Shown here: positions 1-64,000 of the stretch, one piece after another | How positions within the stretch are numbered: position 1 is the stretch's first letter | Layout of the letters: every line of letters starts with the position of its first letter | NCBI GenBank assembly: GCA_945872065.1 | Contig: CAMBYH010000008.1 | Span: forward strand, 1 to 64,000 | Origin: Arsukibacterium tuosuense | GTDB lineage: Bacteria > Pseudomonadota > Gammaproteobacteria > Steroidobacterales > GCA-2729495 | Length of the DNA: 64,000 bases | Direction of reading: 5' to 3' | The notes under the pieces: generated by a model | Database searches by the model: none | Told to the model about the DNA's origin: nothing | What the model saw: the letters and a program-made list of their open reading frames with translations, nothing else | Made by a program: the position numbers and the translations under genes

Positions 1-127
1 CGGCCAATGCCCCGTCCCGCCTGGACCTGGGCAGTAAAGGTACCGGACCTTAGTTTTGTTAGTTATGTCATTTCCCGCCTAAAGTCGCTAAACTTGCGGC
101 CATCTCCGGCGATATAGACCTCATTCG

Positions 128-577
128 ATGGCGCAGCTATTGCTGCTAAACGGCCCCAACCTCAACCTGCTCGGCAGCCGGGAGCCCCACCTTTACGGCT
201 CCACGACCCTGGCAGACATCGAAAAGACTGCTACCGCCGCCGCCCAGGCGGCGGGGCACGAACTGGCCACGTTCCAGACCAACTCGGAAGCCGCCCTGGT
301 AGACCGCATCCAGCAGGCTGCTGGCCACGTGGACTTTATCCTGCTCAACCCCGGCGCCCTGACCCATACCAGTGTGGCCCTGCGGGACGCCCTCCTGGCG
401 GTCGGCATCCCGTTCATCGAGATTCATCTGAGCAACGTCTACGCCCGGGAGGAATTCCGTCGGCACTCCTACGTCTCCGACGTGGCCGTTGGCGTCATCA
501 CTGGCCTCGGCGCCCAGGGTTACCTCCTGGCCCTGCAAGCGGCCTGCGCGCAACTCGCCCGGCCCCGACCCGACTAA
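128..577 (+). CDS. aroQ: Type II 3-dehydroquinate dehydratase
   Basis: Cytoplasmic enzyme that dehydrates 3-dehydroquinate to 3-dehydroshikimate, the third shikimate-pathway step. At 149 aa it has the usual type II length. The N-terminal NGPNLNLLG motif is followed by the catalytic Tyr23 (HLYG), the NPGALTH loop around residue 74, His100 in [14 protein letters not shown], and the basic RRH at 111-113. It heads aroQ-accB-accC-prmA, with accB starting 12 nt after its stop, an order known from Pseudomonas and relatives. The 127 nt before it include an AT-rich patch (about 51-100) that probably holds the promoter; I see no earlier gene end there. Confidence 0.97.
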
Positions 578-589
578 GCGAGGACTTTC

Positions 590-1051
590 ATGGATATCCG
601 CAAGGTAAAGAAGCTGATCGAGCTGCTGGAAGAATCCGGCCTCGCCGAGCTTGAGATCACCGAGGGCGAGGAATCGGTGCGCATCAGTCGTCACATGACC
701 AACGCGCCGCCCCAGTACCCGATGCCTCCCCAACCCTATTTCGCCGCCCCCGCCGCAACTGGTGGTGCAGGCCCGGCCCCTCCAGCCACCCCAGCCGCTG
801 CGCCCGAGGCCACGGGCCACAAAGTCCTGTCACCCATGGTGGGCACCTACTATGAAGCGCCCGCGCCGGGCACGCCAAACTTCGTGAAGATCGGCGATCA
901 GGTCCAGGCCGGCGCCACGCTGTGCATCATCGAAGCCATGAAAATGATGAACCAGATCGAGGCCGACGTGGCCGGCAAGGTGGTTGCAGCCCTCGCGAAG
1001 AACGGTGAGCCGGTCGAGTTCGGCCAGGCGCTGTTCATTATCGAACCTTAA
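590..1051 (+). CDS. accB: Biotin carboxyl carrier protein of acetyl-CoA carboxylase
   Basis: Carries the biotin that shuttles CO2 between AccC and the carboxyltransferase in the first committed step of fatty-acid synthesis. The protein is 153 aa. Residues 1-38 form the conserved N-terminal helix region, about 40-72 are a flexible Ala/Pro-rich linker, and about 78-153 are the biotinyl domain. The biotin acceptor is Lys118 in EAMKMM. The gene lies 12 nt after aroQ and 7 nt before accC, which implies one transcript and matched expression of the two subunits. Confidence 0.98.
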
Positions 1052-1058
1052 GCCGCCG

Positions 1059-2399
1059 ATGCTCGACAAAGTCGTCATCGCCAATCGGGGTGAGATCGCG
1101 CTGCGCATTCAACGCGCTTGCCGCGAACTGGGTATCAAGACCGTGGCCGTGCACTCGACGGCCGACGCCAGCCAGAAGCACGTGCTGCTGGCCGACGAGA
1201 CGGTGTGCATAGGCCCGCCGCCCTCTGGGCAGAGCTATCTGAACATGCCGGCCATCATCAGTGCAGCAGAGGTCACCGACGCGGTGGCCATCCACCCGGG
1301 CTACGGCTTCCTGTCCGAGAACGCCGACTTTGCCGAGCGCGTGCAACGCAGTGGCTTCATCTTTGTCGGCCCGCCCCCGGACGTCATCCGGCTGATGGGC
1401 GACAAGATCTCCGCCAAAACAGCCATGCGGGCCGCCGGCGTCCCCTGCGTGCCCGGCTCCGACGGACCTCTGGGAGAGGACGACGACGAGACCCGGGCAA
1501 TGGCCCGGTCGATCGGCTACCCCGTGATCATCAAGGCGGCCGGCGGCGGTGGTGGGAGGGGCATGCGCGTGGTGCACAGCGACGCCCACCTGCTCAATGC
1601 CATTGCGACCACCCGGGGGGAAGCGGGCTCCGCCTTCGGCAACAGCACGGTCTACATGGAGAAGTACCTGGAGAAGCCGCGGCATATTGAGTTCCAGGTA
1701 CTGGCTGATGCCCACGGCAACGCCGTCCACCTTTTCGACCGGGACTGCTCCATGCAGCGCCGGCATCAGAAGGTCCTGGAGGAGGCGCCCGCCCCAGGCA
1801 TTCCCCACGAACTGCGCATGAAGATGGGCACCCGCGTGGTCGAAGCGTGCCGGGAGATCGGCTATCGCAGCGCGGGCACCTTTGAGTTCCTCTACGAGAA
1901 TGGCGAGTTCTACTTCATCGAGATGAACACCCGGGTGCAGGTGGAGCACCCGGTGACGGAACTGATCACGGGCATCGACATCGTCAAGGAACAGCTCAAG
2001 ATTGCGGCCGGCGAGAAGCTGTCGTTTCGCCAGGAAGATCTGGTCATCCGCGGCCACGCCGTGGAGTGCCGCATCAATGCCGAGGATCCCCGCACGTTCA
2101 TGCCGTCGCCCGGCAAGGTGGATGTCTGGCACCCGCCGGGCGGTCCGGGTATTCGCGTGGACAGCCACCTTTATAGCGGCTACACCGTGCCCCCGTTCTA
2201 CGATTCGCTGGTGGCTAAGGTCATTGCGCATGGCGATGACCGGGAATCGGCCATTGCCCGCATGAGTATCGCGCTGAGCGAGATGGTGGTGGACGGCATC
2301 AAGACCAACATCCCTCTGCACCGGGATCTCTGTGAGGACGCGGCCTTTCGCCGCGGCGGCACGGACATTCACTACCTCGAGAAAAAACTGCGGATCTGA
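1059..2399 (+). CDS. accC: Biotin carboxylase subunit of acetyl-CoA carboxylase
   Basis: ATP-dependent carboxylation of biotin on AccB. At 446 aa it matches the family length. It has the N-terminal [11 protein letters not shown] motif, the ATP-grasp glycine loop (GGGGGRGMR, about residue 165), and the active-site signature [16 protein letters not shown] near residue 290. The frame is open further upstream into accB, but the ATG at 1059 gives the family's usual [14 protein letters not shown] start and a 7-nt gap after accB. It is cotranscribed with accB, and prmA follows 9 nt after its stop. Confidence 0.98.
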
Positions 2400-2408
2400 G
2401 CCGCCACG

Positions 2409-3287
2409 ATGACCGAGCACTGGCTGCAGGCCGCCGTGAACTGCCCGCAGGCTGGCGTGGCGGGAGTTGAAGCGGCGTTTGAGGGACTAGGAGCCCTGGT
2501 GACCTGGACGCAGGGTGCGGACGACGAGGAAATTCTGGAGCCGGAGCCCGGGGCGACTCCCCTCTGGGCGGCCGTCCGGGTCACCGCCCTGCTCCCACCC
2601 ACCCTGCCCCGCGAGCAGGTCCTGGCAGCCTTCCCCGGAACCGAACTGCACTTCGAGATGGTCGCGGACCGGGACTGGGACGCGGAGTGGCGTCGCACCC
2701 TGAAGCCCCTGCGCTTCGGTCAGCGGCTGTGGATCTGCCCCGCGGGCCAGGCCTGTCCCGACCCAGCCGGCGTGAGTGTCCTTCTTGAGCCCGGCCTCGC
2801 CTTCGGTACCGGCACCCACCCGACCACCGCCATGTGCCTGGCGTGGCTGGACGGGCAGGCGCTGGCGGGCCAGCGGGTGCTCGACTACGGGTGCGGCTCC
2901 GGAATACTGGCGATCGGTGCACTCGCTCTGGGGGCCCTGGAGGCTATCGCTGTGGATATCGACCCGCAGGCATTGATCGCCACGGTCGACAACGCCACCC
3001 GGAACGGCTGTGGGCCCCGGCTGACCGCCGGTACGCCAGCGGAATTGCTGCCCACGGCTCGCGCTGACGCCTTTGACGTGCTGGTAGCCAACATTCTTTC
3101 TGGCCCGCTCGTCCGGCTGGCGCCGGAGCTGCGTCGCTTTGGCAGAGCGGGGACCCGGGTGGCATTGAGCGGTATCCTTGCGGACCAGGCCAGCGAGGTC
3201 ATCGCGGCATTTCAGCCGTGGGCATCTCTGGCGATTACCAATGAACAGGGCGGGTGGGTGTTGCTGACCGGGGTTGCGGCGCGCTAG
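2409..3287 (+). CDS. prmA: Ribosomal protein L11 methyltransferase
   Basis: SAM-dependent methyltransferase that trimethylates ribosomal protein L11. At 292 aa it has the typical length. The N-terminal substrate-recognition region is followed by the PrmA signature GLAFGTGTHPTT near residue 137, the SAM-binding motif VLDYGCGSGILAIGAL near 158, and the motif VANILSGPL near 225. It follows accC by 9 nt, a linkage seen in many gammaproteobacteria. The next gene begins 4 nt after its stop. Confidence 0.97.
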   Translation: MTEHWLQAAVNCPQAGVAGVEAAFEGLGALVTWTQGADDEEILEPEPGATPLWAAVRVTALLPPTLPREQVLAAFPGTELHFEMVADRDWDAEWRRTLKPLRFGQRLWICPAGQACPDPAGVSVLLEPGLAFGTGTHPTTAMCLAWLDGQALAGQRVLDYGCGSGILAIGALALGALEAIAVDIDPQALIATVDNATRNGCGPRLTAGTPAELLPTARADAFDVLVANILSGPLVRLAPELRRFGRAGTRVALSGILADQASEVIAAFQPWASLAITNEQGGWVLLTGVAAR

Positions 3288-3291
3288 CAGG

Positions 3292-4716
3292 ATGTACACC
3301 AATTGTCCCGAGTGCGGCACCGTGTTCCGCATCAGCGCCACCGAGCTGCGCGTGGCGGAAGGCTACGTGCGCTGTGGGCACTGCGGAGCCACGTTCAACG
3401 CCCTGGCGACGCTGGCCGACCAGCTGCCTCCCACGGTAACCGTCCAGCAACTCACGCTGCCGACTGATGTGGATCAGGGCGCAGCCGTCGGCACCGCAAC
3501 CATGACTCCGGAAGCGGAGCCGGAGGTTGCGGTCCCGGGCCTGCCCGCCGAACCTGAATGGCCCGCGGCGCCGCCCGAGCTGGAGGCCGCCGCAACCTAT
3601 GTCCCGCTGCCGGTCAGCGAGGACACCCTCGAGTTCGATATTCCGGAAGACAAATGGTCCAACTTCTTCGCCGGCAATAACCAGGAGCCTTCAGCACCCG
3701 CCAGCGCGCCGGAGCCGGACGTGGCCTACGCAGCCGAGGCCGACACCGTGCCCGGGAACGCGGAGGCGATGGCGGCCGAAGCCGATGTGGGCCGTGGCGT
3801 CGGCTCCGACACCGTGGACCAGGCGGGCCTCTATCGGGCGCTCGCCAGTGAAGCCGGCAACCCGGAGCAGGGTGACGACGCCGACTGGCAATCACTCCTC
3901 GCGGAGGTTCCGGACGACGAAGTCTCGCCGGAGCCGGTGTATGTGATCATCGAGGACGCCCACCGCGACGCGGCGCCGGCAGCGCCTCCGTCTCCGCTCC
4001 CCTGGGAATCTCCGCCAGAGGAAGGGGCTCTGCCGCCAGCGCCGTTGCCAGCAGACTTTGCCGTCGACCTGCCGGCAGACCCGCTCGCCGAACGCGAACG
4101 CGACCCTCTCCTGGAAACGGAACCCCAACTCCGCACAGCAGACCGCCCGTTCCTCTGGACACCGCCCGCAGCACCGGAGACACCGAGTTCCGGGCGGCGC
4201 TGGGTCTACACCGGCGGCGCTGCATTGCTCGCCCTGCTGCTTGTAATGCAAGTGCTTCACCAACAGCGGGACGAGCTGGCGACCAATCCCGCGTTGACCG
4301 AGCCCCTGCAGCGGCTTTACGCAGCGCTGGGTCTGCCCTTATGGCCCGCCTGGGATCTGCAGGCCTATCAGGTGCGCAGCTCGGAGGCGGTGGCTGATCG
4401 GAGCAGCCGGGGCGCTCTCGACATTCTCGCCCGCATTGCCGTGGTCGGTGACCAGCCGGTCGGCCTGCCCCTGGTGCGGGTCACGCTCCGCGATGGCCTC
4501 GCGAGGCCGCTGGGTTCCCGCGTCTTCCAGCCCGCGGAATACCTGGGCAAAACACCACGACCCCGGGAGCCAGTCAGTCCGGGCACGCTGATTCCCGTGG
4601 ACATCAGCCTGAAGGATCCCGGCAGGGACGCCCTGGGCTTCGACGTGGACGTGTGTGTGATGAGCCGGCGCGAAGGCCTGCTCTGCCGGTCCGAGCGCGA
4701 ACCCTTTTCGCGCTGA
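3292..4716 (+). CDS. Zinc-ribbon membrane protein, MJ0042/DUF3426 family
   Basis: A 474-aa protein with an N-terminal MJ0042-type zinc ribbon (C5xxC8 and C28xxC31), a long acidic, Ala/Pro-rich low-complexity stretch (about 50-295), one transmembrane helix (about 303-323) and a C-terminal DUF3426 domain that probably faces the periplasm. The same gene lies between prmA and fis in Pseudomonas-type genomes; its function is unknown. The frame is open to 3274, which would overlap prmA, but the ATG at 3292 puts the zinc ribbon at the N-terminus as in homologues and leaves a 4-nt gap. The linker is unusually long and acidic. Confidence 0.85.
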   Translation: MYTNCPECGTVFRISATELRVAEGYVRCGHCGATFNALATLADQLPPTVTVQQLTLPTDVDQGAAVGTATMTPEAEPEVAVPGLPAEPEWPAAPPELEAAATYVPLPVSEDTLEFDIPEDKWSNFFAGNNQEPSAPASAPEPDVAYAAEADTVPGNAEAMAAEADVGRGVGSDTVDQAGLYRALASEAGNPEQGDDADWQSLLAEVPDDEVSPEPVYVIIEDAHRDAAPAAPPSPLPWESPPEEGALPPAPLPADFAVDLPADPLAERERDPLLETEPQLRTADRPFLWTPPAAPETPSSGRRWVYTGGAALLALLLVMQVLHQQRDELATNPALTEPLQRLYAALGLPLWPAWDLQAYQVRSSEAVADRSSRGALDILARIAVVGDQPVGLPLVRVTLRDGLARPLGSRVFQPAEYLGKTPRPREPVSPGTLIPVDISLKDPGRDALGFDVDVCVMSRREGLLCRSEREPFSR

Positions 4717-5032
4717 GCGCGACGGCCCGCGGCGCTGAACTCACCTCATGAATCACGCGCAACCTTTTGTCCTCAGGGGCAGCACCGGCAACCACAGCCC
4801 TTGCGTATCAACCTGCGATTAACCACTGCGCAGATGCGCTGAACAAGAACACAGCACTCCGTTTCGTCGTGCTATGCTTTTGCTCACTCGCGAGTGGCCA
4901 ATAATTCTTCGACGATTCGCCGCGAGCATCCAGAGCTTTACAAGCGCTTGAGAATTATTGCCTTTGGTGATAGTGCCGGCAGCGGCAACACCACGATGGC
5001 AACCGGGGTTGGTCTTTCTTGGGGGGCGGGGA
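4717..5032. promoter_or_regulatory. Gene-free leader upstream of fis
   Basis: A 316-nt stretch with no convincing coding sequence. It is more AT-rich than its flanks between about 4850 and 4965. It contains a perfect 12-bp palindrome (CACTCGCGAGTG, 4885-4896) and a 10-nt inverted repeat (CAATAATTCT at 4899-4908, AGAATTATTG at 4951-4960). It probably holds the fis promoter and control elements. The dusB gene that usually precedes fis in this class is not here. Confidence 0.55.
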
Positions 5033-5347
5033 GTGGTAGCGAAAAAGGTACGCAGCAAAAACTCAATCAGGAAGCACGCTTCGCCACGCCAGGGTGCTTC
5101 CACCATTCGCGTCCGGAACCGCCCGCTCCGGGACTCCACTGAAGAAGCCCTGCAGAAATACTTTGGCGATCTCAACGGCCATCGGCCGGGGGATCTGTAT
5201 GAACTGGTTCTGGGCGAAGTCGAAGAACCCCTCTTCAAGACGGTGCTGGACTACACCAAGGGCAACCAGAGCGTGGCGGCCGAGATCCTTGGGATCAATC
5301 GCGCCACCTTGCGCAAGAAACTCCGGCATTACCAGCTGCTCGGCTAG
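5033..5347 (+). CDS. fis: DNA-binding protein Fis
   Basis: Small nucleoid-associated, DNA-bending regulator. The start chosen is GTG at 5033, giving 104 aa, close to the ~98 aa of the family, with a purine-rich GGGGAG just before it. A basic N-terminal arm is followed by the helical core (LYELVLGEVEEPLFKTVL) and the C-terminal helix-turn-helix (GNQSVAAEILGINRATLRKK). It stands alone after a 316-nt leader instead of being the second gene of dusB-fis. purH follows 54 nt downstream. The frame is open back to 4958, but the extra residues do not look coding. Confidence 0.93.
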   Translation: MVAKKVRSKNSIRKHASPRQGASTIRVRNRPLRDSTEEALQKYFGDLNGHRPGDLYELVLGEVEEPLFKTVLDYTKGNQSVAAEILGINRATLRKKLRHYQLLG

Positions 5348-5401
5348 CGCGGCGGCGGGTAGCGTGGCAACGGGCAGTTTGGCGGCGTGTAGAGCGATGG
5401 C

Positions 5402-6946
5402 ATGAGGCGCGCACTGATCAGCGTGTCCGACAAGGCCGGCGTGGTCGATCTCGCGACCCGGCTCCGGGGCTTGGGTTTCGACCTGATCTCCACCGGCGGC
5501 ACAGCTGCCACGCTGCGAAACGCCAGCCTGCCGGTTACGGATGTGTCTGAAATCACTGGCTTTCCCGAAATCATGGACGGGCGGGTAAAAACCCTCCATC
5601 CCGCCATTCACGGGGGCCTGCTGGGCCGTCGTGCCGTGGACGACGCAGTAATGCGCGAGCACGGCATCGGCCCCATCGACCTGCTGGTGGTCAATCTCTA
5701 TCCCTTTGAAGCCACGGTAAGCCGCCCGGACTGCACGCGGGACGACGCCATCGAGAACATCGACGTCGGCGGGCCGGCAATGCTCCGGGCCGCGGCGAAG
5801 AACCACGCCTTCGTGGCCGTGCTGGTGGATCCGGCAGACTACGGGCGCGTCCTCAGTGAACTCGAGCAGAACGGCAGCGTGGGCTTCGACACGCGCCGCT
5901 ACCTCGCCCGCAAGGCATTCGCCCACACAGCCAGCTACGACGCCGCCGTCTTCAACTGGCTGCGCCAGGCTGATGGGGACACCGCACTGCCCGTCCGCTA
6001 CCCGCTGGGACTGACCTTGCGGGACACCCTGCGCTACGGCGAGAACCCGCATCAGCGGGCGGGCCTGTATACGGTGCCCGGTGGTGCTGCGGATACCGTG
6101 GTGGGTGCGACGTTCCGCCAGGGGAAAGAGCTGTCCTTCAATAATCTGGCGGATGCGGATGCGGCCCTCGAGTGCGTGCGTACTCTGGCGGCGCCCGCCT
6201 GCGTGATCGTGAAACACGCGAACCCCTGCGGCGTGGGCCTGGCCACCTCCACCACAGCTGCTTATGAGAAAGCCTATGCGACGGATCCCACCTCCGCCTT
6301 CGGGGGCATCATCGCCTTCAACACCACCGTGGATGGCGCGCTGGCAACCCTGATCATCGAGCGGCAGTTCGTTGAGGTGATGGTGGCTCCGGCCTACACA
6401 CCCGAAGCCCTGATGGCGCTGGCCCGCAAACCAAACATTCGCGTGCTCGAGACGGGGCCGCTGCGCCCGGTGCTACCGCCGGGATTGCGGGTTGAGCAAC
6501 TCGAAGGTGGCATGCTGGTGCAGGACGCAGACGTGGCAACGCTCTCCGCGGATGACCTGCGCGTCGTCACCCAACGCCAGCCGACTGCCACCGAGCGGGC
6601 CGACGCGGAACTGGCCTGGAAGCTGGTGCGTTCGGTGAAGTCCAACGCGATCCTGTTGGTCCGGGACGGCGCCACCATTGGCATCGGCGCCGGCCAGATG
6701 AGCCGGGTGATGAGTGTGCGCATAGCGGCCTGGAAAGCCGAGGAAGCGGGCCTGAAGACCGCCGGCACCGCCCTCGCCTCTGACGCCTTCTTTCCATTCC
6801 GGGATGGCGTGGACCTGGCGGCCAGTTTTGGCATCCGCACCCTCATTCAGCCCGGTGGCTCGGTGCGGGACGCGGAAGTGATCGCCGCCGCAGACGAGCA
6901 CGGCATGGCCATGCTGTTCACCGGCATGCGGCACTTCAGGCACTAG
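5402..6946 (+). CDS. purH: Bifunctional AICAR transformylase/IMP cyclohydrolase
   Basis: Catalyses the last two steps of de novo IMP synthesis. At 514 aa it is close to the usual ~525. The N-terminal MGS-like IMP cyclohydrolase domain ([12 protein letters not shown] through [10 protein letters not shown], about 1-195) precedes the transformylase domain, which has the Lys-His pair in [10 protein letters not shown], an AFGGIIAF motif and the C-terminal [10 protein letters not shown] and MLFTGMRHF motifs. purD starts 2 nt after its stop, so the two are a translationally close pair, as in most gammaproteobacteria. Confidence 0.98.
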
Positions 6947-6948
6947 CC

Positions 6949-8235
6949 ATGAAGATCCTCGTCGTCGGCGGTGGTGGTCGCGAACACGCTCTGGCCTGGA
7001 AACTGGCCCAGTCGAAGGATGTCGAGGAAGTCATTGTCGCGCCCGGTAATGCAGGCACTGCACTGGAGCCGAAGGTGCGGAATGCGCCGGTCGCTGCAGA
7101 GGACATCGACGCGCTCCTGAAACTCGCGAAGGAAGAGCACGTAGGGCTGACCGTGATCGGCCCCGAGGCACCCCTCGCCGCCGGTATCGTCGACCGCTTC
7201 TGGAACTCCGGCCTGCGCTGCTTTGGCCCCCGCAAACAGGCAGCGCGCCTGGAAAGCTCCAAGACCTTCGCCAAGGAATTCATGGTCCGCCATCGGATTC
7301 CGACGGCGCACCACGCGTCTTTCACCGATCTTGAGGAGGCGCAGGTCTACCTGGAGCAGGTGGGCGCTCCGATTGTCGTCAAGGCCGACGGACTCGCCGC
7401 CGGCAAGGGCGTGGTGGTCGCGCAGACGCTCAAGGAAGCCCACGCAGCCGTGACGGAGATGCTGGGCGAGCGCAGTTTTGGTGACGCGGGCGCCCGGGTG
7501 GTCATCGAGGAGTTTCTGGTCGGCGAGGAGGCGAGCTTCATCGCGATGGTCGGCGTCGACGGCGCGATCCTGCCGCTCGCCACGTCCCAAGATCACAAGG
7601 CCCGGGACGATGGGGACTTGGGGCCGAACACCGGCGGCATGGGCGCCTATTCACCCGCGCCAGTGGTTACCGCTGCCATTGCCCAGCGCGTGATGAACGA
7701 AGTGCTGCGCCCGGTCGTGGAGGGTCTGCGGGAAGAAGGCGTGCGCTACACAGGCTTCCTCTATGCGGGCCTGATGATCGGCCCGGACGGTACGCCAAAG
7801 GTCCTCGAGTTCAACTGCCGCTTCGGCGACCCGGAAACCCAGCCCATTCTTTTTCGCCTGAAGTCCGACCTGCTGCGCCTGATCGACGCCGCGCTGGACG
7901 GCAAGCTCGGCAAAACCAAAGTCGAGTGGGACCCGCGCCCCGCCGTCGGCGTCGTGATGGCCGCCGGTGGTTACCCGGGCGACTACCGCAAAGGCGACGA
8001 GATCTCGGGCCTGCCTGCTGCTTCACCCACCAGCAAGGTCTTCCATGCGGGCACCGGGGTCGACGCCGGCGGGAAGATCGTGACGCGGGGCGGGAGAGTT
8101 CTGTGTGTTGTCGGCACCGGCGACACAGTGAAGGCGGCGCAGGCCGAGGCCTACCGGGTGATCGAGCAGATCCGCTTCGAGGGCGCGCTTTACCGCCGGG
8201 ACATCGGCTACCGCGCCATCGCCCGCGGGCTGTAG
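6949..8235 (+). CDS. purD: Phosphoribosylamine-glycine ligase
   Basis: ATP-grasp ligase that joins glycine to phosphoribosylamine, the second step of purine synthesis. It is 428 aa, the standard length. Visible motifs are the N-terminal VVGGGGREHALAWKL, VKADGLAAGKGV in the ATP-grasp region, and the PurD signature GPNTGGMGAYSPAP near residue 225, with CRFGDPETQ at the metal site. It lies 2 nt after purH. A methyltransferase gene follows 9 nt downstream and may share the transcript. Confidence 0.98.
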   Translation: MKILVVGGGGREHALAWKLAQSKDVEEVIVAPGNAGTALEPKVRNAPVAAEDIDALLKLAKEEHVGLTVIGPEAPLAAGIVDRFWNSGLRCFGPRKQAARLESSKTFAKEFMVRHRIPTAHHASFTDLEEAQVYLEQVGAPIVVKADGLAAGKGVVVAQTLKEAHAAVTEMLGERSFGDAGARVVIEEFLVGEEASFIAMVGVDGAILPLATSQDHKARDDGDLGPNTGGMGAYSPAPVVTAAIAQRVMNEVLRPVVEGLREEGVRYTGFLYAGLMIGPDGTPKVLEFNCRFGDPETQPILFRLKSDLLRLIDAALDGKLGKTKVEWDPRPAVGVVMAAGGYPGDYRKGDEISGLPAASPTSKVFHAGTGVDAGGKIVTRGGRVLCVVGTGDTVKAAQAEAYRVIEQIRFEGALYRRDIGYRAIARGL

Positions 8236-8244
8236 GGGGAAGCC

Positions 8245-8706
8245 ATGAACGCCCTCGAAACCAGAATCCCGCCGCCTCTCGCCGGCCTGCTCATGGGCGT
8301 CGTCGCCTGGCTGGCCTCGTCCGCCTTCGCGCCGACCACCCTGCCCTTTCTGGTCCGGCTCGGGAGTGCTATCGCGTTCGTTGTCCTGGGCCTCGCCCTG
8401 GCCGGTGCCGGGGCCCGCACGGTCAGCAGGGCCAAGACCACGCTGAATCCGATCAGACCGGATACCTCGACCGCGCTGGCCACTTCCGGCATCTACGCCT
8501 ACACACGCAACCCGATGTACCTGGGCATGGCTGCATGGCTGCTGGGCTGGTCCGCCTGGCTCGGCACGCTCGCCGGCCTTGTTGGCGCCCCGCTGTTCGT
8601 GCTCTACATGAACCGGTTCCAGATCGGACCAGAGGAGCGCGCCCTCGCAGGGCTTTTCGGCGCGGACTTTGCCGCCTACCGGGCGCGCGTCCGCCGCTGG
8701 CTATAG
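8245..8706 (+). CDS. Isoprenylcysteine/phospholipid methyltransferase family membrane protein
   Basis: A 153-aa integral membrane protein of the ICMT/PEMT superfamily. Hydrophobic segments lie at about 10-30, 35-57 and 88-118. The C-terminal half carries the family signature: TSGIYAYTRNPMYLG (SAM-binding side), then Q-I-G-PEERAL, FGADF and YRARVRRW. The family methylates small lipids or isoprenoids in the membrane; the substrate cannot be told from sequence. It starts 9 nt after purD with a GGGGGA ribosome-binding site, so it may be the tail of the purHD transcript. Confidence 0.8.
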   Translation: MNALETRIPPPLAGLLMGVVAWLASSAFAPTTLPFLVRLGSAIAFVVLGLALAGAGARTVSRAKTTLNPIRPDTSTALATSGIYAYTRNPMYLGMAAWLLGWSAWLGTLAGLVGAPLFVLYMNRFQIGPEERALAGLFGADFAAYRARVRRWL

Positions 8707-8728
8707 GCTTGAGTCAGCTCTTGCCCTC

Positions 8729-9142
8729 ATGATTCCTGCCGACCCGGCTATCCGGCGCCGCTGGCTGATTGGCATCGGGCTATTCGCCGCTGGATGGTTC
8801 CTCTTGCTGGGGCCCGTTGCCAATGCGCTCTACGGCCTGCCAGGGGCGGCGCCAAGCAGCGCCCTCCAGGCGAACCGGCTTATCTACGAGGAGCTGGTGA
8901 AGCTGGTAATGCTGCTGGGTGTGGCGGGGCTGACCGCCTGGCTGGGGACAAAGACACTGACAACCCGGTCATTTCCGCCTGCCGGGCTGCGGGTGCCTTT
9001 CCAGATGAGCATCAACCAGGGTAGTGCCGCGGTCTTGCCGGGCATCGGCCTGCTGCTGGTCGCACTCGTTACGGTCGGGTTTCGCCTTGCGTCGCTGCGC
9101 GTGACGCTGGAACTGGCGGCGGTATTGCGGCGGGTTGGCTAA
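8729..9142 (+). CDS. Uncharacterised small membrane protein
   Basis: A 137-aa hydrophobic protein that I do not recognise. Predicted membrane segments are about 13-32, 53-72 and 100-122, with basic residues (RRR at about 9-11) before the first helix favouring an inside N-terminus. It starts 22 nt after the methyltransferase gene. The frame is open into that gene, but ATG 8729 fits best. Composition matches its neighbours. It is convergent with the toxin gene, whose stop is only 10 nt away. Confidence 0.55.
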   Translation: MIPADPAIRRRWLIGIGLFAAGWFLLLGPVANALYGLPGAAPSSALQANRLIYEELVKLVMLLGVAGLTAWLGTKTLTTRSFPPAGLRVPFQMSINQGSAAVLPGIGLLLVALVTVGFRLASLRVTLELAAVLRRVG

Positions 9143-9152
9143 AACAGTCGGA

Positions 9153-9491
9153 CTAAATGGGCAGCAACGCCCGCAACGACTTTCGAACCTGCTGCTGATC
9201 CCCGGGCCCGAGCTGGCCAACCTTCCGCAGGATCAAACCCTGATCCAGAGTGAACAACTTCATCCGGACGACTGACCGGGACGGCAGTCCTGCAGCCGCC
9301 TGACCCTTCACCGGAACATCGAGTAGCCACGCCGGATTGTCGGCACTCGTGATCATTGCCAGGACGGATCGCCCCGGATTCTCCCCAAGCGCCCGCGTGT
9401 TGGACAGCACCAGGGCTGGACGTCGGCGCGTGGCCGCGCGGTCGGTAAAGGGAAACGGCACCACGACCACGTCGAAAGCGTCATAGGTCAC
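9153..9491 (-). CDS. PemK/MazF-family toxin
   Basis: Probable endoribonuclease toxin of a type II toxin-antitoxin module. It is 112 aa with the PemK/MazF N-terminal strand motif DVVVVPFPFTDR, then RRPALVLSN, and a C-terminal VRMKLFTLDQ strand like the family's VR..K..TLD. The start is a GTG at 9491. Its first 11 nt overlap the end of the antitoxin gene upstream, so translation is likely coupled. Known members cleave mRNA and are held inactive by the partner antitoxin. Cleavage specificity is unknown. Confidence 0.85.
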   Translation of the reverse strand: MTYDAFDVVVVPFPFTDRAATRRRPALVLSNTRALGENPGRSVLAMITSADNPAWLLDVPVKGQAAAGLPSRSVVRMKLFTLDQGLILRKVGQLGPGDQQQVRKSLRALLPI

Positions 9492-9711
9492 GGTACGCCT
9501 CCTCGTCAGCCGCCGATGACCACTCGGACAGTGTGCCGGTCAGCGCCCGGGCAAACTCCAGATCCTGATCCGTCGCCTTGGTGAGCAGGACGCCGTTCGG
9601 GGTCACATCGAACTGAAGTGCGTCGCCAGCCTTCACGCCCAGGCTCTCCCGGACCGCTGCCGGCACCGTTGCCTGGTACTTGCTGGTGAGTCGACTGATG
9701 TTTCCGGCCAT
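9481..9711 (-). CDS. AbrB/MazE-like antitoxin
   Basis: Small DNA-binding antitoxin partner of the PemK/MazF toxin. The start is ATG 9711 (76 aa), with a CGGAG ribosome-binding site upstream. Residues about 5-45 (ISRLTSKYQATVPAAVRESL, then KAGDALQFDV) form a swapped-hairpin AbrB fold, the DNA-binding part. The acidic C-terminal tail (about 50-76, DQDLEFARAL and SSAADEEAYRDL) is the expected toxin-binding segment. It overlaps the toxin by 11 nt, with the antitoxin first as usual. The module lies downstream of rho and is separated from it by a strong terminator, so it should have its own autoregulated promoter. Confidence 0.82.
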   Translation of the reverse strand: MAGNISRLTSKYQATVPAAVRESLGVKAGDALQFDVTPNGVLLTKATDQDLEFARALTGTLSEWSSAADEEAYRDL

Positions 9712-9853
9712 CTCGGCGCTCCGTAATGGGTAATACGGTAATGCTAGCATGGCAGTCCGGTACACCAAAGAGGAATGACCGGCGGAAGCATGCAGGTGAG
9801 CCGGGTTGCGGGCCAGGCGGAAATCCTGGGGTTTCCTCCGGAATGGGGCCCGG

Positions 9854-9892
9854 AAAAGAAAAAGGCACCCGAGCCCTGGCGGCTCGGGTGCC
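9854..9892 (-). terminator. Intrinsic terminator downstream of rho
   Basis: Read on the minus strand: a perfect 12-bp stem GGCACCCGAGCC / GGCTCGGGTGCC (9892-9881 and 9875-9864) with a 5-nt loop, followed by TTTTTCTTTT. It lies about 55 nt after the rho stop codon and would end the trxA-rho transcript without needing Rho itself. Confidence 0.93.
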
Positions 9893-9902
9893 TTGTCGGT
9901 CG

Positions 9903-9926
9903 GATCGCGGCTGAAGCCGCTCCTAC
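9903..9926 (-). repeat. REP-like unit (GTAGGAGCGGCTTCAGCCGC type)
   Basis: A single copy on the minus strand, starting GTAGGAGCGGC with an internal GCGGCTTCAGCCGC hairpin, about 21 nt after the rho stop and before the intrinsic terminator. It belongs to the family found at seven other loci in this window. Confidence 0.9.
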
Positions 9927-9947
9927 GGCAGGCCCCGTGAGAGGCGG

Positions 9948-11465
<1,518 letters not shown>

Positions 11466-11522
11466 GCATGGATCCTTGAAAGTGAAACTGGATAGTTGAG
11501 TCGGGTGAGTTGATGCGGAGTT

Positions 11523-11843
11523 CTACAGCTTGGCTTCGAGGAGCTTCTGCAACTGCTCTCTCGATACGATACCAACGTGCTGAGCCTCGACCACGCCGTC
11601 CCTGAAAAGCATCAGCGTCGGGATACTGCGGATGCCGTACTTCATGGCAGTGCTCTGGCTGCCTTCGACATCGACCTTGGCGATCTCGATACGGTCCTGA
11701 TACTCGATGGCGATCTGCTCGAGGATCGGCGCAATACTCTTGCAGGGGCCGCACCACTCGGCCCAGAAGTCCACAAGGACGGGACGGGTGGACTTCAGTA
11801 CCTGCGCTTCGAATGTGGCATCGGAGACGTGAACTATGCTCAT
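11523..11843 (-). CDS. trxA: Thioredoxin
   Basis: General cytoplasmic dithiol-disulfide oxidoreductase of 106 aa. It has the classical FWAEWCGPCKSIAP active site (Cys31 and Cys34) and the cis-Pro loop RSIPTLMLF (about residue 73). It lies immediately upstream of rho on the same strand and is divergent from rhlB, the conserved rhlB/trxA-rho neighbourhood of gammaproteobacteria. Because of the order it probably shares its promoter with rho. Confidence 0.97.
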   Translation of the reverse strand: MSIVHVSDATFEAQVLKSTRPVLVDFWAEWCGPCKSIAPILEQIAIEYQDRIEIAKVDVEGSQSTAMKYGIRSIPTLMLFRDGVVEAQHVGIVSREQLQKLLEAKL

Positions 11844-12319
11844 GGTCCTCTGGATGGTCCTGTTGGTTGGTGTTTAAGGGAAAGGTATGGAGAGTTTGCC
11901 AATTGAGGATTAAGACGAATGCCCGACGGGATCAGCACCGTCAGGGCCAGCAGGTTCAACCCCTCAGGCTGAAGACCGTTGGCAGGCCTGCCGAGGAAAG
12001 CCGTTGCCTGACGACAATCACGTCCCGAGGAAAGTCGCTTCGGGGGCATCAGGCGGGCTTCTTCAATGAAGCCGGCGTGAAGCGCGGGGCCGGATAGGGC
12101 ACAATCCGAAATCGAGAAGCGTTGTCTGGAGCTTCCTGCGTGTCCCGTCCGGGTCAACTAACCTGGGTAGCCCGTCTGGAATCTGTATCTAGAATCGTAC
12201 TTTAATCGTACTTGGGCCGCAGCCTTGAAGCCGATGAGGGCGCGCGGCGGATGGACCAATTTGAACCTGTCCCGCCGGCTTTTGCAAGGGGGAAGGTTTG
12301 CTTTTGACTGTAGGGTGAC
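11844..12319. promoter_or_regulatory. Divergent control region between trxA-rho and rhlB
   Basis: A 476-nt gene-free stretch that must carry the promoters of trxA-rho (leftward) and rhlB (rightward). I see a stem-forming CCCGAGG...CTTCGGG at about 12026-12046 and a direct repeat AATCGTACTT at 12193-12202 and 12204-12213, an 11-nt period. A GGGTGA ribosome-binding site precedes rhlB. Short open frames here lack coding character. Confidence 0.55.
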
Positions 12320-13621
12320 ATGAGTCGCGACCACAACGTCTTGTTTTCAGAATTAGGGTTACCCCCCGAGATCCTCGCGGGTGTCCGTGCTGCGGGGTTT
12401 CAGCAGTGCACGCCCATCCAGGCGCAGACGCTCCCGATAGCCCTCCTGGGCAAGGACGTCGCCGGACAGGCGCAAACCGGGACGGGCAAGACCGCTGCCT
12501 TTCTGCTCGCCATGTTCAATCACCTGCTGAAACATCCCGCTCACCGCAGCGACCAGCCCAGTCCCCGGGCCTTGATCCTGGCCCCCACCAGGGAGCTGGC
12601 CGTGCAGATCCACTCGGACGCGCTGATTCTTGGCAGCGCCACCGGCCTGCGCATGTCTGTGGTCTATGGCGGAGCCGACTACGACAAGCAGCGCGAAGAG
12701 CTCCAGCGGGGCGTCGATGTGCTGATCGGCACGCCGGGCCGGCTCATCGACTATTTCCGCCAGCACATCTACACGCTGAGTCACGCCCAGGTGCTCGTCA
12801 TGGACGAGGCCGACCGGATGTTCGACCTGGGCTTCATCAAGGACATCCGTTTCCTCCTGCGTCGACTGCCGCCGCCAGACAAGCGTCTGAACCTGCTGTT
12901 CTCAGCCACCCTCGGTCACCGGGTTCTTGAGCTCGCCTACGAGCACATGAACAACCCGGAGACCGTGCAGATCGAGCCGGACAAGAAAACCGTGGACCTC
13001 GTCACCCAGTGCGTCTACTTCCCGGGCAACGAGGAAAAGGGGCGACTGCTGGTCGGCCTTCTGCGCAGCATGCAGGCGCGGCGCACGATGGTCTTCGTCA
13101 ATACCAAGCGTGCGGCAGAGGAGATTGCCCGGCTGCTGGCCCACAACGGCCTGCCGGCGGAGGCCATCAACGGGGATGTGCCCCAGAACAAGCGGCTGCG
13201 CATGCTGAAGGACTTCCAGGAAGGCACTCTCCCCGTGCTGGTGGCGACAGACGTTGCCTCCCGGGGACTTCACGTCCCCGACGTCAGCCACGTGATCAAT
13301 TACGACCTGCCCCAGGACGCCCCGGACTACGTGCACCGCATCGGCCGGACGGCCCGGGCCGGCGCGAGCGGCGACTCGGTCAGCTTCGCCTGCGAAACCT
13401 ACGCCTTCTCGCTGCCGGAAATCGAGGACTACATCGGGCATCGCATCCCGGTAGGGACCGTGGAGCCCGCCATGCTGGAGGGTGTGAAGATTCCACCCTG
13501 GGCACCGCGCAAGTACCCGCCTCAGGGCGGTCGGCCCGGGGGCAGGGGTGGCAGTGGCGGGAGGCCGGGCGGTGGCGGCGGGCGTTCCGGTGGCGGTGGC
13601 GGCGGGCGGCGGGGCAGGTAG
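12320..13621 (+). CDS. rhlB: ATP-dependent RNA helicase RhlB (DEAD-box)
   Basis: DEAD-box helicase that unwinds structured RNA; in E. coli it is the RNA degradosome helicase. It is 433 aa. Motifs in order: Q motif ([14 protein letters not shown]), Walker [23 protein letters not shown] ([12 protein letters not shown]), SAT, and [10 protein letters not shown]. RhlB-specific features are the [16 protein letters not shown] and [19 protein letters not shown] stretches. The C-terminal tail (about 395-433) is almost pure Gly/Arg/Ser. The stop codon TAG at 13619 is the first part of a REP-like repeat. It is convergent with the nucleotidase gene. Confidence 0.95.
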
Positions 13622-13674
13622 GAGCGCCTTGAGGCGCGATTCTGCTGTCCGGTCGCGCCTCAAGGCGCTCCTAC
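13618..13674. repeat. REP-like inverted pair supplying two stop codons
   Basis: Two 22-nt units in perfect inverted orientation (13618-13639 and 13653-13674), each beginning GTAGGAGCGCC and each with its own small hairpin. The left GTAG contains the rhlB TAG stop; the right CTAC contains the TAG stop of the opposite-strand nucleotidase gene. The whole spacer between these convergent genes is the repeat. Confidence 0.95.
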
Positions 13675-14318
13675 ACGAGGTGACCGAGAGCCTCCACCGA
13701 CGAATGTCTCTCAACAACCCGATGCGGCTGCGTCGAATCCGGGCGGGTGACGGCCAGTACGCCCGCTATGCCGCAGGCGGCAGCCGCATCCAGCACGGGA
13801 AGGCTGTCATCGACGAACAGCGTTCTGGCCGGATCGAAGCCCAGACGCTGCTGTGCCGCCACCCAGAATTCAGCCGATTCCTTGGGGGCACCAAACTCAT
13901 GGGAAGAGATGAACGTATCGATCCAGCGCCCAAGCCCTGCGACCCCCTTCTTCACTTCGAGGGTATGGCCATGGGCATTGGTGAGCACGGCTACGGATTT
14001 GCCAGTGGCCTGTAAGGTGCGCAGGAAACTGACAGCGCCGGGCAGGTATCGCACCCGATGACTGCTGGCACTCTTGAGGGCACGCAGATCCAGCGACAGC
14101 TCCTCCGTCCAGTAGTCCAGGCAATACCACTCGAGACGGCCCTGCACCTCGGCAAACTGGGCGTAGAGCTCCGCCGTGACCTCAGCGAGGTTCGCCTTGC
14201 GGTCCCGGGCCAGGCAACGCGGAACCAACTCCAGCCAGAAATAGTTGTCGTAGGCCAGATCGAGAATGGTCCCGTCCATGTCCAGCAGGATCGTGTCGAA
14301 TTTTCGCCAGTCATGCAT
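13671..14318 (-). CDS. yrfG: HAD-family GMP/IMP nucleotidase (YrfG-like)
   Basis: A 215-aa HAD phosphatase closely resembling E. coli YrfG, which dephosphorylates GMP and IMP. Motif I is LLDMDGTILDLAYDNYFW (nucleophile Asp and the second Asp), the cap region includes WYCLDYWTEEL, motif II is VLTNAH, motif III is the Lys in APKESAEFW, and motif IV is FVDDSLPVLDAA. The stop codon is provided by the adjacent REP-like repeat. The start is only 20 nt from the divergent cysQ start, so the two promoters must overlap the opposite coding regions. Confidence 0.9.
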   Translation of the reverse strand: MHDWRKFDTILLDMDGTILDLAYDNYFWLELVPRCLARDRKANLAEVTAELYAQFAEVQGRLEWYCLDYWTEELSLDLRALKSASSHRVRYLPGAVSFLRTLQATGKSVAVLTNAHGHTLEVKKGVAGLGRWIDTFISSHEFGAPKESAEFWVAAQQRLGFDPARTLFVDDSLPVLDAAAACGIAGVLAVTRPDSTQPHRVVERHSSVEALGHLV

Positions 14319-14338
14319 CGGGAAATATTGTAGCGTCC

Positions 14339-15163
<825 letters not shown>

Positions 15164-15228
15164 CGTTCGCGACTGGTATCCTTGGCCGCAATAACACGCG
15201 CCCCAGCCCCCACCCAAGAACGCCGGCC

Positions 15229-15444
15229 ATGACCGATAACATCAACACCGATGTGTTCAGCAAGTTGCTGCGCCTTAAGGAACTGCGGGTGGCGCATCGG
15301 GACCTGGACGTCACCATTGCTTCTCTGGCCAAGGACGCCAGCGTTGACCAGCTGCGGGTAAAACGGCTGAAGAAAGAGAAGCTGCGCCTCAAAGACACCA
15401 TCACGCGCCTCGAGAGCGCCATGATCCCGGACCTGAACGCCTAG
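15229..15444 (+). CDS. DUF465 (YdcH-like) small coiled protein
   Basis: A 71-aa basic, helical protein of the DUF465/YdcH type; function unknown. It has a short N-terminus (MTDNINTDVF), then a long predicted helix with heptad-like leucines and many Arg/Lys (LRLKELRVAHRDLD, then VKRLKKEKLRLKDTITRLE), ending PDLNA. The frame is open upstream, but ATG 15229 gives the family's compact length. It follows cysQ by 65 nt and may be cotranscribed. Confidence 0.75.
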   Translation: MTDNINTDVFSKLLRLKELRVAHRDLDVTIASLAKDASVDQLRVKRLKKEKLRLKDTITRLESAMIPDLNA

Positions 15445-15897
15445 CCCGGGAGCTCAGTCGACAAGCTTTACAGGCCTCCTTTTTCATCTAAGCGCCTGTA
15501 TCTTATAGATTAAATACCCAGAGACCGGAACCGGGACCCGGCAGCGGGCCGGGTGGGCTGTCGCGTCGCTATACAAACCGGCTGTTCAGGCCACCGGCGC
15601 GCTCCTTCCCCAGGCGTGAGCCTCCCCGCCGGGCCGCCACGTCCCGTGACCTGCCGCACAGAATTCGGCTGCTTCAACCCCTTCTGTCAAATCCGGGGGG
15701 TGTCCGGTCTGGGATGGCACGGTTGCTGCACTTATCTCCAGCGAGGCCCCACTGAATGGTTACCTGAGAGATCAACCCAAGCCCCAAGCCCCAAAACCCA
15801 AGCCCATCTCAGGGCCCAATAACCGGACAGAACCTCGAGAAGAAAATAAAAATAACAACAATAAAAAAAGACGACACGACATCTAAGCCCATCCCCA
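15445..15897 (+). ncRNA. Gene-free stretch; candidate small RNA or long leader
   Basis: A 453-nt stretch without a credible coding sequence, ending in a strong plus-strand terminator. A weak sigma70-like promoter is possible (TTTTCA at 15481-15486, 17-nt spacer, TATAGA at 15504-15509), which would give a transcript of about 410 nt. The middle is GC-rich with stem-forming segments (for example CCGGGACCCGG at about 15531). The last part has CCCAAGCCCC repeats (about 15777-15805) and a strikingly A-rich single-stranded tract (about 15838-15870). I recognise no known RNA family here. It could also be an attenuator leader for glk. Confidence 0.3.
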
Positions 15898-15926
15898 CCG
15901 CCCCTTGCCCAGGGGCGGTTTTTTTT
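15898..15926 (+). terminator. Intrinsic terminator just upstream of glk
   Basis: An 8-bp perfect stem CCGCCCCT / AGGGGCGG with loop TGCCC, followed by eight T. It ends 31 nt before the glk start codon, so it cannot serve glk; it must end a transcript coming from the left or act as an attenuator. Confidence 0.92.
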
Positions 15927-15957
15927 GGGCTCCGCTTCCCCGTGTATGCTTCCGGCG

Positions 15958-16890
15958 ATGGGCTGGCTGATCGCAGATATCGGGGGCACCAACACCCGCT
16001 GCGCCATCGCGCGCCCGGGCGGCACGGTGGACAGCGTCGAAACCTTCCGCAACCGGGAGTTCCCGGGGCTCGACCGGCTGCTTGCCGCCTACCTCGGCAT
16101 GCTTCCGCCAGGCCAGCGACCTGACGAGGCCGTCATCGCCATCGCGGCGCCCATCCGGGGTGACGAGGTGCGCATGGTGAACATCAACTGGGCATTTTCC
16201 CTCTCCGCGCTGGCCCAGACGCTGTCCCTCAAGCGGTTGATCCCCCTGAACGACTTTGCCGCCCAGGCCTACGCGCTGCCGGTTCTGGGCCCCGGCGACC
16301 TGCAGCAGGTTGGTAGCGGCAAGGCCGTTGCGGGCGCGCCCAAGGTGGTGGTTGGACCTGGTACGGGGCTCGGCACGGCGGGCCTGGTGAGCATTGCTGG
16401 CCGCTGGCATGCCATCACCGGCGAGGGCGGCCACGTCACCATGGCCCCCAGTGACGAACGGGAAGCGCGGATCATCGCGCTGGGTCGGGAGCGCTTTGGG
16501 CACTGCTCGGCAGAACGACTGATTTCCGGGTCTGGCCTCGCGTTCGTCCATAGCGCCCTGTCCGGCGCCGCGCCCCTGGCACCGGATGAGGTGGGGGCCC
16601 GGATCGCAGCGGGGGACGCCACGGCACTGGAAGCGCTGGACGTCTTTTTTCAGCTCCTGGGGACGGTCGCCAGCAATCTGGCGCTGACCTTCGCCGCCTT
16701 CGGCGGCGTCTACATCGGCGGCGGCATCACGCCCCGCTATGTCGAGCAGTTCAAGACTTCCGGGTTCCGGCCACGCTTCGAGGACAAGGGTCGCTATCGG
16801 CCCTTCCTGGCCGACATTCCGACCTGGGTCATCACGGCGGATGAGCCGGCGCTACGGGGCCTTGCCGCTTACGCGGAAGCCCAAACCTGA
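15958..16890 (+). CDS. glk: Glucokinase
   Basis: ATP-dependent glucokinase of the bacterial Glk (PF02685-type) family, 310 aa. Phosphorylates cytoplasmic glucose to glucose-6-phosphate. Motifs: N-terminal phosphate-1 IADIGGTNTRCAIA, substrate segment INWAFS, LNDFAAQAYAL, phosphate-2 GPGTGLGTAGLV, GEGGHVTMAP, and adenosine motif GGVYIGGGI near the C-terminus. The start is placed at ATG 15958, 31 nt after a strong terminator. No good ribosome-binding site or promoter is visible in that short gap, which makes its expression puzzling unless there is read-through or a leaderless start. Confidence 0.92.
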   Translation: MGWLIADIGGTNTRCAIARPGGTVDSVETFRNREFPGLDRLLAAYLGMLPPGQRPDEAVIAIAAPIRGDEVRMVNINWAFSLSALAQTLSLKRLIPLNDFAAQAYALPVLGPGDLQQVGSGKAVAGAPKVVVGPGTGLGTAGLVSIAGRWHAITGEGGHVTMAPSDEREARIIALGRERFGHCSAERLISGSGLAFVHSALSGAAPLAPDEVGARIAAGDATALEALDVFFQLLGTVASNLALTFAAFGGVYIGGGITPRYVEQFKTSGFRPRFEDKGRYRPFLADIPTWVITADEPALRGLAAYAEAQT

Positions 16891-16909
16891 GCCCGGACCT
16901 GGGCCCAGC

Positions 16910-17095
16910 CTAGTTCCCGGCGTCGACTGCCTCGTCCAGCTCGTCTTTGCGCTGGCTGTTCAGGCCTTCCACTGAGCGGGCCTTTTCCAGGGACTGCTCC
17001 AGGGGATCCCCGATGACGTTGGCCGCGGGCGGCTCTGGCGGCGGACCGCAGGCCACCAGCAGCGCTGACAGACAGAACAGGACTGCACGCTTCAT
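16910..17095 (-). CDS. Small lipoprotein, uncharacterised
   Basis: A 61-aa predicted lipoprotein with signal MKRAVLFCLSALLVAC and lipobox LVAC (Cys16 lipidated), a short Pro-rich tether, and a polar, charged C-terminus (DPLEQSLEKARSV). The ATG at 17095 is preferred over a GTG at 17101 because a GGGGAG ribosome-binding site lies 5 nt before it. It begins 2 nt after the stop of the hydrolase gene and is the last gene of the minus-strand operon that starts at 18944. Its function is not recognisable. Confidence 0.7.
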   Translation of the reverse strand: MKRAVLFCLSALLVACGPPPEPPAANVIGDPLEQSLEKARSVEGLNSQRKDELDEAVDAGN

Positions 17096-17097
17096 GC

Positions 17098-17616
17098 TCA
17101 CTCCCCGGGCGGCTTAGGCCCCAGCTCGTCAAGAAACAGGCGAAACACCCGACAAAGGCCCGGAAGATCCGCCACCAGCCGGTGGTCATCCGGCACCAGC
17201 ACGACCCGTGCACCGCTCAACTCACCATACCGGGTGCTTCCCGACCAGGGGAGGACATCATCCTGCCAGCCATGCACGATGGTGATGCGACAGGAGGGCG
17301 GTGGCGGGACCGGAATCTGTTCATAGCCCGGGACGTAGAGAGCCGGCGCCATCAGGAACAAGCCCGCCGCCCCCACGTCGCTGGCGGCAGCGAGTGCCAC
17401 ATAGCCGCCCATGCTGCTGCCGACGAGAATCGCGGGCGACTGCTGCGCCCGGCACCAGGTGGTGAGCTTGCGCGCCCGTGCCAGCGGGTCGGCGATCCCC
17501 TGATAATCCAGGGACTCGACCGCGTGGCCGCCCTGCCGGGCCACCTCCGCCAGCGCCCGGATCTTTGTGCCCCAGGGTCCGCTCTCCTGACCGTGGGCAA
17601 AGCACACGGTGGTCAT
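17098..17616 (-). CDS. Alpha/beta hydrolase, YqiA-like esterase
   Basis: A 172-aa compact alpha/beta hydrolase. It has the N-terminal FAHGQESGPWGTK oxyanion segment, nucleophile Ser in GSSMGGYVAL (about residue 69), acid Asp in VHGWQDDVLPW and His in PDDHRLV near the C-terminus, so the triad looks complete. Small enzymes of this type are carboxylesterases; the substrate is unknown. ATG 17616 overlaps the stop of the upstream alkyltransferase-like gene in an ATGA, so it is translationally coupled. The lipoprotein gene follows by 2 nt. Confidence 0.8.
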   Translation of the reverse strand: MTTVCFAHGQESGPWGTKIRALAEVARQGGHAVESLDYQGIADPLARARKLTTWCRAQQSPAILVGSSMGGYVALAAASDVGAAGLFLMAPALYVPGYEQIPVPPPPSCRITIVHGWQDDVLPWSGSTRYGELSGARVVLVPDDHRLVADLPGLCRVFRLFLDELGPKPPGE

Positions 17617-17954
17617 CGCAGGCCCCAGATCATCTCGTCGAGATCCGGCGTCCATTGAAACGCCGTCAGGCGGACTCGACCGTTCTCTACAGCTACCCCG
17701 TCTGCACGGAGCTTGCTGATCTGGGTGCGGTACCCCCGGGTACCTTTAGGCAGCGCGATGCGGCCACCCGTAGCGATAACCCGGAACCAGGGGAGGTGGA
17801 GCGAGGCCGGCGCCTTGCCCAGTGCATGGCCCACCTGCCGGGCGCCGCGGGGCAGCCCGGCGAGCTTCGCGACTTCGCCATAGGTGGACACGCGCCCCGC
17901 CGGAATGGCAGCAACGACGCGCCAGATAGACTGCAGCACTGCGTGGCTGTCCAC
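17613..17954 (-). CDS. atl: Alkyltransferase-like protein (Atl, DNA base-flipping)
   Basis: A 113-aa member of the O6-alkylguanine-DNA alkyltransferase C-terminal domain family. The PCHRV active site of true alkyltransferases reads PWFRVI here (Trp56 in place of the reactive Cys), the hallmark of Atl proteins. These bind and flip O6-alkylguanine and pass the lesion to nucleotide excision repair. The helix-turn-helix (TYGEVAKLAGLPRGARQVG) keeps the Arg finger (Arg39). The start is GTG 17954, 6 nt after the qor stop; its end overlaps the hydrolase start by 4 nt. Confidence 0.9.
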   Translation of the reverse strand: MDSHAVLQSIWRVVAAIPAGRVSTYGEVAKLAGLPRGARQVGHALGKAPASLHLPWFRVIATGGRIALPKGTRGYRTQISKLRADGVAVENGRVRLTAFQWTPDLDEMIWGLR

Positions 17955-17960
17955 CGTGGC

Positions 17961-18944
17961 CTAGGGCTCGAGTACCGTTGCCCCGGTGGTCCGGCGCCCT
18001 TCCAGGTCCCGGTGCGCGCGGGCGGCATCCCGCAGTGGGTAGCGTTGCCCAATGGCAATCCGCACCGCGCCACTGGTAACGACGTCGAATAGCTCCGCCG
18101 TGCCGGTTTCCAGATCTGCCCGGGTCGCGATGAAGTCGAAGAGTGAGGGGCGTGTCAGGTGCAGAGAGCCGCGCTTCGCCAGCTCCATCGGCGAAAAAGG
18201 TTCTACGGGACCGGATGCGTTGCCGAAGGTCACCATCGTGCCGTGTTTGCGCAGGCAGTCCAGGGATTTGAAGAAGGTGTCCCGGCCTATCGAGTCATAG
18301 GCCACAGCCACACCACCACCGGACAGGTCCCGCACCTTTTGCACAAACCCGGGATCCTCCGCGAGGACGGTCGCGGCACAGCCGTGGGCCCGAGCCAGTT
18401 CTGCCTTGGCTGCGCTGCCGACGACACCAACGACCCGTGCACCCAGCGCTGTCGCCCACTGACTCACCAGTGTGCCGGTCCCGCCCGCAGCCGCATAGAG
18501 CAGGACACTGTCACCGGGCTGCACGCGGTAGCTGCGCCGGAGGAGATACCAGGCCGTGAGACCCTTGAGCATGGCCGCAGCGGCGACGTCGTCGCTGACC
18601 GCTGGCGGGAGTTTCACCAGCCGTTCCGCGGGCCAGTTGCGCCGTTCCGCGTAGGCCCCGGGCGGCAAGCCCGCGTAGGCCACGCGATCGCCCACCGCGA
18701 GCCCGACCACACCGGCGCCGAGCGTTTCGACCCGGCCTGCCGCTTCCGCGCCAATCCCGGCCGGCAGGGCCAGCGGGTACAGACCCGAACGGTGATAGGT
18801 GTCGATGAAGTTGAGCCCGACTGCGGTCTGGCGGATCGTCACTTCGCCGGACGGGGGGGGCGGCAGGGAGACTTCCTGCCATTCCAGGACCTCGGGGCCG
18901 CCGAAGCGCTGGATACGGATGGCCTGGGTGAGAGCGCTGTGCAT
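17961..18944 (-). CDS. qor: NADPH:quinone oxidoreductase (Qor-type, zinc-independent MDR)
   Basis: A 327-aa medium-chain dehydrogenase/reductase of the QOR1 type, reducing quinones or other electrophiles with NADPH. The N-terminus has the Qor-like IRIQRFGGPEVLEW and VGLNFIDTYHRSGLYP. The Rossmann part has AAAGGTGTLVSQWA, the NADPH loop of Qor proteins, and there are no structural-zinc cysteines. It is the first gene of a four-gene minus-strand operon (qor-atl-hydrolase-lipoprotein). It is divergent from the ferredoxin reductase, with only 20 nt between start codons. Confidence 0.9.
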   Translation of the reverse strand: MHSALTQAIRIQRFGGPEVLEWQEVSLPPPPSGEVTIRQTAVGLNFIDTYHRSGLYPLALPAGIGAEAAGRVETLGAGVVGLAVGDRVAYAGLPPGAYAERRNWPAERLVKLPPAVSDDVAAAAMLKGLTAWYLLRRSYRVQPGDSVLLYAAAGGTGTLVSQWATALGARVVGVVGSAAKAELARAHGCAATVLAEDPGFVQKVRDLSGGGVAVAYDSIGRDTFFKSLDCLRKHGTMVTFGNASGPVEPFSPMELAKRGSLHLTRPSLFDFIATRADLETGTAELFDVVTSGAVRIAIGQRYPLRDAARAHRDLEGRRTTGATVLEP

Positions 18945-18964
18945 GTGGCCAGTATAATCGGCTC

Positions 18965-20194
18965 ATGCAAAACACCGTCGTGATCGCGGGGGCTGGCCAT
19001 GCCGCAGGCCAGACCATCGTGTCCCTCCGCCAGGGTGGCTTCGCTGGCCGCATCGTCATGGTGGGGGAAGAACCCTACCTCCCTTACCAGCGGCCACCCC
19101 TCTCCAAGAAGTTCCTGGCCGGGGAACTGGACGTCCCGCGGCTGCTTCTGCGCCAGGAGAAGTTCTATGCGGAGCACAGGGTGGACGTGCTGCTCAATAC
19201 CCGCGTGCTGCGGGTCCAGCCCGGCTCCCGGACAGTGGAGCTGTCCACCGGCCAGGCGCTGGCCTATGACAAGCTGGTGCTTGCCACCGGCAGCCGCGTG
19301 CGGGAAGTGACGCTGCCCGGCCACGGGCTTGCCGGGGTGCACTACCTGCGTACCGTTGACGACGTGGAGCGGATCCGGCCGGATTTTCGTCCCGGCGCCT
19401 CCCTCGTCATCGTTGGTGCGGGCTACATCGGGCTGGAGGTCGCCGCCGTGGCGATCGGCCTGGGCCTTAAGGTCACCGTGGTGGAGATGGCGGACCGGGT
19501 CATGGCCCGGGTCGATGCCCCGCAGATCTCGGCCTTCATGGCCAGCATGCACAGGGCAGCGGGAGTGGAGATCCGGTGCAACTTAGGCGTCCAGGCCTTC
19601 GCGGGCGAGACCCGCCTGCGGGGCGTGGTGGGCAGCGATGGCGTTGAGATGCCGGCAGACCTCGCCATCGTGGGCATCGGCATCCTGCCCAACGTTGAGC
19701 TGGCCGCCGACGCGGGCCTGGTGTGCGACAACGGCATCATGGTGGACGAGTACTGCCGGACCAGCGACCCGGACATCCTTGCCGTGGGCGACTGCACCAA
19801 TCACCCGAACCCGCTGCTGGGCCGGCGCCTGCGCCTCGAGTCCGTGCACAACGCCCAGGAGCAGGCGAAAACAGCCGCGATGACGCTTCTTGGCCGGCTT
19901 GAACCCTATGCCCAGATTCCCTGGTTCTGGTCTGACCAGTACGACCTGAAGCTGCAGATCGTGGGCCTGTCGTCGGCAACCGACCAGGCGGTGGTACGCG
20001 GCGATCCCGAGTCCCGGTCCTTCGCCGTGTTCTTCCTCAACGCAGGTCGGCTGACGGCGGTCTACGCGATCAACAGTCCCCGGGAATTCATGCTGTCCAA
20101 AAAGCTGATTGCCCTGGGTGCGCGGCCAGACCCCGCCCTGCTGGGCGACACCGCCGTGCCGTTCAAGGATATCGCCGCAGCTCTTGAGGCTTAG
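18965..20194 (+). CDS. FAD-dependent ferredoxin/rubredoxin reductase
   Basis: A 409-aa NAD(P)H-dependent flavoprotein of the oxygenase-coupled ferredoxin reductase type. The N-terminal FAD fold is VVIAGAGHAAGQT; the second Rossmann motif for NAD(P)H is IVGAGYIGLEVAA (about residue 148); the FAD motif is SDPDILAVGDCTNHPN (about 265). The C-terminal Reductase_C region (WFWSDQYDLKLQIVGL) is typical. There is no redox CxxC. These enzymes pass electrons to [2Fe-2S] ferredoxins serving P450s or dioxygenases; no partner lies nearby. Divergent from qor; convergent with 20191, overlapping it by 4 nt. Confidence 0.88.
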   Translation: MQNTVVIAGAGHAAGQTIVSLRQGGFAGRIVMVGEEPYLPYQRPPLSKKFLAGELDVPRLLLRQEKFYAEHRVDVLLNTRVLRVQPGSRTVELSTGQALAYDKLVLATGSRVREVTLPGHGLAGVHYLRTVDDVERIRPDFRPGASLVIVGAGYIGLEVAAVAIGLGLKVTVVEMADRVMARVDAPQISAFMASMHRAAGVEIRCNLGVQAFAGETRLRGVVGSDGVEMPADLAIVGIGILPNVELAADAGLVCDNGIMVDEYCRTSDPDILAVGDCTNHPNPLLGRRLRLESVHNAQEQAKTAAMTLLGRLEPYAQIPWFWSDQYDLKLQIVGLSSATDQAVVRGDPESRSFAVFFLNAGRLTAVYAINSPREFMLSKKLIALGARPDPALLGDTAVPFKDIAAALEA

Positions 20195-20862
20195 CGAGTG
20201 GTGACCGGCGGAGGGTTCGCCTTGATGGCGACGGCCCAGTCGGGGTCTCTGCCCCTGACCTCACCGGCTGCCGGATACAACAGTTCCCGGATCTCTCCGG
20301 TAAAGCCGGCGTAGCGCCCTGCAGCGCCCGTCACACCGGCGGCGCCGCCGGCGGTTGGCGGTGCGGACACCGGGTAACCCGCGGCACCGGCGGCACTGAA
20401 GTCGCCGCCGAGGGCCGCGAAGAATCCATCCCGGATCACCGTCCAGTAGTTGCTGTAGCCCGTGGCAAAAATGCTGCCCTCACCAGGCCAGTAGATGTTC
20501 CAGTAGTCATTGGTGCCGAGCCGGGCCCGCCAGAGGGAATTGCTCTCTGCTGCGGCAGAGACTTTGACGGCCAACGCAGCCAGCGCCCCCTCCCCCGCTG
20601 GCAAGACGATGATGCCGATCCGGACATTACGCAGCGCCGGGTCATTCAGCGTGACCTCGGGGTCCTGGCGCGCAGCCCGGAGGAGACTGCCTGCGCGGAG
20701 ATCAATGCCCCGATAGGCTTCCCCGCGATAGGCTTTGAAGGGTGCGAGTTCGCCCGACAACGGGGGCAGGCCCCGAAGCCATGCCAGCGGGTTCAGCAGC
20801 ACGGCGGAAGCGCCGGCCAGCAGCCCGAGCAGGAGTCCGAGGACCACAACCAGAGCGCGCAC
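20191..20862 (-). CDS. Uncharacterised membrane-anchored protein
   Basis: A 223-aa protein that I do not recognise. Residues about 4-27 form one strongly hydrophobic helix (signal anchor), and the rest is predicted periplasmic. Visible features are a Tyr/Arg-rich KAYRGEAYRGIDLRAG stretch, an aromatic segment (NDYWNIYWPGEGSIF, then YSNYWTVIRDGFF) and a Gly/Ala-rich low-complexity region (about 158-185). The start is GTG 20862, 2 nt after the stop of the upstream gene at 20865, so the two form a coupled pair. The 3' end overlaps the ferredoxin reductase end by 4 nt. Confidence 0.65.
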   Translation of the reverse strand: MRALVVVLGLLLGLLAGASAVLLNPLAWLRGLPPLSGELAPFKAYRGEAYRGIDLRAGSLLRAARQDPEVTLNDPALRNVRIGIIVLPAGEGALAALAVKVSAAAESNSLWRARLGTNDYWNIYWPGEGSIFATGYSNYWTVIRDGFFAALGGDFSAAGAAGYPVSAPPTAGGAAGVTGAAGRYAGFTGEIRELLYPAAGEVRGRDPDWAVAIKANPPPVTTR

Positions 20863-20864
20863 CG

Positions 20865-21566
20865 TCAGGTACCTGCCGCCGTGAAAGTGGAGAGCAGGAT
20901 CCGGCCCTGCGTACTGCCGTCGGCGCTGACTTCATCCAGTGCCCAGGTCTCGGAAAAGCTGCCCTCAAGCCCTTCGAATTCGCTGGTCCCGCGCAGCACC
21001 CTGCCGGTAGGTACCGAACCGGTGGTTGCCGGGGCATTCGCGGTGACCAGCAGGCGCTGGCGTTCCGCCCAGAACACCGCTGTCTGCTCCGGCGCGAAGG
21101 TCACGGGGCCGTCCGCCGTCGGCACCTCGATCAGCGTGGTGTCCTGCACATCCGTCTGCGCAAGGAACAGGGCACCGCGGCTGGGAATGACCAGCAGCCA
21201 GTTGGAGGCCGAGCGGCCCGGGTCCGCGATGGCCCCACCGGTGCCGGCCAGCCGGGTAGCCACCCCAATCACGTGGTCGTCAGCGTCCCGCAGGCGGAAG
21301 AGTTCAGCACTGGCGCGCTGGCCGGCGCTGTCTTCCAGCACGGCCGCGCCGACAGCTGCGGTGGCAGGCAAAGCGGCCCGGTCCTGCCCGGGCAGCCGGA
21401 TGCGATCTTCCGGCCAGCGAATGACGAACTCTTCCTGACGGCCGCCATCGGGCGGGACGGTAATCAGGGAGCGGTACCGGAGATGTGTGGGCAGTGGCCA
21501 GAACGTGGTGGCCAGAACAACCACCAGCAGGCCCGCAAGAAAAGAGAGGCCAAAAAGCCGCTTCAT
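20865..21566 (-). CDS. Uncharacterised membrane-anchored protein
   Basis: A 233-aa protein, not recognised. N-terminal signal anchor (KRLFGLSFLAGLLVVVLA, then TFWPLPTHLRYRS) and a predicted extracytoplasmic, beta-rich domain with repeated TADGPVTFAPE- and ALFLAQTDVQ-like strands. It ends 2 nt before the next gene and lies 56 nt downstream of the gshA stop on the same strand, so it may be in the gshA transcript. Base composition is like its neighbours. Confidence 0.65.
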   Translation of the reverse strand: MKRLFGLSFLAGLLVVVLATTFWPLPTHLRYRSLITVPPDGGRQEEFVIRWPEDRIRLPGQDRAALPATAAVGAAVLEDSAGQRASAELFRLRDADDHVIGVATRLAGTGGAIADPGRSASNWLLVIPSRGALFLAQTDVQDTTLIEVPTADGPVTFAPEQTAVFWAERQRLLVTANAPATTGSVPTGRVLRGTSEFEGLEGSFSETWALDEVSADGSTQGRILLSTFTAAGT

Positions 21567-21622
21567 GGACGGGCCCCACCCGCTGACCCGCAGATCGCGG
21601 AAGTGTAATCGCTCATGGGGAG

Positions 21623-23188
21623 CTAGGCGAGGTAGCGACGGAGATACTCGTCGAAGGACTGGTTATCGGTTGCTTCGATCTCCTGCTGCTTCGCCAGGGA
21701 CGTCGCAGCCTCGGCAGTGAGCAGATCACGATGCCGATTCAGCTCGGGAGCCAGTGAGAGAAAGTACTCGCGGGTACGCCCGGCAAGTGCCAGTCCGTAC
21801 TGAGCCAGTGACTGGCCTCCACTCTGCAGTTCCTTCAGCAGAGCGGCGGACGGCGTGCGCCCGGAGTCATCGACGGCGTCCAGCTGATAACGGATCGCTG
21901 CCACATGGCCCTGCTTTTCGCCCGGATCGATCAGGCGCGCGACCTGCACCATGTCCTGACAGATGCTCCCGGCCCAGTCCTGCAGGGCCACGTTGTGCCC
22001 GTCGCGATTAAGTTGCAGGCCAGGCTCGCGGCCGCGCCGTGCAACCAGGCCGTGGTTGACGTCGATACGCTCCTGCTCCGCCACCGAGATCGGTGGGCTC
22101 TCCTGGAGCAGACAATAAATAAGGAACACTTCCAGAAAACGCAGCTGGCGCTGGTTGATGCCCACCGGATCCCAGGGACTGATGTCGAGCGCCCGCAGCT
22201 CGATGTACTGCACGCCACCCCGGCGAAGCGCCGCCGTGGGCCGCTCCCCCGGCTGGGTCACCCGCTTCGGGCGGATCGTGCTGTAAAACTCGTTTTCGAT
22301 CTGCAACTGATTGGCATTGAGCTGGCGGTACTCGCCACCCACCCGCACACCGATCCGCTCGAATTCGGCACGGGGCGTATGGGTTGCCTGGCAGAGATCC
22401 CGGACGTACTCCTCAAGGCTGTTGGCCGACACCTGCAGGCTGGCCTGGGCGCTGTTGCGATAGCCCAGATCGCTCATCCGCAATGACGTGGCAAAGGGTC
22501 CGAAGAAGGTGCCCGCATCCAGTTCCTGCAGATTGGTCGGCCCGCGACCCCGAACGAAGGATTTACAGAGGGCCGGGGAAGCGCCAAACAGGTACAGCAG
22601 AAGCCAGTCGAGCCGGCGCACATTGCGCACGGCACCGAGGTAGGTGGCCGACCGGAATGCCTGCAGGTCGCCCTGCTGCCCCTCCAGCTGCTGATAAAGG
22701 GGCCAGAACGCGTCAGGCAGGGAGTAGTTGTAATGGATCCCGGCGATAGCCTGCATGATCCTGCCGTAGCGATGCCCAAGGCCCTCGCGGTAGATCGTTT
22801 TCATCCGGCCGATGTTGGACGAGCCGTACTGGGCCAGCGGCACATCGGCATCACTGCTGATGGAACAGGGCATGCTGAGGGGCCAGAGCAGCTCGTCGCC
22901 GATCCGTTCCACCACGAACTGGTGCACGTCGCACAGGAACTGGATCGTCTCCCAGTTGGCCAGTTGCGGCGGGGTTACAAACTCGAGCAGCGCCTCGGAG
23001 TAGTCGGTGGTGATGAACTCGTTAGTGAGCGCCGAGCCAAGGGCCAGCGGATGGGGCGTCTTTGCCAACTGACCGGTCGGGGTAATGCGCAGGCACTCCC
23101 GCTCCACGCCCCGCTTGCCGCCACGTACGAGACCGGCCATCTCCGGTACCGAGAGGTGATGCAGGCGGGTTTCGAGCAGTTTTCCCAA
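21623..23188 (-). CDS. gshA: Glutamate-cysteine ligase
   Basis: First enzyme of glutathione synthesis, joining glutamate and cysteine with ATP. It is 521 aa, the proteobacterial GshA (type 1) length. The N-terminus has GVERECLRITPTGQLAKTPH and LGSALTNEFITTDYSEALLEF, directly comparable with E. coli GshA, and the core has RYG-type and YIELRALDISPWDPVG motifs. The start is a rare TTG at 23188; the alignment with E. coli GshA needs most of these residues, so an internal ATG is less likely. A 119-nt spacer separates it from the divergent gene at 23308. Confidence 0.95.
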   Translation of the reverse strand: MGKLLETRLHHLSVPEMAGLVRGGKRGVERECLRITPTGQLAKTPHPLALGSALTNEFITTDYSEALLEFVTPPQLANWETIQFLCDVHQFVVERIGDELLWPLSMPCSISSDADVPLAQYGSSNIGRMKTIYREGLGHRYGRIMQAIAGIHYNYSLPDAFWPLYQQLEGQQGDLQAFRSATYLGAVRNVRRLDWLLLYLFGASPALCKSFVRGRGPTNLQELDAGTFFGPFATSLRMSDLGYRNSAQASLQVSANSLEEYVRDLCQATHTPRAEFERIGVRVGGEYRQLNANQLQIENEFYSTIRPKRVTQPGERPTAALRRGGVQYIELRALDISPWDPVGINQRQLRFLEVFLIYCLLQESPPISVAEQERIDVNHGLVARRGREPGLQLNRDGHNVALQDWAGSICQDMVQVARLIDPGEKQGHVAAIRYQLDAVDDSGRTPSAALLKELQSGGQSLAQYGLALAGRTREYFLSLAPELNRHRDLLTAEAATSLAKQQEIEATDNQSFDEYLRRYLA

Positions 23189-23307
23189 GGTTCCGGTCCT
23201 TAAAAGTCAGCCCGTCCGGGTTGACGGGTTGGGCAGATTACACGTTATCGTCAAACCGGCGGTACCGGCTGACAGGAGCGGTTAATCCGCATGCTATAAA
23301 AAGGGCC

Positions 23308-23715
23308 ATGCGCCTTCGTAAGGTCACGCGCCGGCCATGGCGACAACTCCTCCTTGTGGCCACCTGTGGGCTGTTGCTCCTGGCCACAGGGCCGGCCTTC
23401 GCCTTTCGCTGCGGCTTAAAGCTCGTGGCCACCGGGGACCACTACTCCAAGGTGCTGAAACACTGCGGAGAGCCGATTGGCGTGCAGGAGCGGCGGATCT
23501 ATGGGGAAGGCAGGACCCGTCCACGGGTCCTGCTGGAGGGACCCAACGGGCTGCGCGTCGAGCGGGAGGTGCTGGCCTATGACCGTTCCTACGTCGAGAT
23601 CGAGGTGGAGGAATGGACCTACAATTTCGGCCCCCGCCGGCTGATGCAGCTGGTGCGCTTCGAGAATGGCTTCGTCGCTGAGACGGAAGAGCTGGGCTAC
23701 GGCTTCAGGCCGTAG
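23308..23715 (+). CDS. Periplasmic DUF2845 protein
   Basis: A 135-aa secreted protein of the DUF2845 type; function unknown. A basic N-terminus and hydrophobic core (LLLVATCGLLLLATGPAFA) form a clear signal peptide with cleavage after AFA. The mature part has two Cys (FRCGLK and KHCGEPIG) that could form a disulfide, then charged strands ending ELGYGFRP. The frame extends upstream, but ATG 23308 gives a proper signal peptide; a TATAAA lies just upstream (23295). Its TAG stop lies within an 18-nt palindrome shared with the opposite gene's stop. Confidence 0.75.
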   Translation: MRLRKVTRRPWRQLLLVATCGLLLLATGPAFAFRCGLKLVATGDHYSKVLKHCGEPIGVQERRIYGEGRTRPRVLLEGPNGLRVEREVLAYDRSYVEIEVEEWTYNFGPRRLMQLVRFENGFVAETEELGYGFRP

Positions 23716-23729
23716 GAGGGCGCTCCTAC
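23712..23729. repeat. Minimal REP-like palindrome supplying two stop codons
   Basis: GTAGGAGGGCGCTCCTAC, a near-perfect 18-nt palindrome. Its left GTAG holds the stop of the DUF2845 gene and its right CTAC holds the stop of the convergent hydrolase gene. It looks like a REP pair collapsed to its tips; GGCTTCAGGCC just upstream resembles a decayed unit core. Confidence 0.85.
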
Positions 23730-24697
23730 TGGGAGAAGGACTCGACCAGGTAGTCGTCCGACCAGGTGCGCAAGCGGTAATCCAGCAGAAAACCGCAGTG
23801 GCCCCCCCAGCGTGTGCGTTGCACCGTCAGCGCTGGAGATTTGGCGAGGCGGTTCGCGGAGCCGGAAGGAATGACGGGATCGTCGTCGGCCAGGAGAATG
23901 GACGTCGGCACGGCCAGCCCTGCCAGCCTGTCCCCGGTGACGGCGTAGCCACGGAGATAGCTCTGCAGATCGGCATACTCCGTGTAGCGCGTAACGAAGT
24001 GGTCCGTCATGTCCCGCAGCGAGCGAAACTGGGCCAGCCTGCGCAGATCATAGTCCGCAGGAAAGGCCTGCGCCTTGCGTTCCAGGGAGAGGCGCCACTT
24101 GTTCATGAAGTAACGGCGGTAGATTACTGAGCCGGAATCCAGCGCCAGCATGGTCTCCTCCGGATCCAGCACCGGACAGACCGCAGCCACCCGGGCTATC
24201 CCGAGGGCCGGTCCCGCTGCCGCAGCGATGCGCAGGGCAAAATTGCCGCCCAGGGAATAGCCCGCCAGGTACAGCGGCTCGCCAGGAAAGCTCTCACGGA
24301 CCCAGCGGGTCGCATCCACCATTTCATCCAGGCGGCAGGAATGAAAGATACCGCGGTTCAGGTGGTGGGTACCCCCATGGTCCCGCATGTTGATGCGCAC
24401 GATGCGAAAGCCCGTCCGCCACAGGCGGTCGGCGGCCGACAGGACGTGGAGCGAGGCAGAACTGCCCTCCCAGCCGTGAAGCAGGATCGCAACGCGCCCA
24501 TTGGGCTGCTGGGCCGGCGTGTGCTGGGCCGACAGGCGCACGCCGTCCCTGCACTCGATGATGAGATTCTGGGTAACAGCGAGCAGGTCGTAGGCCTCGC
24601 TGAGGACGTGCTTGCGCCGCCAGCTGCTGTTCGCCAGGCCAGCCTGCACGTCCGCGTTGCGCAGCAGGCGCGGCGGTCTGAAGCCAGAGCCCGTCAT
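23726..24697 (-). CDS. Alpha/beta hydrolase, YheT family
   Basis: A 323-aa predicted hydrolase of the YheT/ABHD1-3-like type. N-terminal FRPPRLLRNADVQ is typical of the family. Then come ILLHGWEGSSAS (oxyanion), MRDHGGTHHLNRGIFH, nucleophile Ser in GYSLGGNFAL (about residue 146), acid in LLADDDPVIP and His in RWGGHCGFL, so the triad is complete. Substrate unknown. ATG 24697 overlaps the stop of the upstream response-regulator gene (ATGA), so it is coupled to it. The stop codon comes from the 18-nt palindrome. Confidence 0.87.
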   Translation of the reverse strand: MTGSGFRPPRLLRNADVQAGLANSSWRRKHVLSEAYDLLAVTQNLIIECRDGVRLSAQHTPAQQPNGRVAILLHGWEGSSASLHVLSAADRLWRTGFRIVRINMRDHGGTHHLNRGIFHSCRLDEMVDATRWVRESFPGEPLYLAGYSLGGNFALRIAAAAGPALGIARVAAVCPVLDPEETMLALDSGSVIYRRYFMNKWRLSLERKAQAFPADYDLRRLAQFRSLRDMTDHFVTRYTEYADLQSYLRGYAVTGDRLAGLAVPTSILLADDDPVIPSGSANRLAKSPALTVQRTRWGGHCGFLLDYRLRTWSDDYLVESFSQ

Positions 24698-26031
24698 GAT
24701 CCGCCAGCCTGTGGTCGGGCAGCTGCTGCCGGTTGCGGGGCGAACTTGACCTCAACCCGCTGGTTTTGCTGCGCGATCCGGTTCCACTCTCCGGCGGTCA
24801 CATCGGCAGTCAGGGTTGGGTACGGAACGAGGGGCGCGGCGTTGCCGAGCGGCTCGAACTCCACACTGATGGGCCCACCGCTCACGGCCAGCTCGGCCAG
24901 ATAGTTGGCGAAAGCCACGGACTGCCGCGCTGACTCTGCGCGGGCTTCATCGGGCAACAGGCCGACCCGGTCGCAGCCGGCAGCCTGGAGGTCGTCGGGC
25001 GCCATCTCCCAGGATTCGTCCCGCGCCCGCCGCATGCAGAAGTCGCCGACGTGACCCTCCAGCCGGACTGTGCCGCGAAAATCCAGCGCACGCAGCCGGT
25101 CCAGCAGGCCGGTGAGCCTGAGTAGCTGTGCATCGTCGAAGGGCAGTGCCTCGGGAGGGTAGCTGGCGCCCTGGTTGACGCTCCACTCGAGCGCCGCCGC
25201 CACGTCCCTGGACCATACCGGGCTTAAGCCCGCGGGCTGGCCCCGGCGCGCAACCTCAGCAGTGGCCTCCACCACGTCGCCCGCGCGGCGGGCGTTCAGT
25301 TCTGCGAGCAGGCCAAGGTTCTGGCGGGTGGCCGCACGCCACTTCGCCTCGGAGTCCAGGTGGAGCCAGACAAAGGTGGCAGCCACGACGGCGAGCGTTG
25401 TGATCAGCGCACCGGTAGGCCAGAACGGGGTCCGCCGTCCGGGCGACGTTCCCGCGGCGATCGCCGTCGGCAGGTGGTCACCCAGGACGCGGCTGACGGT
25501 GGTTTCAAGATCGGCCCGCAACGCACGGTTGTGGTCGACGAGCATTTCCTGCAGCCAGCGATGCAGGTCCGACCAGTCCGCCGGGGCGTTCACGGACTCC
25601 ACCCCGGGCAGCACGCCCTGGTCGCCGGCGCGCCGGGCAGGAGACGGCGGCACATCGCCTGGCAACAGGTGCAGGGACCGGAGCACCTCCCGGACCTCGA
25701 CGGGCTTGATCTGCTTGGGCAGGACCCCGACAGCACCGAGCGCGCGGGCCTGCCCCACATAGAGTTCACCCGACTGGGAGGTGTACATCATCACGGGGAT
25801 GGTCGCCGTCGCCGGATTTTCCTTGATGGCCTTGACGGCCTGGAAGCCGTCCATGCCCGGCATCATGTGGTCCATGAAGATGACGTCGGGGCGATGGAGG
25901 ACCAGAAACTCGAGGGCCGCTTCGGCGGATTCGGCGGTTTCCACCCGGAGTTCGTAATCGGCCAGCATGCGCCGGAGCCCTTCGCGGGCAGTCCGGGAGT
26001 CGTCCACGATCAACGCGCTTCTCTGGGCCAC
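24694..26031 (-). CDS. Receiver domain - transmembrane - OmpA-like fusion protein
   Basis: A 445-aa protein with an unusual domain order. Residues 1-122 are a complete CheY-like receiver (Asp10/Asp11, phospho-acceptor Asp54 in IFMDHMMPG, Thr84, Lys106). A linker (about 125-200) includes a helical segment. One membrane helix lies at about 205-224. The C-terminal part (about 300-430) resembles an OmpA/MotB-type domain: GTVRLEGHVGD, an AESARQSVAFANYLAEL helix, GNAAPLVP, and NQRVEVKF at the end. The receiver is cytoplasmic and the OmpA-like part periplasmic. The start is GTG 26031. It is coupled to the YheT-type gene and divergent from a GGDEF-EAL gene. Confidence 0.75.
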   Translation of the reverse strand: MAQRSALIVDDSRTAREGLRRMLADYELRVETAESAEAALEFLVLHRPDVIFMDHMMPGMDGFQAVKAIKENPATATIPVMMYTSQSGELYVGQARALGAVGVLPKQIKPVEVREVLRSLHLLPGDVPPSPARRAGDQGVLPGVESVNAPADWSDLHRWLQEMLVDHNRALRADLETTVSRVLGDHLPTAIAAGTSPGRRTPFWPTGALITTLAVVAATFVWLHLDSEAKWRAATRQNLGLLAELNARRAGDVVEATAEVARRGQPAGLSPVWSRDVAAALEWSVNQGASYPPEALPFDDAQLLRLTGLLDRLRALDFRGTVRLEGHVGDFCMRRARDESWEMAPDDLQAAGCDRVGLLPDEARAESARQSVAFANYLAELAVSGGPISVEFEPLGNAAPLVPYPTLTADVTAGEWNRIAQQNQRVEVKFAPQPAAAARPQAGGS

Positions 26032-26182
26032 GCGGCCATTCTAAACCCCGCCTGCGCCGGGTTGGATGTGTACCGGGCCACAGTTGGGTCCGATGGCGAC
26101 AGCGGCGACCGCTGGGCTGCGCTTGTCCAAGCTCTCTGGCATTGTCATGCTAGAGCCCTTCGAGGGCCGAATAGCAACAATA

Positions 26183-28174
26183 ATGCAGCCCCGCCCAAGC
26201 CTTGATGTAGCGGTTGCCAGCACGGCAGCCGACACCGCCTCCACCATGCCGCTGGTCCTGCTGCTCGGCCTGCTTGTCGCACTGGTCGTCCTGACCCTCG
26301 TGCTGCGGACCCGTCTGGCCCGGCGCCAGCAGGCGGCCGGGGAGCTCACCGCCGCCGTGGAGAAACTGATCCAGGGCAACCTCACTGCAGGCATCAGCAG
26401 CAGCGATCCGGCCGAGGTTGGCGTCCTCGCGCAGGCTCTCGAGCGCCTGCGCCTCAGCCTGCGGACGACGGCAGGATCCCGCGACTACCTGAGCCAGGTC
26501 ATTGCCGGCATGAGTGACGCTGTCGTGGTCACCCGTCTGGATGGCGCCATCGCCCGGGTGAACCCGGCCGCCGAACGGCTGCTCGGCCAGGCGGCCGCCG
26601 ACCTCCGCGGCCAGCCACTGGTCAACCTCGTGGCCCCGAGCCAGCGGAGCGGCTTCACCCTGTCGGACCCGCTGGCCCGGACCCGGGAAACCGCCTTCCT
26701 GAACGGGGCCGGCGAAGAGGTCCCCGTGGCGTACACCGCAGCTGAGATCGTGGCGGAAGAGCCCGGGGCCCAGGGCTATGTGCTGACGGCCCGCAATATC
26801 AGCGAGCGCAAGGTTGCCGAGCAGCGCATCCGCTACCTGGCGCGCATCGACGCACTGACCAAGGTGCCCAACCGGATGCAGTTTCAGCACCTTCTTCAGC
26901 GAGCGATCGCCCAGGCGCGGCGGGGTGACCACCGTCTCGCACTGATCTACCTGGACGTCGACAAGTTCAAGGAGATCAATGACACCTTTGGTCATACCGC
27001 CGGGGATCTCTGCCTCAAGACCCTGACGGACCGGTTGCGCGGCATTCTCCCCAACTCCTCCGTCGTCGGCCGGCTGGCCGGGGACGAATTCGGCGTGATC
27101 CTCGACAACCTGGACCCGACGCGCAACCTCCGGGCCGAAGTCGTCGCCACCACCCGCCTGCTGCAGGAAACCATTGCGGAGCCGCTGCACTATCAGGGCC
27201 AACAGCTCTACATGACCACCAGCGCTGGCGTGGCGCTGTACCCCGGGGACGGCAACAACGTCATCGATCTCATTCGGAACGCCGATGCCGCGTTGTACAG
27301 GGCCAAGCGCCAGGGCGGCGGCGCCCTCGACGTCTATCACGCCGACATGAACGCCGCGACCGTCGAACGGCTGATGCTGAAGAGCCGCCTGCGGAAGGCG
27401 TTCGAGAAAAACGAGCTGCGGGTGCACTACCAGCCGAAGATTGACCTGCGGGACGGCACCGTCGCCGGTGCGGAGGCACTGGTCCGCTGGGAGCTGACAG
27501 ACCGGGGCATCGTGCTGCCGTCAGAATTCATCCCGCTGGCCGAAGAAAGCAACATGATCCTGCAGATTGGCGAGTGGGTGCTCGACCGGGTCTGCAGTGA
27601 CTACCAGCGCTGGCAGATGACCCCCGTCAATCCAGGACGGGTGGCCGTGAACATTTCACTGCGCCAGCTCAAGCAGCGCGACTTCATCAGCCGGGTGCAG
27701 GAGATCTACGGCAAGCATGGCGTCTTGCCCGCCAACCTGGAACTTGAGATCACCGAGACCACCTTGATGGAAGACCCCAAGCGCACCCTGCGGCTGCTTG
27801 ATGCGTTGCACAACATGGGCCTGCGGCTGGCCATCGATGACTTCGGCACCGGGTATTCGTCCCTCAGCGCCCTTCAGCAGTTCCCGATCTCCACCCTCAA
27901 GATCGACCAGTCCTTCGTTCGTAATGCCACCACCAACCACGACCAGGCCACGATCGTCTCCATGATCATCGAGATGGGCCACAGCCTTGATCTGGAGGTG
28001 ATAGCGGAAGGCGTGGAGACCGAGGACCAGCTGCGTTTTCTGCGGGCCCTGAACTGCGACTACGCCCAGGGAACCCTCTTCGGACGGGCGATGGCGGCGG
28101 ACGATTTTCGTGACCTGCTGCGAGACCAGGCCGGGGGAGCGGGTCGCTATCGTCCCCTGTTCGCAAGACGCTAA
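26183..28174 (+). CDS. PAS-GGDEF-EAL membrane protein (c-di-GMP turnover)
   Basis: Probable c-di-GMP synthase/phosphodiesterase of about 663 aa. One N-terminal membrane helix (PLVLLLGLLVALVVLTLVL) is followed by a HAMP-like linker, a PAS domain (about 110-210), a GGDEF domain and an EAL domain. The GGDEF motif reads AGDEF (RLAGDEFGVIL), a variant known to be active in some enzymes. The EAL domain keeps GAEALVRWE, the ELEITE, DDFGTGYSSL and EGVET motifs, so it is probably active. The start is uncertain: the frame opens at 26066, but codon use before 26183 looks non-coding. Divergent from the receiver-OmpA gene. Confidence 0.9.
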   Translation: MQPRPSLDVAVASTAADTASTMPLVLLLGLLVALVVLTLVLRTRLARRQQAAGELTAAVEKLIQGNLTAGISSSDPAEVGVLAQALERLRLSLRTTAGSRDYLSQVIAGMSDAVVVTRLDGAIARVNPAAERLLGQAAADLRGQPLVNLVAPSQRSGFTLSDPLARTRETAFLNGAGEEVPVAYTAAEIVAEEPGAQGYVLTARNISERKVAEQRIRYLARIDALTKVPNRMQFQHLLQRAIAQARRGDHRLALIYLDVDKFKEINDTFGHTAGDLCLKTLTDRLRGILPNSSVVGRLAGDEFGVILDNLDPTRNLRAEVVATTRLLQETIAEPLHYQGQQLYMTTSAGVALYPGDGNNVIDLIRNADAALYRAKRQGGGALDVYHADMNAATVERLMLKSRLRKAFEKNELRVHYQPKIDLRDGTVAGAEALVRWELTDRGIVLPSEFIPLAEESNMILQIGEWVLDRVCSDYQRWQMTPVNPGRVAVNISLRQLKQRDFISRVQEIYGKHGVLPANLELEITETTLMEDPKRTLRLLDALHNMGLRLAIDDFGTGYSSLSALQQFPISTLKIDQSFVRNATTNHDQATIVSMIIEMGHSLDLEVIAEGVETEDQLRFLRALNCDYAQGTLFGRAMAADDFRDLLRDQAGGAGRYRPLFARR

Positions 28175-28217
28175 GTCTGCGGCATAATTTGCCCACCCTC
28201 ACACCGGAGCTCAGTCC

Positions 28218-28562
28218 ATGCGTATGCCGCTTTCCATCACCCTGCTGCTTCTGGCCTTCAGTCTGGCGCCGCTGGCTCAGGCGGCCTGTGACTACCCGCA
28301 GAAGATCAAGCTGCCCGACGGCAAGAGCGCCACGCAGGAAGAAATCACCGCGGCGAGCGCTGCGGTGAAGAAGTATCTGGCCGATATGGAGGCGTACACC
28401 GGCTGTATCGACGCTGAGTTCGCCGCCCTGCCCCTGGAGCAGCAGACCCAGGAGCTGAAAGCCATGCACGTCCAGAAGTACAACGCCGCGGTGGATGCCA
28501 TGGAGGCTGAAGCCCTGCAGTTCAATGAGCAGCTCCGGGCCTTCAAGGCAGCCAACAAGTAG
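28218..28562 (+). CDS. Small secreted protein, uncharacterised
   Basis: A 114-aa protein with a clear signal peptide ([19 protein letters not shown], cleavage before ACDYP). The mature part is about 90 aa, helical and charged, with two Cys (ACDYP and YTGCIDAEF) that could pair, and a C-terminal coiled segment ([19 protein letters not shown]). I do not recognise a named family. It sits 43 nt after the GGDEF-EAL gene and 71 nt before mdh. Confidence 0.7.
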
Positions 28563-28633
28563 GGGCGCCACCCGGTAGCCCACAGGGCCATCGCCGGATT
28601 AGAATCCGCGCCCCCGCTTCCTCAGGACTGGCC

Positions 28634-29611
28634 ATGAACAAAGCTGCGAGAGTCACCATTACCGGCGCCGCCGGCCAGATCGGCTACCAGCTGGCCTTCC
28701 GCATTGCCTCCGGGCAACTGCTGGGCCCAAACCAGCCGGTGATCCTGCAGCTGCTGGAGATCACGCCGGCCCTCGCGGCACTGAACGGCGTGGCGATGGA
28801 ACTGGAAGACTGTGCCTTTCCCACCCTTCAGGGCGTCATTGCTACCGATCAGGCCAACGTGGCCTTCAAGGACACCGATTACGCGTTGCTGGTTGGCGCC
28901 AAGCCCCGGGGGCCTGGCATGGAGCGCGCCGATCTGCTGCGGGACAACGCGAAGATTTTCTCCGTGCAGGGCAAGGCGCTGGACGAGCATGCCAGCCGCC
29001 AGGTCAAGGTGCTGGTGGTCGGCAATCCGGCCAATACCAATGCCCTGATCGCCCAGAGCAACGCCCCGAGCCTGAATCCGGCCAATTTCACGGCGATGAT
29101 GCGCCTGGATCACAACCGGGCCCTGGCGCAGCTGGCGACCAAGACCGGCACCCACGTCAGCCAGATCAGCCGCATGACCATCTGGGGCAACCATTCCGCC
29201 ACCCAGTACCCGGACATCAGCCAGGCGCTGGTGAACGAACGGCGGGCCAGCGAACTGGTCGACGCCAAATGGGTGAAGGACGAGTTCATTCCGACGGTGC
29301 AGCAGCGGGGCGCGGCCATCATCAAGGCCCGCGGCCTGTCCAGTGCTGCATCCGCCGCTTCGGCAGCGATCGACCACATCCGGGACTGGGTCCTCGGCAC
29401 CCCGGGCGACGACTGGGTGAGCATGGCCGTGCCGTCCGACGGCAGCTACGGCATCAAGGAAGGCATCATCTTTTCCTATCCGGTGCGCTGCGCCAAGGGT
29501 AAGTACGAAATCGTCGAGGGCCTCGCCGTCAGCGACTTCAGCCGGGAACGGCTGAAGGCCACGGAGGACGAGCTGCGCCAGGAGCGTGACGCCATCGCCG
29601 CGCTGCTTTAA
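28634..29611 (+). CDS. mdh: Malate dehydrogenase
   Basis: NAD-dependent malate/oxaloacetate interconversion in the TCA cycle. It is 325 aa, of the cytosolic-type bacterial MDH class (as in Xanthomonas and Burkholderia). Motifs: nucleotide loop [22 protein letters not shown], catalytic loop Arg in [24 protein letters not shown], the LDHNRAL motif with its Arg, and the proton-acceptor His in [12 protein letters not shown]. An inverted pair of REP-like units begins 8 nt after the stop codon. Confidence 0.97.
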
Positions 29612-29618
29612 ACGCCGT

Positions 29619-29674
29619 GTAGGAGCGACTTTAGGCGCGATGCCGCGAGAGATCGCGCCTAAAGGCGCTCCTAC
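29619..29674. repeat. REP-like inverted pair after mdh
   Basis: Two 22-nt GTAGGAGCG units in inverted orientation (29619-29640 and 29653-29674) with one mismatch between arms, within 10 nt of the mdh stop. Here the stop codon (TAA) is separate from the repeat. Confidence 0.93.
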
Positions 29675-29726
29675 AGGCCCCGCCCTCTCTGGTTTATAGT
29701 CAAGGCTCGTATTGAGGGCTCTGGCC

Positions 29727-32216
29727 ATGGCTGATTTCCTGATCTGGCTGTTCTGGACAGCCGCAATACTGAGCGTCGGCATTGCGCTTGCCTACCGGCG
29801 TATCGACCTGCCGACCTCAACTCTTGTCCTGGGCTTCGCCCTGGTCGTCTATTCCCTGTTCGGACCCGGCTGGCTGGCGTGGAAGCTGGTCCTCTGGATA
29901 CTGTTTGCGGGACTCCTGGTCCTTAACTCGACGGGTTTCCGCCGGGAACGGATCACCCTGCCGCTGCTGCGGTTCTACCGCACGGTAGTGCCGAGTCTGT
30001 CCGACACCGAGCGGGAGGCCCTCGAGGCCGGCACGGTGGGCTGGGACGGCGAACTGTTCACGGGCCTGCCCGACTGGGGCAAGCTTATGGCCCTGCCCCC
30101 GCCGAAGCTCACGGCCGAAGAGCAGGCCTTCCTCGATGGCCCGACGGAAGAACTCTGCCGCATCTCCGATGACTGGCAGATCACCCACGAACTTGCTGAC
30201 ATGCCCCCGCACGTCTGGGCCTTCATCAAGCAGAACCGCTTCTTCGCGATGATCATCCCGAAGCGTTATGGCGGACTGGAGTTCTCACCGATTGCGGTGG
30301 CCGCCGTGCTCGCCAAGCTCTCGAGTCGCAGCGCCGTCGTGTCGTCCACCGTTGGCGTGCCCAATTCCCTGGGACCGGCAGAGCTCCTGCTCCACTACGG
30401 CACGGATGAGCAGCGGGAGCGCTACCTGCCGCGACTGGCTACCGGCGAGGAGATCCCCTGCTTTGCCCTCACGGGGCCCCGTGTCGGCTCGGATGCAGCG
30501 TCCATTCCGGATCGGGGCGTCGTGTGCCGGGGCATGTGGCAGGGCCAGGAGATCGTCGGCATACGCCTGAACTGGGACAAGCGCTATATCACGCTGGCGC
30601 CCGTGGCCACTCTGGTGGGACTTGCCTTCAAGCTCTCCGATCCGGACCACCTTATTGGGGAAGAAACCGAGCGTGGCATCACCGCCGCACTGATTCCGGT
30701 GCGGACCCCGGGCGTTGAGATCGGCCGTCGACACTTCCCCCTGAACATCCCGTTCCAGAACGGACCCACCCGGGGCCGGGATGTGTTCGTGCCCCTCGAC
30801 GCCATCATTGGCGGGCCCGACCGGGCCGGCCAGGGCTGGAAGATGCTGGTGGAGCAACTCTCGGCCGGACGGGGCATCACCCTGCCAGCGAGCGCCATGG
30901 GCGGCAGCAAAGCCGTCGTCTATGCGACCGGCGCCTATGCCCGCCTGCGCAAGCAGTTCAACGTGCCGGTCTGTGAGTTCGAGGGCGTCGGCGAGGCCCT
31001 GGCCCGCATCGCCGGGTACACCTACATCATCAATGCGGGCATGACGGTGACGTCAACGGCGATCGCCCGGGGCGAGAAACCTTCGGTGCCGTCCGCCGTT
31101 CTCAAGTACCACTGCACGGAGCTTGCGCGCAAAGTCGTCAATGACTCCATGGATGTCCACGGCGGCAAGGGCATCATGCTTGGGCCCTCAAACTACCTGG
31201 CCCGCGGTTACCAGGGCGTGCCGATCGCGATCACCGTCGAGGGCGCCAACATACTGACCCGCAGCCTGATCATCTTCGGGCAGGGGGCCATCCGCTGCCA
31301 TCCCTTCGTGCTGAAGGAGATGGAGGCCGCGAAGGACCCCGACTTCAGCCGCGGACTGCGGGATTTCGATCGCTACCTGTTCGGGCACATTGGCTTCGCC
31401 ATCAGCAACGCTGCACGCTCCTTCGTGCTGGCGCTGACCAACGCGCAGGCCAGCGGCGCGCCGGTGGACGGGCCAACGGCCCGGTACTTCCAGCACGTGA
31501 ATCGCTATAGCGCTGCCTTCGCCCTGGCGGCGGACGTGGCGATGCTGGTCCTCGGTGGCCAGCTGAAGCGCAAGGAGGCGCTCTCTGCCCGGCTTGGCGA
31601 TGTATTCAGCAGCATCTATCTGGCCAGCATGGTGCTGAAGCATTTCGACAACCAGGGCAGGCAGGCGAGTGACCTGCCCCTGGTGGAATGGGCCTGCCGC
31701 ACCCTGCTCTACCAGGCCCAGGAACAGTTGCACGGGTTTCTCCGGAACTTTCCGAACCGGGTCGTGGCAGCAGTGCTCCGGGTCTGCATCTTCCCCCGGG
31801 GCCGCATGTACTCCGCCCCGGGCGACGAACTGGGCAGCGAGGTGGTCGCACTGATCACCCGGCCCACCGAGACCCGGAACCGGCTGTGCGCGGGGATTTT
31901 CTCGGCCCGCCAGCCTGACTCGCCCCTGGGCCAGCTACAGGTAGCCCTGGAAACGGCAGAACGGCTCGCGCCCGTGGAAACAAAAGTGCGGGATGCAATC
32001 CGGGCCGGACTGGTGGAGCCGGGTGCCGTGCACGAACGCCTGGAGCAGGCCCGGGACCGCGGGGTCATCACGGCGGACGAAGCACGGTTGATGCAGGAGT
32101 TTGACGCGACGGTGCTGGCCCTGACGGCCGTGGACGACTTCGATCCGTCGGAACTGCGCCGAGTGGCACATCCGGCGGCAGTGCCTCTTCATGACACCGC
32201 TGGGTTGGTCGGTTAG
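29727..32216 (+). CDS. fadE: Acyl-CoA dehydrogenase FadE
   Basis: First enzyme of fatty-acid beta-oxidation, of the large FadE type (829 aa from ATG 29727; E. coli FadE is 814). An N-terminal hydrophobic region (about 1-70, several helices) anchors it to the membrane. The acyl-CoA dehydrogenase domains span about 100-560 (CFALTGPRVGSDAASIPDRG for FAD/substrate, LSAGRGITLPASAMGGSK, and DVHGGKGIMLGPSNYL), and a FadE-specific C-terminal domain follows. The frame opens 15 nt earlier, but MADFLIWLF is the better start. It stands alone between the REP repeat and a DUF4399 gene. Confidence 0.95.
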   Translation: MADFLIWLFWTAAILSVGIALAYRRIDLPTSTLVLGFALVVYSLFGPGWLAWKLVLWILFAGLLVLNSTGFRRERITLPLLRFYRTVVPSLSDTEREALEAGTVGWDGELFTGLPDWGKLMALPPPKLTAEEQAFLDGPTEELCRISDDWQITHELADMPPHVWAFIKQNRFFAMIIPKRYGGLEFSPIAVAAVLAKLSSRSAVVSSTVGVPNSLGPAELLLHYGTDEQRERYLPRLATGEEIPCFALTGPRVGSDAASIPDRGVVCRGMWQGQEIVGIRLNWDKRYITLAPVATLVGLAFKLSDPDHLIGEETERGITAALIPVRTPGVEIGRRHFPLNIPFQNGPTRGRDVFVPLDAIIGGPDRAGQGWKMLVEQLSAGRGITLPASAMGGSKAVVYATGAYARLRKQFNVPVCEFEGVGEALARIAGYTYIINAGMTVTSTAIARGEKPSVPSAVLKYHCTELARKVVNDSMDVHGGKGIMLGPSNYLARGYQGVPIAITVEGANILTRSLIIFGQGAIRCHPFVLKEMEAAKDPDFSRGLRDFDRYLFGHIGFAISNAARSFVLALTNAQASGAPVDGPTARYFQHVNRYSAAFALAADVAMLVLGGQLKRKEALSARLGDVFSSIYLASMVLKHFDNQGRQASDLPLVEWACRTLLYQAQEQLHGFLRNFPNRVVAAVLRVCIFPRGRMYSAPGDELGSEVVALITRPTETRNRLCAGIFSARQPDSPLGQLQVALETAERLAPVETKVRDAIRAGLVEPGAVHERLEQARDRGVITADEARLMQEFDATVLALTAVDDFDPSELRRVAHPAAVPLHDTAGLVG

Positions 32217-32225
32217 TATCCGCGC

Positions 32226-32750
32226 ATGAAAAAACCCTCCCTGAAGTTGTTGTCGGTCGCGGTGCTCGGGCTCTGCCTGACTGCCTGTGGCAAGCCGCCT
32301 GCCCCCGCGGCGGAAGCCCCTGCAGAGTCTCCGGCTACCGCGCCGCTGGCAGCCGAGCCTCTGGCGGCACCCGCGGACACCGCCGCGCCGGTCCCCCGCA
32401 ACCCGTCGCCAGAGGGCGCGAGTGTGACGATTCTTGCTCCGGCGAACGGCGCGGTCGTCAGTTCGCCCGTCAAGGTGGTGTTCGACCTGCAGGGCATGGT
32501 CCTGGCGCCGGCCGGGGATCCCACTCCCAATTCGGGCCACCATCACCTCCTCATCGATGTGCCAGCGCCGGACCTGGGACTACCGCTGCCAAAAGACGCT
32601 CAGCATCTGCATTTCGGGCAGGCGCAGACGGAAGCTGAAATCACGCTGCCGCCCGGCCAGCACACGCTGCAGCTCTTGCTGGGTGACACCAACCACGTCC
32701 CTCACAACCCGCCGGTGCTCTCCGTTCCCATCACCATCACCGTGCAATGA
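32226..32750 (+). CDS. DUF4399 lipoprotein
   Basis: A 174-aa predicted lipoprotein: signal with lipobox LTAC, Ala/Pro-rich tether (about 22-62), then a DUF4399 domain (about 65-174) with ILAPANGAVVSSPVKVVF, the His-rich SGHHHLLID, HLHFGQAQTE and LGDTNHVPH. The many His in the predicted beta-sandwich suggest metal binding, but the role is unknown. It starts 9 nt after fadE and may be cotranscribed. Confidence 0.8.
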   Translation: MKKPSLKLLSVAVLGLCLTACGKPPAPAAEAPAESPATAPLAAEPLAAPADTAAPVPRNPSPEGASVTILAPANGAVVSSPVKVVFDLQGMVLAPAGDPTPNSGHHHLLIDVPAPDLGLPLPKDAQHLHFGQAQTEAEITLPPGQHTLQLLLGDTNHVPHNPPVLSVPITITVQ

Positions 32751-32800
32751 AGGCTGCGATAGCGGGCTGATCTCCCGCCCAACGCCCCCCCGGCACGCGC

Positions 32801-34297
32801 ATGGCGCAAACCAGGCAACCCACAGCACCTCCCCGCACCCCTGCCGGTAATCCAGGCCTCAGCGGCATGGCGCTGTACCTGCCTCCCTACCGGGTGGACC
32901 TGCAGAAATGGTGCGAGTGGACGGGTGCCGACTGGGAGAAGATCCGGCACGTGGTGGGCGCCGGCTTCCGGCTGCTTGGGCCCGACCAGAGCGTCTACAC
33001 CATGGCGGCGAACGCGGTGCTCCGCCTCATCCGCAACTACACCATAGACCCGACGCGCATCCGCTATCTGGCCCTGGGGACGGAGTCCAGCACTGACAAT
33101 TCGGCAGGTGCGATCATCGTCAAGGGCATGCTGGATGAAGCCCTGCGCGCGCTGGGTCTGCCGCCGATTGCCCGTAACTGTGAGGTTCCCGAGTTCAAGC
33201 ACGCCTGCCTCGGGGGCGTGTACGCCCTGAAGAGCGCGGTGCGCTTCCTGAGTACGGACGGCGACGACAGCCTCGCCGTCGTGGTCTGTGCCGACAAGGC
33301 GCTCTACGAGCGGGGCAGCAGCGGCGAGCCCACCCAGGGCGCCGGCGCCGTTGCGATGCTGCTCGAGGCCAAACCGCGCCTGGCTACCATCAACCTGCGT
33401 CACGCGGGCACAGCCTCGGAGTACCGGGGCATCGATTTTCGCAAACCCCTTACCGGGCGGCTCAACGGCCACGCGGATTCTTTCGACATCCCGGTTTACA
33501 ACGGGCGTTACTCGACGAACTGCTATGTGGACGAAGTCCGGCGCGCTCTTGACGACATGTACGTGCGGCGCGGTCTCGACCCCGCCACCTACCTGCGCCA
33601 GCTCGACGCGATCTTTATCCATCGGCCTTACGCCCGGATGCCGGAAACCGGCTTCGGCGTGGCCTACCTGTTCGCCCTGGCCCAGGGTGGGGCGGCGGAT
33701 CAGGAGGAACTGGCCGCCTACTGCCGTGGTGCCGGCGTGCTGATTGGCGAGGTGCTGGCGGAGATGAATACGGCGCCGGAGCTGAACCTGCTGGCGGTGA
33801 GCGAGCGAATTCAGGACGAGGTCTTTCCGCTCACCATGGCTGTGCTCAAGGTGTTCCGGCAGAGCGCTGCCTTCCAGACCCACGTGCACGCCAAGATGGA
33901 ACTGGGCGCCGAGTGGATGCGGGAAGTCGGCAACCTCTATACCGGCGCGCTGCCGGCCTGGCTCGCCGCGGGCCTGGCGGATGCCGTGAGTCGCGGCACC
34001 GATCTGGCGGGGCGTGAACTCCTGACCATCGGCTATGGCAGCGGCAACGCCGCCGACGCGATCCCGCTGGAAATCGTTGCCGGCTGGGAAACCGCGGCGC
34101 GGCGGATTCGCCTGGAAGAGGCACTGCGGCCGGCTATCGATGTCACGCTGGAGCAGTACCTGGCTCTGCGGGACGGGGCCGTGCCGGCCGGACTCAAGGT
34201 GGCGGCAGCCGGCGAATTCGTCATCGAGCGGATCGGCTCACAGGTTGGCCACGCCTTCCAGGATGCAGGCGTGGAGTACTACCGCTACGTTCACTGA
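32801..34297 (+). CDS. Hydroxymethylglutaryl-CoA synthase (mevalonate pathway)
   Basis: Condenses acetyl-CoA with acetoacetyl-CoA to HMG-CoA. The protein has 498 aa, longer than the ~390 aa MvaS of firmicutes. It has a thiolase fold with GTESSTDNS (about residue 92), catalytic Cys in KHACLGGVYALKSA (about 130), the His of IFIHRPYARM (about 270) and a C-terminal IGYGSGNAADAI Gly loop. The N-terminal ~22 residues are low-complexity, and the true start may be a little downstream, near GMALYLPPYRV. It is convergent with the phosphomevalonate kinase gene, overlapping its end by 7 nt. It belongs with the kinase, decarboxylase and ispA that follow. Confidence 0.88.
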   Translation: MAQTRQPTAPPRTPAGNPGLSGMALYLPPYRVDLQKWCEWTGADWEKIRHVVGAGFRLLGPDQSVYTMAANAVLRLIRNYTIDPTRIRYLALGTESSTDNSAGAIIVKGMLDEALRALGLPPIARNCEVPEFKHACLGGVYALKSAVRFLSTDGDDSLAVVVCADKALYERGSSGEPTQGAGAVAMLLEAKPRLATINLRHAGTASEYRGIDFRKPLTGRLNGHADSFDIPVYNGRYSTNCYVDEVRRALDDMYVRRGLDPATYLRQLDAIFIHRPYARMPETGFGVAYLFALAQGGAADQEELAAYCRGAGVLIGEVLAEMNTAPELNLLAVSERIQDEVFPLTMAVLKVFRQSAAFQTHVHAKMELGAEWMREVGNLYTGALPAWLAAGLADAVSRGTDLAGRELLTIGYGSGNAADAIPLEIVAGWETAARRIRLEEALRPAIDVTLEQYLALRDGAVPAGLKVAAAGEFVIERIGSQVGHAFQDAGVEYYRYVH

Positions 34298-35424
34298 CCT
34301 CGGCCGGGGCTTTGGCCCGGGCCAGCCAGCTCCCGGCGTGCGCCGCCCCCGCGAACGCTGAGTCCCGGGGCGCACAGTTCCGCGTCCAGTACTGAAATCC
34401 CGGCCGCCGCATACCCGGCATGCAACGCCTGGGCCACCGTGCGGGAGTCCGTCAGGGCAATCCCGAAGTCGCCCCCGCCGGCGCCAGACGGTTTGTAGAC
34501 CGCGCCGTGCTTCAGGGCAATCTCCCGCAGCCGTTCGTGGCTCGCGGAGAAAATGCCAATGCCCGCCGCTGCATCCAGCTGCCGGAGTCCGGACTCGTAA
34601 CCCGTGATGGCGCTAAACAGGCCACTGAGGTCTTCAGCCCGCCAGGCCGCGACGGCCTGGCCAGCGTTCGCCCCGAGGCGTTCCATGTGGCTCGCGAAAC
34701 GCCCGGCATCCCGCTCGCGAAAGGCGCGTAATCGGCTGAGCATTGCCGGCGTCGAGGCACTCTCGCCCGACCAGACCGCCACGAGGCTCAGCCGCCGGGG
34801 CCAGGACACGGGCTGGGCCTGGGGTACGGGCGCCTCCGGTCCGGACTGGCGATTGAAGGCGATGGCTACCGTGCCGCCGGTAATCGCCGTGGCCACATCG
34901 ACTCCGCTGCCAAGGCCGCCCTGGAGGCGGCGGTGGGCCTCGCAACAGATGGCGGTAAGCTCTTCCTGGCTCAGGATCGGGCCGCCGGCTAACCGCAACA
35001 GGGCCCCGGTGAGGGCCACGACGATGGCTGCGCTCGAACCCAGACCCAGCTTCACGCGCTGGCCATCGGGGGAGGTCTGGTGAAAGGCCGCCGTGGTCAG
35101 CTCGATCCGGCAGGGCGGAAGTTCCGAGGCACGGGGCAACAGGCCCCGGACAGTCAGTATTTCCGCGCAGGCTTCCAGCGGCAGCCCGAAGGCCCCGGGC
35201 GAATCCCCTTCCCACCGGGGACCGCTTCCCGAGACCCAGCGAAACCGGAAGCTTTCACCCGTGTCCGGGATGACCAGCTGATTGCCAGACCCGGCGAGTG
35301 ACGTGATCCGGGCTTCCGCCCGCACGTCCACGGCGACGGCCAGACCGGGCGCTCCGGCCAGCACGGCGTACTCGCCGACGATCACCAGCTTGCCCGGGGC
35401 CCGGGCTTCAATCAGCGTTGGCAC
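34291..35424 (-). CDS. Phosphomevalonate kinase (GHMP family)
   Basis: Phosphorylates mevalonate-5-phosphate to the diphosphate. The protein has 377 aa and three GHMP motifs: ARAPGKLVIVGEYAVLAG at the N-terminus, the phosphate loop KLGLGSSAAIVVAL (about residue 127), and YKPSGAGGGDFGIAL near the C-terminus. The GSGVDVATAITGG stretch and the APGKL..GEYAVL start favour phosphomevalonate over mevalonate kinase. The start is GTG 35424, overlapping the end of the decarboxylase gene by 17 nt. Its end overlaps HMG-CoA synthase by 7 nt on the other strand. Confidence 0.85.
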   Translation of the reverse strand: MPTLIEARAPGKLVIVGEYAVLAGAPGLAVAVDVRAEARITSLAGSGNQLVIPDTGESFRFRWVSGSGPRWEGDSPGAFGLPLEACAEILTVRGLLPRASELPPCRIELTTAAFHQTSPDGQRVKLGLGSSAAIVVALTGALLRLAGGPILSQEELTAICCEAHRRLQGGLGSGVDVATAITGGTVAIAFNRQSGPEAPVPQAQPVSWPRRLSLVAVWSGESASTPAMLSRLRAFRERDAGRFASHMERLGANAGQAVAAWRAEDLSGLFSAITGYESGLRQLDAAAGIGIFSASHERLREIALKHGAVYKPSGAGGGDFGIALTDSRTVAQALHAGYAAAGISVLDAELCAPGLSVRGGGARRELAGPGQSPGRGQ

Positions 35425-36379
35425 GGAGACGGGCCCCCTCGCCCAGAGGGCTGCGCAGAATCTGCAGTACGCCCGGCAGATTGCCCAGCGCCACGGCGAC
35501 GTCGTCCGCGGCGCCCGGCAGGCAGATGGCCTTCACCTGGGGGCCGGCGTCGACGGTAAAGAACACGGGCACGCCGTCCTGGCGCAACGCCTGGATCTTG
35601 TGCAGACAGGCGAGCGTTGCCGGTGTCCAGTAGAGCAGCGGCGGCCGCGTGGTCAGCATTACAGCGTGCATTTTGAGGCAGTTGTGCTCGGCGATGGCGG
35701 CCAGTGCCGGGAAATCCCGGTGGCGCACAGCCGCAAGGCCGGCATCCAGGTCCGCGGCATGGGTCTCTACCCACGCGTCATAGAACGGAGAAGTCTGCTC
35801 GCTCTGGGCCATACCGAGCCGGGAACTGATCGCCTTCGGTCCCGAGGTCGTGACGGCCACAACTATCTGCAGGGGCCAGTCGGCAGCCGCCGCGATCTGC
35901 TCGCAGACTGTCGTTGCTTCCCGGTTCCGGAGCAACACCACGCCGCCCAGGAGGGAACGGGGTGCCGAACCGGAGCCCAGCCGGGCAATCTCGGCAAGGC
36001 GCTGGGCTGGGAGGTGGAGACCCAGGGCTCCGGCCCCCGCCGTAACCAGCGCCGCAAACCCGGACGCCGACGACGCAAGACCAGCGCCCGTGGGAAAATC
36101 ATTGCGGGACTCCACGAGCGCCGGGGTGCTGACCCCGGCCTCCTGCCGCAGCAGATCAAGGCAGGCGCTGACCCGGGCCGTAGTCTCCGGATCCTCCCGG
36201 CCATCCAGCAGGACCCGGTCGCGCCGGAGGGACGGGTCAAAGGTCACGCTGGTTTCGGTGGCAAGCCCCCCCAGGACCAGGGACAGCGAGCCCGTGGCCG
36301 GCAGGTTGCCCGCGCGGGCCCGCTTGCCCCAGTACTTGACGAGGGCCACGTTGGGGTGCGCGATCGCTACCGCACGCAT
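35408..36379 (-). CDS. mvaD: Diphosphomevalonate decarboxylase
   Basis: ATP-dependent decarboxylation of mevalonate-5-diphosphate to IPP. It is 323 aa from ATG 36379, which has a GAGGAG ribosome-binding site 5 nt upstream; a GTG two codons earlier is less likely. GHMP-fold motifs: AHPNVALVKYWGKR (family signature), the SLSLVL segment, FPTGAGLASSASGFAAL with its catalytic Asp/Ser region, and GSGSAPRSLLGG. A substrate Asp lies in VFFTVDAGPQVKAI. It is the first gene of the minus-strand pair with phosphomevalonate kinase and is divergent from ispA across 138 nt. Confidence 0.92.
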   Translation of the reverse strand: MRAVAIAHPNVALVKYWGKRARAGNLPATGSLSLVLGGLATETSVTFDPSLRRDRVLLDGREDPETTARVSACLDLLRQEAGVSTPALVESRNDFPTGAGLASSASGFAALVTAGAGALGLHLPAQRLAEIARLGSGSAPRSLLGGVVLLRNREATTVCEQIAAAADWPLQIVVAVTTSGPKAISSRLGMAQSEQTSPFYDAWVETHAADLDAGLAAVRHRDFPALAAIAEHNCLKMHAVMLTTRPPLLYWTPATLACLHKIQALRQDGVPVFFTVDAGPQVKAICLPGAADDVAVALGNLPGVLQILRSPLGEGARLRANAD

Positions 36380-36517
36380 CGGCACTCCTCACCGGTTTGA
36401 TGGCTGCCAGACCGCGGCGGGTGCCGCGGCGCGGGCCAAATTATAGCCCGAGGGTTGGCTCGCTCCCGCGGGACCCACTATCCTGTAGGCTGGTTTCCCA
36501 CTCGCGATTCCCTGTTC

Positions 36518-37411
36518 ATGAGCTTTGCCACCCGCGCTGACGAGTATGTTGCACGCATCGAACGTGTCCTTGATCACCACCTGCCTGCGGCTGAAGTGGC
36601 ACCCCGCCGACTGCACGAGGCCATGCGCTACGCCGCCCTGGGGGGTGGCAAGCGCATCCGCCCCCTGCTCGTCTACGCGACCGGCGAAGCGCTGCTGGTG
36701 CCGCCGGAGGTGCTCGATGCCCCGGCCGCTGCGATCGAGCTGATGCACGCCTTCTCTTTGATCCACGACGATTTGCCGGCCATGGATAACGACGATCTCC
36801 GGCGGGGACGGCCCACGGCGCACCGCGCGTTCGATGAGGCCACGGCGATCCTCGCCGCCGATGCGATGCAGCCCCTCGCCTTCGAAATGCTGGCCACCCA
36901 CCCGGCGCTGATCGGCATGCCGGCCGCGCAGGTCAAGCTGGTGGCGCTGGTCGCGGATGCCTGCGGCTCCAACGGCATGACCGGCGGCCAGTCCATGGAC
37001 CTGGCCGCAGAAGGCCGCCGGCTTGATCCCGCCGAGCTGGAACACATCTACCGGCTCAAGACCGGCCGTCTGCTGCGGGCCAGCGTGCTGGCGGCCGCAA
37101 GCTGCGCCACGGCGGTACCGGATTCCACCCTCCACGCCCTGGAGCGGTTCGTGGATGCCCTGGGCCTGGCCTTCCAGGTGCGGGACGACATTCTGGACAT
37201 TGAGGGGTCCACGGCCGAAACCGGCAAGACTGGCGGTTCTGACCAGGCCAAGGACAAGGCCACCTATCCTCACCTGTTCGGCATGCAGAGAGCCCGGCAG
37301 CGGGCTGATGAGCTGCTGCAGCAGGCTCTGGACGCCCTCGGGACCTTTGGCCCGGGGTACGACGGCCTCCGGTGGGCGGCCCGGTACATCGTGCTGCGCG
37401 AGCGGGCCTGA
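36518..37411 (+). CDS. ispA: Farnesyl diphosphate synthase (polyprenyl synthetase)
   Basis: Condenses IPP with DMAPP and GPP to farnesyl diphosphate. It is 297 aa. Motifs: GGGKRIRPLL, first Asp-rich motif DDLPAMDND with the IspA-type insertion, GGQSMDL, and second Asp-rich motif FQVRDDILDIEG (about residue 218), then GSDQAKDKATYP. ATG 36518 is chosen over the open frame to 36455. In most gammaproteobacteria ispA lies between xseB and dxs; here it is divergent from mevalonate-pathway genes instead, which suggests IPP comes from mevalonate. Confidence 0.95.
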   Translation: MSFATRADEYVARIERVLDHHLPAAEVAPRRLHEAMRYAALGGGKRIRPLLVYATGEALLVPPEVLDAPAAAIELMHAFSLIHDDLPAMDNDDLRRGRPTAHRAFDEATAILAADAMQPLAFEMLATHPALIGMPAAQVKLVALVADACGSNGMTGGQSMDLAAEGRRLDPAELEHIYRLKTGRLLRASVLAAASCATAVPDSTLHALERFVDALGLAFQVRDDILDIEGSTAETGKTGGSDQAKDKATYPHLFGMQRARQRADELLQQALDALGTFGPGYDGLRWAARYIVLRERA

Positions 37412-37433
37412 CAGGCTGCTAGGCTGGGCCGGG

Positions 37434-39113
37434 ATGTACAGCAGTTTCTTCGGCCTTAACGAGAAGCCTTTCTCGATCACGCCCGACCCCCGCTACCTCT
37501 ACATGAGCGAGCGGCACGCGGAGGCGCTTGCCCACCTGATCTACGGGGTCAAGGAAAGCGGCGGCTTCATTCAGCTGACGGGGGAGGTTGGCACGGGCAA
37601 GACCACCCTGGTCCGCAGCCTGCTCCAGCAGCTTCCCGACTTTGCCGATGTGGCGGTGGTCCTGAATTCCCAGCTGTCCCGGGTCGAGTTCCTGAGCTCG
37701 ATTTGCGAGGAACTCCACGTCGAGCTGCCGGAACAGCGCAACAGCATCAAGGCGCTGACGGACGCCCTCAATGCCTACCTCCTCAAGAATCACAGCCTGG
37801 GGCGGCGCACGATTCTGATCGTGGACGAGGCCCAGAACCTGCGCGTCGATGTTCTGGAGCAGGTTCGGCTCCTGACAAATCTCGAAACCGCCAAGCAGAA
37901 GCTCCTGCAGATTATCCTGATTGGCCAGCCGGAACTGCGGGAGCTCCTGGCCCGGAATGACATGCGGCAGCTGGCCCAGCGCATCACCGGCCGTTATCAC
38001 CTGGAGCCGCTGACGCGGGACGAAACCGCTGCCTATATCGAGCATCGCCTCAAGGTGGCCGGGGCCATTGGGCCGATTTTCTCTGCGGCGGCCAAGCGGG
38101 ACCTGTTTCGCCTGTCCGGCGGCGTTCCCCGGATGATCAATGTGATTGCCGACCGGGCGCTGCTCGGCGCTTATACCCAGGAAGAGCGGGAGGTAACCCC
38201 TGAACTCGTCCGGGCGGCCTTGGCGGAAGTCTACGACCGGCCCCCGGCCGGGTTCAGCTGGTGGCAGCGGCCCTGGTGGGCTCACCCCGCGGCGCTCCTG
38301 GGCCTCGGCGCAGCGGGTCTGCTGATCGTCCTGGCCTCCGGGTTCGCCGGTCTCCAGTGGTTCCGGATCAACCGGGACCCGGGCCCGGCGGCCGCCGTGG
38401 TGGCGGAGGGCCCGGCCGGCAAAGCCGCAGTGCCTCTTGCCGCGCCCGTGGCCGTGCCGCTGGCCGTGGCGGACACGGGGACCCCGGCGCTGCCGCTGGC
38501 GCCACTGCTCCGGGCAAACATCGGCAGGACCGGCACAGACACCGCCTTCAGCTCCCTGTTCCGGCTGTGGAACGTGGATCTGAACAGCCAGACGAAACGG
38601 CCCTGCGTCCAGGCGGAGGACCGGGGCCTGTATTGCCTGTACCAGCGGGGCACGCTGGATCAGGTCCGTACTCTGGGCCTGCCGGCCATCCTTACTTTGC
38701 GCGACAGCAACAACGACCCGCACCAGGTGGTACTGGCCGGCCTGGGTGCGCAGACCGCCGTGCTCAATATCGGCGGCACAGAGTTCCGGGTAGCCATCAA
38801 GGAACTTGAACAGCTGTGGTTTGGCGAGTCCCTGCTCCTGTGGCGCCCGGGCACCACGGCGGTCAAGTCCTTCCTGCCCGGGATGCGGGATCCGGACGTC
38901 CGGTGGCTGCGGGCCAGCCTCGCACGCATCCAGGGGAAACCCGCGGAACCGATGGACTCGGATCTCTATGACGAAGCGCTGGCGGGCCGGGTTCGGGACT
39001 ATCAGCGGGACCGCCGCCTCCCGGTGGACGGGATGGCCGGGCATGCCACCCAGGTGGCCATCAACTCAGACCTGGGCGACGGCGAGATGCCCCGCCTGGC
39101 CCTGGCCAACTAA
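37434..39113 (+). CDS. gspA: General secretion pathway protein A (ExeA/GspA AAA ATPase)
   Basis: A 559-aa inner-membrane ATPase that in other bacteria works with GspB to place the type II secretin through the peptidoglycan. The N-terminus is the family's MYSSFFGLNEKPFSITPDPR. AAA+ domain: Walker A GEVGTGKTTLV (about residue 51), Walker B ILIVDEAQNLR, sensor RITGRYHLEPL. One membrane helix lies at about 285-305, then a periplasmic part with a C39-like fold and a C-terminal peptidoglycan-binding domain (YQRDRRLPVDGMAGHATQ). The start is ATG 37434, 22 nt after ispA. gspB follows 6 nt later. Confidence 0.92.
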   Translation: MYSSFFGLNEKPFSITPDPRYLYMSERHAEALAHLIYGVKESGGFIQLTGEVGTGKTTLVRSLLQQLPDFADVAVVLNSQLSRVEFLSSICEELHVELPEQRNSIKALTDALNAYLLKNHSLGRRTILIVDEAQNLRVDVLEQVRLLTNLETAKQKLLQIILIGQPELRELLARNDMRQLAQRITGRYHLEPLTRDETAAYIEHRLKVAGAIGPIFSAAAKRDLFRLSGGVPRMINVIADRALLGAYTQEEREVTPELVRAALAEVYDRPPAGFSWWQRPWWAHPAALLGLGAAGLLIVLASGFAGLQWFRINRDPGPAAAVVAEGPAGKAAVPLAAPVAVPLAVADTGTPALPLAPLLRANIGRTGTDTAFSSLFRLWNVDLNSQTKRPCVQAEDRGLYCLYQRGTLDQVRTLGLPAILTLRDSNNDPHQVVLAGLGAQTAVLNIGGTEFRVAIKELEQLWFGESLLLWRPGTTAVKSFLPGMRDPDVRWLRASLARIQGKPAEPMDSDLYDEALAGRVRDYQRDRRLPVDGMAGHATQVAINSDLGDGEMPRLALAN

Positions 39114-39119
39114 CGCACC

Positions 39120-39803
39120 ATGTCCTTCATTCTCGATGCCTTGCGCAAGAGCGATGCCGAGCGGCAGAGAACCGCCGCACCGGGCCTCGCTGACGTCCGT
39201 TATGCCGGCCGTCGGGTTCGCCAGAGCATCTGGATACCAATTCTCGCTGCCATCCTGGCTGCCAATGTGGTGCTGATGGGGGTGCAGTGGTTTGGGCGTG
39301 GCAGTGACAGGCCGGCAGCCGCGACGTCGGACCCCACACCCTCCACACCGACCGTGGCAGCGCCGGCGCCAGCTTCGCCAGAGGCCATCCGGCCACTGGC
39401 GCGGGAAGCCGAGTTCGGTGAGCCACTGCTGGAGCCGGAAGCCGACGGCGAGTTCATACGCGAGCTACCGCCAGTCGTGGTCGCTCCTCCAGTCCCACTC
39501 CCACTGCCGACCGCACCAGCGGTCGCCCCCGTCATGACACCCACCACGCCATCGCGGATTCTCGCGGGCAACGATCTCCCGACCGCGGAAGAGCTGATCG
39601 GTACCGGGGCCCTGAACATGCCCCTGCTCAATCTCGATCTCCACGTCTACAGCGATAAGCCGGGCAGCCGCTTTGTCGTCATCGGCTCCCGCAAGTACAA
39701 GGAAGGCAGTCCGCTCAGCGAAGGGCCGACCGTTGAAAGCATTACGCCGGATGGCGTGATCCTGGCCTATCAGGGCCGCCGTTTCACCCTGGCCCGCCGA
39801 TGA
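39120..39803 (+). CDS. gspB: General secretion pathway protein B
   Basis: A 227-aa partner of GspA. The N-terminus MSFILDALRKSDAERQR is the family signature, followed by one membrane helix (about 38-58), a Pro/Ala-rich periplasmic linker and the conserved C-terminal GspB domain (LPLLNLDLHVYSDK-type, RFVVIGSRKYKEG, ITPDGVILAYQGRRFTL). It lies 6 nt after gspA and overlaps the next gene by 4 nt (ATGA). No other type II secretion genes are in this window. Confidence 0.92.
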   Translation: MSFILDALRKSDAERQRTAAPGLADVRYAGRRVRQSIWIPILAAILAANVVLMGVQWFGRGSDRPAAATSDPTPSTPTVAAPAPASPEAIRPLAREAEFGEPLLEPEADGEFIRELPPVVVAPPVPLPLPTAPAVAPVMTPTTPSRILAGNDLPTAEELIGTGALNMPLLNLDLHVYSDKPGSRFVVIGSRKYKEGSPLSEGPTVESITPDGVILAYQGRRFTLARR

Positions 39804-41650
39804 GTATTCGCCGCCCGCCCCGCGTTGCGTATCTGGACGGCCGCCGCTTCCAGCGACTGCTGCTCGGCGGTATCGCCCGGCTCATCGGCGAGCGCGGCCA
39901 CCTCGACCGGATCAACGTCTATCCGGTGCCGGACGGGGACACCGGCACCAATCTGGCGCTGACGTTTACGGTGGTCGGTGAGCGCCTGTCCAATACCAGC
40001 ACTCGCCACGCGGGCGAGATGCTGGCAGCGGCGGCGGACGCAGCCCTCGACGGCGCCCGCGGCAATTCCGGTGCCATCTTCGCCCAGTATCTGCAGGGTC
40101 TCAGCGACTCACTGGCCGGTCACTATCGGGTCCGGCCGAATGAACTGGCCCTGGCCCTAGCCAGTGCGGAAAGCTGTGCGCGCAACTCCATCCAGAATCC
40201 GGCGGAAGGCACCGTGCTTACCGTGATGCGCGATATCGCCGCCGCGGTGGCGCCCGGCCAGCTACCCGAGCACTCTGACTTTCTGACACTGCTGACGTCG
40301 CTGCTGAAAAAGGCGCGGGAGGCGGTGGATACGACCCGCCAGACCCTGGCTTCCATGCGCAATGCGGGCGTGGAGGACGCCGGCGCCCGCGGACTGCTGG
40401 TCCTCCTCGAAGGTATGGCGGATGCCCTGGAACCGGGCCTGGCGCCCGCGGTGGCAGTTACCGAAGACGGCGACCCGTCGGCCCGCAGCGCGGCAGAGCT
40501 GAGCCATACGGGGCCGCCGGAGCACCGCTACTGCACCGAGTGCCTGGTGATCGGCAGTGGCGTGGACAGGGATGGACTGCGCGCCGAGCTGGCGCGGTTC
40601 GGCAGCAGTGTCGTGGTGGTCGGCAGTAGCACCAAGGCGCGACTGCACGTGCATGTCAATGATCCCGCGCAGGCCTTCACGATTGCCCGCCGCTACGGCC
40701 GGGTGTCCGCGGAGAAGGCGGACGACATGCACCGTCAGGAACGCTCGCTCCAGGCTGACGGCCGGCGTGTAGCCATCGTGTCCGACTCCGGCGCCGACCT
40801 GCCCGCCGCCACCTGGGACGAGTTCGGCATCCAGATGGTGCCCCTGCGGGTGACCTTTGGTAACGAAAGCCATCTCGACAAGGTCGGCATGAACGCGACA
40901 GGTTTCTGGGCCGAGCTGGCCCGCAACCCGATACACCCGAAGACGTCCCAGCCACCGCCCGGGGATTTCCGCCGCGCCTATGAACTGCTGTCGTCGCACT
41001 TCGAGCACGTGGTGGCTGTCAGTCTCACCGCGCGACTCAGCGGCACCTACCAGGCGGCGATATCGGCCGCCGGCCGCGTGAGCAAGCCGGATCAGGTGAC
41101 CGTGGTGGACAGCAAGAACGCCTCCGTGGGCCAGGGACTGATCGTGATCTGCGCCGCCGAAAATGCCCGGGCCGGCAAGTCCGCCGCGGAAGTCATCGCG
41201 GCAGTGGAACGCGCCGTGGCCAGCACCTGGACCTATGCCATCCTGCCGGATCTGAGCTACGCAGTGCGGGGCGGCCGCATTCCCAAGCCCTGGCGCTGGC
41301 TGGCCCGCATGCTGCCGATCAGTTACATCCTGGGCATCGACCCCCGCAAAGGCGTGAAGGTCCGCGGCGTCCTGGGCCGGGGCGGTGACCGGGTGTCTGC
41401 CCTCATCAGGATTGCCACTCAGGACCGGTGGCTGAAGTCTGGCGACACGGTGCTGCGCCTGGCCATCGCCCATTCCGACTCCCCCGCCGCAGCTGAGGCG
41501 CTGCGGACGGCGTGCTCGGCGGCGTTTCCCCAGCTGGAATCGATCCGGGTGGCCGACCTGGGACCCGCCTACGGCGTGCACGGTGGCCCCGGCACGCTGG
41601 TCCTTGCCGTGCAGGAGTACCAGGCGCCAGCGCCGACCGGCGCCCCGTAG
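39800..41650 (+). CDS. DAK2-DegV fusion (FakA-FakB-like fatty-acid kinase)
   Basis: A 616-aa protein joining two normally separate components. Residues about 10-205 are a DAK2 kinase domain with the nucleotide/Mg motif INVYPVPDGDTGTNL. About 235-315 match the FakA middle region (HRYCTECLVIG, LHVHVNDPAQAF). About 322-605 are a DegV/FakB fatty-acid-binding domain (IVSDSGADLP, SLTARLSGTYQAA, LSYAVRGGRIPK). In firmicutes FakA phosphorylates fatty acids held by FakB, so this single chain could do both. It starts in an ATGA overlap with gspB; its stop codon lies in a REP-like repeat. Confidence 0.85.
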   Translation: MSIRRPPRVAYLDGRRFQRLLLGGIARLIGERGHLDRINVYPVPDGDTGTNLALTFTVVGERLSNTSTRHAGEMLAAAADAALDGARGNSGAIFAQYLQGLSDSLAGHYRVRPNELALALASAESCARNSIQNPAEGTVLTVMRDIAAAVAPGQLPEHSDFLTLLTSLLKKAREAVDTTRQTLASMRNAGVEDAGARGLLVLLEGMADALEPGLAPAVAVTEDGDPSARSAAELSHTGPPEHRYCTECLVIGSGVDRDGLRAELARFGSSVVVVGSSTKARLHVHVNDPAQAFTIARRYGRVSAEKADDMHRQERSLQADGRRVAIVSDSGADLPAATWDEFGIQMVPLRVTFGNESHLDKVGMNATGFWAELARNPIHPKTSQPPPGDFRRAYELLSSHFEHVVAVSLTARLSGTYQAAISAAGRVSKPDQVTVVDSKNASVGQGLIVICAAENARAGKSAAEVIAAVERAVASTWTYAILPDLSYAVRGGRIPKPWRWLARMLPISYILGIDPRKGVKVRGVLGRGGDRVSALIRIATQDRWLKSGDTVLRLAIAHSDSPAAAEALRTACSAAFPQLESIRVADLGPAYGVHGGPGTLVLAVQEYQAPAPTGAP

Positions 41651-41716
41651 GAGCGCCTTCAGGCGCGATTTCACTTGGTGATCGCGCCTGAAGGAGCGCC
41701 TTCAGGCCGCTCCTAC
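41647..41716. repeat. REP-like cluster supplying two stop codons
   Basis: A GTAGGAGCGCC unit (41647-41668) and, inverted, a unit ending CTCCTAC at 41716 that carries an inserted second GGAGCGCCTTCAGG. The left GTAG holds the stop of the DAK2-DegV gene and the right CTAC holds the stop of the convergent ABC permease gene. Confidence 0.93.
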
Positions 41717-42486
41717 TCCCGGATCCGGTAGCCCCGATTCAGCATCAGCACGCAGATGCTGAACAGGACAGCGACACACAGGACCATCATCACGTAGGCC
41801 GTGCCGATCGGCACGTCCGACACGCCCAGCATCCCGTAGCGGAAGGCGTTAACCACGTACAGGATCGGGTTCAGCCGGGAAATCTGCTGGGCCAGTTCCG
41901 GCAGCAGCGAGATAGAGTAGAAGACCCCGCCCAGGTAGGTCAGCGGCTGCAGGACGAACGACGGAATGATGGAGACGTCGTCAAAGTTCTTCGCCATGAT
42001 CCCGTTGATCAGTCCGCCCAGTGAGAAGATGGCGGCGCACAGCAGGAACACCGAGATGGTGATCAGGGGGTGCACGAACGGCAGGGGCGTGAACAGCAAG
42101 GCCACTGCCGTCACCGCCAGCCCCACCGCGACGCCCCGCACGATGCCACCTGCCATGTGGCCGAGAACGATCGTGGCATTCGCCATGGGCGCTACCAGCA
42201 TCTCCTCCAGATGGCGGTTCATCTTGGACGAAAAGAACGACGACACGACGTTGCCGTAGGCGTTGGTGATCACCGCCATCATGATCAGACCGGGGGCGAT
42301 GTACTGTTTGTAGTCGAACCCGTCCATCTGCCCGATGCGCTGACCGATCAGATTGCCAAAGATGATGAAGTACAGCGCCATGTTGATGACCGGGGGCAGG
42401 ATCGTCTGCCCCCAGATGCGCAACACCCGGTAGTACTCCCGGCGGACCAGTGTCGAGAGGGCAATGAACTGCTGGCCCAGGTTCAC
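41713..42486 (-). CDS. ABC-2 type permease (YadH-like)
   Basis: A 257-aa membrane protein with six predicted helices, the permease of an exporter. It resembles YadH: LVRREYYRVLRIWGQTILPPVINMALYFIIFG at the N-terminus, MMAVITNAYGNVVSSFF, and FVLQPLTYLGGVFYSISLLP. The substrate is unknown; relatives export drugs, lipids or polysaccharides. The start is GTG 42486, overlapping the ATPase gene's stop by 4 nt. Its stop codon lies in the REP-like cluster. Confidence 0.88.
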   Translation of the reverse strand: MNLGQQFIALSTLVRREYYRVLRIWGQTILPPVINMALYFIIFGNLIGQRIGQMDGFDYKQYIAPGLIMMAVITNAYGNVVSSFFSSKMNRHLEEMLVAPMANATIVLGHMAGGIVRGVAVGLAVTAVALLFTPLPFVHPLITISVFLLCAAIFSLGGLINGIMAKNFDDVSIIPSFVLQPLTYLGGVFYSISLLPELAQQISRLNPILYVVNAFRYGMLGVSDVPIGTAYVMMVLCVAVLFSICVLMLNRGYRIRE

Positions 42487-43436
42487 GGGGACACTGCCTG
42501 TGGCGCCCTAAGGCCGGACAACCCGCCCTTGCGCTCCGTGAGGTTGAGGAAGAGTTCCTCGAGCCGGTTCGCCTTGTTGCGCAAGCTCGTGATCTCCACG
42601 CCCACCGCCGACAGGGCGGCAAACAGCTCGTTGACGCTGCGCGAGCGAGGCAGCGCTGCCTCCAGCTCCAGCGGGCCGTTCAGCCGGACGTCGAAGCCCG
42701 GCACCGTGGGGAGAGCGAGCACAGGCGTCCGGGGGGTCAGCAGGAACACTTCTTCATTCAGCTTGGTGAGGACCGTCGCCATGGGCCCCCTCTCGATCAC
42801 CCGCCCCCGGTCCATGATGGCGACGTGCCGGCAGAGGTTTTCCGCCTCTTCCAGATAGTGCGTGGTCAGGATGATGGAAGTCCCGCCGGCGTTCAGGTCC
42901 CGGAGAAACTGCCACATGGACCGCCGGATCTCGATGTCCACGCCGGCGGTCGGCTCGTCGAGGATCAGCAGGCGTGGCTCGTTCACCAGGGCGCGGGCAA
43001 TCATCAGCCGACGCTTCATGCCCCCCGACAGCGTGCGCGCCGTGTCATTGCGGCGGTCCCAGAGCTGCAGCTGCCGCAGGCACACCTCGGCACGGGCGAG
43101 GGCCCGGGAGCGGGTCAGGCCATAGAAGCCCGCCTGGTTGACGACAATGTTGCTGACCTTGTCCCAGAGGTTGACGTTCAGCTCCTGGGGCACGACGCCG
43201 ATGGCGTTCTTGACCGCGTTCAGCTCCCGGTCGAGGCTGTGGCCGAAGACACTGACGTCGCCACCGGTCTTCGTCACGAGGGAGGTGACAATCCCGATGA
43301 GGCTGGTCTTCCCGGCACCGTTGGGTCCGAGCAGCGCGAAGAAATCCCCGGTCTCCACCTCGAGGTCGATCCCGTCCAGCGCCCGGACGCCATTGGCGTA
43401 GACCTTGGTGAGATTCCGGACCGAGAGCGCGTGCAT
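42483..43436 (-). CDS. ABC transporter ATP-binding protein (YadG-like)
   Basis: A 317-aa ATPase partner of the ABC-2 permease. Walker A GPNGAGKTSLIG (about residue 38), Q-loop VVPQELNVN, signature LSGGMKRRLMIARAL (about 133), Walker B LLILDEPTAGVD and switch His in LTTHYLEEAE. The C-terminal ~75 aa are typical of the YadG/DrrA type. The frame is open to 43520, but ATG 43436 aligns with the family start. It is the first gene of the pair; 96 nt separate it from the stop of the FlhD-like gene, so it may be in that transcript. Confidence 0.93.
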   Translation of the reverse strand: MHALSVRNLTKVYANGVRALDGIDLEVETGDFFALLGPNGAGKTSLIGIVTSLVTKTGGDVSVFGHSLDRELNAVKNAIGVVPQELNVNLWDKVSNIVVNQAGFYGLTRSRALARAEVCLRQLQLWDRRNDTARTLSGGMKRRLMIARALVNEPRLLILDEPTAGVDIEIRRSMWQFLRDLNAGGTSIILTTHYLEEAENLCRHVAIMDRGRVIERGPMATVLTKLNEEVFLLTPRTPVLALPTVPGFDVRLNGPLELEAALPRSRSVNELFAALSAVGVEITSLRNKANRLEELFLNLTERKGGLSGLRAPQAVSP

Positions 43437-43532
43437 GGCGCGGCATTGTGCCTTCTTGCAGGGTGCAAACAACCTTCGTCGTCCCCAGCACCGCGGATTG
43501 AACTGCCCGGGGTACGCCACCGGGCGGGAGAC

Positions 43533-44108
43533 TCACCGGCGGCTGATCAGGGTGAGCTGAACCATGGACAGGCGGGTGGCTGTCATCACCTGCCCATCGG
43601 CTTCGGCGGCAGCCCGCACCAGGTCCGGCCAGATCCGGGGATGGCGGCAGAAGCGAGCCTCCAGCCGGTCGGCGGCCCCGGCCGCCGTGCGCTGCAACTC
43701 CAGAAAACCGGGACCGCTGAGCGACTCCACGCCCTGCGGTCTGGGCCCGACACACAGTGCCGCCAGCAGGCCATCCTGGCGGGCGGTGTGCCACAGCCAG
43801 ACCAGCAACGCAGCGGCAAAGAGGCGCGCCGCATCCGCCTGGGCCGGGGGGACCAGCGGGACGGGCGCGTCGGCCACACTGCGGGGGGCCGGCCCGGACG
43901 ACAGGGGCGCAAAGGCGGCCAGCAGGCAGGGTGTTGCCGCGATGGCCTGAAGCTGGAGTGGGGACAGCAGCCGCAGTCGCTGGCGCACGGGAGCATCCAG
44001 CCCAAACACCGCTCCGGGCCCCTGGTCTGCGGAGACAAGGTCGAGAAAGGCCCGGTTGAACTCCTGAATTTCCCGACAAACCTGCGTATGTGGCCAATTC
44101 CTCTGCAT
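43533..44108 (-). CDS. FlhD-like transcriptional regulator with C-terminal extension
   Basis: A 191-aa protein whose first ~70 residues resemble FlhD/SetD-AcaD-type activators: CREIQEFNRAFLDLV, GPGAVFGLDAP and LSPLQLQAIAATPCLLAAF line up with the E. coli FlhD helices (HIYDINLSYLLLAQ, ASAMFRLGI, LTLPQMVKLAETNQL). FlhD is only ~116 aa, so about 100 residues (about 90-191) are extra and unrecognised. ATG 44108 has an AGGGA site upstream. It is divergent from a FlhC-like gene across 120 nt. No flagellar or conjugation gene is near. The family call is by eye and should be confirmed by profile search. Confidence 0.6.
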   Translation of the reverse strand: MQRNWPHTQVCREIQEFNRAFLDLVSADQGPGAVFGLDAPVRQRLRLLSPLQLQAIAATPCLLAAFAPLSSGPAPRSVADAPVPLVPPAQADAARLFAAALLVWLWHTARQDGLLAALCVGPRPQGVESLSGPGFLELQRTAAGAADRLEARFCRHPRIWPDLVRAAAEADGQVMTATRLSMVQLTLISRR

Positions 44109-44228
44109 TTGCGCTGTTCCCTGAAGTGGACTGGGCTGTACTATAAATGCTCCACTTGGACCAAATAAACACGACACCTTCATATAATTGATCCAAAATG
44201 ACCAAAAATGATGAAAGTCGAGGGAAAT
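44109..44228. promoter_or_regulatory. AT-rich divergent promoter region of the FlhD/FlhC-like pair
   Basis: A 120-nt spacer, much more AT-rich than its surroundings. It has TATAAT (44183-44188) facing the FlhC-like gene and TATAGT (44145-44140, minus) facing the FlhD-like gene; neither has a good -35 box, as expected for activator-dependent promoters. Two related palindromes, TTGGACCAA (44156-44164) and TTGATCCAA (44188-44196), lie 32 nt apart, about three helical turns. These are candidate operators. Confidence 0.45.
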
Positions 44229-44780
44229 ATGCGGGCGACGGATAACCGGTACGCGGGTGAGCGGGAGCGCTTCGACCTGGCCCTCCGGATGATCGAGCAC
44301 GAGGCCCGCACGGGCACGATCCGCCTGTGCACGGGATTTACGGAAGACCGGATTCGCAAGATTTCAGCCAGTTACTACCCCGACCATGGCACGGTCCGAC
44401 GCCGCCGGGGCAAGTCACCCAGCCAGATTGGCCCCTTCATCAGCTCGGCGCGCCGCCTGGGAGAAGCCAGCCTGCTGACGGGGCTGTTCGTCCGCACGGG
44501 GGTCGTCCAGCTGGATCGGGACAGCCGGGCGCTCCGGCCCAGCGGCGAACCGGGCGTTCTGCTGGGTCTGGGGATGTGCGAGGCCTTCGAGGCTTATCGC
44601 GCCCTGCACCCGGAACCCCGTTTGTCCTTCGAGTGGGCCTGGAATCTCTACCGCTGTCTCGTCTCCCGGCGCGAGCTGCGCCTGGCCTGGTGCACCCTCT
44701 GCGAGGGGCCCTACGTGCAGGACGCCTACGCACTGGACTACGAGCGCTGTCCATTTTGTGAAGTGAAAGATCATGCGTAA
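44229..44780 (+). CDS. FlhC-like transcriptional regulator
   Basis: A 183-aa protein resembling FlhC. The C-terminal zinc site is clear: Cys155/Cys158 in WCTLCEGPYV and Cys174/Cys177 in ERCPFCE, the same arrangement as the four Cys of E. coli FlhC. The N-terminal ERFDLALRMIEHEARTGTI, then FTEDRIRKIS, resembles the FlhC helix-turn-helix region, and FEAYRALHPEP and FEWAWNLYRCLVSRRELRL match its central helices. The start is set at ATG 44229 by a GAGGGAA site 2-5 nt upstream; an earlier ATG at 44208 lacks one. Divergent from the FlhD-like gene; nudC starts 9 nt after its stop. Confidence 0.75.
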   Translation: MRATDNRYAGERERFDLALRMIEHEARTGTIRLCTGFTEDRIRKISASYYPDHGTVRRRRGKSPSQIGPFISSARRLGEASLLTGLFVRTGVVQLDRDSRALRPSGEPGVLLGLGMCEAFEAYRALHPEPRLSFEWAWNLYRCLVSRRELRLAWCTLCEGPYVQDAYALDYERCPFCEVKDHA

Positions 44781-44789
44781 CCTGCCGCC

Positions 44790-45728
44790 ATGACCCGCAT
44801 CACGTTCACCGGCTCCGGGGTCGAGCGACTCTCGCCCCTGCGGCAGCAGGCCGAAGAGCTGGCAGTTGCCTTCGCCGCAGCCGACACGCGCTTTGTCCCG
44901 ATCTGGCAATCCCGCTGCCTGCTCGGGAACGACGGTCTCGTCGTCTGCCGACGGGAAGACCTCGACCTGCCGGACGACGGCCACGAAACCAGCGTCTTCC
45001 TGGGCCGGCGTGCCGGCCAGGCCCTCTTTGCCGTCGAGCTCCGGGGCGCCACTCCCCCACCCGCCCTGCCGGCAGCCGGCTTTCGCGGGCTGCGGGAAAT
45101 CGTCGCCGCCGTCAGCGAGGCCGATGCGGCACTGCTGGCCTACGCCCGGGCGATGCTCCTCTGGCAGGAGGGCCACCGGCACTGCGGCGTCTGTGGCGCT
45201 CCCAACCGGGCTGCCGAGGGCGGCTTCGTAATGGCGTGTACCAGCCCGCACTGCGACCACAAGAGCTTTCCCCGCATCGACCCCGCCGTGATCGTGCTCG
45301 TCCAGCGGGGCGACCGCTGCCTGCTCGGTCGGCAGGCCACCTGGGCGCCCGGGCGCTTCTCCACCATCGCGGGGTTCGTGGAGCCCGGCGAGTCCCTGGA
45401 GGACGCCGTGCGCCGGGAAGTCCAGGAGGAAACCAACATCCAGGTGGGCGAGTGCACCTACATAGGCTCCCAGCCCTGGCCGTTCCCCGCCGCCATGATG
45501 CTGGGCTTCCACGCGGTGGGCCTCTCCGACGACATCCGCTGCAACGACGGGGAACTGGTTGAGGCTCGCTGGCTGACCCGGGACGAGATCCGCAGGGGTG
45601 CCATCGGCCTGCCGCCCCGGGAGTCCATCGCGTTCCGCCTGATCGAAGCCTGGTTCGATACCGACGGCGGCACGCCCGTCGCCAGCCTGGGCCTCGACAG
45701 CCCCATGTTCCCAAGGGTTTCCTTGTAG
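44790..45728 (+). CDS. nudC: NADH pyrophosphatase / deNADding hydrolase NudC
   Basis: Nudix hydrolase that cleaves NAD(H) and removes NAD caps from RNA. It is 312 aa. N-terminal beta domain, zinc ribbon (HCGVCGAPN, CTSPHCDHKSFPR), then the Nudix box GFVEPGESLEDAVRREVQEE with the family tail SQPWPFPAAMMLGF, nearly the NudC SQPWPFPxS signature. It starts 9 nt after the FlhC-like gene and could share its transcript. Its TAG stop lies at the start of a REP-like unit. Confidence 0.95.
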   Translation: MTRITFTGSGVERLSPLRQQAEELAVAFAAADTRFVPIWQSRCLLGNDGLVVCRREDLDLPDDGHETSVFLGRRAGQALFAVELRGATPPPALPAAGFRGLREIVAAVSEADAALLAYARAMLLWQEGHRHCGVCGAPNRAAEGGFVMACTSPHCDHKSFPRIDPAVIVLVQRGDRCLLGRQATWAPGRFSTIAGFVEPGESLEDAVRREVQEETNIQVGECTYIGSQPWPFPAAMMLGFHAVGLSDDIRCNDGELVEARWLTRDEIRRGAIGLPPRESIAFRLIEAWFDTDGGTPVASLGLDSPMFPRVSL

Positions 45729-45746
45729 GAGCGGCTTCAGCCGCGA
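45725..45746 (+). repeat. REP-like unit supplying the nudC stop
   Basis: A single 22-nt GTAGGAGCGGCTTCAGCCGC-type unit; its GTAG holds the nudC stop codon (45726-45728). Confidence 0.93.
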
Positions 45747-45763
45747 TCCGCTCTAATACGCCA

Positions 45764-46534
45764 ATGTGTCTAGTCGCCATCGCCTGGCAAACCCATCCCC
45801 GCTACCCACTGATCCTCCTGGGCAATCGGGATGAATTTCATCAGCGCCCCACCGTGGCCGCGGACTGGTGGCCGGAAGCACCGGACGTCTTCGGCGGCCG
45901 GGATCTGCAGGCCGGGGGCAGCTGGCTCGGCATCAGCCGCAGCGGTCGGCTCGCGGTGGTGACGAACAACCCGCTCCGGCCACCATCGGCGGCGCAGCGA
46001 ATGAGCCGGGGCAATCTGGTGCGTGACTGGCTCACCGGCACTGCAACCACCAGTGACTTCCTCGACGGTGTGGCAGCGGACGAAGCCCACTATGCCGGAT
46101 TCGGTCTCGTGGTCGGAACGCTGACCGGCGGCGTGGAGGGCTTCATTACACCAGCCGGAACCCTGGGCGCCCGCTGGCAGGTTCCGGCAGGGATCACGCT
46201 GCTGTCGAACTCGCCCCGGGAGGCGCCCTGGCCGAAGGTCGGGTGGCTGGAGAACGCGCTCGCCGGCTACCTGCGCCGGCCGATGCCTGAGGCGGGACCC
46301 GACGTGGAAGAAATGCTGGCCCTGGTCGCCCGGCGCATGCCCGTGGCGAAACCGCAAGACGACACGCCCATGGCGCGGGCCCGGGTGACGCCCTTCGTCA
46401 CCGGCGCCGAGTACGGCACCCGCGCAGCCACGCTGATACTTGCGGACCAACAGGGCGGCTGGCGGTGCATCGAGCGGCGCTTTGGCCCGGGCGGCGTGCC
46501 CGCCGGTGAATCCCAGGCCAGGCATGCCCCGTAG
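45764..46534 (+). CDS. NRDE/TANGO2-family protein
   Basis: A 256-aa protein of the NRDE (TANGO2-like) family. The N-terminus MCLVAIAWQTHPRYPLILLGNRDEFHQRPT contains the Cys2 (potential N-terminal nucleophile) and the NRDE motif. WLGISRSGRLAVVTN and LLSNSPREAPWPKV follow at the expected places. Eukaryotic TANGO2 is linked to membrane traffic and lipid or haem handling; the bacterial role is not established. It starts 35 nt after nudC, and its stop is again part of a REP-like unit. Confidence 0.9.
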   Translation: MCLVAIAWQTHPRYPLILLGNRDEFHQRPTVAADWWPEAPDVFGGRDLQAGGSWLGISRSGRLAVVTNNPLRPPSAAQRMSRGNLVRDWLTGTATTSDFLDGVAADEAHYAGFGLVVGTLTGGVEGFITPAGTLGARWQVPAGITLLSNSPREAPWPKVGWLENALAGYLRRPMPEAGPDVEEMLALVARRMPVAKPQDDTPMARARVTPFVTGAEYGTRAATLILADQQGGWRCIERRFGPGGVPAGESQARHAP

Positions 46535-46552
46535 GAGCGGCTTCAGCGGCGA
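46531..46552 (+). repeat. REP-like unit supplying the TANGO2-type gene stop
   Basis: A single 22-nt unit, GTAGGAGCGGCTTCAGCGGC with one change from the consensus. GTAG holds the stop codon at 46532-46534. It also reaches into the end of the convergent Sel1-repeat gene, whose last codons are read from its complement. Confidence 0.9.
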
Positions 46553-47130
46553 CCGTCAGCTTGTGTCCGTCGAATTTCCTCGGCCACCGCCGCCTGGGCC
46601 GCCGCCAGTTGCTCCCGACTGAGCTTCCCGGCCACGGTCTCCAGATTTTTCTGGGCCGACGGATGCCCCTGCAGGGCCGCCAGCGTCCACCAGCGGTAGA
46701 CCTCCGCCAGGTCCGGCTCGCCCGCCACTCCGTTGTAAAGAAGCGCGCCCAGATTGAACTGGCCCTTGGGGTGGCCCTGCTCCGCGGCCATGCGGAAGCA
46801 GTGCAGAGCTGCCATTTCGATCTTCGCCACGCCCGTGCCATTCAGGTACATCAGACCCAGGTTCACCTGGGCATCCGGGTTCCCCTGGTCTGCCGCACGC
46901 CGGTACCACTCCACTGCCGTCGCTTCGTTGCGTGGGACCCCGTCGCTGGTGTCGTACATCAGGCCCAGGTGCAGCTGAGCGTCCGCATGGCCCTGGTCAG
47001 CGGCCAGCCGGTACCAGCGCGCCGCCTCGGCAGCGTCCCGGGCGTCACCCTCGAGGTTGTCGTGGTGCAGGGCCAGTTCGTACTGGGCCTGGGGGTCGCC
47101 AGCGGCGGCAGTCCTGAGCAGTTCTTCCAT
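46543..47130 (-). CDS. Sel1-repeat (TPR-like) protein
   Basis: A 195-aa cytoplasmic protein made of Sel1-type repeats of about 36 residues: EAARWYRLAADQGHADAQLH, AVEWYRRAADQGNPDAQVNL, AALHCFRMAAEQGHPKGQFN and EVYRWWTLAALQGHPSAQKN. No signal peptide is visible. Such proteins are scaffolds for protein contacts; the partner is unknown. It is divergent from argR (91 nt between starts) and convergent with the TANGO2-type gene. Confidence 0.88.
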   Translation of the reverse strand: MEELLRTAAAGDPQAQYELALHHDNLEGDARDAAEAARWYRLAADQGHADAQLHLGLMYDTSDGVPRNEATAVEWYRRAADQGNPDAQVNLGLMYLNGTGVAKIEMAALHCFRMAAEQGHPKGQFNLGALLYNGVAGEPDLAEVYRWWTLAALQGHPSAQKNLETVAGKLSREQLAAAQAAVAEEIRRTQADGRR

Positions 47131-47158
47131 GGCGCCATTGTAAGAGTGAACTTCGGGC

Positions 47159-47186
47159 TTGACACCCGGGCCGATCTGGATAGTAT
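47159..47186 (+). promoter_or_regulatory. Promoter candidate for argR-argG operon
   Basis: A consensus -35 TTGACA (47159-47164), 16-nt spacer and TAGTAT (47181-47186), followed by an 8-bp palindrome ATGCGCAT (47185-47192) over the likely start site. No clear ARG box (TNTGAATWWWWATTCANW) is visible, so ArgR control is inferred from gene content. Confidence 0.5.
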
Positions 47187-47221
47187 GCGCATCCCTTCGG
47201 GCTTATGTGCATGGAGAAACG

Positions 47222-47686
47222 GTGCCCATTTCCGCCGAGCAGCGTGAGGAACGGCAGCAGGTCATTCTCAAGATCCTGCGCCGCCAGCACGTCACTCGGC
47301 AGGACGAGCTGGTGGAGCTGCTCCGGAAGCGGGGCATCGACGCCACCCAGTCCAGCATCAGCCGGGACCTGCGCCAGCTGGGCATTTCCAAGCTGGACCA
47401 GGAATACCGGCCGGTGGAGGACGACGAAGACGCCGACGCCGGCAAAGGCCTGGGCCTGCTGGCAGAGTTCGTGGAGGAAACCCGCACGGCGGGGCCCTAC
47501 CAGACCGTGGTGAAGACGGTCGCCGGTGCGGCGGGCCAGGTGGCGCTGGCGCTGGATCGCTGTGGCTGGCCGGAGATCGTGGGTACGGTCTCCGGCGACG
47601 ACACTATTTTCATCGCCACCCGCACGGGTGGGGACCAGAGGAGGCTCGTAGCCAAGCTGCGGGCGAGATTGGAGAAACCGGCATGA
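47222..47686 (+). CDS. argR: Arginine repressor
   Basis: Arginine-responsive hexameric regulator, 154 aa from GTG 47222 (GGAG site about 8 nt upstream). The N-terminal winged helix-turn-helix has QDELVELLRKRGIDATQSSISRDLRQLG; the C-terminal oligomerisation/arginine domain has the GTVSGDDTIFIA motif with the Asp pair. It overlaps argG by 4 nt (ATGA). Leading its own biosynthetic operon is unusual for gammaproteobacteria but seen in firmicutes and actinobacteria. Confidence 0.95.
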   Translation: MPISAEQREERQQVILKILRRQHVTRQDELVELLRKRGIDATQSSISRDLRQLGISKLDQEYRPVEDDEDADAGKGLGLLAEFVEETRTAGPYQTVVKTVAGAAGQVALALDRCGWPEIVGTVSGDDTIFIATRTGGDQRRLVAKLRARLEKPA

Positions 47687-48918
47687 CCACCGACACGACG
47701 ATCCAGAAGAAGAGCGTTTCCCCCATCATCCTGGGCTTCTCGGGCGGACTCGACACGTCGTTCCTGGTGCCCTGGATGAAGGAGCACTACGGGCGCCCGA
47801 TCGTTACCGTCACCATCAACACGGGTGGCATCGACGCCGCCGCGGCGAAGGACCTGGAACGGCGGTCGGTGGCGCTCGGTGCCATCGAGCACGTGCTCGT
47901 GGAGGCCCGCTCCGTGTTCTTCGACCGGGTGCTTAAGTACCTGATCTTCGGCAACGTGCGCCGCGGCCACCTGTATCCCCTCTGCGTCGGCGCAGAGCGG
48001 GGCATCCAGGCCACGCTGCTGGCCGAGCTGGCCCGGGAGCGGGGTAGCGAGACCGTGGCCCACGGCTGCACGGCCGCCGGAAATGACCAGGTGCGCTTCG
48101 AAGTGGCCCTGCGCACCCTCGCGCCCGGCCTGGAAGTGCTGGCGCCGGTCCGGGACGAGGGCTTCATCCGGACCGAGCAGCAGAAATACCTGGAGCAGCA
48201 CGGTTTCCCCGTGCCCGCGAAGGGTTCTGCCTACTCCGTCAACCGGGGCCTTTGGGGCGTCACCGTGGGCGGCAGGGAGACTCTCGACTCGAAGGAGTCC
48301 ATTCCGGAAGACGCCTGGGTACTGTCGCCCAATGCCTTTGACAAGCCGCGCCCGATGGCAAGGCACACGGTCAGCTTTACCAAAGGCGTGCCCTTAGCCC
48401 TCGACGGCAAGGCCATGGACCCGGTCACGCTCATCGAGGCGCTGGAAACCGTGGCCGGCCCCTACGGCATCGGTCGCGGCATCCACGTGGGCGACACGGT
48501 GCTCGGCACCAAGGGCCGCGTGGCCTTCGAAGCACCCGCTGCCGATATCCTGCTCACCGCGCACCGGGAACTGGAGAAGCTCGTGCTCTCCGGCCCCCAG
48601 CAGCGCGTCAAGGATCAGGTGGCCACCCAGTACGGCGACTTTGTCCACGAGGGCAAGCAGCTCGACCCGGTGTGCCGGGACATCGAGGCGCTCCTCACCT
48701 CCGCCCAGCAGCGGGTCACGGGCGATGTGAAGATCGTGCTCCGGCCGGGCAGCCTGTTCATCGAAGGCGTCATTTCGCCCCACTCCCTGCTGGCCGCCAC
48801 CAAGGGCGTCTATGGCGAGAAGGCTGGCGAATGGACGCCTGCCGATGCGCTGGGCTACTCCCGGATCCTCGCCCTGCCCGGCATCCTGCAGACGCGGGCC
48901 GCCGGCGGCAACCAGTAA
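47683..48918 (+). CDS. argG: Argininosuccinate synthase
   Basis: Joins citrulline and aspartate with ATP. It is 411 aa. The N-type pyrophosphatase loop is GFSGGLDTSFLVPW; HGCTAAGNDQVRFE and YSVNRGLWGVTVGG follow at the citrulline and aspartate sites. Its start overlaps argR and the next gene begins 7 nt after its stop, so it is well inside the arginine operon. Confidence 0.97.
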   Translation: MTTDTTIQKKSVSPIILGFSGGLDTSFLVPWMKEHYGRPIVTVTINTGGIDAAAAKDLERRSVALGAIEHVLVEARSVFFDRVLKYLIFGNVRRGHLYPLCVGAERGIQATLLAELARERGSETVAHGCTAAGNDQVRFEVALRTLAPGLEVLAPVRDEGFIRTEQQKYLEQHGFPVPAKGSAYSVNRGLWGVTVGGRETLDSKESIPEDAWVLSPNAFDKPRPMARHTVSFTKGVPLALDGKAMDPVTLIEALETVAGPYGIGRGIHVGDTVLGTKGRVAFEAPAADILLTAHRELEKLVLSGPQQRVKDQVATQYGDFVHEGKQLDPVCRDIEALLTSAQQRVTGDVKIVLRPGSLFIEGVISPHSLLAATKGVYGEKAGEWTPADALGYSRILALPGILQTRAAGGNQ

Positions 48919-48925
48919 GGACGCC

Positions 48926-49981
48926 ATGAAAACCGTCATCGCCGACAAGATCGCCTCCATCGCCCAGCACCTGAACCTGAAGCGGGAGCTGCGCGTGAGC
49001 GCCGACATCCCCTGCGAGGAGGGCGTGGTGATCGCGGCCGAGGTGTTGAACAACAAGAACACCTACAACCAGCTGGAACTGACCAGCGGCCGCATGGCGC
49101 TCGTGAAGAAGGGCGACATCGTCGTCGCCGCGCTCGGCCACCGGAAGGCGCTGTTCGGCTACTCCGGGCACATCCCGGAGACCGTCGCCGTGGGCGACAC
49201 GCTGCAACTGCTGAACATGGGCGGCGTCATCGGCGTGTGCGACTCCATCAATGCCAGCTTCGGCCAGCCTTTCGATGCCCGGGTCCTGGGCGCGGTGCTC
49301 GACTTCCCCTACCTGGGCCAGCGCATCGGTGTGCCCGCCCGGATCGGCATGGAACAGCTCGCTGCCGAGCCGGTCGTGGATACCCAGGGCGTGCCGGTAA
49401 TTGCCATCGCGGGCACCTGCATGAACTCCGGCAAAACAGCGGCGGCCTGCGCCATCGTGAGCCGGCTGCGCCACCACGGCCACACGGTCGATGCCTTCAA
49501 GGCCACCGGCGTGTCGCTGCGCCGGGACATCCTGGCCATGGAGGATGCCGGTGCACGCTCCACGCTGATCTTTACGGACTTTGGCGTGGTCACGACCACG
49601 GGCCTGAACGGCCCCGGGGTGACGCGGACCATGCTCACCCGGCTGGCGGCCAGCAAGCCCGACGTGATCGTCTTCGAGCTGGGCGACGGCATTCTTGGCG
49701 CCTACGGTGTGGAGGCCATCCTGCGGGACAAGGGGATTCGTGACGCCCTGTCCTGCCTGGTGCTCTGCGCCAACGATCCGGTGGCGGCCTGGGGTGGCGT
49801 CAAGCTGCTGCGGGAAGACTTTGGCATTGAGCCCGCCATCGTCACCGGCCCAGCCACCGACAACGACGTCGGCAAGGACATCATCATCCAGCGCATGGGG
49901 GTCAAGGCGCTCAACGCGGTGACCGACTCCATGCAGCTCGGGGATGCGGTCACGACCCACGTGGGCCTGAAGCTGTCCTGA
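48926..49981 (+). CDS. Uncharacterised P-loop NTPase in the arginine operon
   Basis: A 351-aa protein that I cannot assign. The N-terminal ~150 residues look like a beta-rich domain (SGRMALVKKGDIVVAALGHRK, VGDTLQLLNMGG). Then comes an atypical P-loop, GTCMNSGKT (residues 163-171), KATGVSLRRDILAMEDAG, TDFGVVTTTG and VIVFELGDGILGAYG. The P-loop part recalls DUF1611, MobB and BioD-type proteins. It sits where related clusters (for example in Bacteroidetes) have an N-acetyltransferase gene. Start ATG 48926, 7 nt after argG; argC follows 19 nt later. No membrane segment. An ATP-dependent or regulatory role in arginine synthesis is inferred only from position. Confidence 0.8.
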   Translation: MKTVIADKIASIAQHLNLKRELRVSADIPCEEGVVIAAEVLNNKNTYNQLELTSGRMALVKKGDIVVAALGHRKALFGYSGHIPETVAVGDTLQLLNMGGVIGVCDSINASFGQPFDARVLGAVLDFPYLGQRIGVPARIGMEQLAAEPVVDTQGVPVIAIAGTCMNSGKTAAACAIVSRLRHHGHTVDAFKATGVSLRRDILAMEDAGARSTLIFTDFGVVTTTGLNGPGVTRTMLTRLAASKPDVIVFELGDGILGAYGVEAILRDKGIRDALSCLVLCANDPVAAWGGVKLLREDFGIEPAIVTGPATDNDVGKDIIIQRMGVKALNAVTDSMQLGDAVTTHVGLKLS

Positions 49982-50000
49982 CAAGAAGCTTTCCTGAGCA

Positions 50001-51065
50001 ATGAACACCCGCACACCCACCCTCATCATCGGCGGTACCGGCTACGTGGCTGGCGAACTGCTGCGCCTCGTGGGCCAGCACCCCGGGCTGGAACTGGCTG
50101 GCGTCTCGTCGGAAAGCCAGGCCGGCACGGCAGTGAGCGCGGCGTTTCCCCATCTCGCACCGGTGGTGCGGGACCTGCCCTTTATCACCCAGGCGGAGCT
50201 GGCCGGGCGGATCAGGGGGCCCCGGGTGGCGCTGTTCTCGGCCGCACCCCACGTGGTCAGCGCCGGCGTCGTGGCCACCATGATCCGGGCGGCGGCAGCC
50301 CAGGGCAGCAAGCTCACCGTGGTGGACGCGTCATCGGACTTCCGCTTCCGGAACGCAGCGGACTTCGAGGCCGTCTACCAGCAGCCCCACGGTGCTCCAG
50401 AGCTGCTGCCCCAGTTCGTCTGCGCGTTGCCGGAGCACGTGCCGGGCATTCCCGGCCCCCACGTGGGGCACCCGGGCTGCTTTGCCACGTCCATGCTGGC
50501 GGGCCTCGTCCCGCTGCTGAAACTCGGCTTGAGCGATGGCCTGGTCTATGCCGCTGGCGTTACCGGCAGCACGGGCGCAGGCCGTGCCCCGCTCGCCACC
50601 ACCCACCACCCGGAGCGGCACTCCAACCTGTTTGCCTACAACCCGCTGAAGCACCGGCACACGCCCGAAGTGGTGCAGATCTGCAGGGAGCTGACGGGCG
50701 TGACTCCCGAGCTGAACTTCGTGCCCCACTCGGGCCCCTTCGCCCGGGGGATTCACATGACCCTGCAGGGCCGGCTCACGCGCCCGCAGACCAGCGACGC
50801 ATTGCGGGCGGCCTTTGCGCAGTTCTACGCAGGCCAGGAGTTCGTGCGGATCGTGGACGGCGCGCCGCGGGTCAAGGACGTGGCCGGCAGCAACTACTGT
50901 CACATCGGGGCGTCGGTGTCGGGCAATGGCCAGAACTTTGTCGTGCTGGTAGCGATCGACAATCTCGTCAAGGGCGCCGCCGGCGGCGCTGTGCAATGGA
51001 TGAACCGGCTGCTGGGCCTGCCCGAGTCCCAGGGGCTTACGGCACCCGCCCTTGGTTGGATTTGA
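50001..51065 (+). CDS. argC: N-acetyl-gamma-glutamyl-phosphate reductase
   Basis: NADPH-dependent reduction of N-acetylglutamyl phosphate to the semialdehyde. It is 354 aa. N-terminal Rossmann loop IIGGTGYVAGELLR, VDASSDFRFRN, catalytic Cys in GHPGCFATSM (about residue 157), catalytic His in HSGPFARGIHMT, and C-terminal IDNLVKGAAGGAVQWMN. It lies 19 nt after the P-loop gene and 18 nt before argD. The family could in principle also act on N-succinyl substrates. Confidence 0.96.
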   Translation: MNTRTPTLIIGGTGYVAGELLRLVGQHPGLELAGVSSESQAGTAVSAAFPHLAPVVRDLPFITQAELAGRIRGPRVALFSAAPHVVSAGVVATMIRAAAAQGSKLTVVDASSDFRFRNAADFEAVYQQPHGAPELLPQFVCALPEHVPGIPGPHVGHPGCFATSMLAGLVPLLKLGLSDGLVYAAGVTGSTGAGRAPLATTHHPERHSNLFAYNPLKHRHTPEVVQICRELTGVTPELNFVPHSGPFARGIHMTLQGRLTRPQTSDALRAAFAQFYAGQEFVRIVDGAPRVKDVAGSNYCHIGASVSGNGQNFVVLVAIDNLVKGAAGGAVQWMNRLLGLPESQGLTAPALGWI

Positions 51066-51083
51066 GCTGGATCTGAGCTGGAT

Positions 51084-52247
51084 ATGAGCACAAGCACCGC
51101 AGCACAAACGGCAGAAGCGCGGCACCTGCTCCAGGTGTACGGCCAGCTGCCCCTGGAAGCCGCCGCTGCCGAGGGCGTGTACCTGCACGCCGGCAAGCGG
51201 CGCGTGATCGATTTCTACGGCGGCCACGCGGTGGCAGCCCTGGGCTACGCACATCCCGATCTGCTCGCGGCGCTCGAGGCCGAGGCCAGGACAATGTACT
51301 TCCAGAGCAACGCGGTGGCTCTGGAGGTGCGGGCCAGGGCGGGCGACGCGCTGGCCGCCTTTGCGCCAGCAGGACTCAACCGCGTCTTCTTCGTCAACAG
51401 TGGCGCCGAGGCCAACGAGAACGCCCTGCGGGTGGCGTGCCGGGCCACCGGCCGTTCCCGCGTGCTGGCCCTCGAATACGGCTTTCACGGCAGGACCGCC
51501 GCTGCGGCCGCCGTGACCTGGGGCGCCGCGAAAAGCTGGTACGGCTTTCCGCGCACACCTTTCGATGTCGAGTTCATTCCCCGGGACGACAGCGCCCGGG
51601 CCAGCGAGATGATCAACGGCGAGACTGCTGCAGTGATCATCGAACTCGTGCAGGGTCTCGCCGGCGCCTACGATCTGGACGAAGGCTTCGTGCGCACGGT
51701 AGCCGAGGCCTGTCGCCGGACGGGCGCGCTGCTGATCGTGGACGAGGTCCAGAGCGGCGTCGGCCGGACCGGCGCGCCCTTCGCCGCCCACCTCTACCAC
51801 GTGCAGCCCGACATGCTGACCACGGCCAAGGCGCTCGGCGGCGGCTTTCCCTGCAGCGCGCTGCTGATGACCGAAGCGCTCGCCCAGACGCTGAAGACCG
51901 GCGACCTGGGCACGACCTTCGGCGGCGGGCCCATGGCGTGCGCCCTGGTCAGCACGGTCATCCACGTCATCCAGCGTGACCTGCTCATGGACAACGTGCG
52001 CAAGCTGTCCGCGGAAATCTGCAAGCACGCGGTGACGGGGCCGGTGGAATCGATCCAGGGTCGGGGCTTCCTGCTCGGTCTGCGCTGCCGGCGTCCCGCC
52101 AAAGACATTCAGGCGGAACTGCTCCAGCGGGACATCCTGGTCGGCACCAGTTCTGACCCGCATGTAGTCCGTCTGCTGCCGCCGCTGACGCTGGAAAAGC
52201 AGCACGTGGCTAAACTCGTCAGCGCTCTCTGTGATATCGGCCACTAA
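51084..52247 (+). CDS. argD: Acetylornithine (or acyl-ornithine) aminotransferase
   Basis: PLP enzyme that transaminates N-acetylglutamate semialdehyde to N-acetylornithine, 387 aa. FVNSGAEANENALRVAC marks the PLP phosphate site, GFHGRTAAAAAVT follows, LIVDEVQSGVGRTG contains the Asp that contacts PLP, and the Schiff-base Lys is in TTAKALGGGFPC. It follows argC by 18 nt; the transcarbamylase follows by 9 nt. Confidence 0.95.
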   Translation: MSTSTAAQTAEARHLLQVYGQLPLEAAAAEGVYLHAGKRRVIDFYGGHAVAALGYAHPDLLAALEAEARTMYFQSNAVALEVRARAGDALAAFAPAGLNRVFFVNSGAEANENALRVACRATGRSRVLALEYGFHGRTAAAAAVTWGAAKSWYGFPRTPFDVEFIPRDDSARASEMINGETAAVIIELVQGLAGAYDLDEGFVRTVAEACRRTGALLIVDEVQSGVGRTGAPFAAHLYHVQPDMLTTAKALGGGFPCSALLMTEALAQTLKTGDLGTTFGGGPMACALVSTVIHVIQRDLLMDNVRKLSAEICKHAVTGPVESIQGRGFLLGLRCRRPAKDIQAELLQRDILVGTSSDPHVVRLLPPLTLEKQHVAKLVSALCDIGH

Positions 52248-52256
52248 GGAACCCTC

Positions 52257-53270
52257 ATGGGACTCAAGCTTTTCAATGACCTCGCGGACCTGCAGATACC
52301 GGAAGTGGAAGCCCTCCTGAAGCTGGCGCGCCGGCTGCAGGCCAGCCCCGAGCCCCGCGCTCTGGAAGGCAAGGTGCTGGCGCTGCTGTTCCTTAGCCCG
52401 TCGCTGCGGACGCTGTCGTCGTTCCAGGCGGCCATGGTGCGGCTGGGCGGCGGTTCCTTCGTGATCTCGCCAGACATGTCCATTCACGGCCTCGAAACCC
52501 GCTCAGGGATCGTGATGGATGGCATGGCGGCGGAGCACCTCCGGGAAGCGATCCCCGTGATCAGTTCCTACGGCGACGCGCTGGGCATCCGGGCCTTTGC
52601 CAACCGCGTGAACCTGGCCAACGACCTGGCCGACACCGAGTTCGTCGCCATGCGGGAGCTGGTGAAGGTGCCCCTCATCAACATGGAGTCGGCCATCCAG
52701 CACCCCTGCCAGAGCCTGGCCGACTGGAAAACCCTGGACGACCTCAACGTCCCGAAGAAGGGGGGCAAGTTTGTCCTGTCCTGGTCCTGGCACCCGAAGG
52801 CGCTGCCCCTGGCTGTGCCCTCCGCGACTCTGCACATGGCCGCCATGCGGGGCATGGACGTCACGGTCGTGCGGCCCGATGGCTTCGAGTTGCCGCCCGC
52901 AATCATGAACAAGGCGCGTCACGCGGCGACCCTCTCCGGCGGCACGGTGCGCGAAACGAACGACCGTGCGGAAGCCTACGAGGGCGCCCATGTGATCTAC
53001 GCCAAGGAGTGGTCCTCGACGAAGTTCTACGGGGACCGGGTAGCCGACCAGAAGCTGCGGGAGCCGCTGCAGGACTGGATCGTGGATGAGCCGACCTTCG
53101 CCACCGCCCAGCCGTCAGCGCGCTTCATGCACTGCCTGCCGGTGCGCCGGGGCGTGGCCGTGACCGACCGGGTTCTCGACGGTCCCCGCAGCGTGGTCAT
53201 CCACGAAGCCCAGAACCGGATGTGGGGCCAGATGGCCGTGGTCTACCAGATGATCGGCCCGGGCGTGTAA
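52257..53270 (+). CDS. argF': N-acyl-ornithine carbamoyltransferase (AOTCase/SOTCase type)
   Basis: A 337-aa transcarbamylase that acts on N-acetyl- or N-succinyl-ornithine, not free ornithine. The carbamoyl-phosphate site reads SPSLRTLSSFQ, not the STRTR of ordinary OTCase, and MDGMAAEHLREAIPV, INMESAIQHPCQSLADW and FMHCLPVRRGVAVTD match the AOTCase/SOTCase subfamily. From recalled structural work, Glu92 marks the Xanthomonas acetyl enzyme and Pro90 the Bacteroides succinyl enzyme; the aligned residue here is Ala92, so specificity is open. Overall wording is closer to SOTCase. An inverted REP-like pair follows the stop. Confidence 0.92.
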   Translation: MGLKLFNDLADLQIPEVEALLKLARRLQASPEPRALEGKVLALLFLSPSLRTLSSFQAAMVRLGGGSFVISPDMSIHGLETRSGIVMDGMAAEHLREAIPVISSYGDALGIRAFANRVNLANDLADTEFVAMRELVKVPLINMESAIQHPCQSLADWKTLDDLNVPKKGGKFVLSWSWHPKALPLAVPSATLHMAAMRGMDVTVVRPDGFELPPAIMNKARHAATLSGGTVRETNDRAEAYEGAHVIYAKEWSSTKFYGDRVADQKLREPLQDWIVDEPTFATAQPSARFMHCLPVRRGVAVTDRVLDGPRSVVIHEAQNRMWGQMAVVYQMIGPGV

Positions 53271-53272
53271 CT

Positions 53273-53326
53273 GTAGGAGCGCCTTCAGGCGCGATCGATA
53301 GGTATCGCGCCTAAAGGCGCTCCTAC
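53273..53326. repeat. REP-like inverted pair between argF' and argB
   Basis: Units at 53273-53294 and 53305-53326 in inverted orientation, starting 2 nt after the argF' stop. Its GTAG puts a second TAG in frame with the argF' stop (53274-53276). It lies inside the arginine operon and could tune argB-argH expression by mRNA stability or partial termination. Confidence 0.93.
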
Positions 53327-53349
53327 ACGTCAATACCAGGAAGCACAGT

Positions 53350-54282
53350 ATGAAAAGTCATGATCGGGATGTCATCGTCTCCGCGCTCCGGCACGCGGCA
53401 CCCTACATCCGTCTCTACAAGAAGAAGATTTTTGTCCTCAAGGCCGGCGGCGAAGTCTTTACCTCGGACGAAGCCACCCGGCACCTGCTGGAGCAGGTTG
53501 CACTGCTGCACCAGGTGGGCATTCGCGTGGTAGTCGTACACGGGGGCGGCCCCCAGCTGACGGAGCTTGCCGAAGCCCTGGGCGTGCCGACCAAGATGGT
53601 CGGTGGCCGCCGGGTTACGGACAAACAGACGCTCGACATGACCACCATGGTGCTGAACGGCAAGATCAACACCCGGATCCTGGCCGCGTGCCGCGACCTG
53701 CATCTGCCTGCGATCGGACTCAGCGGCGTGGACGCGGGCCTCATCAAGGCCCACAAGCGCCCGCCGGTCGAGGTGGAAGGCCACTCGGGCGGACCGGTGG
53801 ACTTCGGCTTTGTCGGCGACATCGACAGCGTGGACCCCGACGTGGTGCGGGCCCAGCTGGACAACGGCATGGTGCCGATCGTCAGTCCGCTCTCGGCGGA
53901 CGACAACGGCACCGTGCTGAACATCAATGCGGACACCGTGGCTGCAGCACTGGCGACAGCGCTGGGCGCGTCGAAGCTGATCCTGACCATGGGTGCGCCG
54001 GGCATACTTGAGGACCGGCACAATCCGTCCTCGCTGGTCTCCTACCTGGATCTGGAGGACCTGCAGGAGCTGCGGGCCAACGGCTCCCTGGCCGAGGGTA
54101 TGCTGCCCAAGGCCCGGGCCATCGAGGCGGCCATCAAGGGCGGCGTGCCCCGGGTGCACCTGATCTCCTACAAGATCCCCGACAGCCTGCTGCTGGAGAT
54201 CTTTACGAACGAGGGTACGGGCACGCTGGTCGTGGCAGACACCGACACGCTGACGCCCGAAGAACAGGAAGCGGGCGCCTGA
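53350..54282 (+). CDS. argB: Acetylglutamate kinase (arginine-sensitive type)
   Basis: Phosphorylates N-acetylglutamate. It is 310 aa with FVLKAGGEVF, VVVVHGGGPQLTELAEALG, NINADTVAAALA and ILTMGAPGIL motifs. An extra N-terminal helix (about 1-25) and the C-terminal EIFTNEGTGTLVV are hallmarks of the hexameric kinases inhibited by arginine, so feedback control is expected here. In Xanthomonas the kinase is fused to an acetyltransferase; here there is no such domain. Start ATG 53350, 23 nt after the repeat; argH follows. Confidence 0.95.
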   Translation: MKSHDRDVIVSALRHAAPYIRLYKKKIFVLKAGGEVFTSDEATRHLLEQVALLHQVGIRVVVVHGGGPQLTELAEALGVPTKMVGGRRVTDKQTLDMTTMVLNGKINTRILAACRDLHLPAIGLSGVDAGLIKAHKRPPVEVEGHSGGPVDFGFVGDIDSVDPDVVRAQLDNGMVPIVSPLSADDNGTVLNINADTVAAALATALGASKLILTMGAPGILEDRHNPSSLVSYLDLEDLQELRANGSLAEGMLPKARAIEAAIKGGVPRVHLISYKIPDSLLLEIFTNEGTGTLVVADTDTLTPEEQEAGA

Positions 54283-54307
54283 GGGCCAAAACCATGAAAC
54301 CAATGCC

Positions 54308-55498
54308 ATGAAACGTCTCTGGGACAAGGGCGAGCCTTTGGACGCGCGCATCCTCCGCTACACCGCAGGGGAGGATCACCTGCTGGACGCGCGGCTGGTA
54401 GCGTATGACGTGCGGGCCTCCATCGCCCACGCCGAGATGCTGCACGCGCAGAAGCTGCTCTCCGGGGAGGACCTGCAGCAGATCAGCAACGGGCTCGAGT
54501 CCCTTGCCGTGTCCCACGCGGCCGGCGACTGGCAGATCAGCCTCGAGGAAGAGGACTGCCACACGGCGCTGGAACAGCGGCTCACCCAGCTGATTGGTGA
54601 GGCCGGAGGACGTGTGCACCTGGGCCGTTCGCGGAACGACCAGGTGCTGGTGGCGCTGCGGCTCTACCTGCTGGACGCGGCCGCAGGAATCGCTGTGGCT
54701 GCCCGGGACGTGGCGACGGCTCTGGACGAGCTGGCCGCCCGGGAAAAAAACACCCTGCTCCCCGGCTACACCCACATGCAGCAGGCCATGCCGAGCTCGG
54801 TGCCCCTGTGGGCGGGCGGCTTTGCGGCCGAACTGCGGGACGATGCAGAGGGCCTCACTGCCAGTCGCCGCCGGCTGAGCAAGAGCCCCCTCGGCAGCGC
54901 GGCGGGCTATGGCGTGCCCGGACTGCCGATCGACCGGGAGGCAACCCGGCGGACGCTGGGTTTCGATGAGGTGCACGAGCCCGTCACTGCGGTACAGATC
55001 TCCCGGGGCAAGGGCGAGGCTGGTCTGGTTTTCGAGCTGGCCCTGCTCACCCAGGACCTGGGGCGGATGGCCGCGGATCTCCTGCTCTTCTATACCCAGG
55101 AGTTCCGCTTCATTGCCCTGCCCGACTCGATGACGACCGGCTCCTCGATCATGCCCCAGAAGCGCAACCCCGACGTGCTCGAGCTGGTGCGCGGCGCCGT
55201 GCCGACAGTGCAGGCGGCCCTCGCGGAAATCCTCGGCCTGCCGGCCAAGCTCGGCTCCGGTTATCAGCGGGATCTCCAGCGGATGAAGGCCCCGCTGTTC
55301 CGCGCTATCGACCTGGCCGGCGATTCGGCGCAGGTGATGGTGCATCTCATCCGCGAGCTGAAGTTCCTGCCCGGGAACATTCGCCTGGATGACTCGATCC
55401 ATGCCGCCGAGCGGGCCAATGCCTTGGTGCTGAAGGAAGGCATCAGCTTCCGGGAGGCTTACCAGCGGGTGGGAGCGGAGCTGAAACGCGGTTCCTGA
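54308..55498 (+). CDS. argH: Argininosuccinate lyase
   Basis: Splits argininosuccinate into arginine and fumarate. It is 396 aa, shorter than the ~457 aa E. coli form and closer to the Xanthomonas/Bacteroidetes type. Motifs: HLGRSRNDQVLVALRLYL, GYTHMQQAMPSSVPLW, GSAAGYGVPGLPID, and the fumarase-superfamily signature GSSIMPQKRNPDVLEL (about residue 280) with the catalytic Ser. It is last in the arginine cluster; a stem-loop follows directly after the stop. Confidence 0.95.
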   Translation: MKRLWDKGEPLDARILRYTAGEDHLLDARLVAYDVRASIAHAEMLHAQKLLSGEDLQQISNGLESLAVSHAAGDWQISLEEEDCHTALEQRLTQLIGEAGGRVHLGRSRNDQVLVALRLYLLDAAAGIAVAARDVATALDELAAREKNTLLPGYTHMQQAMPSSVPLWAGGFAAELRDDAEGLTASRRRLSKSPLGSAAGYGVPGLPIDREATRRTLGFDEVHEPVTAVQISRGKGEAGLVFELALLTQDLGRMAADLLLFYTQEFRFIALPDSMTTGSSIMPQKRNPDVLELVRGAVPTVQAALAEILGLPAKLGSGYQRDLQRMKAPLFRAIDLAGDSAQVMVHLIRELKFLPGNIRLDDSIHAAERANALVLKEGISFREAYQRVGAELKRGS

Positions 55499-55500
55499 CG

Positions 55501-55529
55501 GGCGCGGAGGCTGCAGAACCCTCCGCGCC
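55501..55529 (+). terminator. Stem-loop after argH
   Basis: A perfect 10-bp stem GGCGCGGAGG / CCTCCGCGCC with a 9-nt loop, 3 nt after the argH stop, then TTATACTTCT. The T-run is weak, so it may be an imperfect terminator or mRNA-end protector. TTATACTT could double as a -10 box for lptM. Confidence 0.55.
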
Positions 55530-55542
55530 TTATACTTCTCCC

Positions 55543-55725
55543 ATGCGATATCTCGCTCTCATTCTCGTCATCGCTCTCCTCCCTGCCTGTGGCCTCAAGG
55601 GCCCTCTCTACGAACCTGCGCCCCCCGTGGCTGAACCCGCAGCTTCTGAGCAAAGCGAAGGCGAGACCGACAAGGGCGAGCGCAAGACCATCCCCGCGCC
55701 CCCGGATCCGGCCCAGTCGCTTTGA
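55543..55725 (+). CDS. lptM: LPS-assembly lipoprotein LptM (YifL-like)
   Basis: A 60-aa lipoprotein. Signal MRYLALILVIALLPAC with lipobox LPAC and the family signature CGLKGPLYEP immediately after, then a Pro/Glu-rich disordered tail. In E. coli LptM stabilises the LptDE translocon that inserts LPS into the outer membrane. It lies 15 nt upstream of polA and may be cotranscribed with it. Confidence 0.9.
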   Translation: MRYLALILVIALLPACGLKGPLYEPAPPVAEPAASEQSEGETDKGERKTIPAPPDPAQSL

Positions 55726-55740
55726 AGAAGTCCGGCTGAC

Positions 55741-58527
55741 ATGGCCACGCCCCGGCGCCTCGTCCTCATCGACGGCTACTCCTACATGTACCGGGCGTTT
55801 CACGCCCTCCCGCCGCTGACGACGTCGAAGGGCCAGCCGACCGGCGCAATTTTCGGTTTCCTCAATATGCTCCGGCAGATCCAGCGCACGCGTCAGCCGG
55901 ATCTCATCGCCGTGGTCATGGACGCCCCGGGGCCCACGTTCCGGGATGCGCTGTACGCGGAGTACAAGGCCACCCGGGTCGCAATGCCGGACGAGCTGCA
56001 GTCCCAGATCGAGCCACTGCTGGAGATGGTGCGGGCACTCGGCTTACCGATGCTGCGCGAACCCGGCGTCGAAGCCGATGACGTCATCGGCACGCTGGCA
56101 CTGCAGGCGGCAGCGGCGGGCTTCGACACGCTGATCGCCACCAGCGACAAGGACATGGCCCAGCTGGTGAACGACCGTATCCACCTCTTCGATGGGATCA
56201 GCAACCGGGAGCTGGACGCCGCCGGCGTGCTGGCGAAATTCGGCGTGCCACCCGAGCGGATCATCGACTACCTCACGCTGGTGGGTGATACGTCCGACAA
56301 CATTCCCGGCGTCCCCAGTGTCGGCCCGAAAACGGCAGCCAAGTGGCTGACGGAATACGGCAGCCTGGACGCTATCGTGGCCCGGGCGGACGAGATCAAG
56401 GGCAAGGTGGGCGAGAAGCTGCGGGATAGCCTGAAGCAGATACCCCTCTCCAAACAACTCGCCACGATCCACGTCGGCGTGCCGCTGAAGCTTAGCCCCA
56501 AGGATCTGGTGCCGGCCCGGCCAGACGTAGAGGCTCTGAAGAAGCTCGCAGAATTGCTGGAAATCCGCAGCCTGCTCCGGGTGGTGGAGGAAACGACGGG
56601 ACCGGCGACGGCAGCACCGGCGGCGTCCGCCCCGCCCGAAGCCCGGCAACCGGAGAAAGCGGCCAGCGAGGCGCTCGACGAGATTCCAGCCCCGGCCACC
56701 CGCCTCCCCGATCCCGTCACCCGCCATTACGAAACGATCTTTACCGCGGAGCAGTTCGACGCCTGGCTGATCCTGATCGAGAACGCCGAGCTCGTGGCCT
56801 TTGATACCGAGACCACCAGCCTCAACTACATGGAAGCGGAGATCGTTGGCCTCTCTTTTGGTCTTGCTCCGGGTCGGGCGGCCTATCTGCCGGTGGCCCA
56901 TCGCTACGTCGGCGCGCCGGAACAGCTCGAGCGGGCTGCGGTGCTGGCGCGTCTCAAGCCCTGGCTCGAGAATCCGGAGTGCCAGAAGGTCGGGCACCAC
57001 CTGAAGTACGACGCCCACGTCCTGGCCAACTACGGTATTCGGCTGGCGGGCATGCGCTACGACTCCATGCTGGAATCCTATGTCCTGGACAGCACCGCCA
57101 CCCGGCACGATATGGATTCCGTGGCGAGGAAATACCTCGGGCTGGATACCATTCATTTTGAGGACGTGGCCGGGAAGGGCGCCAAGCAGATCACCTTCGA
57201 CCAGGTGTCCGTGGAAAAGGCCGCCGAATACGCCGCTGAGGATGCGGATATCACCCTCCGGCTGCACCATGCGCTGTGGCCACAGCTTGAAGCCACCCCG
57301 GGGCTCACGGCGGTCTACGCCACCATCGAGCAGCCGCTAGTGCCCGTGCTGACCCGCATGGAAGAGACCGGGGTTCTGGTGGACACGCGCCTGCTGCGCG
57401 CCATGTCCGGTGAATTCGCCGAGAAGATGGCGGCGCTGGAGAAGGAAGCGCATGTCGCTGCTGGCCATCCGTTCAATATAAGTTCGCCAAAGCAGCTCCA
57501 GGAAGTGCTGTTCAACGAACTCAAGCTCCCGGTGACCCAGTACACGCCCACCAAGCAGCCCTCAACCAATGAGGATGCACTCGCGGAACTGGCCGACCAG
57601 CACCCGCTGCCGAAGCTGATTCTCGACTACCGCTCCTTGAGCAAGCTCAAGTCCACCTATACGGACAAGCTGCCGGAGCAGGTCTGCGCCCGTACCGGGC
57701 GGATCCACACGTCTTATCACCAGGCAGTGGCGGCGACTGGCCGGCTCTCCTCCTCAGACCCGAACCTGCAGAACATTCCGATCCGCACGGCGGAAGGCCG
57801 GCGGATCCGCCAGGCATTCATTCCAAAGCCCGGCTGCACCCTCCTCGCCGCGGACTACTCCCAGATCGAACTGCGGATCATGGCTCACCTGTCGGAAGAC
57901 GCAGGGCTGCTGAAGGCCTTCGCCGAAGACCGGGACGTGCACCAGGCGACCGCCGCCGAGGTCTTCGGCGCACCGCTGGCGGAGGTGACGACGGATCAGC
58001 GCCGCTCCGCGAAGGCCATCAATTTTGGCCTGATCTATGGCATGTCGGCGTTCGGCCTGGCACGCCAGCTCGGCATCGCCCGGGAGGAAGCCCAGAAATA
58101 CGTAGAGCTGTACTTCGCCCGTTATCCCGGCGTGAAGGCCTACATGGATCGCACCCGGGTGCAGGCCCGGGAGCAGGGCTACGTGGAGACGGTCTTCGGG
58201 CGCCGGCTATACCTGCCGGATATTCAGGCCCGACAGCAGTCCCGGCGGCAGTACGCGGAGCGCAGCGCCATCAATGCGCCGATGCAGGGCACGGCAGCCG
58301 ACATCATCAAGAAGGCCATGATCACCGTGGACACCTGGCTCCGTCAGAGCGACACCGGGGCTGAGATCATCATGCAGGTGCACGACGAACTGGTGCTGGA
58401 GGTACCAACCCAGGCACTGGCTGCTGTCCAGCAGAACGTCAGCCGGCTAATGGCGGCCGCGGCGGACCTGCGGGTGCCGCTGAAAGTGGACGTCGGGCAC
58501 GGCGCCAACTGGGACGAAGCGCACTAG
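55741..58527 (+). CDS. polA: DNA polymerase I
   Basis: Repair and Okazaki-fragment polymerase, 928 aa, identical in length to E. coli Pol I. N-terminal 5'-3' exonuclease (about 1-290; LIDGYSYMYRAFHALPPL, DEPGVEADDVIG-type metal site), 3'-5' proofreading domain (about 330-515; Exo I AFDTETTSLN is intact, so proofreading is likely), and polymerase domain (motif A LLAADYSQIELRIMAHLS, motif B RRSAKAINFGLIYGMSAFGL, motif C MQVHDELVLEVP). It is convergent with engB across a perfect 38-bp inverted repeat. Confidence 0.98.
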   Translation: MATPRRLVLIDGYSYMYRAFHALPPLTTSKGQPTGAIFGFLNMLRQIQRTRQPDLIAVVMDAPGPTFRDALYAEYKATRVAMPDELQSQIEPLLEMVRALGLPMLREPGVEADDVIGTLALQAAAAGFDTLIATSDKDMAQLVNDRIHLFDGISNRELDAAGVLAKFGVPPERIIDYLTLVGDTSDNIPGVPSVGPKTAAKWLTEYGSLDAIVARADEIKGKVGEKLRDSLKQIPLSKQLATIHVGVPLKLSPKDLVPARPDVEALKKLAELLEIRSLLRVVEETTGPATAAPAASAPPEARQPEKAASEALDEIPAPATRLPDPVTRHYETIFTAEQFDAWLILIENAELVAFDTETTSLNYMEAEIVGLSFGLAPGRAAYLPVAHRYVGAPEQLERAAVLARLKPWLENPECQKVGHHLKYDAHVLANYGIRLAGMRYDSMLESYVLDSTATRHDMDSVARKYLGLDTIHFEDVAGKGAKQITFDQVSVEKAAEYAAEDADITLRLHHALWPQLEATPGLTAVYATIEQPLVPVLTRMEETGVLVDTRLLRAMSGEFAEKMAALEKEAHVAAGHPFNISSPKQLQEVLFNELKLPVTQYTPTKQPSTNEDALAELADQHPLPKLILDYRSLSKLKSTYTDKLPEQVCARTGRIHTSYHQAVAATGRLSSSDPNLQNIPIRTAEGRRIRQAFIPKPGCTLLAADYSQIELRIMAHLSEDAGLLKAFAEDRDVHQATAAEVFGAPLAEVTTDQRRSAKAINFGLIYGMSAFGLARQLGIAREEAQKYVELYFARYPGVKAYMDRTRVQAREQGYVETVFGRRLYLPDIQARQQSRRQYAERSAINAPMQGTAADIIKKAMITVDTWLRQSDTGAEIIMQVHDELVLEVPTQALAAVQQNVSRLMAAAADLRVPLKVDVGHGANWDEAH

Positions 58528-58534
58528 CGGAAAA

Positions 58535-58639
58535 TGGGGACATGCCTAATTTCTGCAGGCCGCATTCCCCGGCGGCTAGCGGCTGACGTCAGGGCCGACA
58601 ACCGGGGAATGCGGCCTGCAGAAATTAGGCATGTCCCCA
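58535..58639. repeat. Perfect 38-bp inverted repeat between polA and engB
   Basis: Arms at 58535-58572 and 58602-58639 are exact reverse complements; the loop is 29 nt and contains a TGACGTCA palindrome. The outer end reads TGGGGACATGCCTAATTTC and the inner end ATTCCCCGG. The right arm runs into engB: it encodes the last residues (Trp-Gly-His-Ala) and the TAA stop. It may be a small non-autonomous mobile element, and its long hairpin could act as a two-way terminator. Confidence 0.95.
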
Positions 58640-59227
58640 GTTCCCGCCCAGCATCGCCGCCAGCGCGGCCCGGGCCTGCTCCAGTCCCACCTTCGACGTC
58701 GCGGAGAACAGCTGGACACTCACCCGCAGATCCTCCAGTTCCCGCTGCGCTGCACTGAGGGCGGCGGCCGCCTCCTGCCGCGACAGCTTGTCCGCCTTGG
58801 TGAGCAGCACATGGAGCTGACAGTCCAGCGCCCGCCCCCAGTCCAGCATCTGCAGGTCGAATTCGAGAATGCCACGGCGGCTGTCCACCACCACCATCAG
58901 GCCAGCGAGGGATTGCCGGCTGTCGAAATAGTCGCCCAGCAGTTCCCGCCAGCCTTCGCGCATCTCCCTGGAAACCCGCGCATAGCCGTAGCCGGGCAGG
59001 TCGACGAGCCGCTGGCCCTCGGCCAGGGCGAAAAAGTTGATGAGTTGGGTGCGGCCGGGGGTCTTGCTGGTGCGTGCAAAATCCCGGCGGTTCAGGATGG
59101 TGTTGATGGCGCTGGACTTGCCGGCGTTGGACCGGCCCGCAAAGGCCACCTCGGCGCCCTCGTCCGGCAGGAACTGGGCCGCGCGGGCAGCGCTGATGAC
59201 AAACCGGGCCTCGGGATACAGGGACAT
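58625..59227 (-). CDS. engB: Ribosome biogenesis GTPase EngB (YihA/YsxC)
   Basis: Essential GTPase needed for large-subunit assembly. It is 200 aa from ATG 59227. G1 GRSNAGKSSAIN, G2 region SKTPGRTQLINFF, G3 DLPGYGYARVS, G4 LTKADKLS, G5 near FSATSK. The frame is open to 59299, but ATG 59227 matches the family start (FVISAARAAQFLPDEG near the N-terminus). The last four residues and stop lie within the 38-bp inverted repeat. polA-engB-cytochrome c4-dsbA is the usual Pseudomonas order. Confidence 0.95.
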   Translation of the reverse strand: MSLYPEARFVISAARAAQFLPDEGAEVAFAGRSNAGKSSAINTILNRRDFARTSKTPGRTQLINFFALAEGQRLVDLPGYGYARVSREMREGWRELLGDYFDSRQSLAGLMVVVDSRRGILEFDLQMLDWGRALDCQLHVLLTKADKLSRQEAAAALSAAQRELEDLRVSVQLFSATSKVGLEQARAALAAMLGGNWGHA

Positions 59228-59320
59228 CTGGGTGGCTCGGCTGGGACGCTGGTGTACAATTCCGCGCGCCGGAAGTCTAGCACGGGGCGACCGGCACATT
59301 TCCCTTACAGAACAAGCGTT

Positions 59321-59959
59321 ATGGATGCTCTGAAACCTTCAACAAACAGCCCCTTTTCCGTCTTCCTCCCACTGCTCATTGCTGGCGTCCTGCTGTCCGG
59401 TTCAGCCCTGGCGGCCGGCTCTGCAGAGGCAGGCAAGGCGAAGTCGGTGACCTGCTCCGCGTGTCACGGGATGGACGGGAACAGCCTCAATCCCGAGTGG
59501 CCAACCATTGCCGGCCAGCACGAGAGCTACCTGATCAACGCGCTGAACTCCTTCAAGAGTGGCGCCCGACAGAACGTCCTGATGAGTGGCATGGCCATGC
59601 CGCTCTCGGCTGAGGACATCCAGGACCTCGCCGCCTACTTCGCCGAGCAGAAGCCGGCACCCGGCGTGGCCGACCCGGCCCTGGCAACGGCCGGCGAACG
59701 CCTGTACCGCGGCGGCAATAAAGACACCGGTGTGCCGGCCTGCCTTGCTTGCCATGGCCCAACGGGTCAGGGCAATCCGGTGGCCAGCTGGCCCAGCGTC
59801 GCGGGTCAGCACGCGGCCTACGCTACCGCCCAGCTCAAGGCTTATCGGGCCAAGGAGCGCTCGACCGACGGTGACACGCAGATCATGCGCAACGTCGCAG
59901 CCCAGCTCACCGATGACGAAATCAAATCCGTGACGTCTTACATTCAGGGCCTGCGCTGA
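59321..59959 (+). CDS. Cytochrome c4 (dihaem c-type cytochrome)
   Basis: Periplasmic dihaem electron carrier, 212 aa from ATG 59321. Signal peptide (FLPLLIAGVLLSGSALAAG), then two similar cytochrome c domains with haem motifs CSACH (about residue 45) and CLACH (about 141) and axial Met candidates in SGMAMPLS and IMRNVAAQL. Cytochrome c4 usually passes electrons to terminal oxidases. Divergent from engB (93 nt between starts); dsbA follows 31 nt downstream, an arrangement shared with Pseudomonas. Confidence 0.95.
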   Translation: MDALKPSTNSPFSVFLPLLIAGVLLSGSALAAGSAEAGKAKSVTCSACHGMDGNSLNPEWPTIAGQHESYLINALNSFKSGARQNVLMSGMAMPLSAEDIQDLAAYFAEQKPAPGVADPALATAGERLYRGGNKDTGVPACLACHGPTGQGNPVASWPSVAGQHAAYATAQLKAYRAKERSTDGDTQIMRNVAAQLTDDEIKSVTSYIQGLR

Positions 59960-59990
59960 CGCGCGGCGTTGTCAGTCAGAGGGACTATCC

Positions 59991-60848
59991 ATGATGCGGC
60001 TTCGATACCTGTTACTTGCGACGGTTCTCAGCGTTGTCACCGCCTGCGGCAAGGCGCCGGCCCCCGCTGCGACCAGCGCCGAGACGCCTGCGATTGCTGC
60101 TCCCGCCCCGGCCCCGGATGCCGCCGCGGAAACCGCTCCGGTGGTCGCTGCTGTCGAGGAATCAGCCGGCACTGATGCCGCCAAGGTGGCGCCCGCGTCG
60201 GCAGATACCTCCGCGCTGGGCAAGGAAATCGTCCTTGCTGACAACTCTGCCCCCGCCGGCAAGACCGACTGGCAGTACGAGGAAGGCAAGCACTTCAGCG
60301 CCCTCACCACGGCTCAGGGCACCAGCAGCTCCCCCGGCAAGATCGAGGTCGCCGAGGTGTTCTGGTACGGCTGCTCCCACTGCTACAACCTGGAACCACT
60401 GATCTCTGACTGGGTGAAGAAGCTGCCAGCCGATGTGAGCTTCGTGCGCATCCCGGTGATATGGAACCCCACCAACGAGATTCATGCCCGGGTCTATTAC
60501 ACGGCGGAAGCGCTGGGCAAGCTCGAACAGGTCACCCCGGCCATGTTCCGGGCCATCCACGTCGAGAGCCGACCGATGACGGAAGAAAAAGACATCCAGC
60601 AGCTCTTCGAGCAGGCTGGCGTGTCAGCAGCCGACTTCAACAAGACCTTCCGGTCCTTCTCGGTCGACAGCCAGCTAAAACGGGCCAAGGACCTGACCGT
60701 GAAGTACCGCGTGCAGGGCGTCCCCCTGCTGGTGGTCGATGGCAAGTACACGACCAATGGCCCCGAGATCCGGAACCAGCAGGACCTGCTGGCGGTTACG
60801 GAGGAACTGATCCAGCGGGAGCGTCAGCAGGCCGGACCTCGCAGTTGA
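59991..60848 (+). CDS. dsbA: DsbA-type thiol:disulfide oxidoreductase, lipid-anchored
   Basis: Makes disulfide bonds in exported proteins. It is 285 aa, about 75 longer than typical DsbA. The N-terminus is a lipoprotein signal (LLLATVLSVVTAC, Cys19) followed by a long Ala/Pro-rich tether (about 22-90). The thioredoxin-fold part has the active site FWYGCSHCYNLEP (Cys128/Cys131; CSHC, not the CPHC of E. coli) and the cis-Pro VQGVPLLVVDG. A GAGGG site lies 7 nt before ATG 59991. Its last 53 nt overlap the convergent moaE. Confidence 0.92.
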   Translation: MMRLRYLLLATVLSVVTACGKAPAPAATSAETPAIAAPAPAPDAAAETAPVVAAVEESAGTDAAKVAPASADTSALGKEIVLADNSAPAGKTDWQYEEGKHFSALTTAQGTSSSPGKIEVAEVFWYGCSHCYNLEPLISDWVKKLPADVSFVRIPVIWNPTNEIHARVYYTAEALGKLEQVTPAMFRAIHVESRPMTEEKDIQQLFEQAGVSAADFNKTFRSFSVDSQLKRAKDLTVKYRVQGVPLLVVDGKYTTNGPEIRNQQDLLAVTEELIQRERQQAGPRS

Positions 60849-61251
60849 TCCAGCCGGAGTCTCCCTCGGCGTAGTGCTCCTTCTTCCAGATCGGCACCCG
60901 GGACTTCACTTCATCGATGATGTAGCGGCAGGCGGCAAAGGCCGCATCCCTGTGGGCGGCGGTTACGCCCACCCACACTGCAAGATCACCAATGTCGAGC
61001 ACGCCGAGCCGGTGCACGCAATGCGCCCTGGCAATCGGGAAGCGCTCGAAGGCTTCGGCGACGACCCGGCTGCCTTCCTTGATTCCCAGAGCCTCATAGC
61101 CCTCGTATTCCAGGCGAATGACCCCTCGCCCCTCATTGTGGTTGCGCACCCAGCCCTCGAAGCTGGCGTAGCCGCCAGCAACAGGATCCGCCACCAGGGC
61201 GCGAAAGCGTTCCGGAGTGAAGGGTTCGCGGCTGAAGCCGAAGTGACTCAC
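60796..61251 (-). CDS. moaE: Molybdopterin synthase large subunit
   Basis: Transfers sulfur from MoaD to precursor Z to make molybdopterin. It is 151 aa with GGYASFEGWVRNHNEG, LEYEGYEAL, VHRLGVLDIGD, and the signature KSRVPIWKKEHYAEG with the catalytic Lys. Start is GTG 61251, overlapping moaD's stop. Codons 4-9 carry a 15-nt match to the REP-unit core (FGFSRE). The C-terminal ~13 residues after WINCE are encoded inside the 3' end of dsbA on the other strand. Confidence 0.95.
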   Translation of the reverse strand: MSHFGFSREPFTPERFRALVADPVAGGYASFEGWVRNHNEGRGVIRLEYEGYEALGIKEGSRVVAEAFERFPIARAHCVHRLGVLDIGDLAVWVGVTAAHRDAAFAACRYIIDEVKSRVPIWKKEHYAEGDSGWINCEVRPADAPAGSVPP

Positions 61252-61487
61252 CCGCCCGCCACGGGGGGTATGAAGACGACGAAATCCCCGTCCTTCAGTG
61301 GGGCTGTCCAGTCCCGGAACTCGTCGTTCACCGCGACCTTGACCCGGCCAACCTCCGGGAAGGCGTAGCGCTGGTCCAGTTCGGCATAGAGCTGGCCCAC
61401 GGTCGTGGCCGTGGTGGTCAGGTCTTCCCGGGCGCGGCCCACGTGCTCCCGCAGCACGGCGAAGTATTCAATCTGGACGGCGACCAT
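61248..61487 (-). CDS. moaD: Molybdopterin synthase sulfur carrier subunit
   Basis: A 79-aa ubiquitin-like sulfur carrier ending in the diagnostic Gly-Gly (PPVAGG), which is thiocarboxylated by MoeB. The N-terminal VQIEYFAVLREHVG and VKVAVNDEFRDWTAPLKDGD match the family. It overlaps moaE by 4 nt, as expected for two subunits of one enzyme, and lies 3 nt after mocA. Confidence 0.95.
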   Translation of the reverse strand: MVAVQIEYFAVLREHVGRAREDLTTTATTVGQLYAELDQRYAFPEVGRVKVAVNDEFRDWTAPLKDGDFVVFIPPVAGG

Positions 61488-61490
61488 CCC

Positions 61491-62075
61491 TCATTGTGCC
61501 GGAGCCGCTTCGAGCCGCGCCAGATCTTCCGGCGTATCCACGTCAAGTGCCGCGTGGGGCATGTCGACGGTGGCGCGTTCCGTGTGCCACTCAAGGAGGC
61601 TCCGGGCCCCCTGATCACCCCGGAGCGCCGCCAGCTGGGGCCAGAAAGCGCGGGGAATGATGACGGGTGGTCCCAGCCGGTCATTGAATCCGGCGGCGGC
61701 AATCAGCTCGGGCTCGACCTGCCAGGCGGCGATCAGTGCGTCGAGATCTTCCGCCGTAACAGCAGGCTGGTCGCACAGAAGAATGAGCACCGCGTCGGCC
61801 TCCGGCGGGAGAGCTGCCACGCCGCTCACGAGGGAAGTGGACAGGCCGCGAGCCCAGTCCGGGTTTTCCACCAGCGTCGCCGCTTCGCCAGCGAGGGCGG
61901 CCCGGACGCCAGCCGCTGACGGCCCAACGACCACATGCACGCCAGCGGGACACCGGGGTGCAAGTAAGCGGACGCCGCGCCAGACCAGGGGCTTGCCCCG
62001 GTAAGGCGCCAGTACTTTCGGTGAGCCGAAGCGGGAGGCCCCTCCAGCCGCCAGTAGCAGTCCTGCCAGTGTCAT
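61491..62075 (-). CDS. Molybdenum cofactor nucleotidyltransferase-like protein (MocA/MobA family)
   Basis: A 194-aa NTP transferase. N-terminal loop LLLAAGGASRFGSPKVLAPY is the CTP/GTP-binding signature (LAAGxSxRxGxxK), and LILLCDQPAVTAEDL contains the metal Asp. The MocA type adds CMP to the molybdenum cofactor for xanthine dehydrogenase-class enzymes; MobA adds GMP. The sequence looks closer to MocA. ATG 62075 overlaps the stop of the upstream gene in an ATGA, so translation is coupled; moaD follows 3 nt later. Confidence 0.85.
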   Translation of the reverse strand: MTLAGLLLAAGGASRFGSPKVLAPYRGKPLVWRGVRLLAPRCPAGVHVVVGPSAAGVRAALAGEAATLVENPDWARGLSTSLVSGVAALPPEADAVLILLCDQPAVTAEDLDALIAAWQVEPELIAAAGFNDRLGPPVIIPRAFWPQLAALRGDQGARSLLEWHTERATVDMPHAALDVDTPEDLARLEAAPAQ

Positions 62076-63136
62076 GCCATGCCTCCAGATTTCGGCCAAT
62101 CGTAGGGATCCCAGGCGACGGGCGCCGACGTCAGCGCTGCTTCCAGCTCCAGGAGAAATGAGTCGAGATCGATTGTGGACGCTGTGCCGTCCGGACGATA
62201 CAGGCGGGGCGCCGTGCCCGTCGGGTCCTCGGCAACCCAGCCCGGTCCACCCTCGAGTTCATTCAGCCGCGCGGCGAGCCCCTCCAGGCGCACCCGGAGA
62301 ACCACGCGACGGGTCGCCAGCTGCACCCAGCCCTCGTACCGGTACTCAAACTCGTAGTGGTTACCCTGCACCCGCAGGATCCGGGAGCACCGGGTGGCGC
62401 TGTTGATGGCAAAGGGGTGAACCACTGCGAACTCGTCCCGCAGGTAACGCCGGGCCGTCCGGCGCCGAAGGTAGGTGGGGATCCGTACCACAGCCAGGTC
62501 CAGCGCCGGGGACTCCACCAGCGTGACGACTCCATCCGCCAGGAGGGCGCGACTGGCGGTCAGGTGTTCATCCTGGAGCGCCCACAGATCACCGAAGCGC
62601 GGCCAGCCCGTGCGGAGATCCCGCAGCAGCGGTGGCAGGGATTCCAGAAGCACGGTATAGAGTGCTGCCACCCGATCGGGGTCCGCAAAGACCTCGGCAG
62701 GCAGTGGCGAAACCTCGGGGTCCGTGAGGGCCTCGATGGCGAAACAGAGCCGCGCTGCTTCCGGGCTGGTGACCACACCGAAGTCCCCGGCAAAGGAGGC
62801 GGCAATCAGCAGGTCCCGGTCTTCCAGCGCGCGTTCCGGCTCGGTAACGGCGAACATGCTGAACAGGCCGTCTTCATCAAAGTGATTGTTGGTCACCCAG
62901 GGCACAGCCTGGTGCAGGTGGGTGGCATCCAGGTAGGCGAACGCCGTGGCCGTGGAGGTGTCGCGCCGCACTTCAGGTGGGGACTGGTTGTTGGGCCAGT
63001 GGGAAAGGGTGAGCAGCGTCGAGGGCAACGGCGGGCCGTCGACGACGATATTGGGCAGCGTGCGGGCTGCCGCATAGGGCGTGAACTTCGCCGGCAGCGG
63101 CGTTAGAAGCGGCGGGCGATCAGGCACCCGAGCCAC
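62072..63136 (-). CDS. Uncharacterised protein upstream of mocA
   Basis: A 354-aa soluble protein (from GTG 63136; GTG 63127 is also possible) that I do not firmly recognise. It has conserved-looking stretches LPNIVVDGPPLP, LTLSHWPNNQSPPEVRRDTS, NNHFDEDGLFSMFAV and WDPYDWPKSGG. The NHFDEDG and SHWP elements could bind a metal, but this is a guess. No signal peptide or membrane helix. It is coupled to mocA by a 4-nt overlap and overlaps the end of the upstream gene by about 34 nt, suggesting one operon. Confidence 0.7.
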   Translation of the reverse strand: MARVPDRPPLLTPLPAKFTPYAAARTLPNIVVDGPPLPSTLLTLSHWPNNQSPPEVRRDTSTATAFAYLDATHLHQAVPWVTNNHFDEDGLFSMFAVTEPERALEDRDLLIAASFAGDFGVVTSPEAARLCFAIEALTDPEVSPLPAEVFADPDRVAALYTVLLESLPPLLRDLRTGWPRFGDLWALQDEHLTASRALLADGVVTLVESPALDLAVVRIPTYLRRRTARRYLRDEFAVVHPFAINSATRCSRILRVQGNHYEFEYRYEGWVQLATRRVVLRVRLEGLAARLNELEGGPGWVAEDPTGTAPRLYRPDGTASTIDLDSFLLELEAALTSAPVAWDPYDWPKSGGMA

Positions 63137-63489
63137 GCCACAACACTGAGCAGGATCACGCCCATCAGCAGGTACTGCGGGGCGGCGATGTACTCAGCGC
63201 CCGGAGCAACTTCCGCCGGGAACACAGCCCGGAACAGGTACCAGATTGCCCCCAGTGCCGCTGGAATCAGCGTGGGCCACAGTGCGATGCCCTGACCCTT
63301 GCCCAGGCGATTGGCGCCCCGCAGGAGCAAGGCAGAGACCAGACCACTGATCAGCATGGGCACCAGATTCAGACTGAAGACCGTCACCAGGGTCGGCGTG
63401 TTGTTGCCGAAGACGATGAGGGCCGCCACGGAGGCCGCGATGGGCAGCAGCAGCATGCCCAGTAGATTCATTTTGCCGTAGCTCGTCAT
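63103..63489 (-). CDS. Uncharacterised four-helix membrane protein
   Basis: A 128-aa protein with four predicted membrane helices (about 8-28, 34-56, 68-87, 103-123) and short loops; not recognised. ATG 63489. It overlaps the next gene by about 34 nt, so the two are probably cotranslated. No motif hints at function. Confidence 0.6.
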   Translation of the reverse strand: MTSYGKMNLLGMLLLPIAASVAALIVFGNNTPTLVTVFSLNLVPMLISGLVSALLLRGANRLGKGQGIALWPTLIPAALGAIWYLFRAVFPAEVAPGAEYIAAPQYLLMGVILLSVVAWLGCLIARRF

Positions 63490-63534
63490 TGCCTCAATCC
63501 TCCGGGAAGGCCGTCAATCGGCAGACTCCGGTGC

Positions 63535-63927
63535 TCAGCCTACCACCCGGAACTCGGCCTCGTCAGCCGGCCAGCCGCCCTCGAAACAATAGGCTTCGAG
63601 CACGGCCAGTCTCCCGCCCCGGAGCTGGAGCAGAAACTCGGCACGCTCCGTCAGTTGGGGATGCGCAGCGAATAGCGGGGCGAGCCGGGGCGCTGAGGAC
63701 TCGTCAATGGGGAACAGGGTGTCGGGCACCGCGATGCGCGTGACAAAGCCAACGCCGCTGTGGGTCCGGGAGACGACCGAGGCCCTGGTCAGCTGGGCGC
63801 GCAGGGCTTCCCGCTCAGCGGACGCGCCGAGGCGCTCGAGGATGGCGGACAACACGGTGCGCTCCAGGGGAGAGAGGGGTCCGGGCCCCTCGGTGGCGCC
63901 GGGACGCTGGGCGGGGGGCTCGTGCAT
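63535..63927 (-). CDS. Uncharacterised small soluble protein
   Basis: A 130-aa protein, no signal peptide or membrane helix, not recognised. The Pro-rich N-terminus is followed by a helical region (LSPLERTVLSAILERLG) and a C-terminal segment with VLEAYCFEGGWPADEAEF. It lies 45 nt upstream of the membrane-protein gene on the same strand. Confidence 0.6.
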   Translation of the reverse strand: MHEPPAQRPGATEGPGPLSPLERTVLSAILERLGASAEREALRAQLTRASVVSRTHSGVGFVTRIAVPDTLFPIDESSAPRLAPLFAAHPQLTERAEFLLQLRGGRLAVLEAYCFEGGWPADEAEFRVVG

Positions 63928-63934
63928 GAGGCGG

Positions 63935-64000
63935 TCAGTCTAGCTGATGGACAGTTTCGCCCCGGCGCACCGGCGGGGCAAACCACCAGACGAGCACGAC
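63935..64000 (-). CDS. Possible 3' end of a gene running off the window
   Basis: On the minus strand an open frame enters from the right edge and ends with TGA at 63935-63937 (reads VVLVWWFAPPVRRGE...HQLD). The hydrophobic run then Arg-rich end resembles the C-terminus of a membrane protein. Only 21 codons are visible, so this is tentative. Confidence 0.3.
   Translation of the reverse strand, partial: VVLVWWFAPPVRRGETVHQLD

Follow-up and report, generated by a model that had tools for sequence, protein, structure and literature searches.

A P-loop Protein Encoded Within a Gammaproteobacterial Arginine Operon is a Putative Glutamate N-Acyltransferase

The window, i.e. the whole stretch of 64,000 nucleotides analyzed, carries an arginine operon on the plus strand with the gene order argR-argG-X-argC-argD-argF'-argB-argH, followed by polA. 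The argR gene (positions 47204–47686) encodes an arginine repressor that scores over the Pfam cut-offs and under the TIGR01529 equivalog cut-off. The argG gene (47683–48918) encodes argininosuccinate synthase and argC (50001–51065) N-acyl-glutamyl-phosphate reductase. The product of argD (51084–52247) belongs to the acylornithine aminotransferase family, its best NCBIfam model being argD at a score under that model's cut-off. The argF' gene (52257–53270) encodes an acylornithine carbamoyltransferase over the NF003384 cut-off; against the N-acetylornithine carbamoyltransferase model it scores 331 bits (cut-off 288). The N-acylglutamate kinase encoded by argB (53350–54282) consists of the kinase domain alone with no fused N-acetyltransferase domain, and the argininosuccinate lyase encoded by argH (54308–55498) has no fused GNAT. 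A Sel1-repeat gene is found on the opposite strand at positions 46543–47130, between a TANGO2-like gene and argR; among the loci compared it is matched in L002 and L004 alone.

X is an open reading frame of 351 amino acids with an ATG start, at positions 48926–49981 of the plus strand. It begins after a 7 nt gap from the end of argG at position 48918 and is followed by a 19 nt gap to the argC start at 50001. The tight packing between these two genes had been pointed out in the preliminary description, together with an atypical P-loop and a beta-rich N-terminal half; all of these are borne out here, as the sequence GTCMNSGKT is read at residues 163–171 (nt 49412–49438) and the predicted structure is beta-rich in the same region. 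A Pfam search with the X sequence gave zero matches at E 0.001, and a search of the open-licence literature found nothing on the family or its role. The gene belongs to no named family and is found in the arginine operons of a set of environmental bacteria. The open reading frame is not a chance one, since 40 aligned relatives display a mean column identity of 74% and the same gene follows in every one of the 80 loci described below.

A scan of a one-genome-per-species collection gave at least 212 stretches with a relative of X, and the best 80 of these (63–99% identity) were kept. In all 80 the next gene is argC, with a gap of –13 to 122 nt by match ends; X is preceded by argG in 73 loci and by argR in the other seven. 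The same neighbor, argC, follows X in five of five further operons (L093–L096 and L189). The preliminary description had named wide occurrence without arginine genes as a refuting condition; in the 85 close loci examined argC is always next, and the homologues seen elsewhere are distant ones (approximately 25%–34% identity). A tree built from 25 relatives groups all 13 proteins from arginine operons in a single clade (support 1.0), and the distant homologues fall in other clades. Cultured carriers of X include Povalibacter uvarum, Peristeroidobacter agariperforans and Steroidobacter gossypii. The order argG-X-argC is found again in four genomes where X is more distant, at 45%–49% identity (G040, G118, G234 and G288), with X and argC separated by 573 nt in G288. 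In G654, which is outside the class, the order is argR-X-argC-argB and X is 64% identical.

Thirteen of the 80 loci have no argF' in the stretch. In six of these the contig ends shortly after X; the other seven (L029–L034 and L050) display the order argR-X-argC-argD-argB in a stretch without argG, argF' and argH. The four of these seven argF'-less genomes that were tested have a transcarbamylase elsewhere, with E-values of 1e-52 to 1e-55 to PF00185. The L185 transcarbamylase has 33% identity to argF', and from its sequence we read it as probably an ordinary ornithine carbamoyltransferase. Since X stays with argC and argB where argF', argG and argH leave, it is tied to the early steps, and so goes with the enzymes that lead from glutamate to acylornithine rather than with those of the late steps. 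In L029 a divergent gene of the deoxyhypusine-synthase family (PF01916, 286 bits; positions 8115–9335, minus strand) adjoins argR in the operon lacking argF', argG and argH. In addition, L029, L033 and L050 are titled as Gemmatimonadetes metagenome-assembled genomes and the similar L030–L032 and L034 as Gammaproteobacteria, which may represent mislabelled bins or transfer.

The AlphaFold2 model of X has a pLDDT of 81 and displays two domains. The N-terminal beta-rich domain spans residues 1–155 (nt 48926–49390). The C-terminal P-loop domain spans residues 156–351 (nt 49391–49978) and, by fold and profile comparison, is of the MobB/BioD/CTP-synthase/DUF1611 class. In the alignment of 40 sequences the P-loop does not vary at G163, M166, G169, K170 and T171, and the invariant residues also include E251, G253, D254, G255 and D284. 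Five residues lie between the first glycine and the GK pair, as in the E. coli BioD sequence GTDTEVGKT. The usual Walker A spacing is one residue fewer.

Comparison of the region from about residue 150 to 351 with known structures gave CTP synthase (Z 17.8), the DUF1611 structures 2g0t (16.9) and 2obn (16.3), BioD (16.0) and the DgcN crystal structure 7xrj (15.3). For HypB and SRP GTPases, as for CTP synthase and BioD, the fit to the model is similar to or better than that of DgcN. These Z values are close together, thus the fold alone does not pick a family. The N-terminal domain, modelled at a pLDDT of 72, gave nothing clear when compared by itself with the PDB (best Foldseek E-value 0.39, best Z 2.8 by VIA); in view of this pLDDT, a new fold is not claimed. 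A search of the PDB with the X sequence returned a para-nitrobenzyl esterase and a variant surface glycoprotein, which are chance matches.

Profile comparisons place X far below the cut-offs of the MobB models, with 20.3 bits against a cut-off of 76.2 for TIGR00176 and 14.9 against 26.6 for PF03205. Among the 40 aligned relatives there are weak matches to MobB in 33 versus DUF1611 (PF07755) in 18, the best E-value of the latter being 9e-4. X itself has no PF07755 match listed at E 10, and none of the 40 relatives has a match listed at E 1 to the DgcN model NF041892 (cut-off 480 bits). Among 25 broader relatives MobB is matched in nine and DUF1611 in 13, with the better best E-value for MobB. 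An hhalign comparison of the broad X family with eight DUF1611 proteins gave a probability of 88 and an E-value of 3e-6 over 180 columns, confined to the C-terminal domain. The controls were single proteins: E. coli MobB gave 88.7 and an E-value of 2.5e-6 over 88 columns, E. coli BioD a probability of 33 and a DgcN-like protein a probability of 5. DUF1611 was therefore dropped as the clearly nearest family of X, given that a single E. coli MobB matches as well. X belongs to the MobB/BioD/DUF1611 P-loop class. The tie to DgcN, demoted by the high score of the MobB control, is weak and not specific and is taken as a lead, not as a sign of a kinship nearer than that to MobB. X does not match the models of the glutamate-acylating enzymes ArgA (TIGR01890, cut-off 202.85 bits) and ArgJ (PF01960), nor the Pfam GNAT domains; its C-terminal fold is predicted to be a P-loop domain.

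The enzyme of the first step in arginine synthesis has been missing from genome annotations before, as sections of PMC7311316 and PMC3827942 describe. Sixty genomes were searched for the known enzymes of this step, 45 with X and 15 without. The former are counted as 44 distinct genomes, as G382 and G368 are the same by identical match places. Intact ArgJ is found in none of the 44 and in 11 of the 15 without X; G388, which has X, shows a 96 aa ArgJ fragment. ArgA over the cut-off is likewise found in none of the 44, and in 10 of the 15 without X. The ArgA-model matches in the X-carrying genomes are to the argB part (model positions approximately 2–281), apart from a partial sub-threshold match in G381 (positions 148–426, E 1e-19) and a short GNAT-only match below cut-off in 18 of the 44, the window's genome not among them, with E-values of 2e-9 to 1e-3. 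The N-acetyltransferase (NAT) domain of the bifunctional NAGS/K enzyme is over its cut-off in none of the 44 and in one of the 15. ArgJ, ArgA or the NAT domain is present in 13 of the 15 genomes without X, and the remaining two (G004 and G023) show no ArgB-like match in the ArgA-model search.

The preliminary description had called for a survey of co-occurrence with argF'-type transcarbamylases. Among 369 gammaproteobacterial genomes, with arginine-type X defined by an E-value below 1e-98, X is present in nine of 13 that have an acyl-ornithine transcarbamylase over the cut-off vs none of the 356 others (Fisher p = 2e-15, without correction for relatedness). Another 18 of the 369 carry no more than a distant X relative. 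The four genomes with the transcarbamylase and without X are G012, G165, G274 and G367; G012, the one of these searched for the NAT domain, has it. Counter to this pattern, two other genomes without X, G153 and G331, carry a partial argF' below the cut-off, of the Ala and Val type respectively. Both sequences are on contigs of approximately 3 kb, and X may be lost to assembly there.

The acyl group can be approached through a specificity position of argF'. In structures of acyl-ornithine transcarbamylase this position is Glu in some entries and Ala, Ser or Val in others, and its counterpart in the window's argF' is Ala91 (codon at 52527–52529, plus strand). The Ala, Ser and Val entries we take to be E92 variants of the Xanthomonas enzyme, which has Glu in the wild type. 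In the portion of PMC7311316 that deals with this position, S, P, A or V is stated to cause a preference for the succinylated substrate, and Ala places the window's argF' in the succinyl type by that rule. The residue is Ala in 63 of the 65 argF' sequences beside X, Cys in one and Arg in one; the loci counted were 64 of the 67 with an argF' match, three being too short. It is Pro in G040 and G288 and Val in G118 and G234, all of which carry X, and Val also in the partial argF' of G331, which does not. A clean contrast is seen in G012, G165, G274 and G367, where X is absent and the residue is Glu in four of four.

The M20 matches in the window's genome are DapE (528 bits vs 284), a PRK09133-type peptidase with an apparent signal peptide at its start, and one weak partial match. 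As DapE is the sole clear ArgE/DapE-type peptidase in this search of the M20 family, the enzyme is a candidate desuccinylase that could remove the succinyl group. G288 carries X and an ArgE over the cut-off, and for this reason an acetyl group fits G288.

The best explanation of these observations, which we consider probable, is that X is the glutamate N-acyltransferase of these bacteria, a putative non-GNAT enzyme that probably transfers a succinyl group. X is assigned to the first step because the known first-step enzymes searched for are not found intact in the bacteria that carry it. The basis of the proposal is the gene context, the absence of the alternatives and the argF' residue, not the fold; the reaction, the acyl group, its donor and the roles of residues are inferred. 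X would acylate the alpha-amino group of L-glutamate, in replacement of ArgA, ArgJ, NAGS/K or a GNAT. With succinyl as the most likely acyl group, ArgB, ArgC, ArgD and ArgF' would act on N-succinylated intermediates. The P-loop domain may bind the phosphate groups of an acyl-CoA acting as donor, in keeping with the name of DgcN, or those of an ATP that activates a free acid. The conserved residues Glu251/Asp254 and Lys192/Thr194, together with the N-terminal domain, may form the rest of the site. The preliminary description had offered a missing enzyme of acylation or deacylation, a chaperone or a regulator; acylation is favored by the absence of the known enzymes and by the persistence of X beside argC and argB, and the other three options are disfavored.

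An ATP-dependent ligation is a sub-case of this explanation and takes about a third of its probability. Here the carboxylate would be phosphorylated as in BioD, CTP synthase and CobB, the glutamate amine would attack, and CoA would have no part. That CTP synthase and BioD, the top structural hits for the P-loop domain, are ATP users favors this chemistry, as does the invariance of G169, K170 and T171 in the 40 sequences. However DgcN, a glutamate-acting enzyme of the same fold class, is named an N-acetyltransferase (PMC11747546, in part), yet X is no closer to DgcN than to MobB. On balance we regard ligation as rather unlikely. Less probable still is that an unrecognized GNAT encoded elsewhere acylates glutamate and that X is an accessory protein, i.e. 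an activator, a scaffold or an arginine sensor. GNATs are numerous and diverse, and the S-NAGS enzymes known so far are GNATs of short length whose function may depend on a second protein, according to passages of PMC3827942. A census of PF00583 in five genomes gave eight GNATs in the window's genome, and the short GNAT matches to the ArgA model in 18 of the 44 genomes, which may represent S-NAGS-like GNATs, also fit this alternative. However, of the eight, one scores as RimI and none passes a glutamate-synthase model, and a search of this genome with the ArgA model gave no GNAT match. Seven of the eight were compared with GNAT loci of four other X-carrying genomes (six of seven in G040, five of five in G118, seven of 17 in G288 and six of nine in G654), and RimI alone has a relative, at 38%–51% identity, in all four. 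In addition, a search with one protein as query, the arginine-cluster GNAT of Bernardetia, gave no match at E 0.001 in any of 47 X-carrying genomes.

Two further explanations are given very little weight. X could be the deacylase of acylcitrulline or acylornithine, as the M20 matches of the window's genome leave this step too without a dedicated enzyme; but the first step would then have no known enzyme in any of the genomes with X, G288 has an ArgE as well as X, and X is retained at loci that lack an adjacent argF'. Equally improbable is an ordinary GTPase or ATPase, a chaperone or maturation factor of the MobB/HypB type, caught in the operon. The weak MobB matches in 33 of 40 members, the hhalign probability of 88.7 with E. 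coli MobB and the presence of HypB among the structural matches would agree with such a protein. However X is far below the cut-offs of the MobB models, the missing first enzyme would be left unexplained, and to our knowledge no maturation factor is known for arginine enzymes.

The distant homologues of X are found in several other settings. In one clade (L098, L099, L103 and L132) the P-loop reads G[TS]SMSAGKTT and an M20 peptidase gene is adjacent in four of four. In another (L100, L101, L106, L108, L225 and L227) an ABC transporter gene follows, and the protein is called DUF1611 in RefSeq where annotated. A homologue of 29% identity is found on a Priestia megaterium plasmid (L224; NZ_CP085446.1, positions 4899–5960), in a cluster with a PEP mutase family gene, two TPP-enzyme genes, two ATP-grasp genes, and genes for an ornithine carbamoyltransferase, an M20 peptidase and an LLM oxidoreductase; this looks like a phosphonate natural-product cluster. 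A fecal phage record (MT835675.1, positions 34912–35775; H29) has a homologue of 28.5% identity. The M20 pairing would be in line with a function of the wider family in acyl protection, which is offered as a suggestion.

The first step commits glutamate to arginine. If the explanation is correct, a non-GNAT enzyme would fill the annotation gap in a block of environmental gammaproteobacteria, the arginine pathway in its succinyl form would extend beyond Bacteroidota, and the P-loop fold would enter this step. A nameless family would gain a testable function, and DapE is predicted to serve two pathways. A wider proposal joins these elements and is put forward tentatively, as slightly less likely than not: X would represent a new class of non-GNAT N-succinylglutamate synthase, composed of a MobB/BioD/DUF1611-type P-loop domain and an N-terminal domain without a clear match; a broad gammaproteobacterial set would run the succinylated arginine pathway outside Bacteroidota; some members, the window organism included, would share DapE between lysine and arginine synthesis; and the wider family, whose genes adjoin those of M20 deacylases and also occur in the probable phosphonate cluster, would serve generally in N-acyl protecting-group chemistry.

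X can be compared with several known systems. With MobB, BioD, CTP synthase and CobB it has in common the fold of the P-loop domain and a profile similarity. Unlike these proteins, it is far below every curated cut-off, carries an extra N-terminal domain and is located in an arginine operon. With ArgA, ArgJ and the bifunctional NAGS/K enzymes X would share the metabolic step, but it matches none of their models and none of them was found intact in the X-carrying genomes tested.

The succinyl arginine pathway of Bacteroidota, in which a GNAT of the BT3761 type is proposed as N-succinylglutamate synthase (PMC7311316, in part), is a further comparison. The Bernardetia cluster reads GNAT-argG-argC-argD-argF'-argB-M20-argH, the same cluster make-up, and its argF' residue is Ser and thus of the succinyl class. 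The GNAT of this cluster would be the BT3761 orthologue by its position, where the proposed synthase is expected. The preliminary description had placed an N-acetyltransferase gene at the site of X in related clusters; in Bernardetia, which was checked, the gene does belong to the cluster, yet it precedes argG rather than separating argG from argC. The differences are that the BT3761-type enzyme is a GNAT and X is not, and that the cluster in the window has no M20 gene.

DgcN is a D-glutamate N-acetyltransferase (EC 2.3.1.312) according to parts of PMC11747546, is also covered in PMC10845958, in part, and is an N-acetyltransferase by its NCBIfam name (NF041892), with membership in the DUF1611 family PF07755 and the structure 7xrj. 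It resembles X in that the P-loop domains of both fall in one broad class, and in a chain length of approximately 340–350 aa, and acylation of the alpha-amino group of glutamate is named for DgcN and proposed for X. By sequence, however, X is no nearer to DgcN than to MobB, without an NF041892 match, and the hhalign and structure comparisons gave no sign of the N-terminal domain of DgcN in it. The partner genes also differ, i.e. argC and argB for X and the racemase gene dgcA for DgcN. X would serve L-glutamate in synthesis, whereas DgcN serves D-glutamate in breakdown.
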